This document shows positions 1-64,000 of a DNA stretch of 64,000 nucleotides, piece after piece. The notes under the pieces were generated by a model. The model was not told the DNA's origin. It did not search any database and saw nothing but the letters and a program-made list of their open reading frames with translations. Both the position numbers and the translations under genes were made by a program. The number at the start of each line of letters is the position of its first letter. The first letter of the stretch is position 1. Origin of the DNA: Streptomyces sp. NBC_01381 (lineage in GTDB: Bacteria; Actinomycetota; Actinomycetes; Streptomycetales; Streptomycetaceae); contig NZ_JAPEPI010000001.1 in NCBI RefSeq assembly GCF_026340305.1, positions 4,526,001 to 4,590,000 on the forward strand. The letters run 5' to 3'.

Positions 1-222
1 GACCAGGCACCGCTCTTCGGGGTCCAGGGCATAGAACTCGCCCGTGTTGCCGTTCGGCGTAAGAGTGCGCACGCCGCCGTCGGTGAGCCGCCGTATCAGC
101 GCGCGATAGGTGTCCCGGTCCACGGAACCGTCATCGGCGAACGGCGTCACGGGGATCGCGACGACATCGGCGAGCGCCGAACGCAGCGCTTCGAAACGGG
201 AGTTGTCGCTCGGTCCGGTCAT
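1..222 (-). CDS. DapA-family lyase/dehydratase, N-terminal part only
   Basis: Partial gene entering from the left edge; 74 codons are visible. The protein begins MTGPSDNSRFEALRS and contains the dihydrodipicolinate-synthase family features VVAIPVTPF (near residue 20) and NGNTGEFY (near 57), the latter matching the GTTGE-type substrate loop of this TIM-barrel family. Members are Schiff-base lysine aldolases or dehydratases for 2-keto-3-deoxy sugar acids, N-acetylneuraminate or dihydrodipicolinate; the catalytic lysine lies beyond the window. The ATG overlaps the stop of the upstream GntR gene by four bases, so the two are co-transcribed. With a sugar-acid dehydratase nearby, a sugar-acid role is more likely than lysine synthesis; that is inference. 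Confidence 0.85.
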   Translation of the reverse strand, partial: MTGPSDNSRFEALRSALADVVAIPVTPFADDGSVDRDTYRALIRRLTDGGVRTLTPNGNTGEFYALDPEERCLV

Positions 223-866
223 GAAGGCTCCCCCTCCGGGAACGCCCGCCGCACGAACGAGGCGATGTGGTCGTGGAGTCCGCGCGCCGCGGCGTCGGCC
301 TCTCCCGCGAGCGCGAGCCGCAGGATCTCCCGGTGCTCGGCCGCCTCCTGCTCCCAGGAGTGCAGGGTCGCCCAGGCGACGGCGGAGACCAGGGCCGCCT
401 GGTCGCGTACTTCGTCGAGCATCCGGGCGAGCAGCGGATTGCCGCACGATACGTAGAGCGCGCGGTGGAACTCCCGGTTGGCGAGGGAGCGTTCGGCCGC
501 GTCCGCCGCGTCGTCCGCCCGCTCAAGCGCGTCGCGCGCCTCGTCCAGTCGGGCCGCGCCGCCCCGGACGGTGCGCCGCAGCGCCTCCGGTTCGAGCAGC
601 AGACGTACGTCGTAGACCTCCCGCGCCATGGCCGCGTCCACCGTGCGCACGGTGGCGCCCTTGTACTGGCTCATCACCACGAGCCCGGTACCGGCGAGCG
701 TCTTCAGCGCTTCCCGTACGGGCGTCTTGGACACCCCGAACTGGGCGGCGAGCTCGGTCTCGACGAGGGCCTGTCCGGGCGCCAACTGCCCGGTGAGGAT
801 GCGGTGCTTGACCGCTTCGAGTACGTACTGCGTGCGCGAGGGGATGGGGTGGGGCGCAAGGTTCAT
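219..866 (-). CDS. GntR family (FadR-type, FCD domain) transcriptional regulator
   Basis: About 215 residues. The N-terminal winged helix is clear: LEAVKHRILTGQLAPGQALVE followed after a short gap by FGVSKTPVREALKTL, the GntR recognition-helix signature. The C-terminal half is an all-helical FCD ligand domain (EVYDVRLLLEPEALR, then NREFHRALY with its metal-binding-type His, and HREILRLALAG). I chose the ATG at 866, preceded by GAGAG seven bases upstream, over an alternative nine codons earlier. Its stop overlaps the start of the DapA-family gene by four bases. FCD regulators usually sense organic or sugar acids and repress their own operon, which fits the neighbourhood. Candidate operators lie immediately upstream. 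Confidence 0.9.
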   Translation of the reverse strand: MNLAPHPIPSRTQYVLEAVKHRILTGQLAPGQALVETELAAQFGVSKTPVREALKTLAGTGLVVMSQYKGATVRTVDAAMAREVYDVRLLLEPEALRRTVRGGAARLDEARDALERADDAADAAERSLANREFHRALYVSCGNPLLARMLDEVRDQAALVSAVAWATLHSWEQEAAEHREILRLALAGEADAAARGLHDHIASFVRRAFPEGEPS

Positions 867-886
867 CGATGCTCTCAGTCGTCGTG

Positions 887-970
887 CAGCCATCGCGTAC
901 AGCCGTCATGCACAGCCGTCATCCACAGCCGTCATGTATCGCGTCTCATATATGACGTACGAAGTACGAC
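887..970. promoter_or_regulatory. Repeat-rich control region upstream of the GntR gene
   Basis: Four 13-base units starting CAGCC lie head to tail at 887-899, 900-912, 913-925 and 926-938; the last three share CAGCCGTCAT and the first is diverged. Next come the palindrome TCATATATGA at 946-955 and the inverted repeat CGTAC-GAA-GTACG at 956-968. The arrangement, directly before a GntR regulator gene, suggests operator sites for autoregulation. The TTCGTACG core read on the minus strand also occurs upstream of the sugar transport operon (8114-8129). The role is inferred from position and symmetry. Confidence 0.5.
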
Positions 971-1144
971 GCGATGAAGCTAGGGCGCCGACCGGTCCGC
1001 GTCAATGCCTCGCGCGGGAAAGCCCTTTAGGGAGAGCGGAGTTGGGGCGCAAATTGATCGTCTCCGGGCGGCAACCCTTCGCCGGGCGGCGGCGACAAGG
1101 ACATGCAAGCCGTCCACTACTGACTGAAGGAATGAACCGAAGCA

Positions 1145-1911
1145 ATGAACCGGGACATGACTCCACGAGCCAGCCGGCGCGTCACCCATCGCCGGCGCCT
1201 CACCAAGCGCCGCGCCGTCGTCGGCGGCATCGCCGCGCTCGGCGTGACCGCCGCCGCCCTCGTCACCACTTCCATGATGTCCACGGCGGGTGCGTGAAGA
1301 AGGCCGACGACCGGGTCACAAAGTTCCAAGTCTCCGACTTCGGCAACCTGGTGCGTTCCTGCGGCAACTGCTCCAAGCAGCACCAGCGGAACATCATCTT
1401 GAATCCTCCCCCACCTGAAGCAGGGGATTCCTGGCTCACGCCGCCTGGAGGTCAACGACCCGACAGGTCTTCCACGATCAGCACCAGCCGGGTTGAGACC
1501 AGCCCGGGTTTGTGCAACAAGCTTGGAGGTGCATGTGCTGTCTTGGCTCTCGATCAGCACGGCGTACGCGCTTGGCTCTCGCAGCGTACGGCGGTCAGCT
1601 TACCCGACCGGCAGACGGTCTTTCGCCCTGAGGGCGAAACCCCGTTCCCCGCCCTGCTCCGCAGGAATCGGAGGTATCCGGTGAACGACGTCGACATCAT
1701 CGCCCCCGGCAAGTCGATCGTCGGCATCAACACCAACTACGGTGACACGGCCGCGCTGCGCAACATCCGCATCCACGGCGACAGCGGCAAGAAGATCGCC
1801 ACCTGTGACCGCTTCACCGGCAACAACACGGGCGCCGAGCCGCCCAAGACGGGCTCGGGCCCCGACGGCAAGTACTGCCGGTTCACCGCCGGGGACATCA
1901 GCTACAAGTAG
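1145..1911 (+). pseudogene. Broken pectate lyase (PL3-like) gene
   Basis: Remains of a secreted family-3 polysaccharide lyase. A signal peptide starts at 1145 (MNRDMTPRASRR, then a hydrophobic core ending STAGA) and stops at 1295. A second frame resumes immediately with KKADDRV and VSDFGNLVRSCGNCSKQHQRN, typical of PL3 lyases, but the mature N-terminal half is missing and material is also lost between KKADDRV and KFQVSDF. The reading then runs into about 280 bases of foreign DNA (1401 to about 1680). The true C-terminus follows: APGKSIVGINTNYGDTA to GDISYK and a stop. At least two deletions, a frame change and one insertion make the gene non-functional. The parent would have cleaved pectate outside the cell. 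Confidence 0.85.
1401..1680 (-). mobile_element. IS200/IS605-type (TnpB) element remnant inside the pectate lyase
   Basis: This stretch interrupts the pectate lyase reading. At 1401-1430 is an imperfect hairpin whose arms begin GAATCC and end GGATTC, the look of the right end of Streptomyces TnpB elements. At 1621-1639 is a perfect 8-base stem hairpin, TTTCGCCC-TGA-GGGCGAAA. Between them the minus strand can encode SLTSRRREPGIPCF, resembling the degenerate C-terminal tail of TnpB proteins. No transposase body remains, so the element is dead unless mobilised in trans. The exact ends are uncertain by a few bases, and the family is assigned from end structure and tail only. Confidence 0.55.
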
Positions 1912-1934
1912 GTGTCGTTTTTCGTCGGTCCGGC

Positions 1935-3086
1935 TCAGCGCGCCGAGAAGCTGTGCACCGTCCTTGACCGGTAGGTCTCGCCGGGGCGAAGGACCGTCGA
2001 GGGGAACGAGGGCTGGTTGGGGGCGTCGGGGAAGTGCTGGGTCTCCAGGCACATCCCGTCGCCCTGCCGGTAGGTGCGCCCCGCAGGCCCGGTGAGCGTG
2101 CCGTCCAGGAAGTTCCCGGAGTAGAACTGCACGCCCGGCTCGGTGGTGGCGATCTTCAGGGTGCGGCCCGACTCAGGGTCCCGCAGCGTCGCGAAGTGCT
2201 CGGGGCGCTGCGTGATCCCCTTGTCGAGGACCCAGTTGTGGTCGAAGCCCTTGGCGGTCACCAGCTGCTCGTGCGCGGCGCGGATGTCCCGGCCGACGGT
2301 CTTCGCGCGCCGGAAGTCGAAGGGCGTGCCCGCCACCCTCGCCAGCTCGCCCGTCGGGATGAGACCGGCGTCGGTGGGCGTGAACCGGCTGGCGGCCAGG
2401 ACCAGTTCGTGCCCGTAGATGTCGCCGCTGCCCTCGCCCGCGAGGTTGTAGTACGTGTGGTTGGTCAGGTTCACCACGGTGGCCTTGTCCGTGGTCGCCG
2501 CGTAGTCGATCCGCCAGTCGCCACGGGCATCGAGGGTGTACGTCACGGTCACCCGCAGCGTTCCGGGATAGCCCATCTCGCCGTCGGTGCTTGTGTAGTG
2601 CAGGCGCAGGCCGACGCCCGAGGGGTCCGCGAACGGCTCGACGTCCCACACCCGCTTGTCGAAGCCCTTGGCCCCGCCGTGCAGGCTGTTCTCCCCGTCA
2701 TTGACGGAGAGCTGGTGGTCCTTCCCGTCCAGGGTGAAGCGGCCCTTGGCTATGCGGTTGCCATAGCGGCCGATGAGGGCGCCGAAGAAGGTGGTGGCGG
2801 TGAGGTAGCCGTCCAGGTTGTCGAAGCCAAGGGAGACGTTGGTGTATCTGCCGTGCCGGTCCGGGAGTTCGAGGGACTGCACGATGCCGCCGTACGAAAG
2901 CACCTTCATGCGGGTGCCACCGTTCGCCAACGACCAGCGGTACACCTTGGTGCCGTCGGCGAGCTTCCCGAAGAGCTCCTTGGTGGGAGTACGGCCGTGC
3001 GCGGCCGCCTGCGAAGTGCCGGTCGCTGCCACGGAGAGTCCCGCGGCGGCGGCCGCGGCGAGAACGGTGCGTCTGCTCGTTTCCAT
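1935..3086 (-). CDS. Secreted aldose 1-epimerase (galactose mutarotase)
   Basis: 383 residues. It interconverts alpha and beta anomers of an aldose. The N-terminus METSRRTVLAAAAAAG is a twin-arginine signal, cut probably after the Ala-rich stretch near residue 30, so the enzyme should act outside the membrane. Family motifs: FGALIGRYGNRIA, VNLTNHTYYNLAG (catalytic His) and CLETQHFPDAPN (catalytic Glu), with length normal for the family plus signal. It is the last gene of a minus-strand operon behind a sugar ABC transporter, 91 bases after the permease and separated from it by a GC-rich intergenic repeat. Feeding the transporter the correct anomer is the simplest role. Confidence 0.92.
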   Translation of the reverse strand: METSRRTVLAAAAAAGLSVAATGTSQAAAHGRTPTKELFGKLADGTKVYRWSLANGGTRMKVLSYGGIVQSLELPDRHGRYTNVSLGFDNLDGYLTATTFFGALIGRYGNRIAKGRFTLDGKDHQLSVNDGENSLHGGAKGFDKRVWDVEPFADPSGVGLRLHYTSTDGEMGYPGTLRVTVTYTLDARGDWRIDYAATTDKATVVNLTNHTYYNLAGEGSGDIYGHELVLAASRFTPTDAGLIPTGELARVAGTPFDFRRAKTVGRDIRAAHEQLVTAKGFDHNWVLDKGITQRPEHFATLRDPESGRTLKIATTEPGVQFYSGNFLDGTLTGPAGRTYRQGDGMCLETQHFPDAPNQPSFPSTVLRPGETYRSRTVHSFSAR

Positions 3087-3108
3087 GTGCGGCTCCTATG
3101 AGGGGAAG

Positions 3109-3164
3109 GGCGCGCCCCGAAGGGGCGCGGGGAACTGCGCGACCAGCCAAAGGCGGCCCGCAGG
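3109..3164 (-). repeat. Streptomyces-type intergenic GC-rich repeat, copy 1
   Basis: Contains the hairpin GCGCCCCGAAGGGGCGCGGG followed by AACTGCGCGACCAGCC and a CGGCCCGCAG tail. Two related copies are at 11424-11541 and 61780-61866. It lies between the permease and epimerase genes, where the hairpin could attenuate or terminate the transcript. I recognise the motif as a common interspersed sequence of Streptomyces chromosomes. Confidence 0.7.
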
Positions 3165-3177
3165 TTTCTCAGAGCGC

Positions 3178-4407
3178 TCAGCGCCCCACCTTGCGCTTGT
3201 TCCACACGTCGAACCCGACCGCCGCCAGCAGCACAAGCCCCTTGATCACCTGCTGGTAGTCGGTCCCGATGCCGACCAGCGACATCCCGTTGTTGAGAAC
3301 GCCAAGCACCAGACCGCCGATCACGGCACCCATCACCGTGCCGACACCGCCGCTCATCGACGCGCCGCCGATGAACGAGGCCGCGATCGCCTCCAGCTCG
3401 AAGTTCAGACCGGCCTGCGGGGTACCCGCGTTCAGCCGTGCCGCGTACACACAGCCCGCCAGCGCGGCCAGGACGCCCATGTTGACGAAGACGAGGAAGG
3501 TGACGCGCTTGTCCTTGACGCCGGACAGCTTCGCGGCCGCCTTGTTGCCGCCGAGCGCGTACACATGCCGCCCGACGACCGCGTTGCGCATGACATAGCC
3601 GAGGCCGATCAGCAGCGCGCACATCACGAGCATCACGACGGGTACGCCGTGGAAGCTGGCCAGGGTGAGCGTGAACGCGACGACGGCCGCGGCGATCGCC
3701 ACACACTTGGTGACCCACAGGCCGGTGGGCAGGACCTCCAGCTCGTACGCCAACTGCCGCCTGCGGTCCCGCCATTCGCGAAGGAGCAGGAAGAGGACGG
3801 TGGCGAGGCCGATGACGAGCGTCGGGTTGTGGTACTGCGTGTACGGGCCCATCTCCGGGATGAAACCCTTGGCCAGATCCTGGAATCCGCCGGGGAACGG
3901 CGACAGGGACTGGCCCTCGAGGACGATCTGGGTGAGCCCCCGGAAGAGCAGCATCCCGGCCAGCGTCACGATGAACGACGGGATCCCGACGTACGCGATG
4001 AAGAAGCCCTGCCACGCCCCGGCGACCGCGCCGATCAGGAGTGAGAGGACGAGGGCGAGCACCCAGGGCATGTCGTGCTTGACCATCATCACCGCCGACA
4101 TGGCGCCGACGAAGGCCACCAGCGAGCCGACGGACAGATCGATGTGGCCCGCGATGATGACGATCATCATGCCCATGGCCAGGATGAGGATGTAGCCGTT
4201 CTGCTGGATCAGGTTGGAGACGTTGTTCGGAAGCAGCAGCGTGCCGTCGGTCCATATCTGGAACAGGACGACGATGAACGCGAGCGCGATCAGCATGCCG
4301 TACTGGCGCATGTTGGTCCGCATGCTCCGCAGGAGCAGCGCCCCCGTGGACCGCTGGTCGGTCGGCGCGGGGGACGAGTCCCGCGGGGGAGTGGTCGTGG
4401 TGGTCAT
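3178..4407 (-). CDS. Sugar ABC transporter permease (XylH/MmsB type)
   Basis: 409 residues, with about ten hydrophobic segments after a polar N-terminus of roughly 30 residues. Motifs of the monosaccharide (CUT2) permease family are visible: GHIDLSVGSLVAF, GFFIAYVGIPSFIVTLAGMLL, and late in the protein AIAASFIGGASMSGGVGTV with VLGVLNNGMSLVGI. It forms the membrane channel for the ATPase encoded just upstream (8-base gap) and the lipoprotein binding protein before that. Its length, above the usual 320-340, comes from the polar N-terminus and a central loop, as in XylH proteins. Xylose, arabinose or galactose are plausible substrates; the sequence alone does not say which. Confidence 0.93.
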   Translation of the reverse strand: MTTTTTPPRDSSPAPTDQRSTGALLLRSMRTNMRQYGMLIALAFIVVLFQIWTDGTLLLPNNVSNLIQQNGYILILAMGMMIVIIAGHIDLSVGSLVAFVGAMSAVMMVKHDMPWVLALVLSLLIGAVAGAWQGFFIAYVGIPSFIVTLAGMLLFRGLTQIVLEGQSLSPFPGGFQDLAKGFIPEMGPYTQYHNPTLVIGLATVLFLLLREWRDRRRQLAYELEVLPTGLWVTKCVAIAAAVVAFTLTLASFHGVPVVMLVMCALLIGLGYVMRNAVVGRHVYALGGNKAAAKLSGVKDKRVTFLVFVNMGVLAALAGCVYAARLNAGTPQAGLNFELEAIAASFIGGASMSGGVGTVMGAVIGGLVLGVLNNGMSLVGIGTDYQQVIKGLVLLAAVGFDVWNKRKVGR

Positions 4408-4415
4408 GGCGGGCC

Positions 4416-5993
4416 TCAGCTTCTGGTCATGGTCATCTGGCGCATCAGTACTTCCTGGGTGGCGTCGGCGCGGGCGACCTCACCGGTCAGCCGGCCCTCG
4501 GCCATCGTGTAGATCCGGTCGCACATCCCGAGCAGCTCCGGCAGTTCCGAGGAGATGAAGAGCACCGCCTTGCCCTGCGCCGCGAGCCGGTCGATGACCG
4601 TGTAGATCTCGTACTTGGCGCCGACGTCGATGCCGCGCGTCGGCTCGTCGAGGATCAGCACCTCGGGGTCGGCGTGGATCCACTTGCTGAGGACGACCTT
4701 CTGCTGATTGCCGCCGGAGAGCCGTCCCACCTGCTCCTGCACGGTCGGCGCCTTGATGTTCATCGAAGTGCGGTAGCGCTCGGCGACGGACCGTTCATGG
4801 TGCTCGTCGACGACGCCGCGGCGCCGCATGCCCGGCAGCGAGGCAAGGGAGATGTTGCGGTTGATGTTGTCGATGAGGTTGAGGCCGTAGGTCTTGCGGT
4901 CCTCGGTGACGTACGCGATGCCGGCCGCGATCGCGGCCGGTACGGTCCGCGTCTGCACCGCACGCCCGTTGACCGCCACCGTGCCGCCCTCGTACAGCCC
5001 GTAGGAGCGGCCGAAGAGGGACATCGCGAGCTCGGTGCGGCCCGCGCCCATCAGCCCCGCGATGCCGACGATCTCGCCGCGCCGCACGGTCAGCGTGGCG
5101 TCGTCGACGACCTTGCGCTGGTGGTCGATGGGGTGCCGGACTGTCCACCCCTCGACGGCGAGCGCGACGTCTCCCGCGTCCGTGCCCTCGTACGTGGTGC
5201 GCTCGGGGAAGCGGTGGTCGAGATCGCGGCCGACCATGCCCCGGATGATGCGGTCCTCGGACAGCTCCGGTGCTGTGTCCGGGGATTCACGGACCGTCAG
5301 TGTCTCGATGGTCCTGCCGTCGCGCAGGATGGTCACCGAGTCGGCGATGGCGCGGATCTCGCCCAGCTTGTGGGAGATGATGATGCTGGCGATGCCCTGC
5401 TCGCGCAGCTCCAGGATCAGATCGAGCAGCCCCGCGCTGTCCTCGTCGTTGAGGGCGGCGGTCGGCTCGTCGAGGATGAGCAGCTTCACCTCCTTCGACA
5501 GGGCCTTGGCGATCTCCACCAGCTGCTGCTTGCCCACGCCGATGTCGGCGACGGCGGTCTGCGGGTTCTCCCGCAGGCCGACCCGCTTCAGGAGGCGGCC
5601 GGCCCGCCGCAGGGTGTCGTTCCAGTCGATGACGCCGCGCGCGGAGGTCTGCTCGTTGCCGAGGAAGATGTTCTCCGCGATCGACAAGTAGGGGACGAGC
5701 GCGAGTTCCTGATGGATGATCACGATGCCGTGCTTCTCGCTGGCACGGATGTTCTTGAAGGCCACGGGCTCGCCGTCGAAGTGGATCTCACCCTCGTACG
5801 AACCGTGCGGATGGACGCCGCTGAGGACCTTCATCAGCGTCGACTTGCCCGCGCCGTTCTCGCCGCAGATCGCGTGGATCTCGCCGGGGCGCACCGCGAG
5901 CTCCACCTCGGAGAGCGCCTTCACGCCGGGGAAGGTCTTGGTGATGCCCGCCATCCGCAGGATCGGCCCGTTCCCGGCCGCCGCCCCGCTCAT
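4416..5993 (-). CDS. Sugar ABC transporter ATP-binding protein, two ATPase domains
   Basis: 525 residues forming the tandem ATPase typical of CUT2 monosaccharide importers. First domain: Walker [10 protein letters not shown], degenerate signature [13 protein letters not shown], Walker [10 protein letters not shown]. Second domain: a Walker A-like [10 protein letters not shown] lacking the usual GKS/T, signature LSGGNQQKV, and Walker [16 protein letters not shown] non-canonical second site is normal in this family (XylG/MglA/RbsA). The start overlaps the stop of the binding-protein gene by four bases and the permease follows eight bases after the stop, so the three are one translational unit. 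Confidence 0.95.
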
Positions 5994-7123
5994 GAGAGCT
6001 GCCTTGCCGTGAAGTAGCCCTCTTCGACCAGGAGTTGGGTGTTCTTCTTGTCGATCGACACGGGCTTGAGCAGATACGACGGCACGGTCTTCTTGCCGTT
6101 GTTGTAGTCCTTGGTGTTGTTGACCTCGGGCGTCTTGCCGGTGAGGACCGCGTCACCCATCTGCACGGCCTGCTTGGCCAGCTTGCGGGTGTCCTTGAAG
6201 ACCGTCTGCGTCTGATCGCCTGCGATGATCGACTTCACCGACGCCAGCTCCGCGTCCTGCCCGGTGACGACGGGCAGCGGCTGGTCCTTGCTGCCGTAAC
6301 CGGCGCTCTTCAGCGCCGAGATGATGCCGATGGAGATCCCGTCGTACGGCGAGAGGACCGCGTCGACCTGCCGGTCGCCGTAGTTCTTGCTGATCAGGTC
6401 GTCCATGCGCTTCTGCGCGGTGCCGCCGTCCCAGCGCAGCGTGGTCGCCTGGCTCATCTTCGTCTGCTTGCTGCCCACGACGAGCTGGCCGCTCTTGAAG
6501 TACGGCTGGAGCACCTTCATGGCGCCGTTCCAGAAGTACTTGGTGTTGTTGTCGTCGGGCGAGCCCGCGAACAGCTCGACGGTGAACTTGTCGTCGGACT
6601 TGCTGTCGGGCCTGTCGAGCTTCAACCGGTCCAGGATGTACTGGCCTTGGAGCTCGCCGACCCGCTCGTTGTCGAACGACGCGTAGTAGTCGACGTTCTT
6701 CGTGCCCATGATGAGGCGGTCGTACGAGATCACGGGGATGCCCGCGTCGTGCGCCTGGGCAAGAACGTCGGTGAGCGCCGAGCCGTCGATCGCCGCGACC
6801 ACCAGGAGCCGGTGCCCCTTGGTGATCATGTTCTCCAGCTGGGCGACCTGGTTCTCGACCTTGTCGTCGCCGTACTGCAGATCGGTCTCGTATCCGGCCT
6901 TCTGGAACTGCTCGGCCATGTTCTTGCCGTCGGCGATCCACCGCTCGGAGGCCTTGGTGGGCATTGCGAGTCCGACGGTTCCGCCCTTGCCGTCGTCGGC
7001 CTGGTAACGGCTGCCGCCCCTGGCCTCCTGGCCGCAGGCGGTGAGCGAGCCGAGCAGGACGACGGTCGCGAGGGCGGCCGTGAGCCTTGTTTTTGTGGCT
7101 TCTCTGGATATGCGGGTGGTCAT
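5990..7123 (-). CDS. Sugar ABC transporter substrate-binding lipoprotein (XylF/ChvE type)
   Basis: 377 residues. The signal sequence ends in the lipobox LTAC near residue 29, so the mature protein is anchored outside the membrane by a lipid-modified Cys. The periplasmic-binding-protein type 1 fold shows in [43 protein letters not shown] and [19 protein letters not shown], all characteristic of XylF/ChvE-like monosaccharide binders. It starts three bases after the upstream U32-like gene and overlaps the ATPase gene by four bases. The ligand is probably a pentose or aldohexose. Confidence 0.94.
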
Positions 7124-7126
7124 GGG

Positions 7127-8095
7127 TCAGTCCCCTTCCGGGACGGGGAAGCGTTGGAGCTCGCCGGGCAGGCGTGCGCCGAGCGGCGACATTCCGCCGT
7201 CCGCGCGGTGCCGGGCGAGCAGATCGAGGACGAGGCGTCCGCGCCGGACGCGCTCGCGGGCGGTGGCCAGGGTGTGGTCGCGCAGCTGGGCGCCGTAGGG
7301 GTAGATGCCGGGCGACCTGCTCAGGCCGAACTTGAGGTAGAGCGGGGCGCCGCGCCGGATCAGCTCCGCCGCCTCGTACATCCGGACGTAGCCGCCGAGG
7401 TCGTCCGGCGCCTCGACGTACAGGTCCATCGGGGCGCTGCTGACCCGGCGGATCTCCGTGAGGTGGTCGAGCGTGAGATCGGACGGGATGTTGAGCGAGT
7501 CGGCGCCGAGCCGCTCGAAGACCGTGTACGAGGCCGGGTTGACCGGGCCGATGAGGGCCGACACCTTGAACGTGGTGTCGGCGGGCAGCACCCCGGCGGC
7601 GCGCAGCCGGTGCAGGGTCCACAGCACGCCCTCGTCGGCGACGAGCAGGCAGCGCACCCCCAACTCCGTTGCGCGCACGGCGTCTTCGACACATCCGGCG
7701 AGCGCGTCATGGCCGCGCGAGCGCAGTCCCGCGCCACCGGAGTCGGTGCGGCTCGCGGCGCCGATGTCCCAGGTGCCGCGCGGCCCGGTGAACAGGCAGA
7801 GCTCGATGTCCCGTTCCGCGCAGGCCTCGACCATCTCGGTGATCTCGTCGTCGGTGAGCATCCAGACGCCGCTGCCCTGACTGATCCGGTGGATCGGCAC
7901 ATCGAGCCGCGAGCTCTCCTTGAGCACCACGGCGAGCGCCTCGGGTCCCTCCACCGAGGGGATCTCGGTGCGCCAGGTGCCGCCGTCGGGGAAGCTGTGC
8001 GGCGACGCGTCGGCGGGGTCGAGAGCGGGCACGGTGTGTCCGATGCGGGCGAGGGCGCCGGCGCCGGGGCGACGAGGTGCTGACGGGCTGGTCAC
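7127..8095 (-). CDS. U32-peptidase-like TIM-barrel protein in a sugar operon
   Basis: 322 residues starting at GTG 8095 behind GGGAG. The body looks like a beta/alpha barrel: LDVPIHRISQGSGVWMLTDDE, ACAERDIELCLFTGPRGTWD, LGVRCLLVADEGVLWTLHRL, FERLGADSLNIPSDLTLDHL and APLYLKFGLSRSPGIYPYG. This resembles proteins annotated as U32-family peptidases in actinomycete sugar loci, but I see no signature that guarantees peptidase activity. As first gene of the transporter operon, with a three-base gap to the binding protein, it more likely acts on a small carbohydrate-derived molecule. A keto-sugar lyase or isomerase is an alternative. The function is unknown. Confidence 0.7.
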   Translation of the reverse strand: MTSPSAPRRPGAGALARIGHTVPALDPADASPHSFPDGGTWRTEIPSVEGPEALAVVLKESSRLDVPIHRISQGSGVWMLTDDEITEMVEACAERDIELCLFTGPRGTWDIGAASRTDSGGAGLRSRGHDALAGCVEDAVRATELGVRCLLVADEGVLWTLHRLRAAGVLPADTTFKVSALIGPVNPASYTVFERLGADSLNIPSDLTLDHLTEIRRVSSAPMDLYVEAPDDLGGYVRMYEAAELIRRGAPLYLKFGLSRSPGIYPYGAQLRDHTLATARERVRRGRLVLDLLARHRADGGMSPLGARLPGELQRFPVPEGD

Positions 8096-8113
8096 GGGAC
8101 TCCCATATGCAGT

Positions 8114-8129
8114 GTTCGATATTTCGTAC
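8114..8129. promoter_or_regulatory. Putative operator for the sugar transport operon
   Basis: GTTCGATATTTCGTAC is a near-perfect inverted repeat (GTNCGA-N4-TCGNAC) about 20 bases upstream of the operon's first start codon. Similar sequences lie before the dehydratase gene (10401-10430) and the divergent IclR regulator (10558-10578). IclR proteins often bind such short palindromes, so this is a candidate site for the regulator at 10638. Inferred from repeated occurrence only. Confidence 0.5.
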
Positions 8130-8181
8130 GTTGGTCGGGCCGATGGGCGTGCGGCGGCGCGAGGGCCGTCAGAGGCGCGGA

Positions 8182-9204
8182 TCAGGGTCGGAGCAGCACC
8201 TTCCCGGTCTTCGGGTCACCGCCGCCGACCAGCGCGACGGCCTCGCCGAACTGCTCCAGTGGGAACTCGTGGGTGATCAGCGGGGCCGGGTCGAGCAGCC
8301 CGAGCCCGAAGGCCCGCACCGCCTCCGACCAGGCGGCGGATGGCGCGCCGAAGATGCTGCGCACCTCCAGCTGGCTCAGCGACAGATGCACCGGGTCGAT
8401 GCCGGTGGCGCCGGGCGTGAACATGCCGGTGAGCACCACCCGGCCGCCCCGGCGCGCGAGCAGACAGGATGAGGCCGCCGTGGTCGGCGCCCCCGCGGTC
8501 TCCACGACCAGGTCGTAGCGGCCGTGGTGGCCCTGCGCATCGGCGGGTGTCAGGCTCTCGCTCGCCCCGAACTCCAGCGCCTGCGCGCCGCGTTCGGACC
8601 GCGGGTCGATCACGGTCAGCTCGGCGGGCGAGGATGCGGCGAGCAGCTGCACCGCGAGCAGCCCCAGGGTTCCCGCGCCGACCACCGCGATCCGCTCACC
8701 GGGCCGCGGCCGCCCCGCCCGCACCGCGCCCGCGATCACCGCGGCGGGTTCCAGGAGGGCGGCGGCGCTCAGGTCGGCGTCGTCGCGCAGGAAGTGCAAC
8801 AGCCGGGCGGGGACGGCCACATGGTCGGCGAAGGCGCCGGGCTCCGTGAAGCCCGTCTCCGCGTAGCCGCCAGTGCACAGGCTCGTCTCGCCGCACCGGC
8901 ACCGCTCGCACGTCCCGCAGGCCCGGAACCCCTCGGCGACGACCTTCCGTGCCACGAGCGCCGGGTCGACGCCGGGGCCCGCGGCCTCGACCGTGCCGGA
9001 CCACTCGTGCCCGGGGGTTACGGGATAGCGCACATACGCGGCGTCCCGGTGCCCGTCGTAGACCTCCCGGTCGCTCATGCAGATCCCCGCGGCGGCCACC
9101 CGCACCAGGACCTCGCCGGGGCCGGGCTCGGGCGTCGCCCCCACGACGAGCCGGTGCGAGCCCGGCCTGTCGATGACGATCGCGCGCGAGGATCCGGAGC
9201 TCAC
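8182..9204 (-). CDS. Zinc-dependent alcohol/sugar dehydrogenase (MDR family)
   Basis: 340 residues from GTG 9204, which overlaps the upstream dehydratase stop as GTGA. It is a medium-chain dehydrogenase: catalytic-zinc residues in AGICMSDREVYDG and TPGHEWSG, four structural-zinc cysteines in FRACGTCERCRCGETSLC, and the NAD(P) Rossmann motif VVGAGTLGLLAVQLL. An aspartate after the second Rossmann strand (VIDPRSERG) suggests a preference for NAD over NADP. Relatives oxidise polyols, threonine or sugars. Its coupling to a sugar-acid dehydratase suggests it oxidises a sugar or a hydroxy-acid intermediate of the same pathway. The substrate is not determined. Confidence 0.92.
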   Translation of the reverse strand: MSSGSSRAIVIDRPGSHRLVVGATPEPGPGEVLVRVAAAGICMSDREVYDGHRDAAYVRYPVTPGHEWSGTVEAAGPGVDPALVARKVVAEGFRACGTCERCRCGETSLCTGGYAETGFTEPGAFADHVAVPARLLHFLRDDADLSAAALLEPAAVIAGAVRAGRPRPGERIAVVGAGTLGLLAVQLLAASSPAELTVIDPRSERGAQALEFGASESLTPADAQGHHGRYDLVVETAGAPTTAASSCLLARRGGRVVLTGMFTPGATGIDPVHLSLSQLEVRSIFGAPSAAWSEAVRAFGLGLLDPAPLITHEFPLEQFGEAVALVGGGDPKTGKVLLRP

Positions 9205-10382
9205 TTCCCCGCTCCCTTGGGCTTCCCCGCCTTGGGGTCCCGCTTCTCCCAGCCCTCGGCCCACAGGTCGAACCGGGCCTGCTGCTGGGGGAACTCGGCT
9301 GCCGCGTCCGTGTCGAGCTCGACGCCGAGGCCGGGGGCGTGGGACACCTCGAAGCAGCCCGTCTCGGGATCCACCTGGGGCGCCCCGCGCACCACCTTCT
9401 TGATCTCCGCGTCCGCGAAGTCGTTGAAGTGCTCCAGGATCTTGAAGTTCGGTGTGCAGGCGCCGACTTGGAGGGAGGCGGCCGTCAGCACCGAGCCGCC
9501 GACATTGTGCGGGGCGATCAGCGTGTAGTGCGTCTCGGCGGTCGCCGCCAGTTTCCGCGTCTCCAGGATGCCGCCGATGTGGCCGACGTCCGGCTGGATG
9601 ATGTCGGCGGCCTGCGACTCGAACAGCTCGCGGAACTCGATCCGGTCGTGGATCCGTTCACCGGTGGCGATCGGCATGTCCACCTTGGCGGCGACCTTCT
9701 CCAGGGCCTTGAGATTCTCCGGTGGCACCGGTTCCTCCAGCCAGGCGGGCCGGAACGGCGCGAGTTCCTTGGCGAGCCGCACCGCCGTGGACGGGCTGAA
9801 CCGCCCGTGCATCTCCAGCATCAGCTCGGCGTCAGGGCCGATCGCGTCCCGGACCGCCTCGATCAGCGACACCGCGTACGACGTGCCCGCCTGGTCCAGC
9901 TCGAAGTGCCCGGTGCCGAACGGGTCGATCTTCAGGGCGCGGTAGCCCCGCTCGATCACCGCGCTCGCGGCCTTGTGGTACGCCTCCGGGGTGCGCTCGG
10001 TGGTGTACCAGCCGTTCGCGTACGCCTTGACCTTGTCGGTGAGCTTGCCGCCGAGCAGCTGCCAGACAGGAACGCCGAGCGCCTTGCCCTTGATGTCCCA
10101 ACAGGCCATCTCCACACAGGCGATGCCCGACATCACGATCTCGCCGGCCCGGCCGTAGTCGCCGTACTTCATGCGCCGCACGAGATCCTCGATCGCGAAC
10201 GGGTCGGACCCCACGATGTGGTTGGCCGCCGCCTCGCGGAGATAGCCGAGCAGGGCGTCGGTGCGACCGAGCATGCGGGTCTCGCCGACACCGGTGAGCC
10301 CCTCGTCGGTGTGGACCTGGACGTAGGTGAGATTGCGCCAGGGCGTCCCCACCACGTGCGTGCTGATTCCCGTAATACGCAA
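9201..10382 (-). CDS. Mandelate racemase/enolase superfamily sugar-acid dehydratase
   Basis: 393 residues from TTG 10382, chosen because AAGGGG lies eight bases upstream and because the family fold begins at once with LRITGISTHVVGTPW; longer starts add an unrelated leader. Catalytic elements of the superfamily are all present: KIDPFG (second-strand base position), metal ligands in ELMLEMHGRFS, EEPVPPEN and ATGERIH, then DIIQPDVGHIGG and APHNVGGSV carrying the Asp-His pair region. Such enzymes dehydrate aldonates such as galactonate to 2-keto-3-deoxy acids. It is first of a two-gene unit with the dehydrogenase. Substrate assignment needs biochemistry; galactonate-type is a guess. Confidence 0.9.
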   Translation of the reverse strand: MRITGISTHVVGTPWRNLTYVQVHTDEGLTGVGETRMLGRTDALLGYLREAAANHIVGSDPFAIEDLVRRMKYGDYGRAGEIVMSGIACVEMACWDIKGKALGVPVWQLLGGKLTDKVKAYANGWYTTERTPEAYHKAASAVIERGYRALKIDPFGTGHFELDQAGTSYAVSLIEAVRDAIGPDAELMLEMHGRFSPSTAVRLAKELAPFRPAWLEEPVPPENLKALEKVAAKVDMPIATGERIHDRIEFRELFESQAADIIQPDVGHIGGILETRKLAATAETHYTLIAPHNVGGSVLTAASLQVGACTPNFKILEHFNDFADAEIKKVVRGAPQVDPETGCFEVSHAPGLGVELDTDAAAEFPQQQARFDLWAEGWEKRDPKAGKPKGAGK

Positions 10383-10400
10383 GGCAGTTGCCCCTTGGTT

Positions 10401-10430
10401 GTTCGGTATTTCGTCACACGTTCGAAATGT
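10401..10430. promoter_or_regulatory. Paired operator-like motifs before the dehydratase gene
   Basis: GTTCGGTATTTCGTCA (10401-10416) and, on the other strand, ACATTTCGAACGT (10418-10430) share the ATTTCG core with the site at 8114-8129. They lie within 50 bases upstream of the TTG start and face the divergent IclR gene. Together they look like a regulator-binding region for the divergent pair. Confidence 0.45.
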
Positions 10431-10525
10431 TGGCGTGACGGTATTCACGCAGTCGGTGGGGTGTCAATGGGTCGTACGAAACGGTCTTGGACCGCCCGAC
10501 GTACCCTCTGGTGACCGCCAGGCCG

Positions 10526-10619
10526 TTGCGCGCCGAACGTGGCTGTGTCTAGCCTGTGTTCGTCATATCGATCGTTGGCCGAAGTTTCGGACGCAACGTC
10601 ACACGCGACTTCGGACGCA
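10526..10619 (+). promoter_or_regulatory. Promoter and operator-like region of the IclR gene
   Basis: A plausible promoter is TTGCGC (10526-10531), an 18-base spacer and TAGCCT (10550-10555). Immediately downstream, 10558-10578 carries a GTTCG...TCGATCGTTGG sequence related to the two operator-like sites of the sugar genes. The decamer TTCGGACGCA is then repeated at 10586-10595 and 10610-10619, two helical turns apart. The overlap of promoter and motif suggests autoregulation. Confidence 0.45.
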
Positions 10620-10637
10620 CGGGGTGGGAGGCCGACC

Positions 10638-11408
10638 ATGGGACGACTGGTGCCAGCGGTGACCAGGGCGCTGGACATACTGGAGCTGTTCCTGGAGGGC
10701 GACGGGACCCTGTCCGCCCCCGAGGTGACCCGCAGGCTCCAGTTGCCCCGCACCACCGTGCACGAACTGCTCACCACCCTTGCGGCCCGCTCCTACCTTG
10801 TCCAGATCCCGGACCAGACGGGCCGCTACCGCCTCGGCGTACGCGCCTATCAGCTCGGCAGCCGGTACGCCGAGCAGCTCGACCTGGCCGCCGAAGGCCA
10901 GCAGGTGGCGCGCGAGGTCGCCGAGACCTGCGACGAGACGGTGCACGTCGCGGTCCTGGAGGACACCGACGTCATCTACATCGCCAAGGTGGACTCCACG
11001 CACGCCGTCCGGATGGTCTCCGCGGCGGGCCGCAAGCTGCCCGCCCACTGCACGTCGGTCGGCAAGATGCTGCTCGCCTCGCTGCCGCCGGCCGAGCTTG
11101 AGGCGCGCGTCGCGGGCCGCGAGCTGACGGCGATGACCCCGAACAGCATCACGGAGCCTCAGGCGCTGCTCGCCGCGCTCGCCGAGATCCGCGAGCGCGG
11201 CATCGCGGCCGAACATCGCGAGTCCAACCCGGACGTGAGCTGTGTGGCCGCCCCGGTCCGCGACAGCGCGGGACGGGTCGTCGCGGCGCTCTCCATCTCC
11301 GTACCGATGATCCGCTGGAGCGAGGACCGCGAGCGCGAACTCGCCGGGCTCGCCGCCAAGGGCGCGGACGACCTGTCGGTGCGCCTGGGCCATCGCGGCG
11401 GACGGTGA
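10638..11408 (+). CDS. IclR family transcriptional regulator
   Basis: 256 residues from ATG 10638, with GGGAGG eight bases upstream. The N-terminal winged helix includes VTRALDILELFLEG and LPRTTVHELLTTLAARSYL; the C-terminal effector domain has the family pattern LEDTDVIYIAKVDSTHAVRMVSAAG, ACSVGK-like HCTSVGKMLLASL and ERGIAAEHRESNPDVSCVAAPV. It is divergent from the dehydratase/dehydrogenase pair, with operator-like motifs on both sides of the gap. IclR members usually repress sugar or aromatic-acid catabolism until the ligand arrives, so it is the probable pathway-specific regulator of the 1935-10382 genes. Confidence 0.93.
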   Translation: MGRLVPAVTRALDILELFLEGDGTLSAPEVTRRLQLPRTTVHELLTTLAARSYLVQIPDQTGRYRLGVRAYQLGSRYAEQLDLAAEGQQVAREVAETCDETVHVAVLEDTDVIYIAKVDSTHAVRMVSAAGRKLPAHCTSVGKMLLASLPPAELEARVAGRELTAMTPNSITEPQALLAALAEIRERGIAAEHRESNPDVSCVAAPVRDSAGRVVAALSISVPMIRWSEDRERELAGLAAKGADDLSVRLGHRGGR

Positions 11409-11423
11409 AGTAACGGTGCGGCT

Positions 11424-11541
11424 GGCGCCCCGTAAGGGGCGCGGGGCTGTATCGATCTGCGGCTCCGCCGCGAAGGGGGTCCCCCCTGTTCGAGCGAAGC
11501 CGAGAACTTGGGGGAGCGACCAGCCCCCACCGGCCCGCGGG
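11424..11541 (+). repeat. Streptomyces-type intergenic repeat, copy 2, with a nested insert
   Basis: Starts with GCGCCCCGTAAGGGGCGCGG and continues with GGCTCCGCCGCG, as in copy 3. Between this and the terminal CGACCAGCC...GGCCCGCGGG block there is an extra stretch of about 40 bases (GGGGGTCCCCCC...CGAGCGAAGCCGAGA...GGGGGA) absent from copies 1 and 3. It fills the gap between the convergent IclR and methyltransferase genes, and its GC-rich hairpins could end transcription from both sides. Confidence 0.65.
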
Positions 11542-11545
11542 TCCA

Positions 11546-12076
11546 TCACCGCACTTCCAGCGGAGCGCAGGCGGACTCCAGGTCCAGGAGCCGCTGCTTG
11601 CGCTCCAGACCGCCCGCGTAGCCGGTGAGCGAGCCGTCGGCGCCGATGACGCGGTGGCAGGGGCGGACGACGAGCAGCGGGTTGCGCCCGATGGCCGTGC
11701 CGAGCGCGCGGACGGCGGCACGCGAGAGGCCCATCCGTTCGGCGAGCTTTCCGTACGTCGTGGTCGTGCCGTACGGAAGGGTGTCGAGGGCGTGCCAGAC
11801 CCGCTGCTGGAAGTCGGTGCCGACGCCGCTCACGTACTCGATGTCGAAGCGCGTCAGGCTTCCCTCGAAGTACGAGCGCAGTTGCGCGGCGATCTCGGCG
11901 AAGGCCGCGTCGTCGCGCACCCACCCGTCCTGGACGACGGCCCCGCCCTTCTGCCCCGGCATGGACAGCGAGGCCAGTGCGGTGCCGCCCTTCGCGGTGG
12001 CCGACGCCTCGCCGACCAGCAGCAGCTCGCCCAGCGGGCTTTCGACGGTCGTGTAGAGGGCCTTGGCGGTGGTCAT
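11546..12076 (-). CDS. ogt: Methylated-DNA-protein-cysteine methyltransferase
   Basis: 176 residues from ATG 12076 behind AGGGAG. It repairs O6-alkylguanine by transferring the alkyl group to its own cysteine, a one-use reaction. The active site PCHRV is at residues 139-143 (Cys140), preceded by the helix-turn-helix region FQQRVWHALDTLPYG, TTTYGKLAERMG and RALGTAIGRNP including the conserved arginine-finger region, and followed by LTGYAGGLERKQRLLDLE. There is no Ada-type zinc or AraC domain, so it is the stand-alone Ogt form. It runs divergently from the FadH gene. Confidence 0.95.
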   Translation of the reverse strand: MTTAKALYTTVESPLGELLLVGEASATAKGGTALASLSMPGQKGGAVVQDGWVRDDAAFAEIAAQLRSYFEGSLTRFDIEYVSGVGTDFQQRVWHALDTLPYGTTTTYGKLAERMGLSRAAVRALGTAIGRNPLLVVRPCHRVIGADGSLTGYAGGLERKQRLLDLESACAPLEVR

Positions 12077-12171
12077 CGGATGCTCCCTGCTCTGTGGTGA
12101 CAGGGGCAAGTCTGCGGGGTGCGGGCGCGAGCGGCTGGCGGGATTCGGACGTGGTCCCCGTCACGCCTTTA

Positions 12172-14265
<2,094 letters not shown>

Positions 14266-14307
14266 CGCGGCCGCACCGCTCCGAACGCCGTACCTAGGAT
14301 GGCCGCC

Positions 14308-14853
14308 ATGTCACTCCCGCACGCGATCCTCACCGCCCTGCTCGAGAAGCCGTCGTCCGGGCTCGAGCTGACCCGCAGGTTCGACAAGTCGATCGGCTAC
14401 TTCTGGTCGGCCACGCACCAGCAGATCTACCGCGAGCTGGGGAAACTGGAGCGGGACGGCGCCATCCGCGCGCTGCCGCAGGAGCAGGCGACGCGCGGGC
14501 AGAAGAGGGAGTACGAGGTGCTGCCGGCGGGCCGCGCAGAGCTGGCCCGCTGGACGGCGGCGAGCCAGGACCCCAAGCCGCTGCGGGACACCCTCCTGCT
14601 GCGGCTGCGGGCGGCGGCGGTCGTCGGCACGGACGGCATCGAGGCCGACCTGCGCCGCCATCTCACCCTGCACCAGAGGCAGTTGGCCGAGTACGAGGAG
14701 ATCGAGAAGCGGGACTTCCCGCCGGGCAAGGACGCGGTGGAGGACCGGCTGCGGCATGTGGTCCTCCGGGCCGGGATCGATCTGGAGACGTTCTGGACCC
14801 AGTGGCTGGAGCGGACGCTGGAGGAGCTGGACGCGCCGGCGTTGCCCGAGTGA
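14308..14853 (+). CDS. PadR family transcriptional regulator
   Basis: 181 residues from ATG 14308 (MSLPHAILTALLEKPSSG); an in-frame ATG nine bases earlier is the alternative. The N-terminal winged helix is typical PadR (FDKSIGYFWSATHQQIYRELGKLERDG and a basic wing RGQKREYEV). The C-terminal half is the helical vir-type domain with LHQRQLAEYEEIEKRDFP and FWTQWLERTLEEL. It follows fadH closely and probably represses it through the palindrome at 12172-12185. Effectors of this class are often phenolic or hydrophobic compounds, which would suit a reductase of conjugated substrates; that is inference. Confidence 0.92.
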   Translation: MSLPHAILTALLEKPSSGLELTRRFDKSIGYFWSATHQQIYRELGKLERDGAIRALPQEQATRGQKREYEVLPAGRAELARWTAASQDPKPLRDTLLLRLRAAAVVGTDGIEADLRRHLTLHQRQLAEYEEIEKRDFPPGKDAVEDRLRHVVLRAGIDLETFWTQWLERTLEELDAPALPE

Positions 14854-14863
14854 CGCAGAAGAC

Positions 14864-14877
14864 GGCCGGCGCCGGCC
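14864..14877. terminator. GC-rich palindrome between convergent genes
   Basis: GGCCGGCGCCGGCC lies just after the PadR stop and before the end of the convergent secreted-protein gene. It can form a compact hairpin and may act as a two-way terminator. There is no U-run, as is usual in high-GC genomes, so the call is tentative. Confidence 0.35.
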
Positions 14878-14923
14878 CGACGTGAGTCGGTCCGGCGGCA
14901 GCCGCTTCCTTCCACGGCCCGGT

Positions 14924-15430
14924 TCAGGGTCGGGGTGGTGCTCCGCGGCGGCGCAGGTACCAGGCGCCGCCGCCGACCGCGGCCGCGGCCACCAGGACCC
15001 CGCCCCCGACGAGGGTCAGCGTGCTGTAGTCCTCGCTGCCACCGCCGATGCCGCCTCGGACGCCGAGTGCGGGCGCCGTCGACGAGATGGTCGGCGTGGA
15101 GCCGACCCTGACCGTCGAGGGACCGACCACCGACCCGTCGTCGCACCGCACGAGCACCGAATGGGTGCCGGTGGTGACGTTCGTCCAGGAAGCGCTGCCG
15201 TTGATCAGCGACGTCTGTCGCCCCGCGGCGAAGCTGGCCGCGGAGGGGCTCATCAGGGAGGCGATGCCGCCGTTGGCGCACTCTGTCGTGGTGGCCCGGA
15301 CCGTTGTGCCGGTGGCGGTCACGGTGAGCCCCGGACCCGCCGCCGCCGGAGCGGCCAGTGCCAGCGGAAGAGCTGCGGCTGCGGCGGCGATGGTCAGTCC
15401 GGAGCGGACCAATATCTGAGTAGAACGCAT
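14924..15430 (-). CDS. Small secreted, membrane-anchored protein of unknown function
   Basis: 168 residues from MRSTQILVRSG. A signal peptide (hydrophobic, Ala/Leu-rich, ending APAAAG near residue 32) is followed by about 90 extracellular residues with two cysteines (TTECANGG and VLVRCDDGS) that could form a disulfide. After a glycine/serine linker (GGIGGGSED) comes a C-terminal transmembrane helix (LTLVGGGVLVAAAAVGGGAW) and a basic end, YLRRRGAPPRP. This is a surface-displayed sortase-like or simple anchored topology, but without an LPXTG-type signal. I do not recognise the extracellular domain; its beta-rich text suggests an immunoglobulin-like fold. Confidence 0.75.
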   Translation of the reverse strand: MRSTQILVRSGLTIAAAAAALPLALAAPAAAGPGLTVTATGTTVRATTTECANGGIASLMSPSAASFAAGRQTSLINGSASWTNVTTGTHSVLVRCDDGSVVGPSTVRVGSTPTISSTAPALGVRGGIGGGSEDYSTLTLVGGGVLVAAAAVGGGAWYLRRRGAPPRP

Positions 15431-15599
15431 GTGTCTGCCCTCCGGTGGCACGGGAGGCGGTACGTCCCATGCGCCGCCGGAGGTAGGGAAGCGCCCGTGC
15501 TACCTGCGGATGAGCCAACGTGCCATCGGCCAGGACCGCATGCGGACGGCCACCGGGCAGGTGACGGAATCCTTCGTACGGCCGACAGCCGACCCGACG

Positions 15600-16589
15600 T
15601 CACGACGGCCGGCCCGTGGTGACCGCCCGCTCGGCGGAGTAGCCGCCCCATGCCCCGTCGGGAAGCCTGGCCCTGAGCTTCACGCGATGGCGCTCGCCGG
15701 GCTCCTTTCCCAGGTAGAAGCTGTGCGTGGCCTTGGTCCGGGGAGCCGTGCCGCCGAAGACCAGCGAGGTGGCGGCCTTGCCGTCCAGGTGGATCTGATA
15801 CTCGGACACGGCGCCGCCCGTGCGGGGCGGCGTCCACGACAGATCGATGTAGTACGCCCCGCCCGCGCGGTGCGTCGTCGCGCGGAAGCCGGTCGGTGCC
15901 GTACCCCGCCCGTCGTCCCGGCCGGGCGCGGTGGTGAGGCGCACGGCCCGGCTCGCGGACGAGAAGTTGTCCGCCGCGTCGCGCGCCTTGACGGTGAAGG
16001 TGTACGTGGTGCCCGGACGCAAGCCGGTGATCAGCGTGGTCCGCTCGCCGCGCTCCACGCTGTGGATCTTCGCCGTGCCCTGGTAGATCTCGTACGAGGC
16101 GACACCCTGGTCGTCCGAGGATGCGCCCCACGACAGGGTCACCGCCCTGCTGCCCTCGGCCGCGCCGCGCGGCGTGCCGGGACGGGACGGCGGCTCGTGG
16201 TCCGCGGCGGCCGCGCCGGGCGTGGTCACGGACAGCTTCTTGCTCGCCGGGCCGACGTTCCCCTCGGCGTCGCGCGCCCGGACGGTGAAGGCGTACGTCG
16301 TGGACGGCTGCAGGCCCGTGACATCCACCATGTGCTTGCCGCCCGGCACGCGCTCGACCCGGGTGGCGCCGCGGTACACGTCGTAGCCGGTGACCCCGGT
16401 GTCGTCCGTGGCCCGGTTCCACATGACGTGGGCGGTGGTGGCGCTGCCCGCCTGGACGGTGACGCCGCGCGGGGCGGCAGGGGGCGCCACGTCCTTCGAG
16501 TCGCTCGGGTCGTCCTGCCAGGCGCAGGAGCTGAGGGCGCAGACGGCGGTGACGGCGAGGAGCGCGGTCAGGTGGGGGGTCCGTCGCAT
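15600..16589 (-). CDS. Lipoprotein with three fibronectin type III domains
   Basis: 329 residues from ATG 16589, preceded by GGAAGG. The signal ends in the lipobox LSSC near residue 21, so the protein is tethered to the outer face of the membrane. Three FN3 modules follow, each with the conserved Trp/Tyr pattern: VMWNRATDDTGVTGYDVYRG, LSWGASSDDQGVASYEIYQG and LSWTPPRTGGAVSEYQIHLDG, the third being divergent. No catalytic domain is attached. FN3 repeats in actinobacteria usually accompany carbohydrate-active enzymes as spacers; here the divergent neighbour is a chitosanase, which may be coincidental. A substrate-binding or structural surface role is the best guess. Confidence 0.85.
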   Translation of the reverse strand: MRRTPHLTALLAVTAVCALSSCAWQDDPSDSKDVAPPAAPRGVTVQAGSATTAHVMWNRATDDTGVTGYDVYRGATRVERVPGGKHMVDVTGLQPSTTYAFTVRARDAEGNVGPASKKLSVTTPGAAAADHEPPSRPGTPRGAAEGSRAVTLSWGASSDDQGVASYEIYQGTAKIHSVERGERTTLITGLRPGTTYTFTVKARDAADNFSSASRAVRLTTAPGRDDGRGTAPTGFRATTHRAGGAYYIDLSWTPPRTGGAVSEYQIHLDGKAATSLVFGGTAPRTKATHSFYLGKEPGERHRVKLRARLPDGAWGGYSAERAVTTGRPS

Positions 16590-16760
16590 GGGTGTGCCTT
16601 CCACTGAGACTGGGACGGCATTGGTCCGGACCTATTGGACACAGTTGGCGGGGGTACATCAAGAGGCCCGCGTGCTCCGTCCGGACCCCGAGCGGTGGCC
16701 GGGACGTACGAGTCGGGACAGATTGGGACTTCCGCGTCCACTCAGGGAAGGTCTTTTCTC

Positions 16761-17516
16761 GTGCGTACCAGAACGGCGGCGCTCGCCGTCGCCGCCGGAG
16801 CCGCTCTGCTGGCCACCCCCGCTTCACTGCCCGCGACGGCGCAGGAGCAGGGCGAGCCGAACCCCAAGTCGGCGAATGTCAGGGAGAGTTCACCGGGAGG
16901 GGACGCGCCACGCCAGACCTTGGCGCGCGAAGGCTCCGCGAGCGCCGCCGCCCTGCTCGCCAGGGCCGGATCGTGCCGGCAGGTCTCCCGCGGCAAGTAC
17001 CGCAGCGACGACGGCGCCCCGGCGAACATCCCCGTCTGCGGCAAACGCGGCGCCGTGTTCTGGAAGGCCGACATGGACGTCGACTGCGACGGACGGCCCG
17101 GCAAGGCGTGCAACCGCCGCAGCGACCCCCTCTTCTTCCACGCCACCGCCTTCCAGCAGTCCGACGGCCGCCAGCTGGACGCCGAGCGCCTGCCGTACGT
17201 CGTCGTGCCGGGCGCGAGCCGCCGCTGGAACCACGCGGCGCACGGCGTCGACGGCGGTTCCGTCGCCGCCGTGATCCACCGGGGCAAGGTTCTGTACGCG
17301 GTGGTCGGCGACACCGGTCCCACCGACCTGATCGGCGAGGCGTCCTACGCGGCGGCCAGGGCGCTCGGCATCCGCGCCGACCCCAAGTCCGGCGGCGCGA
17401 GCGGCGACGTCACCTACATCGTCTTCAAGGGGCGCGGCGCGTCCCCGATCGAGAGCCACCGGGCCGCGGTCGCCCGTGGCGACGCGCTGGCCCGGCAGTT
17501 CCTCCGCCAGAACTGA
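16761..17516 (+). CDS. Secreted chitosanase, glycoside hydrolase family 75
   Basis: 251 residues from GTG 16761 behind AGGGAAGG. A signal peptide ends near residue 27 (LPATAQ), so the enzyme is exported. The mature part has the GH75 pattern: VFWKADMDVDCDG (residues 100-111) containing the presumed catalytic Asp, CNRRSDPLFFHATAFQQ, LPYVVVP, and VVGDTGPTDLIGEAS with the presumed catalytic Glu193. It would cut chitosan internally during fungal or insect polymer use. The next gene is convergent, so it is a single-gene transcript. The length fits the family. Confidence 0.88.
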   Translation: MRTRTAALAVAAGAALLATPASLPATAQEQGEPNPKSANVRESSPGGDAPRQTLAREGSASAAALLARAGSCRQVSRGKYRSDDGAPANIPVCGKRGAVFWKADMDVDCDGRPGKACNRRSDPLFFHATAFQQSDGRQLDAERLPYVVVPGASRRWNHAAHGVDGGSVAAVIHRGKVLYAVVGDTGPTDLIGEASYAAARALGIRADPKSGGASGDVTYIVFKGRGASPIESHRAAVARGDALARQFLRQN

Positions 17517-17534
17517 GGCGGCGAGAGCAGAGGC

Positions 17535-17945
17535 TCACACCTTCCGATACGCGTACGCCTCCGCTGCCGCCGCCTCCACGGCGGCGAGGTCGGCGCCCGC
17601 CGACGCGGTCACCACGGCCGCGACCGCGCCCTCCACGAACGGGGCGTCCACCAGGCGGGCGCCGTCCGGGAGCTCATCGCCCTCCGCGAGCAGCGCCTTC
17701 ACGGTGAGGACCGCACTGCCCAGGTCGGTGAGGATCGCGACGCCCGCGCCGCGGTCGACCCGCGCGGCGGCCGCGGAGATCAGCTCGGCGCTGGTGCCGA
17801 GGCCGCCGTCCTCGGTGCCGCCCGCACCCGCCACGGGGGCGGTCGTCCCGCCGCCCGCGAGCCCGGCGGCCAGCTCGGCGACCGCGTCGGCGACGGGCCC
17901 GCTGTGCGAGACGAGGACGATGCCGACCAGCTTGTCGTCACTCAT
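17535..17945 (-). CDS. dhaM: DhaM-type phosphotransfer subunit of dihydroxyacetone kinase
   Basis: 136 residues, an EIIA-mannose-type domain only. The phosphorylated His is in VGIVLVSHSGPVADAV (near residue 14). ILTDLGSAVLTVKALL and a C-terminal AAVVTASAGADLAAVEAAA match DhaM. The longer DhaM forms with attached HPr and EI pieces are not seen, so phosphate must come from the general PTS. Its ATG overlaps the end of dhaL by eight bases, confirming translational coupling in the order dhaK-dhaL-dhaM. Confidence 0.92.
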   Translation of the reverse strand: MSDDKLVGIVLVSHSGPVADAVAELAAGLAGGGTTAPVAGAGGTEDGGLGTSAELISAAAARVDRGAGVAILTDLGSAVLTVKALLAEGDELPDGARLVDAPFVEGAVAAVVTASAGADLAAVEAAAAEAYAYRKV

Positions 17946-18555
17946 CGCCGGCCCCCTCGCCGCCCGCGGCCTCGGCGAGCGCGTCGAAGAGCAGCGCCGA
18001 CGATGTCGCGCCGGGATCCTGATGCCCTATGCTGCGCTCGCCCAGATAGCTCGCCCGGCCCTTGCGCGCCTGCAGCGGCGTGGTGGCGAGCGCGCCCTCG
18101 TTCGCGGCGGCCCGCGCCGCCGAGAAGGACTCCCCGAGCGCGTCGACCGCCGGGACCAGGGCGTCCAGCATCGTCTTGTCGCCGGGCGCCGCGCCGCCGA
18201 GCGCGCCGACGGCGTCGACACCCGTACGGAACGCGTCGGCGAACTGCTGCTCGCTGACCTCGGCGGCGTCGCCGAGCGCCTTGCCGGTACGCCGGAGCAG
18301 CGTGCCGTACAGCGGCCCCGACGCGCCGCCCACGGTCGAGATCAGCGTCCGCCCGGCCAGCATCAGGACGGCCCCCGGCGTGGCGGGCTCCTCCTTCTCC
18401 AGGGCGGTCACCACGGAGGCGAAACCCCGCTGCATGTTGCTGCCGTGGTCGGCGTCACCGATCGGCGAGTCAAGTTCGGTGAGCCGCTCCGCCTCCCGGT
18501 CGACGAGAGCGGCGGCCGAGATCAGCCAGCGGCGGAAGAATGCGGCGTCGAGCAC
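17938..18555 (-). CDS. dhaL: Dihydroxyacetone kinase ADP-binding subunit DhaL
   Basis: 205 residues from GTG 18555, five bases after AAGGAG. DhaL holds ADP permanently and passes phosphate from DhaM to substrate on DhaK. The magnesium-ADP signature DSPIGDADHGSNMQRG (near residue 30) is intact, followed by LMLAGRTLISTVGGASGPLYGTLL and GDKTMLDALVPAVDAL. The order and eight-base overlap with dhaM show the PTS-dependent form rather than a one-piece ATP kinase. Confidence 0.94.
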   Translation of the reverse strand: MLDAAFFRRWLISAAALVDREAERLTELDSPIGDADHGSNMQRGFASVVTALEKEEPATPGAVLMLAGRTLISTVGGASGPLYGTLLRRTGKALGDAAEVSEQQFADAFRTGVDAVGALGGAAPGDKTMLDALVPAVDALGESFSAARAAANEGALATTPLQARKGRASYLGERSIGHQDPGATSSALLFDALAEAAGGEGAGDE

Positions 18556-18633
18556 GGAATCTCCTTGCACGGTAGGGCGATTGACTACAAGACGTACGAG
18601 TGACTTGCGAGGCGTACGAGCCGATCACCGGGG

Positions 18634-19626
18634 TCAGACACCCCAGCGCAGCCCGGCGGTGCGCACCGGCGCGTTCCACAGCCGCAGCAGCTCCTCGTCG
18701 ACCTGACACAGGGTCACGGACGCCCCGGCCATGTCCAGCGAGGTCACGTAGTTGCCGACCAGGGTGTGCGCCACGACGACATCCCGCTCGGCAAGGACCC
18801 GCTGCACCTCGGCGTTGAACCCGTACAACTCAAGGAGGGGTGTGGCACCCATCCCGTTCACGAGCACCAGCACGGGATTGCGCGGACGGAGATCCTCCAG
18901 CACGGCGTCCACGGAGAAATCCGCGATCTCGCGCGACGTCATCATCGGCCGCCGCTCACGCCCCGGCTCACCATGGATCCCGACCCCCAACTCCAGCTCG
19001 CCGGTCGGCAGATCAAAGGTGGGACTCCCCTTGGCAGGCGTGGAACAAGCGCTCAGGGCGACCCCGAAGCTCCGGGAGTTCTCATTCACCTGACGGGCGA
19101 TCGCCTCGACGCGCTCCAGGGGCATGCCCTCGTCGGCCGCGGCGCCGGCGATCTTCTCCACATACAGCGTCGCGCCGGTACCGCGCCGCCCCGCCGTGTA
19201 CAGGCTGTCGGTGACGGCCACGTCGTCATTGACGAGCACCTTGGCGACCTGGATGCCCTCGTCCTCGGCGAGCTCGGCCGCCATGTCGAAGTTGAGGACG
19301 TCCCCCGTGTAGTTCTTCACGATGAACAGCACACCCGCCCCGCTGTCCACGGCGGCCGCCGCGCGCACCATCTGGTCCGGCACGGGCGAGGTGAACACCT
19401 CACCGGGACACGCGGCCGACAGCATGCCAGGACCCACGAACCCACCGTGCAGCGGCTCGTGCCCGGATCCCCCGCCGGAGACGAGGGCGACCTTCCCGGC
19501 GACGGGAGCGTCCCTGCGCACGACGACGCGGTTCTCCACGTCGACGGTCAGCTCCGGATGTGCGGCGGCCATCCCCCGCAACGCGTCCGCGACGACTGTC
19601 TCCGCAACGTTGATCAGCATCTTCAC
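18634..19626 (-). CDS. dhaK: Dihydroxyacetone kinase substrate-binding subunit DhaK
   Basis: 330 residues from GTG 19626, preceded by GGAGG. DhaK covalently binds dihydroxyacetone through a histidine as a hemiaminal; the site is in LELGVGIHGEPGRER. Other hallmarks: LVSGGGSGHEPLHGGFVG, GVLFIVKNYTGDVLNFDMA, NDDVAVTDSLYTAGRRGTG and VNGMGATPLLELYG. The gap to dhaL is 78 bases. The unit feeds dihydroxyacetone into glycolysis at triose phosphate. No dedicated regulator gene is adjacent. Confidence 0.96.
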   Translation of the reverse strand: MKMLINVAETVVADALRGMAAAHPELTVDVENRVVVRRDAPVAGKVALVSGGGSGHEPLHGGFVGPGMLSAACPGEVFTSPVPDQMVRAAAAVDSGAGVLFIVKNYTGDVLNFDMAAELAEDEGIQVAKVLVNDDVAVTDSLYTAGRRGTGATLYVEKIAGAAADEGMPLERVEAIARQVNENSRSFGVALSACSTPAKGSPTFDLPTGELELGVGIHGEPGRERRPMMTSREIADFSVDAVLEDLRPRNPVLVLVNGMGATPLLELYGFNAEVQRVLAERDVVVAHTLVGNYVTSLDMAGASVTLCQVDEELLRLWNAPVRTAGLRWGV

Positions 19627-19943
19627 TGGTACCTCCGGGGTGCGGTTGGCGATCCAACGCCAGTATCGACGCACAGGTTGAGTCGGGCACCCATTGCGGC
19701 ATTACCCACCGCCGCGCGCCGCTCGGTCCCGCCCCGCACTTGAGACGCGGGCCCCGGCCGCGCGCGGCCGCTGGCGCGTTCGCGTCATGGCGTGCCCGTG
19801 CCATGGCGCATGCACGTCACGGCGTGAACGCGCAGGCTCCGTCCGTGGATCGGGGCACGGCCGCCGGGCCACCCTGAGGTGGCGCCGCCGTGGGCGGTGC
19901 GTGAATTCCCTGAACGCGTGTATCCCCTGAAGGAGACACCTCC
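19627..19943. other. Intergenic region between divergent dhaK and MetRS-like genes
   Basis: 317 bases with no convincing gene. Near dhaK is GGAGG for its start. The middle (about 19785-19830) is rich in alternating CATGGCG and CACGGCG words and short palindromes such as CCATGG and GCATGC, possibly control sites of either gene. AAGGAG at 19930-19935 serves the GTG at 19944. No clear -10/-35 pair stood out. Confidence 0.4.
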
Positions 19944-21587
19944 GTGAGCATGTCGCCGAGCAGACCCGTGGACCGGATCACCAGGACACCCGTCCGCCGC
20001 GAGCCCGCCCGCCGCACGACCCCGCGGCCGCGCCCGCAGCGAGCACCGAATGCCCGCGGGGACGGCGGCGCGTCCGTCGGCCCCGCGCTGTTCCGGATCA
20101 CCACGGCCCCGCTGGAGCCCGCCGGTGAGCTGCGGGTCGGGCAGTTGTCAGGGCCGTACGTGGCCGCCGATGTGCTGGCCCGGTTCCTGCGCGCCGACGG
20201 GCGGCACGTCCTGTTCACCGGCGCCACCGCTGACCACGCCACCGCCGTGGAGGCACGGGCGCTGCGCCGCGGCCGGAGCGCCGCCGAGGTGGCCGCCGGG
20301 TTCCGGGCCGCCGTCGACGCGGACTGGCAGCGGGCGGGCATCACCTTCGACCGGGTCGTGCGGGCCCGCCGCGACCGGGGATACGGCCGCTGGCTCGGCA
20401 CCCTCGTGGCACGGCTGCACTCCGATGGCATGCTCACCCCGCGGGAGGGCCCCTTGCCGTACTGCGCCCCGTGCGCGCGATGGCTGCACGGCGCGCATGT
20501 GACCGGTGGCTGCCCGCACTGCGGCGCGGCCGCGGACGGCACGGGCTGCCACGCCTGTGCCCGGCCGTACGACGCTGCCGAACTGGCCCGCCCCGTCTGC
20601 GCGTTGTGCTCCACGCCCGCCGCACCGCGCCCGTGCCGTCGGCTGCTTCTTCCCCTGGAGGGCTTCCGGGATCCGCTCGCCGCGTACTGGGCGGCGCTCG
20701 ACGCGCCGGAGCGGCTCGCCGGTCTCTTCGCGGCGCTCCTGGCGGACCGGCTGCCCGAGCTGCCGGTGGGGCAGCCGGGGGAGTGGGGGGTGCCCTTGCC
20801 GGTGGCCGGTCACGAGGATCAGCGCGTCGACGGCCGCTTCGAGGCGGCCGCGCTTGAGCTGTACGGCAGGGGCCCGGACAGCGGCCGCCCGGCTCCGGGC
20901 GAGACGCTGCACTTCGGCGGCCTGCGCGACGCCGTCGACCACACGGTCGTGCTGCCCGCACTCCTGCTCGCCTGCCGAGTCCCGCCGGAGGTCCACCCCC
21001 GGCCGCGCTTCCGCCTGAGCGCGGCCAACGGACCCGGCGCGGACCGCACCTGGGCGCTCGACGTCCTGAACGAGTTCGGCTCGGACGCCGTACGCCGCCA
21101 TGCCGTGCACGGCGAAGGCCCCGCACAGGCGCTCGCGGTGCTCCACGGGACGTGGAACCGCTGGCTCGACGAACTCTTCGCGTCCGTACGGCAGTTGAGT
21201 GGGGGACGGGTGCCGCTGGAACCGCCGGGCGGCCCCGGCTGGCCCGAGCACCGCCGCCGACTGGCGCACACGGTACGGCTGTTGCGTGCGGCGTACGGAG
21301 ACGGGGGCGCGGACACCTTCGACCCGCGCCGCGCCGTACGGCTGCTCGACGCGACGGTCCGCATGACGCAGGCGCTGCCCAGGGCGGAACTCCCGCAGCT
21401 GACAGGCCAGTTGAGCGTCGCGGCGGCGCTCACGGCATGGGCCCACCCGGTCATGCCGGAAGGCGCCCGGCGGCTCGCGGCCGCCCTCGGGGTCCCGGCG
21501 GGCGGACCCGTCACCCTCGACGCGCTCGCCGTGCTGCGGCCCGGGACGCAGGTCGGTCCAGCGTCGGCCCCGGTCTTCGGGTTCTGA
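19944..21587 (+). CDS. Degenerate methionyl-tRNA synthetase-like protein
   Basis: 547 residues from GTG 19944 (AAGGAG eight bases upstream). After a basic, disordered N-terminus of about 45 residues, the order of MetRS elements is recognisable: GELRVGQLSGPYVAADVLAR (61-80), where the HIGH motif is reduced to RVGQ; LFTGATADH at 90-98 in place of the usual TDEHG; ITFDRVVR at 133-140. Cys pairs at 174/177, 190/193, 202/205 and 219/222 form zinc knuckles as in MetRS. WGVPLPVAGHE, GGLRDAVDHTVVLPALLL and a helical anticodon-domain-like C-terminus follow. The KMSKS position reads RLSAAN (357-362). Loss of both ATP motifs argues against aminoacylation; a carrier, transfer or regulatory role is possible. 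A LuxR-type gene is convergent. Confidence 0.8.
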   Translation: MSMSPSRPVDRITRTPVRREPARRTTPRPRPQRAPNARGDGGASVGPALFRITTAPLEPAGELRVGQLSGPYVAADVLARFLRADGRHVLFTGATADHATAVEARALRRGRSAAEVAAGFRAAVDADWQRAGITFDRVVRARRDRGYGRWLGTLVARLHSDGMLTPREGPLPYCAPCARWLHGAHVTGGCPHCGAAADGTGCHACARPYDAAELARPVCALCSTPAAPRPCRRLLLPLEGFRDPLAAYWAALDAPERLAGLFAALLADRLPELPVGQPGEWGVPLPVAGHEDQRVDGRFEAAALELYGRGPDSGRPAPGETLHFGGLRDAVDHTVVLPALLLACRVPPEVHPRPRFRLSAANGPGADRTWALDVLNEFGSDAVRRHAVHGEGPAQALAVLHGTWNRWLDELFASVRQLSGGRVPLEPPGGPGWPEHRRRLAHTVRLLRAAYGDGGADTFDPRRAVRLLDATVRMTQALPRAELPQLTGQLSVAAALTAWAHPVMPEGARRLAAALGVPAGGPVTLDALAVLRPGTQVGPASAPVFGF

Positions 21588-21597
21588 ACGGCCGGAG

Positions 21598-22665
21598 TCA
21601 GTCCAGCCAGCCGAGGCGCATCGCCTGCACGCCCGCCTCGAAGCGGCTGGACGCCCCCAGCTCCTGCATGAGTTCGGAGAGGATACGGCTCACGGTGCGC
21701 AGCGAGACGCCGAGGCCACGGGCGATCTTCTCGTCCTTCATGCCGGTGGCCAGCATGCGCAGGGCGGCGCGCTGCTGCTCGGTGAGCCCGGAGCTGTCCC
21801 GGGCGCACTCGCCCTGCTCGCCGTACGGCGTCGCGGTGCGCCAGAGGTGTTCGTACAGCGCGCTGTACGAGCGCACCAGCGCGGGGCCACGGGCCAGAAT
21901 CGCCCCGGCCGCGTGCCGCTCCGGGTCCACCGGAAGCAGCGCGAACCGCCGGTCCGCGATGATCATGTTCATCGGGATGTCCGCGGAGATCCGCAGCTCG
22001 GCGCCGACCGCGGCCTTGCGTGCGAGATGCTCCATGCCCTGCGGGGTGTTGGCCCCCGATGCGCTGAAGACATAGCGCACCCGCACGCCCTTGGCGATCT
22101 GCCGGCGGTCACGCGACAGGGCGCGCTCCGGGATCTCCCGGCCCTGGTCGATCAGCGGCTGCAGCGCGGAGAGTTCGTGCTCGACCGTCTCGGTGATGTC
22201 CTCGAGGGCCTGCTGGATGCGCCGGTAGTCGGTGATCACCTCGACCTCGACCTCGGCGGACGGTGCGAGGACCTCGGAGCGCAGAAAGCGGGTGGCAAGG
22301 GACTCCAGGCGGCCGTTGACCTGCTCGGCGCGGCGCAGGTCCTCGCGCAGCCGCCCCCGTTCGCCCTCCAGGAGCTTGATCAGGGCCATCTCGGGGCTGA
22401 CCACGGCGACCGAGTCCGTCTCGCTCTCGGACGGTTCGCCCGCGGCGAGGGCGAGCCGGTTGTCGTGCTGGGCGCCGGTCGGCACGACGAGGCCCAGGTC
22501 GAGCAGTTCGCGGCGGCACCGCTCCCGTTCCTCCGGGCCGAGCCCGAGTTCGGCGACGGCCTCCTCGAAGTCGGAGGCGCCGCGCCTGCGCAACTCCGCG
22601 TAGAGGGCGAGCGCCAGATCCTCGGCGCGCGCCCCGGTTCTCTCCACGGCCCTGACGACTGTCAC
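21598..22665 (-). CDS. LuxR-type regulator with N-terminal TrmB-like domain
   Basis: 355 residues from GTG 22665. The C-terminal DNA-binding domain is LuxR/GerE type: LTEQQRAALRMLATGMKDEKIARGLGVSLRTVSRILSEL split by the turn, then LGASSRFEAGVQAMRLGW. The N-terminus (DLALALYAELRRRGASDFEEAV, then a second-helix region) resembles the winged-helix sensor of TrmB-like proteins; a heptad-like helix spans residues 100-180. The centre (VRVRYVFSASGANTPQGMEHL, MIIADRRFALLPVDPE) is shared by a large Streptomyces group of orphan LuxR regulators. The ligand is unknown. It is convergent with the MetRS-like gene, ten bases apart. Confidence 0.85.
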   Translation of the reverse strand: MTVVRAVERTGARAEDLALALYAELRRRGASDFEEAVAELGLGPEERERCRRELLDLGLVVPTGAQHDNRLALAAGEPSESETDSVAVVSPEMALIKLLEGERGRLREDLRRAEQVNGRLESLATRFLRSEVLAPSAEVEVEVITDYRRIQQALEDITETVEHELSALQPLIDQGREIPERALSRDRRQIAKGVRVRYVFSASGANTPQGMEHLARKAAVGAELRISADIPMNMIIADRRFALLPVDPERHAAGAILARGPALVRSYSALYEHLWRTATPYGEQGECARDSSGLTEQQRAALRMLATGMKDEKIARGLGVSLRTVSRILSELMQELGASSRFEAGVQAMRLGWLD

Positions 22666-22774
22666 CGCACCGCCCCCTCGCTGTCGGTTCCCCTTCCCTG
22701 CGCGCGATCCTACGTGAATCAAGATCACGGGCTCCGGGAGACCGAACGGCGGTCAAACGGCGGTCAATCGGAGG

Positions 22775-24544
22775 TCAGGGGAACGAGACCACTGTGGACG
22801 GCACGGTGTCGCTGCCCGAAGTGGGCGCGCCGGTGGCGTTGATGACGTGGGCGTACTGGCCCTTGCCGCCGAGCGAGACGACCAGGAGGTGGTGGAACTT
22901 CACGCCCGGCGTGTTCGGGGCGGCGAAGCCGTGCTCCTGGACGATGGTCGGGTCGACGTTGTAGTAGCAGTAACTGCCGAGGCCCCAGCCCTCGTGGGTG
23001 GTGACGGAGTCGGCGACCTTGTAGGCGGCGAAGCCGCGGAGGTCGCCGTTCTGGATGGCGGCCTGGTTCGGGGCGTCGTACGCCTTCTCGTTCTGGTAGA
23101 AGATCGTGCGGCCGCGTTCGCCCTTCCACTGCACGTCGTACTTGTTGAAGTGCTCCACGAACAGGCCGGTGGCCAGGACGTCGTCGCCGTTGACGACGAT
23201 GCCGTAGTCGGCCCGGTTGGTCTCCCAGCCGACGCCCTCGCCGTGGTCGGCGCGCCAGACCCAGGTGTGGTCGACGACGGTGTGCCGGCTGTTGATCACC
23301 ATGCTGGTGGTGGCCTTGCCCGCGCCCGCACCGCCGATGCGGATGAACACGTCCTGGACGGTGGTCGGGTTGCCGGCGTGGGCGGCGCTCGCGCCCTGCG
23401 GCCCTATCTCCACCAGCGTCTCGGAGTTGGCCGTTCCGGCGTCGACGAGGAAGCCCGCGAGCCGCACCCCGTCCACGTCGGCGGTCTTCACGGCGGTCAC
23501 CCCGCCGTCGGGGACGAGCGTGGCGTAACCGATGCCGAGGACCACGGTGTTGGCCCGCTTGACCTCGATCGGCCGGTCGAGGTGGTAGATGCCGGGGGTG
23601 AGCAGCAGGTGCAGTCCCTGGTCGAGCGCGGCGTTGAGGGTGGCCGCGGTGTCGCCTTCCTTGGCGACGTAGAAGGCGGAGAGCGAGAGGGATTCGCCGT
23701 GCGGGGTGCCGTTGCCCCAGCTGGTGCCCCGGGCGTTGGTGCGCGGGGCGGGCAGGAAGACCTTGTACTCCCCGCCGGCGAGGTGGAGGAAGGGCTTCTC
23801 CCGGGAGTACGGGGTGGTGCCGAGGGTGGTGTACGGCGGGTTGGGGAAGGCGTTGGCGGGCGCGCCCTCGACGCCGGAGAAGACCATGTTCCAGACGCCG
23901 TTGAGCCAGCCGCCGACCGAGCTGTCGCGGGTGTACCACTGCTGCTGGGAGTAGGGCTGGACGGTGCCGTCGATGCGGCTGTCGGCGATGTAGCCGCCGC
24001 TGGCCCAGCCGTACCCGTTGGGCGCCAGGTTCAGGTCGCCGCGCACATGCATCCGGCGGAACGGGGCGGCCTGGGAGACCGCCCAGCGGTTGGCGCCGCT
24101 GACCGGGGAGAGGGAGAGGTTCTCCGCCGAACGCCAGAAGTTCTGCGTGGCGTTGCCGTTGAACCAGCCCGCGTCGACGGTGACGTCGCCGTTGATGTGG
24201 GTGTCGTCGGGGGAGAGGCCAAGGCCCATGATCGAGGTGTAGAAGCCGATCTGGGCGTTGAGCCCGCTGTAGGTGCCGGGCTTGAAAAGGAGCGCGTAGC
24301 GGTTGGTGCCGAACTGTGCCGACTCCTGCCGCTTGAACACCTCGTCGAGTTTCGCCTGGATGCCGGCGGTGGACGGGTCGAAGACGATGACGTTCGGCCC
24401 GAAGTCCGGATCGGCGGCGGACGCGGCAGGCGTCGCGGGCGTCTCACCGGCGGTGGCCACGCGCGAGCCGAGCAATCCGGTGGCCGGAACGGCCAAGGCG
24501 GCGGCCAGGGCGCCGCGGCGGGAGAGAGGAAGGTGCGCTGACAT
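22775..24544 (-). CDS. Tat-exported right-handed beta-helix protein (GH55/pectate-lyase-fold-like)
   Basis: 589 residues from ATG 24544. A twin-arginine signal (SRRGALAAALAVPATG) directs folded export. The mature protein begins FGPNVIVFDPSTAGIQAKLD and has many short beta-helix turns: GTNRYALLFKPGTYSGL, IMGLGLSPDDTHINGDVTVD, LLLTPGIYHLDRPIEVK, TVVLGIGYATLVPDGGV, VVDHTWVWRADHGEGVGW. Two P-G-x-Y turns (PGTYSG and PGIYHL) mark two helix halves, as in GH55 exo-beta-1,3-glucanases. Similar proteins are often mislabelled adenylyl cyclase; no cyclase domain is seen. The LacI-type palindrome upstream (24615-24626) points to carbohydrate control, so a glycan-acting enzyme is most likely. Confidence 0.75.
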   Translation of the reverse strand: MSAHLPLSRRGALAAALAVPATGLLGSRVATAGETPATPAASAADPDFGPNVIVFDPSTAGIQAKLDEVFKRQESAQFGTNRYALLFKPGTYSGLNAQIGFYTSIMGLGLSPDDTHINGDVTVDAGWFNGNATQNFWRSAENLSLSPVSGANRWAVSQAAPFRRMHVRGDLNLAPNGYGWASGGYIADSRIDGTVQPYSQQQWYTRDSSVGGWLNGVWNMVFSGVEGAPANAFPNPPYTTLGTTPYSREKPFLHLAGGEYKVFLPAPRTNARGTSWGNGTPHGESLSLSAFYVAKEGDTAATLNAALDQGLHLLLTPGIYHLDRPIEVKRANTVVLGIGYATLVPDGGVTAVKTADVDGVRLAGFLVDAGTANSETLVEIGPQGASAAHAGNPTTVQDVFIRIGGAGAGKATTSMVINSRHTVVDHTWVWRADHGEGVGWETNRADYGIVVNGDDVLATGLFVEHFNKYDVQWKGERGRTIFYQNEKAYDAPNQAAIQNGDLRGFAAYKVADSVTTHEGWGLGSYCYYNVDPTIVQEHGFAAPNTPGVKFHHLLVVSLGGKGQYAHVINATGAPTSGSDTVPSTVVSFP

Positions 24545-24614
24545 GGGCAACTCGCTTCACTGGTGGGGGAATGCTGTGCCGTTCTGCGTTCGGAACGTGA
24601 ACGGAGAGAAGTCT

Positions 24615-24626
24615 GAGAGCGCTCTC
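24615..24626. promoter_or_regulatory. LacI-family-type operator palindrome
   Basis: GAGAGCGCTCTC, a perfect 12-base palindrome with the central GCGC typical of Streptomyces LacI-family operators (CebR-like sites have TGGGAGCGCTCCCA). It is 71 bases upstream of the beta-helix gene's start. No LacI-type gene is within the window, so the repressor would act from elsewhere. Confidence 0.6.
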
Positions 24627-24746
24627 TCGCGTTGGATAGTTGTGTCTGAGTCAGGGCGCGTCAAGGGGGTGCGCGTGATGTCGTGCCGACTTCAGTGCAG
24701 GAAGTCAACTAAGTGATGGTGTAGGCGAGTTGGGAAGACCGGTCCC

Positions 24747-25790
24747 TCAGGAAGCCGAAGCCGAAGCCGAAGCCGGAGCCGGAGCCGGAGCCGGATTAGT
24801 CGGAGTCGGAGCCGGCCGGTCCGCGCGGACCACGCCGAACGCGTCCGCCATCCGCAGCGCCGCCTCCAGGTCGCCGTCGACGGAGATGAGCTCGGCGCTC
24901 ACCGCGTCCTCAAGCGGCAAGGCGCCCATGCCCATCTGCAGCAGCGTTCCCAGGTCGGTGACCAGGGTCGCGGCCGCGTCCGCGGCGGGGCCGACGGCCG
25001 TCTCGACGGTGCCGTCGTCGACGCGGGCGTGGAAGACGAGCCCGTCGATCACGAACTCATAGGCCTCGCGCACCCCACGCGCGTGCTCGGGGCGGAAGGT
25101 CGCCCCGACCGCGCCCACCATGCCGTGACGGCCGCCGGTGGCCTCGGGATGCGCGCCGAGGATCGCGATCACCCGTGCGGCGGCCGGGAGTTCGCCGTCG
25201 AGCCGGGCGAGCCCGCGTGCTGTCGCTTCCTCGATGTCCATGAGCCGGGCGCCGATGGCGAGGAACGTCCCGAGGTCGGTGGTGATCGCGCAGACGGCGT
25301 CCGGCGCCGCGCCGTGCCGGATGTCGAGTACGCCGTCGTCGACACGGAGATGGAACACGTCCTCGTTCACCGAGAACTGGTACGTCTCCCGTATGCCCCG
25401 CGCCTCATCCGGCCGGAAGCTCGCGCGCAGGCACCCGAGCACCCAGCTGAGCCGGAAGGCGTCGCCGGGGCGGGGGCTGACCGGAAGGCGCATGCCCCAG
25501 CGGGTCAGCTCGTCGATCAACGGGCGCATGGTGGCGCCGAGTTCGGTCAGCTCGTAGACCGTGGAAGCCGCCGGGGCGGGCAGTTTGGTCTGGCTGAGAA
25601 TGCCCGCGTCGCGCAGCGCGCGCAGCCGCTCCGCCAGGACGTTGGGGCCGATGCCGGGCAGTCCCGCGACGAGGTCGGTGTAGCGCCGGGGGCCGAGCAG
25701 CAGCTCGCGCACGATCAGCAGTGACCAGCGGCCGCCGACGACATCCAGGGCCCGTGCCGCGGGACAGTCCTGGTCATAGCTGCGTGTCAT
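24747..25790 (-). CDS. HxlR-family regulator with two tandem SCP2-like domains
   Basis: 347 residues. The first about 100 residues are an HxlR winged helix: CPAARALDVVGGRWSLLIVREL, RRYTDLVAGLPGIGPNVLAERL and a tail to RWGMRLPV. Unlike normal HxlR proteins (100-130 residues) it continues with two copies of a sterol-carrier-like module: LGCLRASFRPDEARGIRETY...HLRVDDGVLDI...ITTDLGTFLAIG and VGAVGATFRPEHARGVREAY...HARVDDGTVET...LVTDLGTLLQMG. The doubled module probably binds a hydrophobic ligand and makes the protein a one-component sensor. The C-terminus is low-complexity (PTPTNPAPAPAPASASASAS), encoded by a hexamer repeat. The flanking region to the left of its promoter is decayed. Confidence 0.85.
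   Translation of the reverse strand: MTRSYDQDCPAARALDVVGGRWSLLIVRELLLGPRRYTDLVAGLPGIGPNVLAERLRALRDAGILSQTKLPAPAASTVYELTELGATMRPLIDELTRWGMRLPVSPRPGDAFRLSWVLGCLRASFRPDEARGIRETYQFSVNEDVFHLRVDDGVLDIRHGAAPDAVCAITTDLGTFLAIGARLMDIEEATARGLARLDGELPAAARVIAILGAHPEATGGRHGMVGAVGATFRPEHARGVREAYEFVIDGLVFHARVDDGTVETAVGPAADAAATLVTDLGTLLQMGMGALPLEDAVSAELISVDGDLEAALRMADAFGVVRADRPAPTPTNPAPAPAPASASASAS
24752..24798 (-). repeat. Hexanucleotide tandem repeat at the end of the HxlR gene
   Basis: On the plus strand about four AAGCCG units are followed by about four GAGCCG units, encoding the Ser-Ala and Pro-Ala tail. Unit number can change by slipped-strand mispairing without breaking frame, so tail length may vary between strains. 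Confidence 0.8.
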
Positions 25791-25872
25791 ACGAGAGAGC
25801 TGCCTTTCTCAATTGATAGCGGCTACTTAGATTTTCTAGAGTAGCGGTGAACTCGGGGGCACCAGTGGCCTG

Positions 25873-26220
25873 TTGGGTCGCGCTGGGGCCGACCACCCCG
25901 CGCCGAGCACTCGACCAAGTCGTGCCGCACGCACCGTGACGGCCGCTGGCCTGCTGTCGGCGCTATTGGTGGGCGGCGTACAGGCCTCGGAGGCGGCGCG
26001 GAAGGCCCCGGCGCCGTGTGCGGGGGCGTCGTGCGCTTCGACCCCACCGCGCCCAGCCGAAGCCCGAGCGGCTTCCGCAGCGGCGAGCTCATCAGGGTGG
26101 ACCCGGCCACCGGCCGCTCCTGCGTGCCGGCGTCGGGACTGCACCTGCCGAGCAGTGTCCGCGTACCGCGCCCAGCAGTACGCGCCAAGCAGCACGCAGC
26201 AAGAAACGACGCATCCCTGA
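25873..26220 (+). pseudogene. Possible remnant of a secreted beta-propeller-like protein
   Basis: Two frames hold suggestive text. In one (around 25930-25990) VTAAGLLSALLVGGVQASEAA resembles, in part, a signal peptide. In another (26025-26150) GGVVRFDPTAPSRS and GELIRVDPATGRS followed by ASGLHLPSS look like repeated blades of NHL/SMP-30 or ScyD-type propellers (pattern VxRVDPATG...ASGLxxP). No continuous reading joins them, and nothing matches after about 26170. I treat it as a decayed gene next to another clear pseudogene; it could instead be non-coding. Confidence 0.35.
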
Positions 26221-26823
26221 TGTCAGCGCGAGAGCTCTCCGACATGCCCGCCGAGATGAAGGCGGTCCAGTGCCGCAGCGTCGGCGCCGACCCCGAGGTC
26301 GTCACCGTGCCGCGCCCCGAGCCCGGCCCGGGGCAGGTGCTCCTGAAGGTCACCGCCGCCGGTGTCTGCCACTCCGACATCGCGGTGATGAGCTGGCCGG
26401 CCGAGGCGCTGAACTTCCCGCTGCCCCTCACTCTCGGTCACGAGGGCGCGGGGACGGCCGCCGCGCTCGGCGAAGGCGTCACCGGGTTCGAGCTCGGCGA
26501 CCCGGTGACCGCCGTGCCGCTCACCGACGCGGGCCTGACCCCGTACCACGCCATCAAGACCTCGCTGCCGAAGCTGCTGCGTGCGCTGACCCCGGTGCGG
26601 CGGAGCGGCGTCCGTGGGCTTCGGCACGGTCCCGTACGACACCGTGGTCCGCGCCCCCTACTGGGGCAGCAGGTCCGAGCTGATCGAGGTACTCGACCTG
26701 GCCCGTTCCGGGGCGATCGACGTCCACGTGGAGCGGTACGCCATCGACGACGCCCCCAAGGCGTACGAGCACCTGCACGAGGGCCGGATCAACGGCCGCG
26801 CGGTGATCCTCCCCACCGGCTGA
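26221..26823 (+). pseudogene. Truncated zinc alcohol dehydrogenase (MDR) with internal deletions
   Basis: The start reads as a normal MDR enzyme: MKAVQCRSVG, GQVLLKVTAAGVCHSDIAVM, LPLTLGHEGAGTAAALGEGV, ELGDPVTAV. The structural-zinc cysteine lobe that should follow GDPV is missing, and LTPYHAIKTSLPKLLRAL appears at once. The Rossmann NAD domain is also absent; after a frame change the text resumes at 26614 with GFGTVPYDTVVRAPYWGSRS and ends properly with VERYAIDDAPKAYEHLHEG, INGRAVILPTG and a stop. So about half the enzyme is gone in two deletions plus a frameshift. It cannot be an active dehydrogenase. Similarity to the intact dehydrogenase at 8182-9204 is only at family level. Confidence 0.85.
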
Positions 26824-26919
26824 CCGCCCGGCGCCACGGGGCGTGCAGGCCACCGGATGCGAAGTGCGCCGGATGCCGGGAACCTGGATGTGGGGGCGAC
26901 GCACACAGGAAGGTTCCCC

Positions 26920-27108
26920 ATGTCAGTCATGGACAAGCTCAAGAGCATGCTCAAGGGCCACGAGGACAAGGCCGGGCAGGGCATCGACAAGGCGGGCGAC
27001 TTCGTCGACGAGAAGACCCAGGGCAAGTACAGCAGCCAGGTCGACACCGCCCAGGACAAGATGAAGGACCAGCTCGGCAGGGACCAGGACCAACCTCCGC
27101 AGGCATAG
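26920..27108 (+). CDS. Small Rv0909/CsbD-like antitoxin-family protein
   Basis: 62 residues from ATG 26920, behind AGGAAGG. The sequence MSVMDKLKSMLKGHEDKAGQ is followed by GIDKAGDFVDEKTQGKYSSQ and a charged helical end (DKMKDQLGRDQDQP). This is the short, amphipathic helical pattern of the actinobacterial Rv0909/MT0933 family, classed as antitoxin because Rv0909 pairs with toxin Rv0910. No partner toxin of the START-like type is adjacent here, so it is an orphan. A stress protein of the CsbD kind is the alternative. Confidence 0.75.
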   Translation: MSVMDKLKSMLKGHEDKAGQGIDKAGDFVDEKTQGKYSSQVDTAQDKMKDQLGRDQDQPPQA

Positions 27109-27120
27109 GGGCGCGAAGGG

Positions 27121-27198
27121 TCACACCCGGAACACGGGGGATCCTCCGTCGACGGCCAGAACGGCGCCGGTGACGAACCCGGCGCCGTCGCCGTCCGG
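27121..27198 (-). pseudogene. C-terminal scrap of a short-chain dehydrogenase
   Basis: About 26 codons ending at a TGA read GAGFVTGAVLAVDGGSPVFR, the conserved end of an SDR enzyme (FVTG...VDGG). There is no Rossmann fold or catalytic Tyr-Lys upstream. It is a relic adjacent to the other decayed genes at 25.9-26.8 kb. Confidence 0.7.
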
Positions 27199-27219
27199 CC
27201 GACAAGCCCGGCGGCGGAG

Positions 27220-27726
27220 CTACCGGGTGAGCTGCCCCTCCTCCGCGAGGCCCGGGATCAGGGGGCGCGACGCCGCGATGTAGTCGTAGATCAACGTACG
27301 TGAGGTGTTCCGTACGCCGTGGAGTTCGTCGCGGGTCTCCGCGCCCGGTATCGCCTCCACGGCCTTGAGCGCGTCCCGGCCCAGCGCGGCAAGGTCCGGC
27401 GCGTCGGTGAGCAGTTCGGCACGGAACATGGCCTCCATCGCCACCGCCCTCAACCGCTGTGCCTCGCGGCGCAGTTCGTGGAGCTCGACCTCTTCCCTGA
27501 TCCGGCCGTCGTCGTGCCGGGCGAACCAGTAGTCCATCTGTCCCCGGCGGTAGTTGGCCAGCGTGCCGCCGAAGGAGCAGTAGGCGTCGATGCGTTCCTG
27601 CCGCAGGCGCTCTTCGCGCGTGAACTGCTCGGCCCGCAGCGCCGTTCGGTGCTGGAGGAGATGAGTCAGCCCGGCGCCCAGGAGGGTACCGAGTACGGCG
27701 ACGACACTGGTGGCTACGACATCCAT
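27220..27726 (-). CDS. Hypothetical membrane-anchored protein
   Basis: 168 residues from ATG 27726. A single N-terminal hydrophobic helix (VVATSVVAVLGTLLGAGLTHL) is followed by a cytosolic, strongly helical and charged domain (AEQFTREERLRQERIDAYCS, VELHELRREAQRLRAVAMEAM, LGRDALKAVEAIPGAETRDE). The layout, a membrane helix plus a four-helix-like coil, resembles uncharacterised Streptomyces proteins but I do not recognise a family. No strong ribosome binding site precedes the start; a longer start would add an unrelated leader. It is divergent from the PstS-like gene. Confidence 0.6.
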   Translation of the reverse strand: MDVVATSVVAVLGTLLGAGLTHLLQHRTALRAEQFTREERLRQERIDAYCSFGGTLANYRRGQMDYWFARHDDGRIREEVELHELRREAQRLRAVAMEAMFRAELLTDAPDLAALGRDALKAVEAIPGAETRDELHGVRNTSRTLIYDYIAASRPLIPGLAEEGQLTR

Positions 27727-27951
27727 GGGGTCAGGGAAGCACGCGTGGCCGCCGCACCGGGCGTACGGGGGCGAGTGTGGCCGGATAGGTGCTCTTGCGC
27801 TCGGTCCCGGAGGAAGTCGCAGCCGGAGAGTCCCGCCCGCTCGATTGCCGGACGACTGAGTGTCGCCTGATGTTCGCCTCTGCTTCACCGGCCCGCATCC
27901 ATGATCAGTGAGCATCTGGGTTCCATGTGCAGTAGCTCCAGGGGGACAACG

Positions 27952-29094
27952 GTGCAGCGCCCACGCCCGACACGTACCAACTCATCGATCGTCGCGGTCG
28001 CTTCGGCCTCCATGGCGGTGGTGGTGTCACTGGCGGGATGCGGGGTCATCGGTCTCGGCGAGGGCGACGACAAGGCGAGCGCGTCCGCACGCCCCTCCGC
28101 GCTGCCCCACATCGACTGTGCCAAGAAGGCGCAGGTCGCGGGGTCGGGATCGAGCGCCCAGCAGAACGTGATGAAGTACTGGATGAAGCAGTACCAGCAG
28201 GCGTGCCCCGGTGTTCAGCTCGCCTACAACCCGCTGGGCTCGGGAGCGGGCGCCGCGCAGTTCCTGCGGGGCGCGACCGCGTTCGGCGGCTCCGACAGTG
28301 CGCTGAAGCCGTCGGAGGCTCACAAGGCGCCGGGTGTCTGCCCGGGCGGCAGGGTGATCAATCTGCCGATGGTGGGCGGCCCCATCGCGATCGGCTACAA
28401 CCTGCCGGGCGTGGACGACCTGGTGCTCGACGCGCCGACCCTCGCCAAGATCTTCGACTCGCGCATCAGCAGTTGGGACGACCCCGAGATCCAGGAGCTG
28501 AACCCCGGCACCGAGCTGCCGTCGATTCCGGTCCGGCCGCTGCACCGGTCGGACGACTCGGGCACCACCCAGAACCTTCAGGCGTATCTCGCCGGTGCCG
28601 CGCCCGAGGTCTGGCCGTACGAGGCGGAGAAGTCCTGGCAGGGCAGGGGCGGCGGTTCGGCGAGCGGCACCAGCGGGGTCGCCTCCGAGGTGAACTCCGC
28701 CTTCGGCACGATCGGTTACGTCGAGCTGTCCTTCGCGGAGAGCAAGGACATCAGGACGGTCCGCATCGACACGGGGGCCGCGGAGCCCGTCGCCCCGACC
28801 CCGGAGACGGCTTCCGCCGGTATCGCCGCGGCCCAAGTCATCGGCAAGGGCAAGGACTTGACGCTGAAGTTCCGCCATGACCTGTCGGCCGACGGCGCCT
28901 ACCCGATCTCTCTCGTCACGTACGAGCTCGTCTGCGACAAGGGAAATCAGCCCGCGACGCTGCCCGCCCTGAAGTCCTTTCTGACCTACACGGCGGGCGA
29001 CGAAGGGCAGCGGCTGCTTTCCGAGATCCACTATGCGCCGCTGCCGAAGTCGGTCGCGGTGCAGGTGCGGCAGGTGGTCCGGGAACTGTCCTGA
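27952..29094 (+). CDS. PstS-like phosphate-binding lipoprotein
   Basis: 380 residues from GTG 27952 with GGGGG upstream. The lipobox SLAGC (near residue 29) anchors it to the membrane. It has the PstS phosphate-binding fold: VAGSGSSAQQNVMKYWMKQY, NPLGSGAGAAQFLRGATAFG, SDSALKPSEAHKAPG, LPMVGGPIAIGYNLPGVDDL, IPVRPLHRSDDSGTTQNLQA and YPISLVTYELVC, the loops that coordinate phosphate in PstS. No pstC, pstA or pstB gene follows, so it is an isolated copy, perhaps an extracellular phosphate scavenger. The convergent neighbour is an arsenite exporter gene; arsenate enters through phosphate uptake, but linkage may be chance. Confidence 0.88.
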   Translation: MQRPRPTRTNSSIVAVASASMAVVVSLAGCGVIGLGEGDDKASASARPSALPHIDCAKKAQVAGSGSSAQQNVMKYWMKQYQQACPGVQLAYNPLGSGAGAAQFLRGATAFGGSDSALKPSEAHKAPGVCPGGRVINLPMVGGPIAIGYNLPGVDDLVLDAPTLAKIFDSRISSWDDPEIQELNPGTELPSIPVRPLHRSDDSGTTQNLQAYLAGAAPEVWPYEAEKSWQGRGGGSASGTSGVASEVNSAFGTIGYVELSFAESKDIRTVRIDTGAAEPVAPTPETASAGIAAAQVIGKGKDLTLKFRHDLSADGAYPISLVTYELVCDKGNQPATLPALKSFLTYTAGDEGQRLLSEIHYAPLPKSVAVQVRQVVRELS

Positions 29095-29117
29095 CGGCCG
29101 GACCGGCGCCTGCCGGG

Positions 29118-30221
29118 TCAGGGACGCGCGGCAGGGGCGAACTTCTTGCGCCAGGCCAGCGACACGTACACGAGGCCGATCAGGACCGGCACTTCGATGA
29201 GCGGGCCTACGACGCCCGACAGGGCCTGGCCGGATGTGACGCCGAAGGTGGCGATGGCGACCGCGATGGCCAGCTCGAAGTTGTTGCCGGCGGCCGTGAA
29301 GGCGAGCGTGGCCGTGCGGTCGTAGGCGAGGCCGAGTCCCTTGCCCAGCAGGAACGTTCCGAAGAACATCACGGCGAAGTAGACAAGCAGCGGCAGCGCG
29401 ATGCGGATGACGTCCACCGGCTGTGAAGTGATCGTCTTTCCCTGCAGGGCGAAGAGGATGACGATGGTGAAGAGCAGCCCGTAGAGCGCCCAAGGGCCGA
29501 TCCGGGGAAGGAAGTTGGACTCGTAGCGTTCGCGTCCCAGCTTCTTCTCTCCGATACGCCGGGTCAGGAAGCCTGCGAGCAGAGGCACGCCCAGGAAGAT
29601 GACGACGTTCAGCGCGATCTTCCCCATCGAGATGTCGAGCTGCTCGCCGTCGCCGAGGCCGAGCCAACCCGGCAGCAGATCGAGGTAGAACCAGCCGAGC
29701 AGGCCGAACGCGATGACCTGGAACACGGAGTTGAGGGCCACGAGTACGGCGGCGGCCTCGCGGTCGCCGCAGGCCAGGTCGTTCCAGATGATGACCATCG
29801 CGATGCAGCGGGCGAGCCCGACGATGATCAGGCCGGTGCGGTACTCGGGCAGGTCCGGCAGGAAGATCCACGCGAGGGCGAACATGACGGCTGGGCCGAC
29901 GATCCAGTTGACGACCAGCGAGGACGCCATGAGCCTGCGGTCGCCGGTCACGGCGTCGAGCTTGTCGTAGCGGACCTTTGCCAGGACCGGATACATCATG
30001 ATCAGCAAGCCGATCGCGATGGGCAGCGAGATGCCGCCGATCTCGACCTCGGCGAGGGTGTCGTTCAGGCCCGGGATCAGGCGGCCGAGGCCGATTCCCA
30101 CGGCCATGGCGAGCAGGATCCACACCGCGAGGTAGCGGTCGAGCGTGGAGAGCTTGGCGACGATCGAGGTGTCGTCGTCACCGCGGGGCGGCGTGCTGGT
30201 GACGGGGTCGGTCGCGGTCAT
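29118..30221 (-). CDS. Arsenite efflux transporter, ACR3 family
   Basis: 367 residues with about ten membrane helices. The ACR3 hallmark is present: GLARCIAMVIIWNDLACGD, with the conserved Cys used for As(III) recognition, and FLGVPLLAGFLTRRIG and AGNNFELAIAVAIATFG with the conserved Glu in a late helix. It exports arsenite by proton exchange. The start overlaps the arsR stop by one base (TGATG arrangement), so regulator and pump are one operon, opposite to arsC. Confidence 0.94.
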   Translation of the reverse strand: MTATDPVTSTPPRGDDDTSIVAKLSTLDRYLAVWILLAMAVGIGLGRLIPGLNDTLAEVEIGGISLPIAIGLLIMMYPVLAKVRYDKLDAVTGDRRLMASSLVVNWIVGPAVMFALAWIFLPDLPEYRTGLIIVGLARCIAMVIIWNDLACGDREAAAVLVALNSVFQVIAFGLLGWFYLDLLPGWLGLGDGEQLDISMGKIALNVVIFLGVPLLAGFLTRRIGEKKLGRERYESNFLPRIGPWALYGLLFTIVILFALQGKTITSQPVDVIRIALPLLVYFAVMFFGTFLLGKGLGLAYDRTATLAFTAAGNNFELAIAVAIATFGVTSGQALSGVVGPLIEVPVLIGLVYVSLAWRKKFAPAARP

Positions 30222-30532
30222 CAGCAGGCGCGCTTTCGGTTGGACTCGACCGTCGTACGGGCGGTGGCCGCGAGCTCGCTGAACGAACCGGCGAGCGCTT
30301 CGATGACCTCGGGCTTCACCTTGTAGTACGTGAAGCGCCCGCAGGGCTCGGTCTCCACGACCCCGGCCTCGCGCAGCACCTTCAGGTGATTGGAGAGGTT
30401 GGTCTGCTTGGCGCCGGTCTCCTCGACCAGGTGCGTCGTGCAGAGCGTCTCGTGGGCGAGCAGGGTCACGATCTGGAGCCTGAGCGGGTCGGCGAGCACC
30501 CGGATCAGGTCAGTGTCGACTGACGTCATCAT
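30221..30532 (-). CDS. arsR: ArsR-family arsenic-responsive repressor
   Basis: 103 residues; ATG codons at 30532 and 30529 are both possible. A small winged helix (VLADPLRLQIVTLLAHETLC, GAKQTNLSNHLKVLREAGVV). Cysteines in ETLCTTHL, in EPCGRFTYYKV and at the very C-terminus (KRAC) could form the As(III) site; their spacing differs from the classic CxCxxC of the R773 type and resembles actinobacterial ArsR with late cysteines. It should repress the acr3 operon and possibly divergent arsC from the short shared region. Confidence 0.92.
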   Translation of the reverse strand: MMTSVDTDLIRVLADPLRLQIVTLLAHETLCTTHLVEETGAKQTNLSNHLKVLREAGVVETEPCGRFTYYKVKPEVIEALAGSFSELAATARTTVESNRKRAC

Positions 30533-30547
30533 GGGCTGATACTTTCA

Positions 30548-30565
30548 CATCAGTGGCCGGTGATG
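30548..30565. promoter_or_regulatory. Inverted repeat between arsR and arsC
   Basis: CATCA-GTGGCCGG-TGATG lies in the 61-base gap between the divergent arsR and arsC starts. The position is right for an ArsR operator controlling both directions. Arms are short, so binding is inferred. Confidence 0.5.
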
Positions 30566-30593
30566 CCATCCCCGTCGTGAGAGAGAGCCCCTG

Positions 30594-31007
30594 ATGCCCG
30601 AGAAGCCCTCCGTCCTGTTCGTGTGCGTCCACAACGCGGGCCGCTCGCAGATGGCGGCCGCGTGGCTGACCCACCTCGCCGGGGACCGTGTCGAGGTCCG
30701 GTCCGCGGGCTCCGCCCCGGGCAAGGAGGTGAACCCCGCCGCGGTCGAGGCCATGCGCGAGGTCGGCATCGACATCTCCGCGGAGACCCCGAAGATCCTC
30801 ACCGTGGACGCGGTCAAGGAGTCGGACGTCTGCATCACCATGGGCTGCGGCGACACCTGCCCGGTCTTCCCCGGCAAGCGCTACCTCGACTGGACGCTCG
30901 AGGATCCGGCGGGCCAGGGCGTCGAGGCCGTACGCCCGATCCGTGACGAGATCAAGGACCTGGTGGAAGGGCTGATCGCGGAGATCGCTCCGAAGCGGAC
31001 GCCTTGA
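30594..31007 (+). CDS. arsC: Arsenate reductase, LMW phosphatase-fold (mycothiol type)
   Basis: 137 residues from ATG 30594. It reduces arsenate to arsenite using a phosphatase-like loop: VCVHNAGRSQMAAAWL, the C-x5-R motif with the nucleophilic Cys near residue 11. SAGSAPGKEVNPAAVEAM and the central GCGDTCPVFPGKRYLDW, with its extra cysteine, match actinobacterial enzymes that depend on mycothiol and mycoredoxin. Product arsenite would be exported by the ACR3 pump. The stop codon lies within the first unit of a 16-base tandem repeat. Confidence 0.93.
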   Translation: MPEKPSVLFVCVHNAGRSQMAAAWLTHLAGDRVEVRSAGSAPGKEVNPAAVEAMREVGIDISAETPKILTVDAVKESDVCITMGCGDTCPVFPGKRYLDWTLEDPAGQGVEAVRPIRDEIKDLVEGLIAEIAPKRTP

Positions 31008-31046
31008 GCAACAGACGCCTTGAGCAGCAGACGCCTTGAGCAGTAG
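30999..31046 (+). repeat. Triple 16-base tandem repeat at the arsC stop
   Basis: Three units of ACGCCTTGAGCARCAG-like sequence at 30999-31014, 31015-31030 and 31031-31046. The first supplies the last codons and TGA of arsC; the others add spare in-phase-looking stops downstream. Looks like recent slippage duplication. Confidence 0.85.
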
Positions 31047-31203
31047 CCGCCGTGAGCCGGCTGTTCCGTATGAGTAATGGGGCAGTTGGTGTTCTTCGGC
31101 GTGTTTTCCGTGCGGACTTCTGGTATTCACGCCTGGGATCAACTGCCGCCCGCGAACTCGCGTTCGCTGCGCAGGACATCGCGTACTCGACCGAGGAGTT
31201 CTC

Positions 31204-32784
31204 GTGGCCCCAGCACGCCGTCCGCTCGGAACCACCGTCAAGGCGTCGGTGATCGCCCTCGCCGCCGCGGGGTTCATCGCCCCCGGTGTCGTCGCCGCCC
31301 CGTTCACGGACACCGCGGCCGCCGTATCCCCTGCCGCGGTGCCGCCGCCCCTCGCGGGCTGGCAGCACGACCGGCTCGCCTCCGGGGTCGACCTCTACCA
31401 GGGGACTATCGCCGGCCGTCCGGGCGCCGACCACTGGACGGTCACGGTGCGCGCGAACGGCGCCCAACTCGGCGCCGAGCAGGACGCTCAGGCGCTGGCG
31501 GAGCGGCTGCGAGGGGTCGGCTTCGGCGCGCGCACCGAGCGGGTCGACTGGCCCGCGGGGGCTGATCGCAGCGGGCTGATCGGCGTGCGGATCCGGGTGG
31601 GCGAGTTCGCGGCCCGCGCCGATGCCGACGCCCAGCGGCAGGCGCTCGCCGCCGCGGGCTTCGACGCGGTCAGCGAGTGGACCGGCGCCGACGGCACCCC
31701 CGGCACGGGAACCGCCCGGGTCAAGGTGGCACTCGTCGACCCGAAGCGGTACGGCGGCGCACTGAAGGCGACCTACGGCACGGCGGTCGCAGGCCGGGAG
31801 AAGGTGTCCGACATGGCGGCGGGCGAGGACGCCCTGCTCGGCATCAACGCGGGCTTCTTCGTCATGGAGGGCAAGGACGGCGTGCCGGGAGCGTCGGCCG
31901 GGATCGCCGCGTACGACGGTGAGTTGCAGAGCGCGGCCACCGGCGGCCGGGTCGCCGCCGTGCTGCGCGGCGACGGCCTGCGCCCGGAATTCAAGAAGCT
32001 CAGCACCGTGCTCCGGGTCCGGTCGGGCAAGGCGTCCGCGGTCGTGGACGGGGTCAACCGCGTGCCCGGCCTGGTGCGCAACTGCGGTGGCGTGGGCGGG
32101 GACGCGCCGACCCAGCGGCCGCAGCACGACGTGACCTGCACCGACCCCGACGAGATCGTCGAGTTCACCGACGAGCTCGGCACCGCGACCCCGGCAGGTG
32201 CAGGCCTGGAGGCGGTCATCGACGCGAAAGGCCGGGTGCGGGAACTGCGCCCGCGCGGCGGGGACGTACCGGAGGGCGGCAGCGTACTCGCGGGCATCGG
32301 CGACGGTGCCTCCTGGCTGCGTACGCACGCGAAGCCGGGCGGCGTCCTGACCGTGCAGCGGCAGATCAGGGACGAGCGCGGCCGCGCGGTCGAGCTGGGC
32401 CCGCACGACGACATCGTCAACGGCGGCCCCGAGCTGGTGCGCGACGGCAAGGTGGCCGTGAACTACGGCGCCGACGGCATCGAGCGGGTCGGCGACCGTT
32501 CGTTCGCGTACGCCTGGGGCCTCAAGCGCAATCCGCGCGCGCTCCTGGGCGTCGACCGGCAGGGCCGCATGATCGTCGTCGCCGTGGACGGCCGGCAGCC
32601 CGGCAGCAGCGACGGGTTCGGGCTCAACGAAGGCGCGGAGCTGATGAAGTCGCTCGGCGCGGTGCGTGCCATGGCGCTGGACGGCGGCGGCTCTGTCGCC
32701 ATGACGGTGAACGGCAAGGTGATCAACTCGCCGTCGGACGGCACCGAGCGCGCGGTGGGCGACGCGCTGCTGCTCTCGCGCTGA
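31204..32784 (+). CDS. Secreted phosphodiester glycosidase (NAGPA-domain) protein
   Basis: 526 residues from GTG 31204 with GAGGAG upstream. A signal peptide ends near residue 32-39. Residues about 75-135 (TVTVRANGAQLGAEQDAQAL, GVGFGARTERVDW, AGADRSGLIGVRIRVGEFAA) resemble a SPOR-like peptidoglycan-binding module. The remainder is the phosphodiester glycosidase domain (NAGPA), marked by DALLGINAGFFVMEG and near the end MALDGGGSVAMTVNGKVINS with VGDALLLSR. The family removes N-acetylglucosamine or similar sugars from phosphodiester links. A role in trimming cell-wall or teichoic-acid-like glycans would suit a SPOR module. Single-gene transcript. Confidence 0.85.
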   Translation: MAPARRPLGTTVKASVIALAAAGFIAPGVVAAPFTDTAAAVSPAAVPPPLAGWQHDRLASGVDLYQGTIAGRPGADHWTVTVRANGAQLGAEQDAQALAERLRGVGFGARTERVDWPAGADRSGLIGVRIRVGEFAARADADAQRQALAAAGFDAVSEWTGADGTPGTGTARVKVALVDPKRYGGALKATYGTAVAGREKVSDMAAGEDALLGINAGFFVMEGKDGVPGASAGIAAYDGELQSAATGGRVAAVLRGDGLRPEFKKLSTVLRVRSGKASAVVDGVNRVPGLVRNCGGVGGDAPTQRPQHDVTCTDPDEIVEFTDELGTATPAGAGLEAVIDAKGRVRELRPRGGDVPEGGSVLAGIGDGASWLRTHAKPGGVLTVQRQIRDERGRAVELGPHDDIVNGGPELVRDGKVAVNYGADGIERVGDRSFAYAWGLKRNPRALLGVDRQGRMIVVAVDGRQPGSSDGFGLNEGAELMKSLGAVRAMALDGGGSVAMTVNGKVINSPSDGTERAVGDALLLSR

Positions 32785-32797
32785 CCGATCTGACGCG

Positions 32798-34276
32798 CTA
32801 CCGGACGGGGACGTGGCGCGGCCCGCGCACCAACAGGCCGGGCCGGTAAGGGAGTTGCTCCGGATCGACGGTCAGCTGAAGCTCGGGGAACGCGTCGAAG
32901 AGCCGGGGCAGGGCGATGGCGGCTTCTAGGCGGGCGAGGCGTGACCCGACGCAGAAGTGGGGGCCGTGGCCGAATGCGGTGTGTGGGGCGGCACGGGGGC
33001 TTGCGGGACACGTGGGGGTCGCCGCATCGGCCCTCGGGTTGGGGAGGGGGGTGGTCGAGCTTGTCGCCGTACCGGGCCTCGCGCCCGGCAGGGCGGTCGC
33101 CGAACCGGCCCCCGCCTGAGCGGCCCCCGCCCCCGCCCCCGCATCGGCCCCCGGAGCGGCAGCCGCACCTGTCACTGCCCCCGCCCCCGCCAGGTACCGC
33201 TCCGGCCGGAAGGCGTCCGGATCCGGGAAGTGGCGGGGATCGCGGCTGGCCGCGGCGAGCACGGCGAGGACGGACGCGCCCGCGGGTATGACCGTGCCCC
33301 CGCCGAGGTCCACCTCCTCGGTGGTCCGCCGCCAGGTCGTGCCCTCCAGCGGGCTTGCGTGCCGCAGCGTCTCCTCGACGACGGCCGGCCAGCGCGCGGG
33401 GGCATGGCGTGCGGCGGCCAGTTCCTCGGGGTGGGTGAGCAGCAGCAGGGACGCCGAAGCGAGCAGGTTCATGGTCGTCTCGTAACCCGCGAACAGGAGC
33501 AGGAACGCCATGGCGAGCAGCTCGCCGTCGTCGAGCCCGCCCTCCGTCGCGTCGTGCGTCAGGGCGCTGAACAGGTCAGGCCCCGGCGCACGTCGCTTAC
33601 GGGCGATCAGCTCGGTGAAGTAGGCGTGCAGGGAGGTCCACGCCGCGTCCACCGCGCCGGGCGTCAGCGCGTCGGCGGGCGAGCCGACCCGGTAGGTCCA
33701 GTCCCGCAGGTCCGCCCGGTCGGCCTCCGGCACCCCGAGCACCTCGCCGATCACCAGGACGGGCAGCGGGAAGGCGAACGCGTCCACGAGGTCCACGCTG
33801 CCGTCGCGCCGCAGCCGCTCCGCGACGTCGGCCAGCAGACCGGAGGTCAGCTCCTCGATCCGCGGCCGCAGCGCGTCGACGCGGCGCGGCGTGAACGCGG
33901 CGGCGGTCAGCCTGCGCAGCCGGGTGTGATCAGGGGCGTCGGAGTTGAGCATGTGGCGGGCCAGGCACGCGCGGGCCTGCCGCGCGGGGGATTCGGCCTT
34001 CGGCCTGCCGGCGTCCGGCGCCGGCACGTTCGAGAAGCGCGGGTCGGCGAGGACGGCCCGCGCCTCCTCGTACCCGGTGACGAGCCAGGCGTACGTACCG
34101 TTGGCCAGCGGCACGCGCGCTGCGGGCCCTCGGCCGCGCAGCCGCGCATAGTACGGATACGGGTCGCGCGCGAAGGCGGGATCCGCCGGGTCCAAAGGGG
34201 CCAGGACGTCTGTGCCGTCCACACCGTCCATGCCGTCTACACCGTCTATGCCGTCTACACCGTCTGCAACGATCAC
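32798..34276 (-). CDS. Cytochrome P450 with low-complexity insert before the haem loop
   Basis: 492 residues, long for a bacterial P450 (about 400). Core motifs are normal: I-helix LLFAGYETTMN (260-270), EETLRHASPLEGTTWR with the ExxR motif (301 on), DPDAFRPERY, and the haem loop FGHGPHFCVG with Cys442. Between residues about 364 and 431 is an Ala/Gly/Pro/Thr-rich insert of roughly 68 residues where most P450s have about ten. The N-terminus carries GVDGIDGVDGMDGVDG from a 9-base repeat; a later start is possible. Proteins of this CYP group usually need a ferredoxin, not found nearby. Not part of an evident biosynthetic cluster. Confidence 0.88.
   Translation of the reverse strand: MIVADGVDGIDGVDGMDGVDGTDVLAPLDPADPAFARDPYPYYARLRGRGPAARVPLANGTYAWLVTGYEEARAVLADPRFSNVPAPDAGRPKAESPARQARACLARHMLNSDAPDHTRLRRLTAAAFTPRRVDALRPRIEELTSGLLADVAERLRRDGSVDLVDAFAFPLPVLVIGEVLGVPEADRADLRDWTYRVGSPADALTPGAVDAAWTSLHAYFTELIARKRRAPGPDLFSALTHDATEGGLDDGELLAMAFLLLFAGYETTMNLLASASLLLLTHPEELAAARHAPARWPAVVEETLRHASPLEGTTWRRTTEEVDLGGGTVIPAGASVLAVLAAASRDPRHFPDPDAFRPERYLAGAGAVTGAAAAPGADAGAGAGAAQAGAGSATALPGARPGTATSSTTPLPNPRADAATPTCPASPRAAPHTAFGHGPHFCVGSRLARLEAAIALPRLFDAFPELQLTVDPEQLPYRPGLLVRGPRHVPVR
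34214..34267 (-). repeat. 9-base tandem repeat in the P450 N-terminal codons
   Basis: Six units of CCGTCYACA or CCGTCYATG on the plus strand alternate; they encode the Val-Asp-Gly/Met-Asp-Gly run. Slippage would change the N-terminus by three residues per unit without a frameshift. Confidence 0.8.
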
Positions 34277-34436
34277 CCGCTCATCCTCGCCGGACCGGGC
34301 CCGCCGCAGGGGGGCTGCCCATGGCCAGGAACCGGGCGCCGTACCTGTCGGGTCCGGACAACAACCCGGCAGGTGCGGACGACAAGGGCAGGGCGGAACC
34401 CTCCTGCACGGGGCCCCATTGGGCTACAAAGAGACG

Positions 34437-36413
34437 GTGAACCAGTCGTCCAATGATCTGAGCGGAACCGTTAGCGGTCCGGTCGTCCAGGCGGGCCACG
34501 TAGGGCAGTTGCACATCGCGCCCGCCGCGCCCGCCGTGCCGACCGCGCTCGCGGGCCTGCCCCCGGACGTGCCCGAGTTCACGGGCCGGGACACGGCCCT
34601 GGAGACAGTCACCGCCGCGCTGCGCCCCGACTCCGCCTCCTCCCCGCTCGTGGTGTCCACGCTGGCCGGCACGGCGGGCATCGGAAAGACCGCCCTCGCG
34701 GTGCGCGCCGCACACGGCGCCGTGGCGGCGGGCTGGTTCCCCGGCGGCGTGCTCTTCATCAACCTTCAGGGGTACGACACCGACCGCGCCGTGGGGCCCG
34801 ACATCGCGCTGTCCGTGTTCCTGAGCGCCCTCGGCGTCCCCGACGAACTCTTCCCGCCCACCTTCGACGGCCGCCTCTCCCTCTACCGCTCGAAACTCGC
34901 GGAGATCGCAGCGCGGCACGGCGCGGTCCTGGTGTTCCTCGACAACGCCTCGTCGACCGAGCAGATCGGCCCGCTGCTGCCCGCCGCGTCGACGCACCGG
35001 GTCCTCGTCACCAGCCGCCACACCCTCGGCGATCTGCCGGGTTCGCGCATCGTGGACGTCGGCGTGCTGGAACCGGCCGAGGCCGCCGCGCTGATCAGCC
35101 GCACGCTCCGCACCCGCCGCCCCGGCGACACCCGGGCCCAGGACGAACCCGACGCAGTGCGCGATCTCGCCGCGCTCTGCGGGCACCTCCCGCTTGCGCT
35201 CGCCGTCGTCGCCTCGATCCTGGCGGGCGACCCGGACCAGTCGGTCGGCGAACTCACCGCGGCACTGCACGACCGTGCGACCCGTCTGGAAGAGCTGACG
35301 TACGGGCAACGCCGTTCCGTCGCCGCCGCCTTCGAGCTTTCGTACGCGCGCCTCGCCCCCGACGAGGCGAGGACGTTCCGGCTGCTCTCGCTCAACCTCG
35401 GGCAGCAGGTGAGCGTGGCGGCCGCCGCCGCGCTCACCGGCGGGTCCGTGCCCCGCGCGCGGAAACAGCTGCGCGCCCTGCGCGACGCCCACATGATCGA
35501 GCCGGGCGAACCGCACGGCTGGGTGCGCTTCCACGACCTGCTGCGTCTGTTCGCCGAGTGGCGCCGTCAGGAGGAGGACGACGAGGCGAGCGTCGAGAGC
35601 GCCGTCGACGGGCTGCTCGTCCACTACCGGGACAGCGCGCGCGACGCCGTCGAGCGGCTGGTCATGGCGGCGCGGGCGGGAGAGAGCGACGAGGCCACGG
35701 AGGACTGGCTGGACACGGAGCGGCTCAACCTGCGCTCGGCGCTGCACCTCGCCCAGCTGCACGGCCGGTCCGCGGTGGTCCTGCCGCTGGCTCACAACGT
35801 CAGCTGGCTCCTGCGCCGCCGGCAGGACTGGCGCGCAGGCCTTGAGGTGTGCGAGATGGCGGTGGGGTTCGCCCGCGCGGGCAAGGACCGCGCGCAACTG
35901 GCGCTCGCCCTCTACAACAAGGGTGACTTCCTCAAGCACAAGCAGGACTATGGCCGGGCGTCGACCGTCTTCGCCGAGGCGCTTGACGGCTACCGGCAGC
36001 TCGGCGACCGGACCGGCGAGGCGAGGACCCTGCACAGCATGGGCACGGTGGCCCGGCGCGACCACCGGTACGCGGAAGCGGTGCGGCACTACTCCGCGGC
36101 CCTGCCGCTGTTCCGCGCGACAGATGACCAACAGGCCACTGCCCACACGCTGTTCAACATCGGACACGCGGCCAGGGGGCAGGGCGACCAGGAGCTGGCG
36201 GAGGACCGCTACCGGCAGGCGCTCGACGCGTACCAGCAGGCCGGCCATCTGATCGGCCGGGCCCGCACCCTGCACCGGCTCGGTCTGCTCGCCGCCGCCA
36301 CGGGCCGGCCGGACCTGGCCCGCGACTACTGGGAGCAGGCAGGGACGGCGTACGAAGCGGCAGGACATGGCGACTGCTGCGGCCAGAAGGTGCGTGCCCT
36401 GCTCCCCGGCTGA
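34437..36413 (+). CDS. STAND NTPase (NB-ARC) with TPR domain and N-terminal signalling-like motif
   Basis: 658 residues from GTG 34437, after AAAGAG. A short N-terminus, SGTVSGPVVQAGHVGQLHI (10-28), resembles the VVQAG-type motifs of actinobacterial NLR-like proteins, some of which form amyloid-like signalling assemblies. NB-ARC: FTGRDTALETV, P-loop LAGTAGIGKTALAVRAA (78-85 core), FINLQGYD, Walker B AVLVFLDNAS, VLVTSRHTLGDLPGSRIVDV, LCGHLPLALAVVA, and a winged-helix VRFHDLLRLFAEW. From about 485 TPR repeats follow (ALYNKGDFLKHKQDYGRAS, TLHSMGTVARRDHRYAEAV, TLFNIGHAARGQGDQELAE). It has no DNA-binding or catalytic effector domain, so an effector partner may be elsewhere. Divergent from the P450. 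Confidence 0.9.
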   Translation: MNQSSNDLSGTVSGPVVQAGHVGQLHIAPAAPAVPTALAGLPPDVPEFTGRDTALETVTAALRPDSASSPLVVSTLAGTAGIGKTALAVRAAHGAVAAGWFPGGVLFINLQGYDTDRAVGPDIALSVFLSALGVPDELFPPTFDGRLSLYRSKLAEIAARHGAVLVFLDNASSTEQIGPLLPAASTHRVLVTSRHTLGDLPGSRIVDVGVLEPAEAAALISRTLRTRRPGDTRAQDEPDAVRDLAALCGHLPLALAVVASILAGDPDQSVGELTAALHDRATRLEELTYGQRRSVAAAFELSYARLAPDEARTFRLLSLNLGQQVSVAAAAALTGGSVPRARKQLRALRDAHMIEPGEPHGWVRFHDLLRLFAEWRRQEEDDEASVESAVDGLLVHYRDSARDAVERLVMAARAGESDEATEDWLDTERLNLRSALHLAQLHGRSAVVLPLAHNVSWLLRRRQDWRAGLEVCEMAVGFARAGKDRAQLALALYNKGDFLKHKQDYGRASTVFAEALDGYRQLGDRTGEARTLHSMGTVARRDHRYAEAVRHYSAALPLFRATDDQQATAHTLFNIGHAARGQGDQELAEDRYRQALDAYQQAGHLIGRARTLHRLGLLAAATGRPDLARDYWEQAGTAYEAAGHGDCCGQKVRALLPG

Positions 36414-36463
36414 CCGACTCCCTCACCTGCGAGGACGGCTAGGATCGCGGGAAATCGGCACGA

Positions 36464-37318
36464 ATGACAGGGAAAAAGAGAACAGTGCGCGCAATGGGGA
36501 GGGGCATCGTGACGGCGGCCGTGGGGGCGGCGCTCACGATGATGGCCGCGGGATGCGGCGGCGACGGCGGATCCGACCGCGGTGACGACGCAGCCCACGG
36601 CAAGGGCAGGGAGAACAAGAGCGACGCGCGGACCGACGCGCGGGCCGTGCTGCTCGCGGCGGCGAAGAAGACCGGTGCGCAGGCCTCGTACAAGACGGTC
36701 CAGACGGGACAGGGCGGCTCGGACCGGTCCGAGATGCTCTACCAGCGCAAGCCCGCCGCCACGGTCATCAAGGCCGAGGTGACGAAGTCCGCGGCCAACC
36801 CGGACGGCATCAGCCACATGCTGTCGCTCGGCGGCACCACGTATGTGAAGACGGACAAGGTGCCCGGCAAGAGCTGGTACAGCATGGACGTCGGCGGCGG
36901 TGGCGGCGCCCCGCGCGCGGCCGGTTACGTCCCCGAGTTCGCCGGTGCGCTCGCCGCGACGAAGTCCACGAAGTGGATCGCCGAGGAGAAGATCGCCGGG
37001 CGCCCCGCCGACCACTACCGCGGCACGGTCGTGCTCAGGGAACTCGCCGAGTACACCGGCGCCGCCCTCGACAAGGACCTCCGCGAGGCCTATGTCGAGG
37101 GCGCGGAGAAGCAGGGGATGAAGTCCGTCGTCATCGACATGTGGGTCGGCAAGGACGATCTCGTCCTCAAGTCCCGCGAGACCGGCGAGGGTTCCAAGGG
37201 CCGCGAGGTCATCAACGAGGAGTACTCGCAGTTCGGGGCCGTACCGAAGATCGCCGCACCGGCGGCCGGAACGGTCGCCACCTGGGACGAGTTCATCTCG
37301 GCGCAGGCGACGCCGTGA
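36464..37318 (+). CDS. LppX/LprG-like lipoprotein, function unknown
   Basis: 284 residues from ATG 36464; a GTG at 36485 is an alternative start. Lipobox MAAGC near residue 31 is followed by a Gly/Asp-rich linker. The mature part (AVLLAAAKKTGAQASYKTV, SLGGTTYVKTDKVPGKSWYS, IAEEKIAGRPADHYRGTV, MKSVVIDMWVGKDDLVLKSR) has the pattern of the LolA-like beta-barrel fold of mycobacterial LppX/LprG lipid-binding lipoproteins common in Streptomyces. A lipid-carrying or envelope role is likely by fold. Upstream lies the STAND gene, 50 bases away; downstream 37 bases to an AraC gene, but no shared function is apparent. Confidence 0.72.
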   Translation: MTGKKRTVRAMGRGIVTAAVGAALTMMAAGCGGDGGSDRGDDAAHGKGRENKSDARTDARAVLLAAAKKTGAQASYKTVQTGQGGSDRSEMLYQRKPAATVIKAEVTKSAANPDGISHMLSLGGTTYVKTDKVPGKSWYSMDVGGGGGAPRAAGYVPEFAGALAATKSTKWIAEEKIAGRPADHYRGTVVLRELAEYTGAALDKDLREAYVEGAEKQGMKSVVIDMWVGKDDLVLKSRETGEGSKGREVINEEYSQFGAVPKIAAPAAGTVATWDEFISAQATP

Positions 37319-37355
37319 CGGGTCGGCCCGGTCGCGCGGGTGGTATTGAGGAGCC

Positions 37356-38267
37356 ATGACGGTCCCTCACCGGCCGGCGGCCTCGCGGGAGATCCCCGAG
37401 GTCGCCTTCGCCGCCCCGGCCGGCACCCCCGCTCCGGTGGAGGTGCTCTCGCTCGCCGCCCTGCGCGAGCGGGCCCGCGGCAGGCCCTTGCAGCTCATGC
37501 GGCAGCCGCAGCGACCGGACTTCCACCATCTGCTCACCGTGAGCGCGGGCTCGCTTGAGCACATGGTCGACTTCACCGGATACGTCCTCGAACCGGGCGC
37601 CTGGCTGTGGGTGCGGCCCGGGCAGGTCCACCAGTGGGGCGACCTCGACGGGGCCGAGGGCACCGTCGTCTTTTTCGAGCGGGGGTTCCTCGACCCCGCG
37701 ACCGTCGTCGCCGCCGGGGCCGACGACGCGTACGCCCCGGCCGTGCGGCTGCCGGCCGGTGACGACGCCGAGGGGCTGCGGGTCGCCATCGCCCACCTGG
37801 AGCGCGAGTTCCGCGCGCTGCGCCAACTGCCCCTCGAGATCCATGTCGCGGTGCTCCGGCATCTGCTCGGCGTACTCGTGCTGCGCGTCGCCCATGTGTC
37901 CGTGCCCGGCAGCGCGGCCCCGGAGCCGGGGGAGACCTTCCTGCGCTTCCGGGACGCGGTGGAGCGCGACTTCACCCGCAGCAGACGGCTCGACGACTAC
38001 GCCCATGCCCTCGGCTACTCCCCGCGCACCCTCTCGCGCGCCACCCTCGCCGGCGCCGGGATCGGGGCGAAGGAGTTCATCGACCGCCGGGTGATCCTGG
38101 AGGCCAAGCGGCTGCTCGCGCACAGCGATCAGTCGGCGGCACGGATCGCCGACCGGCTCGGCTTCTCCAGCGCCACCAACTTCAGCAAGTTCTTCCACAA
38201 GCGCACCGGCCAGACGCCGATCGACTTCCGCGGAGCCATGCGGGGGCGCGGGCCGCGTCATCCGTAG
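37356..38267 (+). CDS. AraC family transcriptional regulator
   Basis: 303 residues from ATG 37356. The N-terminal cupin-like sensor (FHHLLTVSAGSLEHMVDFTGY, GAWLWVRPGQVHQWGDLD) senses a ligand. The C-terminal double helix-turn-helix has SRRLDDYAHALGYSPRTLSR and SAARIADRLGFSSATNFSKF with TGQTPIDFRGAMRG. It precedes the NmrA-like reductase gene by 129 bases in the same orientation and may control it. The effector is not evident; this sensor type is not a sugar-specific AraC. Confidence 0.92.
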   Translation: MTVPHRPAASREIPEVAFAAPAGTPAPVEVLSLAALRERARGRPLQLMRQPQRPDFHHLLTVSAGSLEHMVDFTGYVLEPGAWLWVRPGQVHQWGDLDGAEGTVVFFERGFLDPATVVAAGADDAYAPAVRLPAGDDAEGLRVAIAHLEREFRALRQLPLEIHVAVLRHLLGVLVLRVAHVSVPGSAAPEPGETFLRFRDAVERDFTRSRRLDDYAHALGYSPRTLSRATLAGAGIGAKEFIDRRVILEAKRLLAHSDQSAARIADRLGFSSATNFSKFFHKRTGQTPIDFRGAMRGRGPRHP

Positions 38268-38396
38268 CGTTCGGACTCCGGCCTGTCGGATTTTGACCAT
38301 ACGGCGTCCGTAGTACACCTCGCTCACCTGCGTAAACGCCCGTAGCGTCGTAGGTGCAGACGGAAACAGGAACTCCGAGAAAAGCGAGAAGAACTC

Positions 38397-39029
38397 ATGC
38401 GCATCCTCCTCTTCGGCGCCACCGGCATGGTCGGCTCCCGCATCGCGGCCGAGGCCCTGTCCCGCGGCCACGAAGTCACCGCCGTCAGCCGCTCCGGCAA
38501 GCCGGTCGGCGACGCCACCTCCGTCACCGGCGACGCATCCGACGCGGCCAAGGTCGCCGAACTGGCCGCCGGTCACGACGCCGTGGCGTCGGCGCTCGCC
38601 CCGCCGCGCGACGGCTCCGCGCCGGCCGCGCCCTTCCTCGCCGCCAACGCGGCGGTCGTCGACGGCGTACGCACCAGCGGGGTCAACCGCCTGGTCGTCG
38701 TCGGCGGCGCCGGCAGCCTGGAGGTCGCCCCCGGCAAGGACCTCGTCGACGAGCCGGACTTCCCGGACCTGTACAAGGCGGAGAGCCTGGCCCAGCGCGA
38801 TGCCCTCGGGTACTACCGCACCGTGAACGACATCGACTGGACCTACATCTCCCCGGCCGCCCTCATCGAGCCCGGCGAGCGCACCGGCACCTTCCGCATC
38901 GGCGGCGACCGGCTCCTGGCCGACGCCGAGGGGAACAGCCGGATCACTGCCGAGGACTACGCGATCGCCTTCGTCGACGAGCTGGAGAAGACGGCCCACC
39001 CGCGCGCCCGCATCGGCGTCGCGTACTGA
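38397..39029 (+). CDS. NAD(P)-binding NmrA-like reductase/epimerase
   Basis: 210 residues from ATG 38397. A single Rossmann fold: MRILLFGATGMVGSRIAAEA with the GxxGxxG motif, ALSRGHEVTAVSRSGKP, VASALAPPRD, and the SDR-atypical family tail NDIDWTYISPAALIEPGERTG split by a loop, ending AIAFVDELEKTAHPRARI. These proteins (YwnB/HSCARG-like) act as redox sensors or minor reductases on flavins or quinones. No catalytic Tyr-Lys of classical SDRs is visible. It lies between an AraC regulator and a cupin regulator; the AraC gene is the probable controller. Confidence 0.85.
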   Translation: MRILLFGATGMVGSRIAAEALSRGHEVTAVSRSGKPVGDATSVTGDASDAAKVAELAAGHDAVASALAPPRDGSAPAAPFLAANAAVVDGVRTSGVNRLVVVGGAGSLEVAPGKDLVDEPDFPDLYKAESLAQRDALGYYRTVNDIDWTYISPAALIEPGERTGTFRIGGDRLLADAEGNSRITAEDYAIAFVDELEKTAHPRARIGVAY

Positions 39030-39038
39030 ACGAGCGGG

Positions 39039-39638
39039 TCAGGTCCGTGCGGTGGGCCTGACCCGCACATGCACGCGCTCGCCCTGGGCGCCGTACAGGG
39101 CGAGGAACTCGACGGGGTGGTCGCCCGCGTTGGCGAAGCCGTGCGGGGTCCGCGTGTCGAACTCCGCCGCCTCGCCCGCCGTGAGGACCAGATCGTGCTC
39201 GCCCAGGGCGAGCAGCAGCCGGCCGGAGAGTACGTACAGCCACTCGTACCCCTCGTGCGAGCCCTGCTCGGGGCGGGTGCCGCTCCGCGCGTCCTTGTCG
39301 ACGGGCATGACCTGCTTGTAGGCGTGCATGCCGCCCAGATGCCGGGTCAGCGGCACCCATGTCTTGCCCTGGCGGGTGAACGGGCGCGGGTGGATGCGCG
39401 GGTCGCCGGTGGCGGGTGCGCCGACCAGTTCGTCGAGCGGCACGCCGTGCGCCCTGGCCAGCGGCAGCAGGTGCTTGAGGGTCGGCTCGCGCTGCCCGCT
39501 TTCCAGCCGGGAGAGCGTGCTCAGGGAGATCCCGGTCTCCTCGCTGAGCCGGGCCAGCGTGGTCCCGCGTGCGGTGCGCAGCGCCCGCAGCCGTGGCCCG
39601 ACGGCGGTCAGGACCTGCGAGAGATCGTCGTCGCTCAT
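39039..39638 (-). CDS. XRE-family regulator with C-terminal cupin domain
   Basis: 199 residues from ATG 39638 (MSDDDLSQVLTAVGPRL). A helix-turn-helix (LRTARGTTLARLSEETGISL, TLSRLESGQREPTLKHLLPL) is followed by a cupin barrel: EQGSHEGYEWLYVLSGRLLL, LTAGEAAEFDTRTPHGFANA. Metal-ligand-type histidines and Glu are present, so the cupin may sense a small ligand. It is divergent from the methyltransferase gene and a likely regulator of it. A longer start 27 codons upstream exists but adds a non-matching segment. Confidence 0.92.
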   Translation of the reverse strand: MSDDDLSQVLTAVGPRLRALRTARGTTLARLSEETGISLSTLSRLESGQREPTLKHLLPLARAHGVPLDELVGAPATGDPRIHPRPFTRQGKTWVPLTRHLGGMHAYKQVMPVDKDARSGTRPEQGSHEGYEWLYVLSGRLLLALGEHDLVLTAGEAAEFDTRTPHGFANAGDHPVEFLALYGAQGERVHVRVRPTART

Positions 39639-39748
39639 CTCTCCATTTGCCGCCTCGGCAAAGAACTTTGTCAAGGCGCTCCGGGCGCGCGCACGGTGGG
39701 CACCGGCGGTGAACGGCACCGTCCACCGCCCACCGAAGGAGCGCAGCG

Positions 39749-40387
39749 ATGACCGACCTCACCACCGCATCGGCCGAAGAGTTCTGGGACGACCGCTACC
39801 GCGACAGCGACCGGATGTGGAGCGGCGAGCCCAACGCGTCCCTGGTCCGCGAGACCGCGGGCCTGACGCCCGGCAGCGCCCTCGATCTGGGCTGTGGCGA
39901 GGGCGGCGACGCGATCTGGCTGGCCCGGCAGGGCTGGCGCGTCACCGCGACCGACGTCTCCCGCGTCGCCCTCGACCGCGCGGCCGGCCACGCGGGACGG
40001 GCCGGTGTCGCCGAGCGGATCGACTGGCAGCGCCACGATCTCGCCGCTTCCTTCCCTGCGGGCTCCTTCGACCTGGTCTCCGCGCACTTCCTGCACTCCC
40101 TCGTCGAGATGCCCCGCGAGCAGATCCTGCGCAACGCCGCCGGAGCGGTCGCGCCGGGCGGCGTCCTGCTGGTCGTCGGCCACGAGGGGTTCCCCTCCTG
40201 GGAGCCGGGCCCGCACCCCGAGGTGCACTTCCCCACGCCGTGGGAGGTCCTCGCCTCCCTCGCCCTGGTGGCCGGGGCGTGGGACGTGCTCGTCAGCGAC
40301 ACCTACGAGCACCACCTCACCGCGCCCGACGGGCAGCCGTCCGTCCGGACGAACAACACCCTCGCGGTGCGCCGCCGAGCAGTCTGA
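39749..40387 (+). CDS. Class I SAM-dependent methyltransferase
   Basis: 212 residues from ATG 39749. SAM-binding motif I is ALDLGCGEGGDAIWLARQGW, motif II region ITATDVS-like VTATDVSRVALDRAA, and a post-motif RHDLAASFPAGSFDLVSAHF. The start EEFWDDRYRDSDRMWSGEPN is typical of the TehB/thiopurine-methyltransferase-like group that methylates metalloids, thiols or small halides. Divergent from the XRE-cupin regulator, a recurrent pairing in actinobacteria. The substrate cannot be told from the sequence. Confidence 0.9.
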   Translation: MTDLTTASAEEFWDDRYRDSDRMWSGEPNASLVRETAGLTPGSALDLGCGEGGDAIWLARQGWRVTATDVSRVALDRAAGHAGRAGVAERIDWQRHDLAASFPAGSFDLVSAHFLHSLVEMPREQILRNAAGAVAPGGVLLVVGHEGFPSWEPGPHPEVHFPTPWEVLASLALVAGAWDVLVSDTYEHHLTAPDGQPSVRTNNTLAVRRRAV

Positions 40388-40597
40388 TCCGGCCCTTCCC
40401 GCCAGGTCCGCGCGGCGTCGGCCGGTCCCACTGACCGCCTCCTGTCGCACCCGGTCTCCCGGCCTGGCTCGTGCGGGTGGAACCTGCCCCCGTCGTATTG
40501 CTCCGGCTCCCGGCTCTCCCCATACTGCTGGCATCGGGGGAGGGCGGGTCGTGCTGGCCGCCCAGTGATGACGCCCGCTCCCGGGTGGGGGTGGGAC

Positions 40598-42295
40598 ATG
40601 AGCGTCCACAGTGGCAGCCCGGAAAGGGCACCGTCGGGGGACCGGCGGACCGGCGCGCGAGAGGCCCTGAGCATGCTCGCCCGTACGGCGACGGCGGGCG
40701 GTGCGGAGGAACTCGGCGGGACCCTGGACACCGCGGCACGGCGCCTCGCGGAGCCGATGCGGCTCGCGGTCGCGGGTCAGCTCAAACGCGGAAAGTCGAC
40801 CCTGGTCAACGCGCTGCTCGGCGAAGAGGTCGTGGCGGTGGGGCAGTTGGAGACGACGTTCAACGTCACCGAGTTCCACCACGCGGCGCGCCCCCGGTTG
40901 ACCGTGCACTACAAGGGGGACCGCCCGCCCCGCGAGGTCTCGCCCGACGAACTGGCACGTCTGTCCGTGCGGGACGCCGCATCGCTCGACACCCTGCGGG
41001 GCATCCGCAAGCTGGCGGCCGGGTGGCCCAATGAGCTGCTCAAGGCCTTCCACCTGGTGGACACCCCCGGTCTGGCCAGCGTGCACCGCACCGACGCGGC
41101 CAACGCCGCCGCCTTCCTCGGCATCCAGGACCCCGCCGCTCAGGAGGAGAGCCAGGAGGTGCTCGACGCCATCGGGCGGGACGCGCAGGAGGTGCACGAC
41201 GACAGCGTGGCCGAACTCGACCGTGCGGACGCCGTGTTGTTCCTGTTCACCCGGGCCCTCGGCAGGGCCGACATCCAGGTCGTCGAGGAGTTCGTCGGTG
41301 CGCATCAGAGCGCGGTCAACGGCCTGCGGGCGTTCGGCGTGCTCACCCGCTGCGACCAGTTCTGGCCGCCGTCGGCGGACCTGCCGGGACAGCCCGACCC
41401 TTTGGAGTACGACCCGCTGGATGCCGGACGCGAGATCCTGGCCGGCTATCTGGGGCGCCCCGCGCTGCGTGCCGCCTTCCACACGGTGCTCCCGGTCGCG
41501 GGACTGACCGGCCTCGGCGCGCAGACCCTGACCGACGACGAGTACGTGTCCCTGGTGAAGCTCGCCGACAGCGACGCCCAGGTCCTGGTGAACCGGTTGC
41601 GCAGCGAGCGCAGGTTCGCCCGGCAGCCGTACGAGGATCTGCCCGTCCCGCCGGAGGAGCGTGCCCGGCTGCTGCACCGGCTCGGCGCATGGGGTGTGCA
41701 CCGCGCGTGCGTCCTGATCCGCCGGGGCACGGACCTCGACGACGTACGCGGGACCCTGCTCGCGGACAGCGGCGTGGCGGCGCTGCGTGACCTGATCGTC
41801 GAGCACTTCGGCAACCGCTCCGGGCTGATCAAACTCGACTCCGCGCTGCGCCTGGCCACCGCTTCCGTCCACCGGTCGCGTGCCCTGCCCCGCGACCGGG
41901 CCCACGGCTTCGCGTTCGCCGAGACGGTGAACACCGTCGGCGCCGCCCTGGAACGCTTCCGGCTCAGCGATCCGGGCCCCGCCGAGATCGCCCTGCTCAC
42001 CGGCCTGTACCGGGGCGACTTCGACTTCACGGACGCCGAGCGCGACGAGGTGCTGCTGGTCACGGGGGAGCGGGGACGGTCGGCCCGGGCCCGGCTCGGC
42101 CTTGCCCCGGACGCACCCCTGTCCGCGTTCCGCACCGCCCTCGCGGAGCTGCGGGCGGCCTGGCGGGTGCGCGTCGACGACCCGTTCCACGCGCCGCCCA
42201 CCGTTCTCGCCGCGCGCACCGTGCTGCGTACGTACGACCGGATCGCCGACCGCGTGGCGTCGGCGGAGCGGCTGCTGTTCCACGACACCGACTGA
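40598..42295 (+). CDS. Dynamin-like GTPase A of the GTPase-Hsp70 cassette
   Basis: 565 residues from ATG 40598, behind a purine-rich GGGTGGGGGTGGGAC. Large GTPase motifs: G1 GQLKRGKST (60-68), a switch Thr in QLETTFNVTEF (about 87), G3 DTPGLAS (155-161), and a divergent G4 TRCDQF (250-255). Between G3 and G4 is an insert with IQDPAAQEESQEVLD; dynamin-family GTPases often carry inserts here. The remaining 300 residues are helical but hold no hydrophobic anchor. It looks like the first gene of the cassette, followed after 50 bases by the GrpE-like gene. No proven target; membrane or filament remodelling is typical of dynamins. Confidence 0.87.
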   Translation: MSVHSGSPERAPSGDRRTGAREALSMLARTATAGGAEELGGTLDTAARRLAEPMRLAVAGQLKRGKSTLVNALLGEEVVAVGQLETTFNVTEFHHAARPRLTVHYKGDRPPREVSPDELARLSVRDAASLDTLRGIRKLAAGWPNELLKAFHLVDTPGLASVHRTDAANAAAFLGIQDPAAQEESQEVLDAIGRDAQEVHDDSVAELDRADAVLFLFTRALGRADIQVVEEFVGAHQSAVNGLRAFGVLTRCDQFWPPSADLPGQPDPLEYDPLDAGREILAGYLGRPALRAAFHTVLPVAGLTGLGAQTLTDDEYVSLVKLADSDAQVLVNRLRSERRFARQPYEDLPVPPEERARLLHRLGAWGVHRACVLIRRGTDLDDVRGTLLADSGVAALRDLIVEHFGNRSGLIKLDSALRLATASVHRSRALPRDRAHGFAFAETVNTVGAALERFRLSDPGPAEIALLTGLYRGDFDFTDAERDEVLLVTGERGRSARARLGLAPDAPLSAFRTALAELRAAWRVRVDDPFHAPPTVLAARTVLRTYDRIADRVASAERLLFHDTD

Positions 42296-42345
42296 ACGTC
42301 TGCGTTCCAACGGCCCATGAAGAACGGCCCATGAAGGAGGCCGAG

Positions 42346-43011
42346 ATGACACGGCGACACCCCTGGTGGGACCCGCGCTCGTGGTGGAACCGATGGCGAG
42401 GTCTCATGCCTCGGAGGCGGGGTGCGGAACCGGACGCCGCGCGGGAGGCGGCGTCCGAGCCGCAGTCGGAACGGGCCCCCGAGCCGCAGGCGGTGCGGGC
42501 CCCCGCGCAGGCTCCCCAACAGGTTCCCGAGCCCGCTCACGCGACGCAGGCCGCCATGAAGGTCGAGCCCGCTCACGCCCAGGCCGTCATGAAAGCCGAG
42601 ACGGCTCCCGAACCGCCGCCCCCCGGCCCGGTGTTGACCGCCGCTCCGGTCGCCGAGGCCGACGGGGAGGGGCCGCTGCCCGTCGTGTCCGGCCTGATCG
42701 ACGTCCTGGACCGCGTCGCGGTCCTGCGCGGGCGGCCCGCAGGCGTGCCGCTCGACGCCTCCGTGCTCGACTGGCTGGAGCAGTCCGTCCTGCGGATGCT
42801 CGCCGACTGCGACGTGCGGCCGTACGAAGGGGAGGGCGAACTCGACCCGCAGCGCCACGAGTCGGTGCTCTCCGAGCCCGCACCCAGGCCCGAACTGATC
42901 AACCACGTCGCGACCAATCTGCGCCCCGGCTATCTCTGGCGCACCGAACCGGTGCGTCCTGCCCAGGTCACCGTCTACGTGGCCGCGAAGCGAGGAGCCG
43001 GCGATGACTGA
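42346..43011 (+). CDS. GrpE-like putative nucleotide exchange factor
   Basis: 221 residues from ATG 42346, five bases after AAGGAGG. N-terminus: a Trp/Arg-rich segment (HPWWDPRSWWNRWRGLMPRR), then about 75 Pro/Ala/Glu-rich residues likely disordered. The C-terminal 110 residues follow GrpE: LIDVLDRVAVLRGRP (117-131) like the LLPVLD.LERA helix, DWLEQSVLRMLADCDV, ELDPQRHESVL (165-175) matching FDPxxHEAV, and LRPGYLWRTEPVRPAQVTVYV (192-212), trimmed, matching the final KGY...RPAxVxV. The long dimerising coil of GrpE is missing. An Hsp70 two genes downstream is its logical partner. It overlaps the next gene by eight bases. Confidence 0.75.
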   Translation: MTRRHPWWDPRSWWNRWRGLMPRRRGAEPDAAREAASEPQSERAPEPQAVRAPAQAPQQVPEPAHATQAAMKVEPAHAQAVMKAETAPEPPPPGPVLTAAPVAEADGEGPLPVVSGLIDVLDRVAVLRGRPAGVPLDASVLDWLEQSVLRMLADCDVRPYEGEGELDPQRHESVLSEPAPRPELINHVATNLRPGYLWRTEPVRPAQVTVYVAAKRGAGDD

Positions 43012-44905
43012 CCCCCAGCCGCTGCGGGCCCGCGCCAAGACCCTGTTCACGGACGCCGAACAGACCCTGCGCGCCGACCCGGAGGTGGGGCGGGAGCCGC
43101 TGCGCCGCCTCGAAGAGCACCGCGCCACGCTGGAGGGCCTGCAGTACCACGTGGTCGTCTGCGGCGAGTACAAGCGCGGCAAGTCGAGCCTGCTCAACGC
43201 ACTGATCGGCCGGCCGGGCCTGTTCCCCGTCGACGTGCACGTGGCGACCAACACCGTCTCCACCCTGGAGTACGGCCACGAAGAGCGGGCCACCGCCTAT
43301 CTCGCACCGGAAGGGGAGGGCGAGGAACTCACCGCGGTGGACGTGCCGTTGGCCGAACTGCGCGACTACGTCACCGAGCAGAAGAACGAGCAGAACGTAC
43401 GCAACGTCCACCTCGTCCGCATCCAGCTGCCGCTCGACCCGCTGCGCACCGGCCTCGTCATGGTCGACACGCCGGGCGTCGGCAGCATGAACCTCGCCCA
43501 TGACGCGGCAACGCACGCGTTCCTCGGGCAGGCCGACGCGCTGATCTTCGTCGGTGATCTGGTGGTCACCTTCAGCACCGACGAACTCGCCTTCCTGGAA
43601 CGGGCGTTGGCCAAGTGCCCGACCGTGATCACGGTGCTCACCCGCAGCGACCAGGTGGTCGACCCCGACCCCTCGCTGCGGGCCGCACGCCGCAAGATCG
43701 CCGATGTGACCGGGCGCGCCGAAGCCGACCTCGTCGTGCTGCCCGTGTCATCGCCGCTGCGCGCCTCCGCCTGGCAGTCGGGCGACGTCGAGATGCTCGC
43801 CGACTCCGGCTTTCCCGACCTGGAGAAGGAGCTGTGGGACGGCCTGGTGACGCGGGTGGGCCGGCAGCGGGTCGCGCGCTGCGCCGTGGGTCTGGCCGAC
43901 GCCCTGACCGCCGCCCGCGCGCCCATCGACCTGGCCCTGGAGAGCCGCTCCGACGCGGAGATCGAGCGGTTCGACCAGGAGCTGGCCCGCCGCGCCGAGC
44001 TTGCGGCGGACCTCCAGGCGCGCAGCGCGCACTGGCGCACGGAGCTGCCCCGGGTGTTCCACGACGAGACCCGGCGGATCAAACGGGGGCTCCAGGGCAT
44101 CTTCGAGGCCGCCTGCCAGGACTTCTCCGCGGCCGCCGCGATGGTGACCGATCCGGGTCAACTCGACGGCACCGTACGGGAGATCGGGCGGCTCTTGGTG
44201 GACGGGGTCGAGGTGGCGATGGACCAGCTGCGCAGCGCCGCACGCCAGGTGCAGCAGGCCTTCGCCGCCCAGACCCAAGTCCCCTACCAGCCCGCCAGTT
44301 TCAGCGTGGGCGGGTTCACTCCGGCGCTGCACGGCGTCAGCGCGTCCCCGCCGGAACTCGACGCGGGATCGGGGCAGCCGGCCCACCATCTGAGCAACAC
44401 CTGGCGGTCGGCCATCGCCGGTGCCGGGCTCGGCGGAGTGATCGGCGGCATGATCGGCGCGGTCGGCGGGCCGCCGGGCATCGCCGTCGGCGCGGCGCTC
44501 GGCGGGCTCCTCGGCAAGGTCGTGGGCGCCATCACCGGCTGGTCCGACTCGCGGCGCGCGGAGCGCGAGCGCGCCGAGCAGCAGCGCAAGGAGTGGTCCA
44601 GGGAGGCGGTCCGCGCCCTCACCTCCGGGACGCTGGCGCAGATCAGGGCCAACGAGGCACGCGCGCTCGCCGCGTTCGACGACGCGGCGCGGGAGATCTC
44701 ACGGCTCCTCGTCGCCGACATCGAGCGCGGCATCGAAGAGGCAAGGGAGTCCCTGGAACGCTCCCGCAGGGAAGTGGAGGAGCAGCGCAGGCGCAGCGAG
44801 GCCGAACAGCGCGCACGGCGGGCGGAGCTGACGGAGCGCAGGGACGGCTACACCCGACTCATCGAATCGGCACAGGAGTTGGCGGACCTGGCGGGTGGGC
44901 CATGA
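43004..44905 (+). CDS. Dynamin-like GTPase B with glycine-rich membrane segment
   Basis: 633 residues, ATG within the GrpE-like stop region. GTPase: G1 GEYKRGKSS (54-62), switch Thr in VATNTVSTLEY, G3 VDTPGVGSMN, G4 TRSDQVV (213-219). Helical middle, then a glycine-zipper-like stretch at about 469-512 (AIAGAGLGGVIGGMIGAVGG, PGIAVGAALGGLLGKVVGAI), long enough for one or two membrane passages as in mitofusin/BDLP-type dynamins. The end (540-625) is a charged coiled coil (REISRLLVADIERGIEEARE, SLERSRREVEEQRRRSEAEQ). The stop overlaps the Hsp70 start by four bases. Confidence 0.88.
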   Translation: MTDPQPLRARAKTLFTDAEQTLRADPEVGREPLRRLEEHRATLEGLQYHVVVCGEYKRGKSSLLNALIGRPGLFPVDVHVATNTVSTLEYGHEERATAYLAPEGEGEELTAVDVPLAELRDYVTEQKNEQNVRNVHLVRIQLPLDPLRTGLVMVDTPGVGSMNLAHDAATHAFLGQADALIFVGDLVVTFSTDELAFLERALAKCPTVITVLTRSDQVVDPDPSLRAARRKIADVTGRAEADLVVLPVSSPLRASAWQSGDVEMLADSGFPDLEKELWDGLVTRVGRQRVARCAVGLADALTAARAPIDLALESRSDAEIERFDQELARRAELAADLQARSAHWRTELPRVFHDETRRIKRGLQGIFEAACQDFSAAAAMVTDPGQLDGTVREIGRLLVDGVEVAMDQLRSAARQVQQAFAAQTQVPYQPASFSVGGFTPALHGVSASPPELDAGSGQPAHHLSNTWRSAIAGAGLGGVIGGMIGAVGGPPGIAVGAALGGLLGKVVGAITGWSDSRRAERERAEQQRKEWSREAVRALTSGTLAQIRANEARALAAFDDAAREISRLLVADIERGIEEARESLERSRREVEEQRRRSEAEQRARRAELTERRDGYTRLIESAQELADLAGGP

Positions 44906-46116
44906 GCGGCGCGGCACCCGGGCCCGTGCACGGGATCGACTTCGGTACGTCCACGTCCGCGCTCCTCATCGGACGCCCTGACGGCACGGTGACAGGGGTC
45001 AAGGACCCCGCCGCACCGCACGCCGGTCTGTCCATCAGGACCGCCGTGTGCCCCACACCGCGCGGTGAACTGGCCGTCGGACAGGCCGCGTTCGCGATCC
45101 GCATGGCCAACCCGGTCGAGTACCACGCCGAGTTCAAGCGGCACTTCGGCGAGTCGGTGCCGCTCCTCGTGGCGGGCCGCGCACGGCAGCCGCACGAGCT
45201 GACCGGCGAGATGCTCTCGTTCCTGCGCTCCTGCGGGCTCAAACAGGTCCCCGAGGAACCGCGGGCCGTGGTGATCACCGTCCCGGCGAGCTGGGAGGCG
45301 GGCAACCGCGAGCTGATGCTGGAGGTCGCCGAGGCCGCCGGATATCAGCGGTCGACCGTACGCCTGGTCACCGAACCGGTGGCGGCGCTCGCGCACGCCT
45401 TCGCGGAACACCGCCCCGAGGACCGGCACTGCTTCCTCGTGTACGACCTGGGCGGTGGCACCTTCGACGTGGCGGTCGCGCGCAGCGCCGGCGCGGAGTT
45501 CGAGCTGGCCGGGGCGCCCGGCGGCCTCGCGGACGTCGGCGGCGGCGCCTTCGACCGGGAGATCCTGCGCTGGCTCTCCACGCGCTTCCCCGAAGTGGTG
45601 CGCACCGCCCTGGAGGCCCCCGCGCAGAACGGATACGCCCTCCTGGAGCGGCTGCAGATGCTCTCCCAGTGCCAGACGCTCAAGCACCAGCTCTCCGTGG
45701 TGAACGACCACACCGAGTACTTCGCGGCCGACGGCGGATTCGTGCCGGTGACCATGGACAGCGGTGAGCTCGCGGAGCTGCTCGGCCCCTTCCTCGAACG
45801 CACCCTCACGGAGTGCGAGCGCACGCTCGCCGCCGCGGGGCTCGGCTGGGCGGACGTCGACGCGGTCGTGCCCGTCGGCGGCAGCAGCCGGCTGCGCGCG
45901 GTGGGCGGGGCCCTGTCGGACCGGTCGCGGCGGACCGTGCGGCTGCTGCCCGACCCGGACCTCGCGGTGGCCGGCGGCGCGGTGCTGCTCGCCCGGCGGG
46001 TCCTCGCCGAGGGGGAGCTGCCGCCGGGGCTCGCGCCCGGCGACCCGGTGGCGCGGCAGCTGCGCGCCGGACTGAACCACGACCTCATCGCGCTCGTACG
46101 CAGGCAAGCGCGCTAG
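44902..46116 (+). CDS. Hsp70-like protein reduced to the ATPase domain
   Basis: 404 residues versus about 620 for DnaK. ATPase motifs: GIDFGTSTSALLI (11-23, phosphate 1), VITVPASWEAGNRELMLEVA and TEPVAALAHAFAEH (connect region), VYDLGGGTFDVAVA (180-193, phosphate 2), DVGGGAFDREIL, and VPVGGSSRLRAVGGAL (323-338, adenosine). It stops after a short helical end; there is no substrate-binding beta-sandwich or lid. So it either works as a switch for other proteins, or needs a partner for client binding. The GrpE-like gene two positions upstream suggests nucleotide exchange control, and the two GTPases are candidate clients. Confidence 0.9.
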   Translation: MSGAAPGPVHGIDFGTSTSALLIGRPDGTVTGVKDPAAPHAGLSIRTAVCPTPRGELAVGQAAFAIRMANPVEYHAEFKRHFGESVPLLVAGRARQPHELTGEMLSFLRSCGLKQVPEEPRAVVITVPASWEAGNRELMLEVAEAAGYQRSTVRLVTEPVAALAHAFAEHRPEDRHCFLVYDLGGGTFDVAVARSAGAEFELAGAPGGLADVGGGAFDREILRWLSTRFPEVVRTALEAPAQNGYALLERLQMLSQCQTLKHQLSVVNDHTEYFAADGGFVPVTMDSGELAELLGPFLERTLTECERTLAAAGLGWADVDAVVPVGGSSRLRAVGGALSDRSRRTVRLLPDPDLAVAGGAVLLARRVLAEGELPPGLAPGDPVARQLRAGLNHDLIALVRRQAR

Positions 46117-46122
46117 CGAACC

Positions 46123-46170
46123 AACATCCCGACCGACCCGGAAGCGAACATCCCGACCGACCCGGAAGGA
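46123..46170 (+). repeat. 24-base direct repeat between the Hsp70-like and YbjN genes
   Basis: Two adjacent units, 46123-46146 and 46147-46170, read AACATCCCGACCGACCCGGA then AGCG or AGGA. The second unit supplies GGAAGGA, the ribosome binding site of the YbjN gene. A recent duplication; it may space the last gene. Confidence 0.85.
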
Positions 46171-46179
46171 GTGGTCCCC

Positions 46180-46608
46180 ATGGCCACCTTCAGCGACACC
46201 TGGCGTCAGCTGCTGCACGACTACGCGCGCGAGAAGGACTACCGCTATCAGGTCAGCGGTGACACGCGCCTGCTGCAGTTCTCCGTGGACAACCCCGGCC
46301 GCGACAGCGTCACGCTCCTCGTGGCGGACATCGGCGAGATGGTGCACTTCTCGATGACCGACAGCGGCTTCATCCCCAAGGACAAGGTGCCGCTGGCCGT
46401 GGCGGCGGTGAACCAGTACAACCAGGAGCACCTGCTGCCCAAGGCGTATGTGTACGAGAACGACAGCGGGCAGAGCGACCTGCACGGCGGCTGGACGCTG
46501 CCGGGCATGCTGACGGTCACCCCCGCGCAGTTCTCCGAGATCATGGACTGGGCGCTGAGCGTGTGTCTGGAGCTCTTCGACTGGCTGCACGAGCACTACG
46601 GACTGTGA
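46180..46608 (+). CDS. YbjN-domain protein
   Basis: 142 residues from ATG 46180 behind GGAAGGAG. It has the YbjN/type III chaperone-like alpha-beta pattern (TWRQLLHDYAREKDYRYQVS, TLLVADIGEMVHFSMTDSGF, PLAVAAVNQYNQEHLLPKAY, GMLTVTPAQFSEIMDWALSV). The family resembles secretion chaperones that hold unfolded partners. Being last of the GTPase-Hsp70 cassette, 63 bases after the Hsp70, it could provide the client-binding that the shortened Hsp70 lacks. That is inference. Confidence 0.82.
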   Translation: MATFSDTWRQLLHDYAREKDYRYQVSGDTRLLQFSVDNPGRDSVTLLVADIGEMVHFSMTDSGFIPKDKVPLAVAAVNQYNQEHLLPKAYVYENDSGQSDLHGGWTLPGMLTVTPAQFSEIMDWALSVCLELFDWLHEHYGL

Positions 46609-46659
46609 TCGAGCCAGTACAACAGGGCCGCTTCGTGGAAGAGGGCGATCAGGAGATAT

Positions 46660-48920
<2,261 letters not shown>

Positions 48921-48939
48921 GCGCCTTCCGCCTGAACCG

Positions 48940-48977
48940 ACGCCGCCCCGGCCGCACTTGTGCGGCCGGGGCGGCGT
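48940..48977. terminator. Strong bidirectional hairpin terminator
   Basis: A perfect 17-base-pair stem (ACGCCGCCCCGGCCGCA and its complement) with a CTTG loop, immediately after the icd stop and before the convergent lipoprotein gene. Its symmetry and position support two-way termination. Confidence 0.9.
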
Positions 48978-48998
48978 CGTATGTCACTGCTGCGAGGT

Positions 48999-49916
48999 CT
49001 AACCGAAGGCCACCGAGCGGATCTTGTTGTCGAAGCCGATGGAAGACAGATCGGCCACGTCGCCGTTGATCACCTTGGACGTGCCCTTGCAGTCGGCGCC
49101 GGTCCAGAGCTTCATCGAACCGCTCACCGAGATGGACGACGTCACCTCGGGGCGTGCCACGTTCTGGCAGCCCGCACCGGCGACGCCCTGCGCGGGCCCG
49201 TTGTCCGAGAAGTTGGCGTCGTCGAAGAGGATCGCGCTGCTCGCGGGCGCCGCCTGCGCGGCGTCCGGCGTCTCGGCGGGCGCGGCATCGGCGGGCACGC
49301 CGGACTTCTGGCCGCCTGGCTGGACGCCGAACCAAGTGCCGCCCACGCCCTGCCCGTTGGTGTCGCCGGGCTTGAGGTCCTTGCTGAAGCGGTACACCGG
49401 CCAGCCGCCGACGGTGACCTGACGGGTGCCGTCGTCACGCTTGACCACACCGACGTCCGACGGCCGTACGCCGTCGACGAAGATCTTGCTCCCGGGGTCG
49501 ACGAGGACCGGCGGCCAGGTGGTCGCGCAGGCGCCGTTACAGGTGGACTTGGAGGGCGACGCGGTGTCCTTGTCGAAGCGGTAGAGGGTGAAGCCGGAGC
49601 CGTTGACGACGACCGGGTCGAGCGCGCCGGCCTTGGCCGCCGACAGCTGGACCCACTTGCGCTGCACCGGCTTCGTCGCGGGCTTGCCGGGCGGGTTCGC
49701 CCAGTCGCCGGTCTTCTTGGGCGCGTCGTTCTGCGCGGCCGTACCGGACTTGAGCGCGAGGTCCATGGAACCGTCGGCCGCGGGTGCGGAGTTGGAGGAC
49801 TTCGCGTCCGGGGCCTTCGCGGCGTCTGATCCGTCATCGCCGCCGCCACAGGCGGAGAGCAGCAGGGCTCCTGCCGCGGCGAAGGAGGCGAAGAAGGCGG
49901 TGTTCTTGCTGAGCAT
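48999..49916 (-). CDS. Lipoprotein with two secreted repeats and a crystallin-like end
   Basis: 305 residues from ATG 49916, GAGGAG upstream. The lipobox LLSAC near residue 22 anchors it. Two copies of the PF03640-type secreted repeat follow: NGSGFTLYRFDKDTASPSKS with CNGACATTWPPVLVD, and QVTVGGWPVYRFSKDLKPGD. The C-terminal 80 residues (ILFDDANFSDNGPAQGV, MKLWTGADCKGTSKVI, SSIGFDNKIRSVAFG) look like a beta/gamma-crystallin or peptidase-inhibitor I36-type domain with one possible disulfide (CQN...CKG). Similar lipoproteins of Streptomyces are uncharacterised. A redox or cell-surface protective role has been suggested for the repeat family; this is not shown here. Confidence 0.8.
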   Translation of the reverse strand: MLSKNTAFFASFAAAGALLLSACGGGDDGSDAAKAPDAKSSNSAPAADGSMDLALKSGTAAQNDAPKKTGDWANPPGKPATKPVQRKWVQLSAAKAGALDPVVVNGSGFTLYRFDKDTASPSKSTCNGACATTWPPVLVDPGSKIFVDGVRPSDVGVVKRDDGTRQVTVGGWPVYRFSKDLKPGDTNGQGVGGTWFGVQPGGQKSGVPADAAPAETPDAAQAAPASSAILFDDANFSDNGPAQGVAGAGCQNVARPEVTSSISVSGSMKLWTGADCKGTSKVINGDVADLSSIGFDNKIRSVAFG

Positions 49917-50193
49917 CGGAGTTCTCCTCGAGTCGTTGCCTTGGTTGCTCCGCGCTGTTCGGCGCGTTCGTAGCGTGAGTACGGGCGTCTGACTCCTCCG
50001 CACTCATCGAATTTCCGACCGAGACCAAACCGAGACAATGTCCAGACTGGGATCCATTCGAGGAACACCACGCGCCACACGCGCCACCGTCCTGTACCGC
50101 TGCCATTCCCTATTTCTGAAACGAGTTCTACTGTGTGCGCCGTCAGTCCGAGGCCGTCCGAGGCCACCGGAGCAAGCGAACGCAGGAGGGGCC

Positions 50194-51384
50194 GTGCACC
50201 TCGAATACACGCCTGAACAGCGGCAGTTGCGCACCGAACTGCGCGCCTACTTCGCCGAGCTTGTGCCCGACAACGCCTATGCCAGGTACGCCGACCCCGC
50301 GGCGCAGAAGCGGTTCTACCGGGAGACCGTCCGCCGTCTCGGCACCGACGGCTGGCTCGGCGTCGGCTGGCCCAAGGAGTACGGCGGCCGCGGGCTCACG
50401 CCCATGGAGCAGTTCATCTTCTTCGACGAGGCCGCCCAGGCCGGGGTCCCGCTGCCGCTGATGGCCCTCAACACCGTCGGGCCGACGATCATGCAGTTCG
50501 GCACGGAGGAGCAGAAGACGTACTTCCTGCCGAGGATCCTCTCCGGGGAACTGGACTTCGCGATCGGCTACAGCGAGCCCGACGCGGGCACCGACCTGGC
50601 AGCCCTGAAGACCAAGGCGGTCAGGGACGGCGACGAGGCCACCGGCCACTACACGGTGAACGGCCAGAAGATCTGGACCACCAACGGCGACACCGCCGAC
50701 TGGGTCTGGCTCGCCGTCCGCACCGACCCGGACGCCCCGCCGCACAAGGGCATCACCATGCTCCTCGTACCGACGTCCGACCCCGGCTACTCCTGCACCA
50801 TCATCAACACCCTTGCCTCGCACGACACCACGGCCAGCTACTACGAGAACATCCGCGTCCCCGTCTCGCGCCGCGTCGGCGACGAGAACAAGGGCTGGCG
50901 GCTCATCACCAACCAGCTCAACCACGAACGCGTCACCCTCGCCGCCCACGGCACCATGGCCATCCGCGCCTTCCACAACGTGCAGCGCTGGGCCGCCGAC
51001 ACCAAGCTCGCCGACGGCCGCCGCGTCATCGACCTGGGCTGGGTCCGCCAGCGCCTGGCCAGGACCCACACCAAGCTGGACGCGATGAAACTCCTCAACT
51101 GGCAGATGGTGAACGCCGTCCAGGAAGGCACCCTCACCCCCCAGGACGCCTCCGCCGTCAAGGTGTACGGCTCAGAGGCCCGCCGCGACGCGTACGCCTG
51201 GCTCATGGAGATCGTCGGCGCGGCCGGCGCCCTGAAGGAGGGCTCCGCGGGCGCGGTGCTCCACGGCGAACTGGAGCGCGGCTACCGCAGCGCCGTCATC
51301 TTCACCTTCGGCGGCGGCAACAACGAGATCCAGCGGGAGATCATCTCCTGGATCGGGCTCGGCATGCCGCGGGTGCGTCGCTGA
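50194..51384 (+). CDS. Acyl-CoA dehydrogenase
   Basis: 396 residues from GTG 50194, four bases after GGAGGGG. FAD-dependent alpha,beta-dehydrogenation of acyl-CoA thioesters. Motifs: GTEEQKTYFLPRILSGELDF, IGYSEPDAGTDLAALKTKAV, VNGQKIWTTNGDTADWVWLA, NHERVTLAAHG and IFTFGGGNNEIQREIISWIG. The PRILSGE and GYSEPxAGTD patterns place it in the FadE family. The usual catalytic Glu cannot be assigned with certainty by eye; some side-chain-degrading FadE heteromers have it moved. No partner FadE subunit is beside it. The DeoR-type gene is convergent. Confidence 0.9.
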   Translation: MHLEYTPEQRQLRTELRAYFAELVPDNAYARYADPAAQKRFYRETVRRLGTDGWLGVGWPKEYGGRGLTPMEQFIFFDEAAQAGVPLPLMALNTVGPTIMQFGTEEQKTYFLPRILSGELDFAIGYSEPDAGTDLAALKTKAVRDGDEATGHYTVNGQKIWTTNGDTADWVWLAVRTDPDAPPHKGITMLLVPTSDPGYSCTIINTLASHDTTASYYENIRVPVSRRVGDENKGWRLITNQLNHERVTLAAHGTMAIRAFHNVQRWAADTKLADGRRVIDLGWVRQRLARTHTKLDAMKLLNWQMVNAVQEGTLTPQDASAVKVYGSEARRDAYAWLMEIVGAAGALKEGSAGAVLHGELERGYRSAVIFTFGGGNNEIQREIISWIGLGMPRVRR

Positions 51385-51404
51385 CGCTGCCCGGCCCCGA
51401 CCCT

Positions 51405-52190
51405 TCACTGATCGCGGCCCGGCACCACCATCACCTCGGTGCCGGCCGCGCGGATCGCGCGCACCTGCTCCGCCGCCAGGCCGTCGTCCACGATCAGCAG
51501 ATCGAAGTCGGTCAGTGGTGCAAGGGCGTACAGCCCGTCCTTGCAGAACTTGGTGTGGTCCGCGACCAGTACCCGGCGCGCGGCGCACTCCATCATCGCC
51601 CGCTTGACCTGCACCGTTTCCGGCGAGGTGTGATAGCAGCGGCCGTTGGTGACGGCCGTCGTGGACATGAACAGGACGTCGGCGCGAAAGGCGCGGACCG
51701 CGTCCGCGGTGTGCAGGCCCATGAACGCGTCGTACGCCGGGAAGTACGCGCCGCCCAGCGTGATCAGCGAGATGCCGGGTTCCTTCGCGAGCGTGGTGAC
51801 GGCGGGCAGCGAGTTGGTGATCACGGTCAGCGGGGTGTGCTCGGTGGCCTGGTGCGCAAGGAGCAGACAGGTCGTGCTGTCGTCGAGCAGTACCGTCTGG
51901 CCCGGCACGAGCAGTGTCGCGGCGGCCCGCGCGAGCAGCTGCTTGGTCTGCGCCATGGTGGCCATCCGCTCCGCGACGCTGCCGTGGAACTGCGCCGAAG
52001 GCAGCCCGGTCGCACCGCCCCGCACCTTGCGCAGCCAGCCCTGTGACTGAAGGGCGTCCAGATCGCGGTGCGCGGTCATCAGACTGACGCCGAACTCCTC
52101 GGCGAGGTCCGCCGTCCGCACGAAGCCACGACCGACGACGGCCTCCCGCATCTGCCGTCGCCGGTCTTCCTGGGCCTCGACCCGGTCCAT
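51405..52190 (-). CDS. DeoR/GlpR family sugar-operon repressor
   Basis: 261 residues from ATG 52190, GGAGGGAG seven bases upstream. The N-terminal helix-turn-helix (VRTADLAEEFGVSLMTAHRD, LDALQSQGWLRKVRGGATG) is DeoR type. The C-terminal sensor resembles ribose-5-phosphate isomerase folds: TVLLDDSTTCLLLAHQ, LTVITNSLPAVTTLA, ITLGGAYFPAYDAFMG, RRVLVADHTKFCKDGLYAL. Such domains sense phosphorylated sugars. It is divergent from the MFS/kinase operon and most likely represses it, with derepression by a sugar phosphate made by the kinases. Confidence 0.93.
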   Translation of the reverse strand: MDRVEAQEDRRRQMREAVVGRGFVRTADLAEEFGVSLMTAHRDLDALQSQGWLRKVRGGATGLPSAQFHGSVAERMATMAQTKQLLARAAATLLVPGQTVLLDDSTTCLLLAHQATEHTPLTVITNSLPAVTTLAKEPGISLITLGGAYFPAYDAFMGLHTADAVRAFRADVLFMSTTAVTNGRCYHTSPETVQVKRAMMECAARRVLVADHTKFCKDGLYALAPLTDFDLLIVDDGLAAEQVRAIRAAGTEVMVVPGRDQ

Positions 52191-52251
52191 CGCAGGGCTC
52201 CCTCCGGCGTCCGTGCCGTGTGCTGTGCGCGGCACGCGTGTGAACTCGCCG

Positions 52252-52275
52252 CGTTATGTTCGCACGGATTTAACG
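52252..52275. promoter_or_regulatory. Putative DeoR operator
   Basis: CGTTA and TAACG flank a 14-base spacer in an AT-richer island (rare in this DNA) between the divergent DeoR and transporter genes. A further inverted repeat GTGCCG-CGGCAC lies at 52213-52235. The location fits an operator for both directions. Confidence 0.45.
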
Positions 52276-52443
52276 TACCTCTGCCGAGGAGAGCGGCGTC
52301 GACGAGCGACTCCGGTACGACGCAACACGGCAGGTCGCCGCCCTGATGGGAAGATTCCGGCCGCCATTGACTCGCCTTTCAGGCCAGCTGTTCCATCAGC
52401 TCGTCCCTCCCTCCTGCCCCCGCCGCAGAAAGGGGAAGAGTCG

Positions 52444-53757
52444 ATGCCGACATCTTCGCCCCCTCCTCCGCGTCCGCTGATCACACGCCTGGGCATTCCA
52501 CCGACCCTCGCCTGGGGCTACCTCGGGCTGCTCCTCTTCATGATCGGAGACGGGGTCGAGTCCGGCTATCTCTCGCCGTACCTGATCGACGAGGGCATCT
52601 CGCAGCCCCGGGTCGCGCTCCTGTTCACCGTCTACGGCGCCGCCGCCGCCATCGCCGCCTGGCTCTCCGGAGTGCTGTCGGACCTGTGGGGCCCGCGCCG
52701 CGTCATGTGGACCGGTCTGGGCATCTGGGGCGTCTTCCAGCTCCTCTTCCTCGTCCTGGCCATCCCCATGACGAGCTATCCGCTGATGATGCTCGGGTAC
52801 GGCCTGCGGGGCCTGGGCTACCCGCTGTTCGCCTACGGATTCCTGGTCTGGATCGCCTCGGTGGCGCCGCGCGCCCGTCTCGGCACGGCCATGGGCTGGT
52901 TCTGGTTCGCCTTCACCGGCGGTCTGCCCACCCTCGGCTCGTTGGTCGCCAGCGGACTCATTCCGACGATCGGCGCGTACGCCACGCTGTGGTCCGCGCT
53001 GGCTCTGGTGGCCGCGGGCGGTCTCATCGCCCTGCTGCTCGTCCGTGACGACCGGGGCGGGAAGCAGCCGCGCGGCGAGGGCGAGGGGCCGCTCGCCACG
53101 CTCCTCGGCAGCGTCACGGTCCTGTGGCGCAATCCGCGGGTCGGCGCGGGATCGCTCGCCCGGGTCATCAACACGGCCTCGCAGTTCGGCTTCTTCGTGA
53201 TCATGCCGATCCACTTCACGAAGACGGTCGGCTTCAGCCTCACCGAGTGGCTGCATCTGCTCAGCGCGATGTTCGCGACCAACATCTTCGCCAATTTGCT
53301 CTTCGGCGTGATCGGCGACCGGTTCGGCTGGCGCCGGACCATCGCCTGGTTCGGCGGAGCCGGCTGCACGGTCAGCACGCTGCTGCTCTTCTACGTCCCG
53401 AACGCCGCGGGCGACAACTTCCCCCTCGCCCTGCTGGTCGCCGCCTTCTACGGCGCTACGCTGGCCGGATATGTACCGCTTTCTGCGCTTGTGCCCTCGC
53501 TGGAGCCGCGGCACAAGGGGCAGGCGCTCGCCGCGCTCAACCTGGGCGCCGGAGCCAGCACCTTCGTCGGCCCCGCGATCGTCACGGTCTTCGTCGGGCC
53601 GCTCGGCGTCACAGGGGTGGTCTGGATATTCGCGGGGATGCATGCGGTGAGCAGCGTGCTCGCACACTTCCTGAAGCTGCCGGACGAGGCGGGTGCGGCG
53701 GAGGCGGCCGGTGCCTCGCCGGACGCCGAGCCCGCCGCCGCATCGACCCCGGCGTGA
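52444..53757 (+). CDS. Major facilitator polyol/sugar transporter
   Basis: 437 residues from ATG 52444, GGGGAAGAG upstream. Twelve hydrophobic helices. An early SGVLSDLWGPRRVMWTGLGI is the MFS D-x-x-G-x-R loop motif, and LLFGVIGDRFGWRRTIAW is its second-half copy. The charged FMIGDGVESGYLSPYLIDEG in helix 1-2 resembles the RbtT/DalT polyol-permease subgroup. It is first of a five-gene operon with two kinases. Substrate is therefore likely a polyol or rare sugar phosphorylated on entry. The C-terminal Ala/Glu-rich tail looks disordered. Confidence 0.88.
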   Translation: MPTSSPPPPRPLITRLGIPPTLAWGYLGLLLFMIGDGVESGYLSPYLIDEGISQPRVALLFTVYGAAAAIAAWLSGVLSDLWGPRRVMWTGLGIWGVFQLLFLVLAIPMTSYPLMMLGYGLRGLGYPLFAYGFLVWIASVAPRARLGTAMGWFWFAFTGGLPTLGSLVASGLIPTIGAYATLWSALALVAAGGLIALLLVRDDRGGKQPRGEGEGPLATLLGSVTVLWRNPRVGAGSLARVINTASQFGFFVIMPIHFTKTVGFSLTEWLHLLSAMFATNIFANLLFGVIGDRFGWRRTIAWFGGAGCTVSTLLLFYVPNAAGDNFPLALLVAAFYGATLAGYVPLSALVPSLEPRHKGQALAALNLGAGASTFVGPAIVTVFVGPLGVTGVVWIFAGMHAVSSVLAHFLKLPDEAGAAEAAGASPDAEPAAASTPA

Positions 53758-53769
53758 AAGGTCCCACTG

Positions 53770-55332
53770 ATGTCCGTACTGACCATTGACGTCGGCACCA
53801 CGATGATCAAGTCGGTCGTCTTCGACGACCAGGGCAAGGAGATCGCGGTCTCCCGGCTCGCCACCGAAGTGCTTCGGCCCCACCCCGGCTGGGCGGAACA
53901 GGACATGGACGCCGTCTGGAACGCCGTCGTCCACACCGTCCGCGGTGTGCTGTCAGGTCTCGCCGACCCCGTCTGGCTGGTGTCCTTCACCGCCCAGGGC
54001 GACGGCGCCTGGCTCGTCGACGAGCGCGGCCGCCCCACCGGACCCGCCATCCTGTGGTCCGACGGCCGGGCCGGGGACCAGCTCACCGCCTGGCAGCGCG
54101 AGGGTGTCCTCGAAGCGGCCTTCCGCCGCAACGGCTCGCTGACCTGCGCCGGCATGCCCAACGCCCTCTTCAGCTGGCTCGCCGCCCACGACCCGGACCG
54201 CCTCGCGCGCTCAAGCACCTCGCTCACCGCCGCGGGCTGGCTCTTCCTGCGCCTCACCGGTGTCAGCGCCTGCGACGAATCCGACGCGTCCGCCCCGTTC
54301 CTCGACCACGCAACCGGCCAGTACGACCCGCGGATCCTCGACCTGTTCGGCCTGGGCGCCTACCACCGCCTCCTGCCAACCGTCCTCGGGGAGTCGGAGC
54401 GGATCGCCGAGATCACCGGCGAGGCGGCAGGCCAACTGGGGCTGCCCGCCGGTCTTCCGGTCGTGATGTCCCCGTACGACATCGCCGCCACCGCCCGCGG
54501 CGTCGGCGTGGTCAACCCCGGCCAGGCGTGCAGCATCCTCGGCACCACCCTGTGCACGGAGATCGTCCGCACGGACGTGGACACCAGCGGCGAACCGTCC
54601 GGCATCAACATCGCCTACCGCGGCCGCGAGCGGGTGCTGCGCGCATTCCCGACCCTCAACGGCGCCGAGGTGCTCGGCTGGGCGGCACAGATGCTGGGTC
54701 TTGCCGGACCGCCGGAACTGGCGCGGCTCGCCTTCGCATCGGAACCCGGCGCCCGCGGACTGCTGTTCCTGCCCTACCTCTCCCCGGCCGGCGAACGCGC
54801 GCCGTTCCTCGACCCGCGGGCCCGCGGCTCCTTCTGGGGCCTGTCCCTGGAGCACTCGCGCGCCGACCTGGCCCGCGCCGTGTTCGACGGGCTCTCACTG
54901 GTCCTGCGCGACTCGCTGGCCGCGGCCCGTACGCACGTGAGCGAGTTGCGGCTGTGCGGCGGCGGCGCCAACAGCGACGCGTGGTGCGCGCTGATCGCCG
55001 ACGCGACGGGTGTGCCGACCGCCCGCTCCGGCGACACCGAACTGGGCGCCAAGGGCGCCTTCCTCACCGGCCTCGTCCGCACCGGCGCCGAGAGCAGCAT
55101 GCATACCGCCGCCGCCAAGTACGTCCGGATGCAGAGCAGTTGGGAACCCGACCCGGAACGTGCGCAGTTCTACGCCGCCCTGTACGAAGACTTCATCGGC
55201 CGGCGGACGATCGCTCGCGAGGCCGGCTGGCGGGGCGGTGCGGTATGGCGGGGGAGCGGTGCCACAGGGCCGGGCGGCACCCCGCATGACGGCGACAGCA
55301 TCCCCACCACCCCAGGAGGCCTCCGTGCCTGA
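53770..55332 (+). CDS. FGGY-family carbohydrate kinase 1
   Basis: 520 residues from ATG 53770, 12 bases after the transporter gene. N-terminal MSVLTIDVGTTMIKSVVFDD is the first ATPase-phosphate motif. GPAILWSDGRAGDQL carries the usual catalytic aspartate, ACSILGTTLCTEIV, FLPYLSPAGERAPFLDP and LCGGGANSDAWCALIADATG with VPTARSGDTELGAKGAF complete the family pattern. It phosphorylates a polyol or ketose. The last 40 residues are low-complexity. Its end overlaps the next kinase start by eight bases, so the two kinases are made together. Confidence 0.9.
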   Translation: MSVLTIDVGTTMIKSVVFDDQGKEIAVSRLATEVLRPHPGWAEQDMDAVWNAVVHTVRGVLSGLADPVWLVSFTAQGDGAWLVDERGRPTGPAILWSDGRAGDQLTAWQREGVLEAAFRRNGSLTCAGMPNALFSWLAAHDPDRLARSSTSLTAAGWLFLRLTGVSACDESDASAPFLDHATGQYDPRILDLFGLGAYHRLLPTVLGESERIAEITGEAAGQLGLPAGLPVVMSPYDIAATARGVGVVNPGQACSILGTTLCTEIVRTDVDTSGEPSGINIAYRGRERVLRAFPTLNGAEVLGWAAQMLGLAGPPELARLAFASEPGARGLLFLPYLSPAGERAPFLDPRARGSFWGLSLEHSRADLARAVFDGLSLVLRDSLAAARTHVSELRLCGGGANSDAWCALIADATGVPTARSGDTELGAKGAFLTGLVRTGAESSMHTAAAKYVRMQSSWEPDPERAQFYAALYEDFIGRRTIAREAGWRGGAVWRGSGATGPGGTPHDGDSIPTTPGGLRA

Positions 55333-56833
55333 CGTCCCTTCCGCCGGCCACGCGCCCCTCGACGGCATCTGGCTGGGCCTCGACCTCGGCACCCAAAGTG
55401 CCCGCTGTGTGGCCGTCGACGGCACCGGCCGGCTCCTAGCCGCCGCCTCCCGTCCGCTGGCCGGCCACCGCGACGGCGTACGCCACGAGCAGGACCCCGA
55501 ACAGTGGTGGACCGCACTGTCCGCCGCCTGCCGCGAAGCCCTGGGCGGACTCGACGCCCGACGGATCCGCGGGCTCGCGATCGACGGCACCTCCGGGACG
55601 ATCCTGCTCGCCGACACCGCAGGCAGGCCGCTCACCCCCGGCCTGATGTACGACGACGGGCGCGCCGCCGACCAGGCGGCGACCGTCAACGAGGCCGGCG
55701 GGGCGGTCTGGCGGGAGCTCGGCTACCGCAGCATGCAGCCGTCCTGGGCGCTGCCGAAGCTGCGCTGGCTCCTGGACCATGAGGCCGCGGCGTCCGGCGC
55801 GGGCGTCCGGCTGCTGCACCAGGTCGACCTGATCACCTGGCGGCTTGCCGGACGTCAGGTCGCCTCCGACGCCAGTCATGCCCTCAAGACCGGCTACCAC
55901 CTGGTCGAGGAGGGCTGGCCGCACAAGGTCATGGCCGAACTGGGCGTCCCCGACGGCCTGTTGCCGGACGTCGTACGCCCCGGCAGCATCCTGGGAACCG
56001 TGTGCGCCGAGGCGGCGGCAGCCACCGGCATCCCCGAGGGCACCGCACTCGTCGCCGGAATGACCGACGGCTGCGCCGCCCAGATCGGCGCCGGAGCCCT
56101 GGAGCCCGGCTCCTGGAACTCGGTCCTCGGCACCACCCTCGTCCTCAAGGGCAGCAGCCCGCACCTGATCCGCGACCCGGCGGGCGTCGTGTACTGCCAC
56201 CGCGGACCGGGCGAGAGCTGGCTTCCGGGCGGCGCGTCCAGCAGCGGCGCCGGTGTCCTCTCCCAGCACTTCCACGGCGAGAACCTGGACCTGCTCACCG
56301 AGCAGGCCGCCGCGCTCGACCCGGACGCGGTCGCCTACCCCCTGGTCTCCACCGGCGGTGAACGCTTCCCCTTCCGCGCCCCCGAAGCCGAACCCTTCAT
56401 CCTCGGGCAAGTCCCCACCCGCGCGGCCGAGTTCCACGCCTATCTGCTCGGCGTGGCCTGCCTGGAACGGCTCTGCCTCGACTACCTCGACCACCTCGGC
56501 GCGCCCGTCGACGGACCGCTCACCCTCACCGGCGGCGGCGCCCGCAACCGCTACTGGTGCCGCCTGCGCGCCGAGGTCCTCGGGCGTCCCGTACGCCTGC
56601 CGGAACAGGCCGAGGGCGCCATCGGCATGGCGGTGCTCGCCGCCACCTCCTCCGGAGCCGGCCTCCAGGAGGCGGCCGCCGCCATGGTCGGGATCGGCGC
56701 GGAGATCCGCCCATCGCCGGACCGCACCGCCCGCTACCTCCCCGTCTACCTCCGCTTCATCGACGAACTCACCCGCCGTGGCTGGCTCGACCAGACCGTG
56801 GCCGACCACGCCCGCAGGAGGGCAGCGCAGTGA
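55325..56833 (+). CDS. FGGY-family carbohydrate kinase 2
   Basis: 502 residues from GTG 55325, after GGAGG of the previous gene's tail, overlapping by eight bases. WLGLDLGTQSARCVAVDGTG, GLMYDDGRAADQAAT, NSVLGTTLVLKGSS, and LTGGGARNRYWCRLRAEVLG with RPVRLPEQAEGAIGMAVLAA define an FGGY kinase, distinct enough from kinase 1 to have a different substrate. PLVSTGGERFPFRAPEAEPF is a surface loop in this subgroup. A tandem of two different FGGY kinases suggests two branches or two phosphorylation steps of one pathway. Confidence 0.9.
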   Translation: MPDVPSAGHAPLDGIWLGLDLGTQSARCVAVDGTGRLLAAASRPLAGHRDGVRHEQDPEQWWTALSAACREALGGLDARRIRGLAIDGTSGTILLADTAGRPLTPGLMYDDGRAADQAATVNEAGGAVWRELGYRSMQPSWALPKLRWLLDHEAAASGAGVRLLHQVDLITWRLAGRQVASDASHALKTGYHLVEEGWPHKVMAELGVPDGLLPDVVRPGSILGTVCAEAAAATGIPEGTALVAGMTDGCAAQIGAGALEPGSWNSVLGTTLVLKGSSPHLIRDPAGVVYCHRGPGESWLPGGASSSGAGVLSQHFHGENLDLLTEQAAALDPDAVAYPLVSTGGERFPFRAPEAEPFILGQVPTRAAEFHAYLLGVACLERLCLDYLDHLGAPVDGPLTLTGGGARNRYWCRLRAEVLGRPVRLPEQAEGAIGMAVLAATSSGAGLQEAAAAMVGIGAEIRPSPDRTARYLPVYLRFIDELTRRGWLDQTVADHARRRAAQ

Positions 56834-57456
56834 CCGACTTCATCCTCGTACGCCATGGCGAAACCGTCTGGCACGCGGAGAACCGCTACGCGGGACGCAC
56901 CGATGTGCCCCTCACCCCGCACGGACGCGAGCAGGCCGGCGCGCTCGCCGAGTGGGCCGTCACCGCAGGGCTCACGGCCGTCTGGAGCTCCCCGCTCTCC
57001 CGCGCCCGGCTCACCGCGGCCCCCGCCGCCGAGGCCTGCGGCCTCACCCCGCGCGTGGACGAGCGTCTCTACGAACTCGACTTCGGCCAAGGCGACGGTC
57101 TGACCAGGGAAGAGATGCGACAGCGCTTCCCCGAGCGGCTGGCGGCCTTCCTCGACGACCCGGTCGGCAACCATCTGCCCGGCGGCGAGGACCCGCGCAA
57201 GGCCGCCGCACGTGCCGCCGAGTGCCTGGCCGACATCGCCCGCGAAGAGCCGAACGGCAGGGTCCTCCTCGTCGCCCACTCCACCCTCGTCCGCGTCATG
57301 CTCTGCCACCTCCTCGGCATCCCGCTCGCCGACTACCGCAGGGTCTTCCCCCACTTGCTCAACGGCGCGCTCACGGAGATCCGCGTCGAGGACGGGCAGA
57401 CCGCACTGCTGCGTCTCAACGCCCCCGCGACGGACCAGACCCCCGACTTCCACTGA
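56830..57456 (+). CDS. Histidine phosphatase family protein
   Basis: 208 residues from GTG 56830, a GTGA overlap with kinase 2. The catalytic RHGE motif is LVRHGETVWHAENRYAGRTD, a second set of residues is SSPLSRARLTAAPAAEA, with acid ELDFGQGDGL and second His VLLVAHSTLVRVMLC. It is cofactor-independent phosphoglycerate mutase/phosphatase-like. In this operon it would remove phosphate from a kinase product or a dead-end sugar phosphate. A mutase role is unlikely without other glycolytic genes nearby. Confidence 0.92.
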   Translation: MTDFILVRHGETVWHAENRYAGRTDVPLTPHGREQAGALAEWAVTAGLTAVWSSPLSRARLTAAPAAEACGLTPRVDERLYELDFGQGDGLTREEMRQRFPERLAAFLDDPVGNHLPGGEDPRKAAARAAECLADIAREEPNGRVLLVAHSTLVRVMLCHLLGIPLADYRRVFPHLLNGALTEIRVEDGQTALLRLNAPATDQTPDFH

Positions 57457-57506
57457 TCCACGGACCGGCCACCCACCCGCACCGCTCTTCAGGAGACACC
57501 CGCCCA

Positions 57507-58550
57507 ATGAGCACCACCGTCCTCGCCGCAGGCAACCACTTCATCCGCCCGAGCCTGTTCACCCAGGCCGTGCGGGACGCCGCCGGGGAGCTGCCGCTGG
57601 ACGTCCGCGAGCTCCAGTTCCCCTGGCCGCACACCCCGTTCGGCCCGGTCGCCGAGGTCATCGAGGCATCCGGCAGCGAGGACGAGATGATCGAGGCGCT
57701 CCAGGGCGTACAGATCTGCGTCACCGAGCACGGCCCGCTCACCGAGCGCATCCTCGCCAACTGCCCTGACCTGAAGCTGTTCTGCACCAGCCGCGGCGGC
57801 CCGGTCAACGCCAACCTCGACGCCGCGACCCGGCATGGCGTGGCGGTCTGCTACGCCCCAGGACGCAACGCCACCGCCACCGCGGAACACACCCTCACCC
57901 TGCTGCTCGCCGCCGCCCGCGGCGTCGGCGACACCCACACCGACCTGCGCAAGGGCACCTGGCGCGGCGACTACTACGACTACGACAACTGCGGCATCGA
58001 GATCGACGGCGCCACCGTCGGCCTGATCGGCTACGGCGCCATCGGCAGCCGGGTCGCCAAGGTCCTGCGTGCCATGGGCGCCGAAGTCCTGGTGCACGAC
58101 CCCTACGTACGGCCCGATGCGCTGGCCGGTGTCGCGGAGCAGGTCTCCCTGGACGAGCTGCTCCGCCGCTCGCGCATGGTCTCCCTGCACGCCCGCGTCA
58201 CCGACGAGACCAAGGGCATGATCGGCCGCGCGCAGATCGCCGCGATGCCCCGCGGGTCGGTCCTGGTCAACTGCGCCCGCGGCGCGTTGCTCGACTACGA
58301 CGCCGTCTGCGACGCGCTCGACTCGGGTCACCTCGCCGGAGCGGGCTTCGACGTCTTCCCCGAGGAGCCGCTGCCCGCCGACTCCCGTCTCCTTACCGCC
58401 CCCGGTGTCGTCCTCACCCCGCACATCGCGGGCGGCAGCCAGCAGGTCGCGCACAAGGCGGCACACATCGTGGCCGCGGAGGTCGGCCGCCACCTGCGGG
58501 GTGAGCCGTTGGTGCACTGCGCCAACCCGGAGGTGTTCAAGGCGGGTTGA
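57507..58550 (+). CDS. D-isomer-specific 2-hydroxyacid dehydrogenase
   Basis: 347 residues from ATG 57507 behind AGGAGA. NAD-binding VGLIGYGAIGSRVAKVL; catalytic Arg in VNCARGALLDYDAVCDAL, Glu in FDVFPEEPLP and His in TPHIAGGSQQVAHK, the ordered triad of D-2-hydroxyacid/phosphoglycerate dehydrogenases. It lacks the C-terminal ACT domain of biosynthetic SerA (410 or more residues). With two kinases and a phosphatase it may oxidise a polyol-derived hydroxyacid or reduce a keto product. The substrate is unknown. Confidence 0.9.
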   Translation: MSTTVLAAGNHFIRPSLFTQAVRDAAGELPLDVRELQFPWPHTPFGPVAEVIEASGSEDEMIEALQGVQICVTEHGPLTERILANCPDLKLFCTSRGGPVNANLDAATRHGVAVCYAPGRNATATAEHTLTLLLAAARGVGDTHTDLRKGTWRGDYYDYDNCGIEIDGATVGLIGYGAIGSRVAKVLRAMGAEVLVHDPYVRPDALAGVAEQVSLDELLRRSRMVSLHARVTDETKGMIGRAQIAAMPRGSVLVNCARGALLDYDAVCDALDSGHLAGAGFDVFPEEPLPADSRLLTAPGVVLTPHIAGGSQQVAHKAAHIVAAEVGRHLRGEPLVHCANPEVFKAG

Positions 58551-58591
58551 TGCCGACCTCGGCGGCGTAGCCTGCGAGAGGAGGTGGTTGT

Positions 58592-59557
58592 ATGCGCGAG
58601 GCATCCTCATCGCCGGGACGGGGTCCAGGCGATGGCCCGGGGGACCCGGGACTCTTCGGGCCCACATCGGTGACCTGGCAGATGCACGGCGACCCGATGA
58701 TGTGGGTCGCCGGGGTGCGCGCCCTGTATCTGCAGGCCCTGCATCCGCGCGCGGTCCGTGGCGTCATGCAGAACTCGGACTTCCGCAAGGACGCCTGGGG
58801 CCGCCTCATGCGTACCGCGAACTTCGTCGGCACCATCACGTACGGCACCACCGAGGCGGCCGAGCATGCGGGCGCGCGGGTCCGCAAGATCCATACGATG
58901 CTCAAGGTCACCGACCCGGACACGGGGGAGCGGTACCGCGTCGACGAGCCCGAGCTGCTGCTCTGGGTGCACTGCGCGGAGATCGACTCCTATCTGCACG
59001 TCGCACGCCGGTCGGGGTTCCGGCTGACCGACGAGCTGGCCGACCGCTATGTTGCCGAGCACCGGGAGAGCGCGCGGCTCGTCGGGCTCGACCCCGCCGA
59101 CGTCCCCGCGACGACCGCCGAACTCGCCGCGTACTTCGAGCGCGTCAGGCCCGAGCTCGCCGCAGGACCCGAGGCGCGCGACGTCGACGACTTCCTCCAA
59201 CGACCGCCGACCCACCCGCTGTTGGTCCCGGCGCGCGCCCTGCTGTGGCGGCGGGTGGCGAACCTGGCGTACGCCTCGCTGCCTCCGTACGCCCACGAGC
59301 TGTACGGCAGAACGGCCCCGCCGCCGGCGACGGTGACCCGGCGACTCGTCACCACCGGCACCATCCTGCGCACCGTCCCCGCACGTCTACGCTGGCAACT
59401 TCCCCCCAAGCACATTCTGCGCGCCATGGCCCGGCTCGGGCCCGGCAGCCGCCCTGCCCCGTACAAACTCGACAGCCGGGCAGCCATACTGGACGGGCCG
59501 GGGAGGGCGCAGCGAGGCAACGGGGGCGACGGCACGAGATGGCGGACACCAGGCTGA
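58592..59557 (+). CDS. MpaB-type oxygenase (DUF2236)
   Basis: 321 residues from ATG 58592, preceded by GAGGAGG. The oxygenase signature is WQMHGDPMMWVAGVRALYLQ, ALHPRAVRGVMQNSDFRKDA, RLMRTANFVGTITYGT and LLLWVHCAEIDSYLHVA. Family members with known function (latex-clearing protein, MpaB) are haem-binding oxygenases; the conserved His here (LHPRAV) is a candidate ligand. No substrate can be inferred. Its stop is 19 bases inside the downstream kinase gene, so the two are tightly coupled. Confidence 0.82.
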   Translation: MREASSSPGRGPGDGPGDPGLFGPTSVTWQMHGDPMMWVAGVRALYLQALHPRAVRGVMQNSDFRKDAWGRLMRTANFVGTITYGTTEAAEHAGARVRKIHTMLKVTDPDTGERYRVDEPELLLWVHCAEIDSYLHVARRSGFRLTDELADRYVAEHRESARLVGLDPADVPATTAELAAYFERVRPELAAGPEARDVDDFLQRPPTHPLLVPARALLWRRVANLAYASLPPYAHELYGRTAPPPATVTRRLVTTGTILRTVPARLRWQLPPKHILRAMARLGPGSRPAPYKLDSRAAILDGPGRAQRGNGGDGTRWRTPG

Positions 59558-61776
59558 TCCAGGGCCGGTACCGGCTGCTCGATCTCATCGGGCGCGGCGG
59601 CATGGGCGAGGTGTGGCAGGCGCGCGACGAGTCGTTGGGGCGCAGAGTCGCCGTCAAGTGCCTCAAGCCCCTCGGGCCCCAGCACGACCAGTCCTTCACC
59701 CGGGTGCTGCGCGAGCGGTTCCGGCGCGAGGCCCGTGTCGCTGCGGCGCTGCAGCACAGAGGCGTCACCGTCGTCCATGACTTCGGGGAGCACGACGGCG
59801 TCCTCTATCTGGTCATGGAACTCCTGGAGGGGCGCAACCTCAGCCAGCTCCTGGAGGACAACAAACAGCATCCGCTGCCCGTCGCGGACGTCGTGGAGAT
59901 CGCCGACCAGGTCGCCGCCGCGCTCGCGTACACCCATGAACAGGGCATCGTGCACCGCGACCTGAAGCCCGCCAACATCATGCGCCTCACCGACGGCACG
60001 GTGAAGATCTGCGACTTCGGGATCGCCAGGCTCGGCGCCGACATCGGCTTCACCTCGCGCCTGACCGGCACGGGCATCGCGATGGGCACCCCGCACTACA
60101 TGTCGCCCGAGCAGATCAGCGGCGCCCAGGTCGACCAGCGCAGCGACCTCTACTCTTTCGGATGCGTCCTGTACGAGATCGCCACCGGCGCCCCGCCGTT
60201 CGACCTGGAGGACGCCTGGGCGGTCCTCGTCGGGCACCGGGACACTCAGCCCGAGCCGCCGCGCAGCCACCGCGACGAACTTCCCGAGTACTTCGACAAG
60301 ATCGTCCTCGACCTGCTCGCCAAGGAGCCCGACGGACGCCCGCGGGACGCACGGGAGCTGGGCCGCCGCATCACCGCGGGCCGCACCGTCCCCACGTACG
60401 TACCGACGGTCGTCACCCCGCCCGTGCACCGGCCCGAGCAGCCGCCCTCGCGCGAGCCGCGGCTGCCGTCCTGGACGCGCGGCATGACGACGGGCCACAA
60501 GGCGAACGGCGCATCCGAGCTGCGCACCACGCCGCCCGACGCGGCGGCCGGCCTGACCGGCGAGTGGATCCCGCGCGCCGACGCGCGCCGGGCCGCCGCG
60601 CCGCACCGGCCCGAACGGCCCACGCCGCCCCCGGAGTTGGTGGCCACCCTCACCAGCAGGCACAACGCGGGCCTGAGCCTGGGGCGGCTCGGCCGCTGGG
60701 CCGAGGCCGGCGAGGTCCACCGCGCGGTCGCGGCCGAGCGGGAGCACGCCCTTGGCCCCGACCACCCCGACACGCTCGCCAGCCGCTACGAAGTCGGCTT
60801 CACGCTCAGCCGCACCGGGCGGGCCGCCGACGCCCTGCGCGAGTACGGCCGCGTCGCGCAGGGCCGGGAGCGCACCCTCGGCCCCGACCATCCGGACACG
60901 CTCGCCGCACGGCAGGAAATGGCGTACGTGATGGGGCAGTTGGGGCGGCACTTCGAGGCGCACCAGCTGTACACATCCGTGCTTGCCGTACGGGAGCGGA
61001 CCGCGGGCCCCGACCATCCCGACACCCTGCGCTGCCGGCACAACCTGGCGTACAACCTCAGCAGACTCGGCCGCCTGGAGGACTCCTACCGTCTTGCCCG
61101 GCAGGTCGCGACGGCCCGCGCGCGCGTCCTCGGCGAGACACACCCCGACACGCTCGTCACCCGCTACGAAGTCGCTTACGCCCTCGGCCAGTTGGGCCGC
61201 TGGCCCGAGGCCCTCCAGACGTACCGCGAGGTCGCCGACGTGCGGGTGCGGGCTCTTGGCGCCGACCACCCCGACACGCTCGCCGCCCGCTACGAGGTGG
61301 GGATCAGCCTCGGCCGCCTCGGTCGCAGCGGGGAGGCCCTCGAGCTGTACCGCGACCTGATCGACGACCGCACCCGGGTGAACGGCCCCTCCGACCCGGA
61401 GACCCTGCGCGCCCGGCACGGCCTCGGCGTGAACCTGGGCCGGCAGGGCCGCTGGGAGGAGGCCCTGGCCGAGGCGCGCGACGTCTGCGCGATCCGTGAG
61501 CGGATCCTCGGCGGCGACCACCCGGACACCCTGGTCAGCCGCCGCGAGGTCGCCGTGGGCCTGGGCTGGCTCGGCCGCTGGGCCGACGCGCTGACCGAGT
61601 ACCGCAGGGTCGCTGCCGCGCGGGAGCAGGTGCTTGGCGGTGACCATCCTGATGCGCTGGCCAGTCGTAATGACGAGGCGCACTGTCTTGAGCAGTTGGG
61701 GCGTGGGACGGAGGCGGTGGAGTTGTACCGCAGGGTCGCTGCTTTGCGGCAGCAGCGGGCTTCTGGGGGGCATTGA
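59539..61776 (+). CDS. Ser/Thr protein kinase with TPR array
   Basis: 745 residues from ATG 59539. Kinase domain: Gly loop IGRGGMGEVWQARD (17-30), Lys40 in VAVKCLK, GVLYLVMELLEGRNLSQLL, HRD in GIVHRDLKPANIMRLTDGTV (near 139), KICDFGIARLG, APE-equivalent GTPHYMSPEQISG and DLYSFGCVLYEIATGAPPF. After a Pro-rich linker (about 290-360) come ten or so TPR repeats of 42 residues with ALGPDHPDTL, LGRWAEA-type spacers. No transmembrane helix is seen, so it is a cytosolic PknB-like kinase with a scaffold. The MpaB gene overlaps its start. Confidence 0.94.
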   Translation: MADTRLIQGRYRLLDLIGRGGMGEVWQARDESLGRRVAVKCLKPLGPQHDQSFTRVLRERFRREARVAAALQHRGVTVVHDFGEHDGVLYLVMELLEGRNLSQLLEDNKQHPLPVADVVEIADQVAAALAYTHEQGIVHRDLKPANIMRLTDGTVKICDFGIARLGADIGFTSRLTGTGIAMGTPHYMSPEQISGAQVDQRSDLYSFGCVLYEIATGAPPFDLEDAWAVLVGHRDTQPEPPRSHRDELPEYFDKIVLDLLAKEPDGRPRDARELGRRITAGRTVPTYVPTVVTPPVHRPEQPPSREPRLPSWTRGMTTGHKANGASELRTTPPDAAAGLTGEWIPRADARRAAAPHRPERPTPPPELVATLTSRHNAGLSLGRLGRWAEAGEVHRAVAAEREHALGPDHPDTLASRYEVGFTLSRTGRAADALREYGRVAQGRERTLGPDHPDTLAARQEMAYVMGQLGRHFEAHQLYTSVLAVRERTAGPDHPDTLRCRHNLAYNLSRLGRLEDSYRLARQVATARARVLGETHPDTLVTRYEVAYALGQLGRWPEALQTYREVADVRVRALGADHPDTLAARYEVGISLGRLGRSGEALELYRDLIDDRTRVNGPSDPETLRARHGLGVNLGRQGRWEEALAEARDVCAIRERILGGDHPDTLVSRREVAVGLGWLGRWADALTEYRRVAAAREQVLGGDHPDALASRNDEAHCLEQLGRGTEAVELYRRVAALRQQRASGGH

Positions 61777-61779
61777 CTC

Positions 61780-61866
61780 GCGGGTCGGCTGCGGGTGCTT
61801 TGTGGCTGGGCGCGCCCACGCGGCGGAGCCGCAAATGTCACAGCCCCGCGCCCCTATGGGGCGCTC
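61780..61866 (-). repeat. Streptomyces-type intergenic repeat, copy 3
   Basis: Reverse orientation: GCGCCCCATAGGGGCGCGGG, then CTGTGACATTTGCGGCTCCG, GCGTGGGCGCGCCCAGCC and a GCAGCC tail. It matches copy 2 without its insert, and copy 1 in the hairpin. It fills the gap after the kinase and may terminate its transcript. Confidence 0.7.
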
Positions 61867-61889
61867 CAGCGCTCCCTCTCGTGTTACCA

Positions 61890-63446
61890 ATGGCTATGCC
61901 TCCTCGCGATCGATACGACGCCGTCATCGTCGGCGGTGGTCACAACGGACTCGTCGCCGCCGCCTATCTCGCCCGCGCCGGACGCACCGTCCTGCTCCTG
62001 GAGCGGCTCTCCACGACCGGCGGTGCCGCCGTGTCCAGCAGGCCCTTCGCCGGTGTGGACGCGCGGCTCTCCCGCTACTCGTATCTGGTCAGCCTGCTGC
62101 CGCGGAAGATCGTCCGGGAGCTCGACCTGGACTTCCGGGTGCGCACCCGCACCGTCTCCTCGTACACCCCGACCGAGCGCGACGGCGTACCGACGGGGCT
62201 GCTCGTCGGCGGCGGCGAGGCGCGGACGAAGGAGGCCTTCGCGCGGCTCACCGGAGGGCCGCGGGAGTACGAGGCGTGGCGGGAGTTCTACGGGATGACG
62301 GGCCGGGTGGCCCAGCGGGTCTTCCCCACGCTCACCGAACCGCTGCCCACCCGCGAGGCGCTGCGCGAGCAGGTCGGGGACGAGGAGGCCTGGCGGGTTC
62401 TCTTCGAGGAGCCGATCGGTGTCGCCGTCGAGGAGCGCTTCGCCGACGACCTCGTACGCGGTGTCGTCCTCACCGACGCCCTCATCGGGACCTTCGCCGA
62501 CGCCCACGACCCGTCCCTGCGCCAGAACCGCTGCTTCCTCTACCACGTCATCGGCGGCGGCACCGGCGACTGGAACGTGCCCGTCGGCGGCATGGGCGCG
62601 CTCACCGGCGCGCTCGCGGCGGCGGCACGTGCGGCCGGAGCCGAGCTCGCCACCGACCACGAGGCCACCCGCATCGCCACGGACGGCACGACCGCCGAGG
62701 TCACCTACCGGGCGGCCGACCGCGAAGCCACCGTCGCCGCCCGGCACGTCCTGGTCAACGCCTCGCCGCAGGAACTCGCCGCCCTGCTCGGTGACACACC
62801 GCCCGCCCCGGCCGAAGGCGCCCAGCTCAAGGTCAACATGCTCCTCGAAAGGCTGCCGCGGCTGCGCGACACCTCGGTCGACCCGTACGAGGCCTTCGCC
62901 GGGACCTTCCACATCGCGGAGGGCTATGGGGAGTTGGCGGCCGCGTACGCCCAGGCAGCGGCCGGTGAGCTGCCCGCCGCGCCGCCGTCGGAGATCTACT
63001 GCCACTCCCTGACGGACCCCAGCATCCTCGCCCCCGACCTCGTGGAGCGCGGCTGCCAGACCCTCACCCTGTTCGGGCTGCACACCCCCGCCCGGCTGTT
63101 CGGGCAGGACAACGACGCGGTGCGGGACGAGCTGCTGAAGTCGACGCTGGCCCAGCTGGACGCCCACCTGGCCGAGCCGATCGCCGACTGTCTGGCCACC
63201 GACGCCGAAGGGCGCCCGTGCATCGAGGCGAAGACCCCGCTCGACCTGGAACGGGATCTTCGCCTGCCCGGCGGCAACATCTTCCACCGGGACCTCGCCT
63301 TCCCCTACGCCCAGGACGGCACCGGCCCCTGGGGCGTGGAGACGCGGCACGCGAACGTCCTGCTGTGCGGCGCGGGCGCGGTGCGCGGCGGCGGGGTCAG
63401 CGGTGTCCCCGGGCACAACGCAGCCATGGCCGCGATGGGCGAATAG
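61890..63446 (+). CDS. FAD-dependent oxidoreductase (phytoene-desaturase-like)
   Basis: 518 residues from ATG 61890; an in-frame ATG at 61896 is possible. The N-terminal FAD site is DAVIVGGGHNGLVAAAYLAR followed by GRTVLLLERLSTTGGAAVSS. The end carries VLLCGAGAVRGGGVSGVPGH. Overall length and the ARHVLVNASPQELAALLGD pattern match CrtI-like oxidoreductases. No carotenoid synthase gene is next to it, so the substrate may be another lipid. Separated by a repeat from the kinase and 73 bases from a TetR gene. Confidence 0.88.
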   Translation: MAMPPRDRYDAVIVGGGHNGLVAAAYLARAGRTVLLLERLSTTGGAAVSSRPFAGVDARLSRYSYLVSLLPRKIVRELDLDFRVRTRTVSSYTPTERDGVPTGLLVGGGEARTKEAFARLTGGPREYEAWREFYGMTGRVAQRVFPTLTEPLPTREALREQVGDEEAWRVLFEEPIGVAVEERFADDLVRGVVLTDALIGTFADAHDPSLRQNRCFLYHVIGGGTGDWNVPVGGMGALTGALAAAARAAGAELATDHEATRIATDGTTAEVTYRAADREATVAARHVLVNASPQELAALLGDTPPAPAEGAQLKVNMLLERLPRLRDTSVDPYEAFAGTFHIAEGYGELAAAYAQAAAGELPAAPPSEIYCHSLTDPSILAPDLVERGCQTLTLFGLHTPARLFGQDNDAVRDELLKSTLAQLDAHLAEPIADCLATDAEGRPCIEAKTPLDLERDLRLPGGNIFHRDLAFPYAQDGTGPWGVETRHANVLLCGAGAVRGGGVSGVPGHNAAMAAMGE

Positions 63447-63519
63447 CCGCTGGTGGACTGGTGTACGGTCATGTGTCGTTGTCGTCAGGGGTGCGAGGCA
63501 GGAGAGGGGTGGCGTCACG

Positions 63520-64000
63520 ATGGCCGCTCGCCGCGCGCAGGGTGCGCCGACCTTCACCGAGCAGGCACGGCGCAGCCAGCTCATCGAGTGCACGATCGAC
63601 CTGATCTCCACCAAGGGCCATCCGGCGACGTCCCTCGCGGCGATCGCGGAGCGGGCGGGCCTGTCCAAGGCCGCCGTCCTCTACCACTTCTCGTCCAAGG
63701 ACAACCTCACCCGGGCGGCGCTGGAGCACGTCCTCGCGGAGTTCACGGCGTACGTCAATGAGCGCGTGGCCGCCGAGCCCGACCCGCGCGCGGCCGTCGT
63801 CGCCTACGTACGCGCGATGATCGGCTACCAGCAGGCGAACCGCCGCCACGTGCGCGTGATCACCGAGATGCTCCTCGACGACGAGGGCGGCACCCGGCTC
63901 AAGACGCCGGGCGGCCACGACACGGCGGGCCGCTGGAACGCCCTGGCCGACCTCCTCGCCGCAGGGCAGCAGGCCGGACAGTTCAGGGAGTTCGACCCCG
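63520..64000 (+). CDS. TetR family regulator, C-terminus beyond the window
   Basis: 160 codons seen from ATG 63520 behind GGAGAGG; the gene runs off the right edge. The N-terminal helix-turn-helix is TetR: RSQLIECTIDLISTKGHPAT, SLAAIAERAGLSKAAVLYHF and SSKDNLTRAALEHVLAEFTA. The C-terminal ligand domain starts with RAMIGYQQANRRHVRVITEM. It follows the FAD oxidoreductase in the same orientation and could regulate it; the ligand is unknown. Confidence 0.9.
   Translation, partial: MAARRAQGAPTFTEQARRSQLIECTIDLISTKGHPATSLAAIAERAGLSKAAVLYHFSSKDNLTRAALEHVLAEFTAYVNERVAAEPDPRAAVVAYVRAMIGYQQANRRHVRVITEMLLDDEGGTRLKTPGGHDTAGRWNALADLLAAGQQAGQFREFDP

Follow-up and report, generated by a model that had tools for sequence, protein, structure and literature searches.

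An IniC/IniA-like dynamin pair encoded with a GrpE-like protein and an ATPase-domain-only Hsp70 in Streptomyces: a candidate ATP-switched membrane module

Results

The window, a 64,000-nt stretch of the Streptomyces sp. NBC_01381 genome, carries five co-directional open reading frames on its plus strand between positions 40598 and 46608, encoding two dynamin-like GTPases (dynA and dynB), a GrpE-like protein, an Hsp70 reduced to its nucleotide-binding domain (NBD) and a YbjN-family protein (Table 1). These genes wholly occupy the 40387-46674 interval, with the IniC-like gene first. The original prediction had named five genes in one direction with intact GTPase and Hsp70 nucleotide motifs, and we recovered all five reading frames and their Pfam families on this strand; inspection of the motifs agreed as well. 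It had further described the three middle junctions as overlapping. The 8-base overlap between the GrpE-like gene and dynB (43004-43011) and the 4-base overlap between dynB and the Hsp70 gene (44902-44905) are real, but the remaining two of the four junctions are not overlaps: 35-50 bases separate dynA from the GrpE-like gene, and ~60 bases the Hsp70 gene from the YbjN gene. The GrpE-like gene probably starts at the ATG at 42346, which has AAGGAGG upstream, rather than at 42331; the YbjN gene is preceded by GAAGGAG.

Table 1. Genes and features of the cassette, in window coordinates
Feature	Position	Strand	Pfam match; alternative start
dynA, IniC-like dynamin GTPase, 565 aa	40598..42295	+	Dynamin_N, 4.9e-11; GTG 40565
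GrpE-like protein, 221 aa	42346..43011	+	GrpE, 23.9 bits; 42331
dynB, IniA-like dynamin GTPase, 633 aa	43004..44905	+	Dynamin_N, 4.6e-24
dynB glycine-zipper/hydrophobic segment, residues ~470-510	44411..44533	+	Gly-zipper_YMGG, 2.1e-5 (sub-threshold)
NBD-only Hsp70, 404 aa	44902..46116	+	HSP70, 1.3e-34 (NBD positions only)
YbjN-family protein, 142 aa	46180..46608	+	YbjN, 1.6e-9; GTG 46171

Judged by sequence comparison, dynA and dynB are a dynamin pair of the IniC/IniA type. Residues 33-607 of dynB, nearly its full length, align to residues 24-582 of IniA (M. smegmatis structure 6j72; E = 1.5e-29), and its hydropathy is highest in the glycine-zipper segment, which aligns with the region of the IniA tip, or lipid-interacting loop. 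This loop comprises residues 480-492 of IniA, which has membrane-binding and membrane-cutting activity in vitro (PMC6715688). No strong membrane segment is present in dynA, whose fold was predicted with a mean pLDDT of 77.7 and matches bacterial dynamins, IniA and mitofusin, and which is 49% identical to a paralogue in the same genome (locus L013); its profile picks up an IniC-like gene of ~500 aa that, in mycobacteria and others, lies next to the IniA-like gene. When the cassette was examined with PADLOC, the dynamins gave only LeoA/LeoBC-like matches (a weak resemblance in the case of dynB), and the GrpE-like, Hsp70 and YbjN proteins gave none. The IniC/IniA-type nature of the dynamins, and the Hsp70-like companions of such dynamins across actinobacteria, had been overlooked in the first reading of the locus.

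The Pfam match of the Hsp70 stops at position 372 of 599 (beginning at 104) and the protein itself ends at 404 aa, as expected for the ATPase-domain-only Hsp70 that had been proposed; both the substrate-binding (peptide-binding) domain and the interdomain linker are lacking. The phosphate-1, phosphate-2 and adenosine motifs are kept, together with the catalytic Lys and the catalytic Glu, and the best solved relative is Geobacillus DnaK (2v7y). The Asn and Thr of the DnaK NEPT motif, which are J-protein contact positions, are replaced by Thr and Val, and Pfam detected no J-domain among the cassette's five products. Restriction of the best-scoring HSP70 stretch to the NBD was seen in all eight dynamin-linked Hsp70s scanned, and their C-termini consist of a transmembrane helix or a propeller, or are absent. 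In the mycobacteria examined, a membrane segment is predicted in the Hsp70-like partners, and their catalytic motifs are degenerate, with Lys changed to Val and GGGTFD lost; ATP turnover therefore cannot be universal in dynamin-linked Hsp70s.

The GrpE likeness predicted for the second gene was upheld through its beta-domain: the Pfam match (E = 3.6e-5) falls just below the 25.8-bit cut-off and covers only profile positions 97-163 of 165, and a profile-profile comparison with canonical GrpE returned a probability of 96.4% (E = 1.4e-9). A basic, proline-rich N-terminus is followed by a short helical region, corresponding to the end of the GrpE helix, and by the beta-domain; the long dimerisation helix is not recognisable, the match starting at position 97. 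The homologue from Frankia scores above the Pfam cut-off and aligns with solved GrpE over 37-179, long helix included. An AlphaFold model of the protein (mean pLDDT 50.7) was too poor for structure search. At L013, L050-L052, L055 and L153-L155, as in the window, the gene sits between dynA and dynB; it is missing at L047-L049, L053 and L147, and is therefore not essential to the module. In the paralogous cassette, the gene in the corresponding place encodes a protein with 28% identity to the YbjN protein (E = 1e-11).

Gene order was compared with that in other genomes, and the set recurs in order at the diverged paralogous locus (L013) and in other species. Further copies occur in other Streptomyces and in Frankia, in line with the earlier suggestion that similar groups may exist in other actinomycetes, and an orthologous set lies on an Anabaena plasmid (Cyanobacteria). 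At one locus (L165) the set is kept with its order changed to dynA-GrpE-Hsp70-dynB. The idea of one conserved system gains from the gene order kept elsewhere and from a natural fusion found in a single Streptomyces example (L168), in which an IniC-like dynA and an Hsp70 NBD form one polypeptide of 1329 aa, strengthening the link between Hsp70 and dynamin. Trees of dynA, dynB and Hsp70 group the cassette branch in the same way. Linkage was scored from the dynamin side, because an Hsp70-only search of 60 relatives returned mostly DnaK. A non-DnaK Hsp70-like gene lay 0-4.2 kb from a dynamin gene in 35 of the 47 IniA/IniC-type loci of an actinobacterial class survey. The 48 other dynamin or GTPase loci, drawn from mixed phyla, had no such gene within up to 10 kb on either side. 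Such genes adjoin the IniA/IniC-type pair in mycobacteria too, including beside iniBAC. Since the pairing recurs across actinobacteria and on a cyanobacterial plasmid, we consider it a real, little-studied module.

The cassette type has a patchy distribution, being present in only 10 of 393 Streptomyces genomes, unlike a core developmental gene. We accordingly abandoned the sporulation role that had been suggested, which is weakened also by a separate dynamin pair in the same genome (L014) that has no Hsp70 or GrpE partners. An origin from a phage or virus was likewise rejected, since neither 50,697 phage records nor viral contigs yielded a homologue, as was recent insertion at a defined empty site: the adjoining isocitrate dehydrogenase gene differs in context in nine relatives, so that no empty site could be drawn.

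Discussion

The reading we favour, with a probability of about one half, is that the cassette encodes an envelope-protective dynamin pair of the IniA/IniC type gated by a dedicated ATPase switch, composed of the Hsp70 and the GrpE-like protein. Its starting points are the observed gene content, homology to IniA, conserved linkage, loss of the substrate-binding domain and dynA-Hsp70 fusion, from which we infer a physical complex. Within it, dynB would attach to the inner membrane by its glycine-zipper tip and perform the remodelling, and dynA would be the regulatory partner, on which the Hsp70 ATPase domain docks. Because it has no peptide-binding domain, the Hsp70 would be a nucleotide-dependent clamp on dynA and not a general chaperone, and it is for the same reason that we favour an ATP switch over a classical chaperone. 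The dynA/dynB oligomer might be free to assemble in one nucleotide state of the Hsp70 and have its assembly locked in the other; the GrpE-like protein would reset the Hsp70, and YbjN would probably serve as an adaptor. The trigger may be envelope damage, the likely output being membrane fission, sealing or repair, as proposed for iniBAC. Loading or release of paired dynamins at a membrane by the Hsp70, as put forward in the original prediction, is a plausible though putative activity. Counting against the switch are the dispensability of the GrpE-like gene, the degenerate mycobacterial Hsp70-likes, the lack of a J-domain protein and the single instance of fusion.

A serious rival, possible though not probable, is that the dynamin pair and its Hsp70/GrpE switch sense or execute a membrane response to a phage or other invader. 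The cassette would then represent a dynamin-based equivalent of GTPase-centric conflict systems, among which DO-GTPase systems show the same HSP70/GrpE and kinase+PP2C+vWA themes (PMC7159879). An anti-phage or cell-death role is suggested by the proteases and kinase-phosphatase-vWA triads of close relatives, namely a TPR-CHAT caspase-like protein (L013, L047-L049 and L051), a C39-like peptidase, a kinase-PP2C-vWA triad directly upstream (L047, L048, L049, L052 and L053) and CHAT plus CATRA at the fusion locus; the Anabaena plasmid homologue comes with an annotated CHAT gene, C39, X and DO-GTPases. The patchy distribution and the weak likeness of dynB to LeoA/LeoBC point the same way. On this reading the window copy would be a reduced one, with protease effectors lost or the dynamins themselves as effectors. 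The window, however, holds no protease or kinase component between 40387 and 46674, the phage records and viral contigs yielded no homologue, and published work ties the wider Ini branch to envelope stress.

It is rather improbable that the Hsp70 and GrpE-like proteins are mere dedicated folding helpers of unstable dynamins, with no regulatory switch. Translational coupling would indeed bring a chaperone to its client, and Wang et al. report that the poor stability of purified IniC prevented its study (PMC6715688). Yet none of the dynamin-linked Hsp70s scanned has a substrate-binding domain, the cassette encodes no J-protein, and many relatives are membrane-anchored, the mycobacterial ones being catalytically degenerate, which fits signalling or scaffolding better. 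That the genes lie together by accident or drift, each having independent partners, is very improbable: several relatives lack the GrpE-like and YbjN genes and gene order varies, but order is kept in the diverged paralogue and in several genera, and with the fusion, the cyanobacterial set and the co-branching trees, the linkage data already contradict this explanation.

Extending the ATP switch beyond the window, we tentatively suggest that peptide-binding-domain-less Hsp70s might be the dedicated switches of IniA/IniC-type dynamins throughout actinobacteria and in some cyanobacteria, degenerating to pseudo-ATPases beside mycobacterial iniBAC and wired to caspase-like and papain-like proteases in an immune or cell-death membrane branch. 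IniA and IniC belong to the genes that front-line tuberculosis drugs induce in mycobacteria. In the literature covered we found no regulator of the IniA/IniC GTPase cycle; a conserved, sometimes fused Hsp70 ATPase partner is a concrete candidate. If true, this would give a role to an Hsp70 without a peptide-binding domain, and should the branch with proteases prove to act in defence, dynamins would join the chaperone-GTPase conflict systems of multicellular bacteria.

Comparison with known systems

Our literature search found no paper describing the dynamin-GrpE-dynamin-Hsp70-YbjN combination, and two hints: M. smegmatis iniR (Boot et al., PMC5760070), which has an Hsp70-like gene beside it, and a cyanobacterial "chaperone clade" of bacterial dynamin-like proteins with a DnaK-domain protein encoded downstream of the dynamin (PMC5827413). 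The DnaK-domain neighbour of the dynamin in this clade is a putative counterpart of the cassette's Hsp70, whereas GrpE, present in like form in the cassette, goes unmentioned in that paper. Streptomyces DynA/DynB, paired sporulation dynamins in the summary of Schlimpert 2017 given there, resemble the cassette in their paired genes; in the present genome, however, the candidate DynA/DynB is the separate L014 pair. With DnaK-type Hsp70 systems the cassette has in common an ATPase domain with intact nucleotide motifs, and it differs in having no peptide-binding domain or linker and no J-domain partner in the operon.

Kaur et al. 2020 (PMC7159879) describe DO-GTPase/GAP1 conflict systems in which the GTPases are often paralogous pairs and which have HSP70 with GrpE and a second HSP70 that lacks the peptide-binding domain. 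The cassette resembles them in its paired GTPases, its HSP70 with GrpE and its truncated HSP70, and their kinase+PP2C+vWA theme is matched in the cassette's relatives. DO-GTPase (PF19975/PF19993) and GAP1 are nevertheless absent from the five proteins, whose GTPases are of the Dynamin_N family in Pfam, and the word "dynamin" is absent from that paper.

The iniBAC operon likewise contains an IniA-like and an IniC-like dynamin, and Hsp70-like genes adjoin this pair across actinobacteria, mycobacteria included; IniB-like and STAND-LuxR genes are present in Ini-type loci such as L148. The cassette differs from iniBAC in placing the IniC-like gene first, in contrast to the order B-A-C, and in carrying a YbjN gene while lacking IniB and IniR genes, with the Hsp70 and GrpE-like genes lying inside the operon. 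Unlike the mycobacterial Hsp70-likes, which are catalytically degenerate and have a predicted membrane segment, its Hsp70 consists of the NBD alone, with its motifs intact.

A five-gene cassette with an ATPase-domain-only Hsp70

The five ORFs of the original prediction proved real and correctly placed, with one shared direction, and all five family names are backed by Pfam, the GrpE match being sub-threshold and limited to the C-terminal domain. Genes do overlap, by 8 and 4 bases, at two junctions rather than the three claimed. No sigma-70-like promoter was found for the cassette, which has few terminator-like patterns and is without protease genes. Between the Hsp70 and YbjN genes (46118-46172), a sequence of ~24 bases (acatcccgaccgacccggaag) occurs in two direct copies.

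Coordinates of the cassette genes and flanking genes in the window
Feature	Position	Strand
Methyltransferase gene, flanking on dynA side	39749-40387	
dynA	40598-42295	+
GrpE-like gene	42346-43011	+
dynB	43004-44905	+
Hsp70 gene	44902-46116	+
YbjN gene	46180-46608	+
Monomeric isocitrate dehydrogenase gene, flanking on YbjN side	46674-48920	

By sequence comparison, dynA and dynB are an IniA/IniC-type pair. Residues 33-607 of dynB align with 24-582 of the solved mycobacterial dynamin IniA, nearly its whole length (E = 1.5e-29), and the glycine-zipper segment (residues ~470-510) maps to the IniA tip region, which holds the lipid-interacting loop according to Wang et al. (PMC6715688). The dynA profile picks an IniC-like gene of ~500 aa adjoining an IniA-like gene in mycobacteria and other actinobacteria, and the predicted fold of dynA is that of a bacterial dynamin (mean pLDDT 77.7).

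As claimed, the window Hsp70 consists of the ATPase domain (NBD) only, terminating at residue 404, with intact phosphate-1, catalytic Lys, catalytic Glu, phosphate-2 and adenosine motifs. Among solved structures it comes closest to Geobacillus DnaK (2v7y, E = 6e-31); the alignment spans residues 9-364, the NBD. At the J-domain contact the protein has TEPV where DnaK has NEPT, and no J-domain gene was found in the window cassette; given the established role of this contact, dependence on DnaJ may be looser.

Compared with the canonical GrpE profile, the cassette GrpE family scored 96.4% probability (E = 1.4e-9) across the last helix and beta-domain, and a Frankia homologue aligns with solved GrpE across 143 residues, which together justify the GrpE name for the family; the window protein is best described as a reduced form of GrpE, its predicted structure model being of unusable quality. 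A further GrpE scoring 62.8 bits, distinct from the canonical protein, adjoins a repeat-rich ORF elsewhere in this genome (L010, C2:1772639) and is possibly part of another Hsp70 system.

Conservation and Hsp70 linkage

Conserved co-occurrence, the check proposed originally, was found: the cassette recurs in its own genome (L013), other Streptomyces (L047-L053) and Frankia (L055). The second, diverged cassette of the same genome lies at C2:3213700-3221000, within L013:4647-15001 (C2:3210646-3221000). Its genes run dynA, C39-like peptidase, GrpE-like, protein X (unknown), dynB, Hsp70, YbjN, a divergent TPR-CHAT gene accompanies them, and its identity to the window is 49% for dynA, 43% for GrpE, 39% for dynB, 46% for Hsp70 and 28% for YbjN. 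An 866-aa ORF with a weak dynamin match adjoins it (L013:978-3578, - strand). Two genes separate dynB from Hsp70 in Frankia (L055:14127-16051) and by eye resemble a transposon of the IS607 type, made up of a resolvase gene and a TnpB-like gene.

The dynA type is rare in Streptomyces (10/393 genomes), and a dynA/IniC-type gene occurred in 51 of the 395 genomes of a class-wide sample, from which 47 loci were examined over their full length, with genes in all compared loci called mechanically as ORFs. An Hsp70-like gene, defined as scoring higher against dynamin-linked Hsp70 profiles than against DnaK, lies 0-4.2 kb from a dynamin gene in 35 of these 47 loci, which are not independent because many are mycobacterial; by genus, the link holds in 14 of 19 sampled (hand tally). 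Three of the other 12 loci (L153-L155) carry a GrpE-like gene between both dynamins instead. In contrast, none of 48 loci from mixed phyla that hold dynamin or GTPase genes of other kinds had such an Hsp70. Genomes of 5-8 Mb hold a handful of Hsp70 genes, and we roughly estimate that chance would place one within 10 kb at ~1-2% of loci.

Two branches, reordering and fusion

Trees of dynA, dynB and Hsp70 share the same split into two branches. The Ini branch has IniB-like genes and, in the example scanned, a STAND-LuxR (IniR-like) gene; its Hsp70-likes carry a strongly hydrophobic segment C-terminal to the NBD, then a tail. In mycobacterial iniBAC-type loci (L163, L181, L182, L184, L187, L188, L192, L197 and others), Hsp70-like genes number one or two and encode a predicted membrane segment; in the mycobacteria examined, their products have lost the catalytic Lys and phosphate-2 motif and thus look like pseudo-ATPases. 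In several Mycobacteriales-like genomes, a canonical dnaK lies ~10 kb or less from the Ini-type pair (L174, L175, L187, L191, L195, L200, L214).

In the second branch, which includes the window cassette, the Hsp70s are of NBD-only, membrane-hairpin or propeller type, and CHAT, C39, kinase-PP2C-vWA or CATRA genes accompany many of the cassettes. Plasmid NC_019428 of Anabaena sp. 90 (L201/L202) encodes orthologues of dynA (E = 1e-132), dynB (E = 5e-115), the NBD-only Hsp70, C39 (45% identity) and X, near an annotated CHAT gene and DO-GTPases. The gene set therefore spans phyla and can reside on a plasmid, its cyanobacterial distribution being based on one plasmid and one paper.

Gene content is kept where order changes: L165 reads dynA-GrpE-Hsp70-dynB, with a CRP-like regulator, and L147 reads dynA-dynB-Hsp70, the Hsp70 bearing a WD40 propeller. 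In one Streptomyces locus (L168), dynA and the Hsp70 ATPase domain share a single polypeptide of 1329 aa, with a beta-propeller after them. This retained content and the fusion point to dynA as the Hsp70 partner. The fusion gene adjoins CHAT and CATRA genes (L168:2271-13082). Upstream of the L147 and L165 cassettes lie similar-looking proteins with no Pfam match (L147:7361-8311; L165:7384-8436), which, with the CRP-like gene of each locus, may form a cyclic-nucleotide circuit.

Proposed mechanism and relation to known systems

We propose that dynB would be the membrane-active partner and dynA the regulatory one, on which the Hsp70 ATPase domain would act as a nucleotide-controlled clamp, reset by the GrpE-like protein where present. 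A clamp is favored over a chaperone because the dynamin-linked Hsp70s scanned have no peptide-binding domain, because one Hsp70 is fused to dynA, and because mycobacteria retain the domain though degenerate. By analogy with iniBAC (PMC6715688, PMC5760070), the likeliest output is upkeep of the membrane when the envelope is attacked. The main rival is a conflict system, on account of the gene company kept by close relatives of the cassette and of the HSP70+GrpE and kinase-PP2C-vWA themes shared with the DO-GTPase systems of Kaur et al. (PMC7159879).

A literature search covering few subscription papers found nothing on this combination beyond two hints, a dnaK-like gene 3' of iniR in M. smegmatis (PMC5760070) and a DnaK-domain gene downstream of a cyanobacterial dynamin clade (PMC5827413). 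We therefore regard the cassette as a novel version of something already known, IniA/IniC-type dynamins, here combined with a putative Hsp70/GrpE switch of their own.
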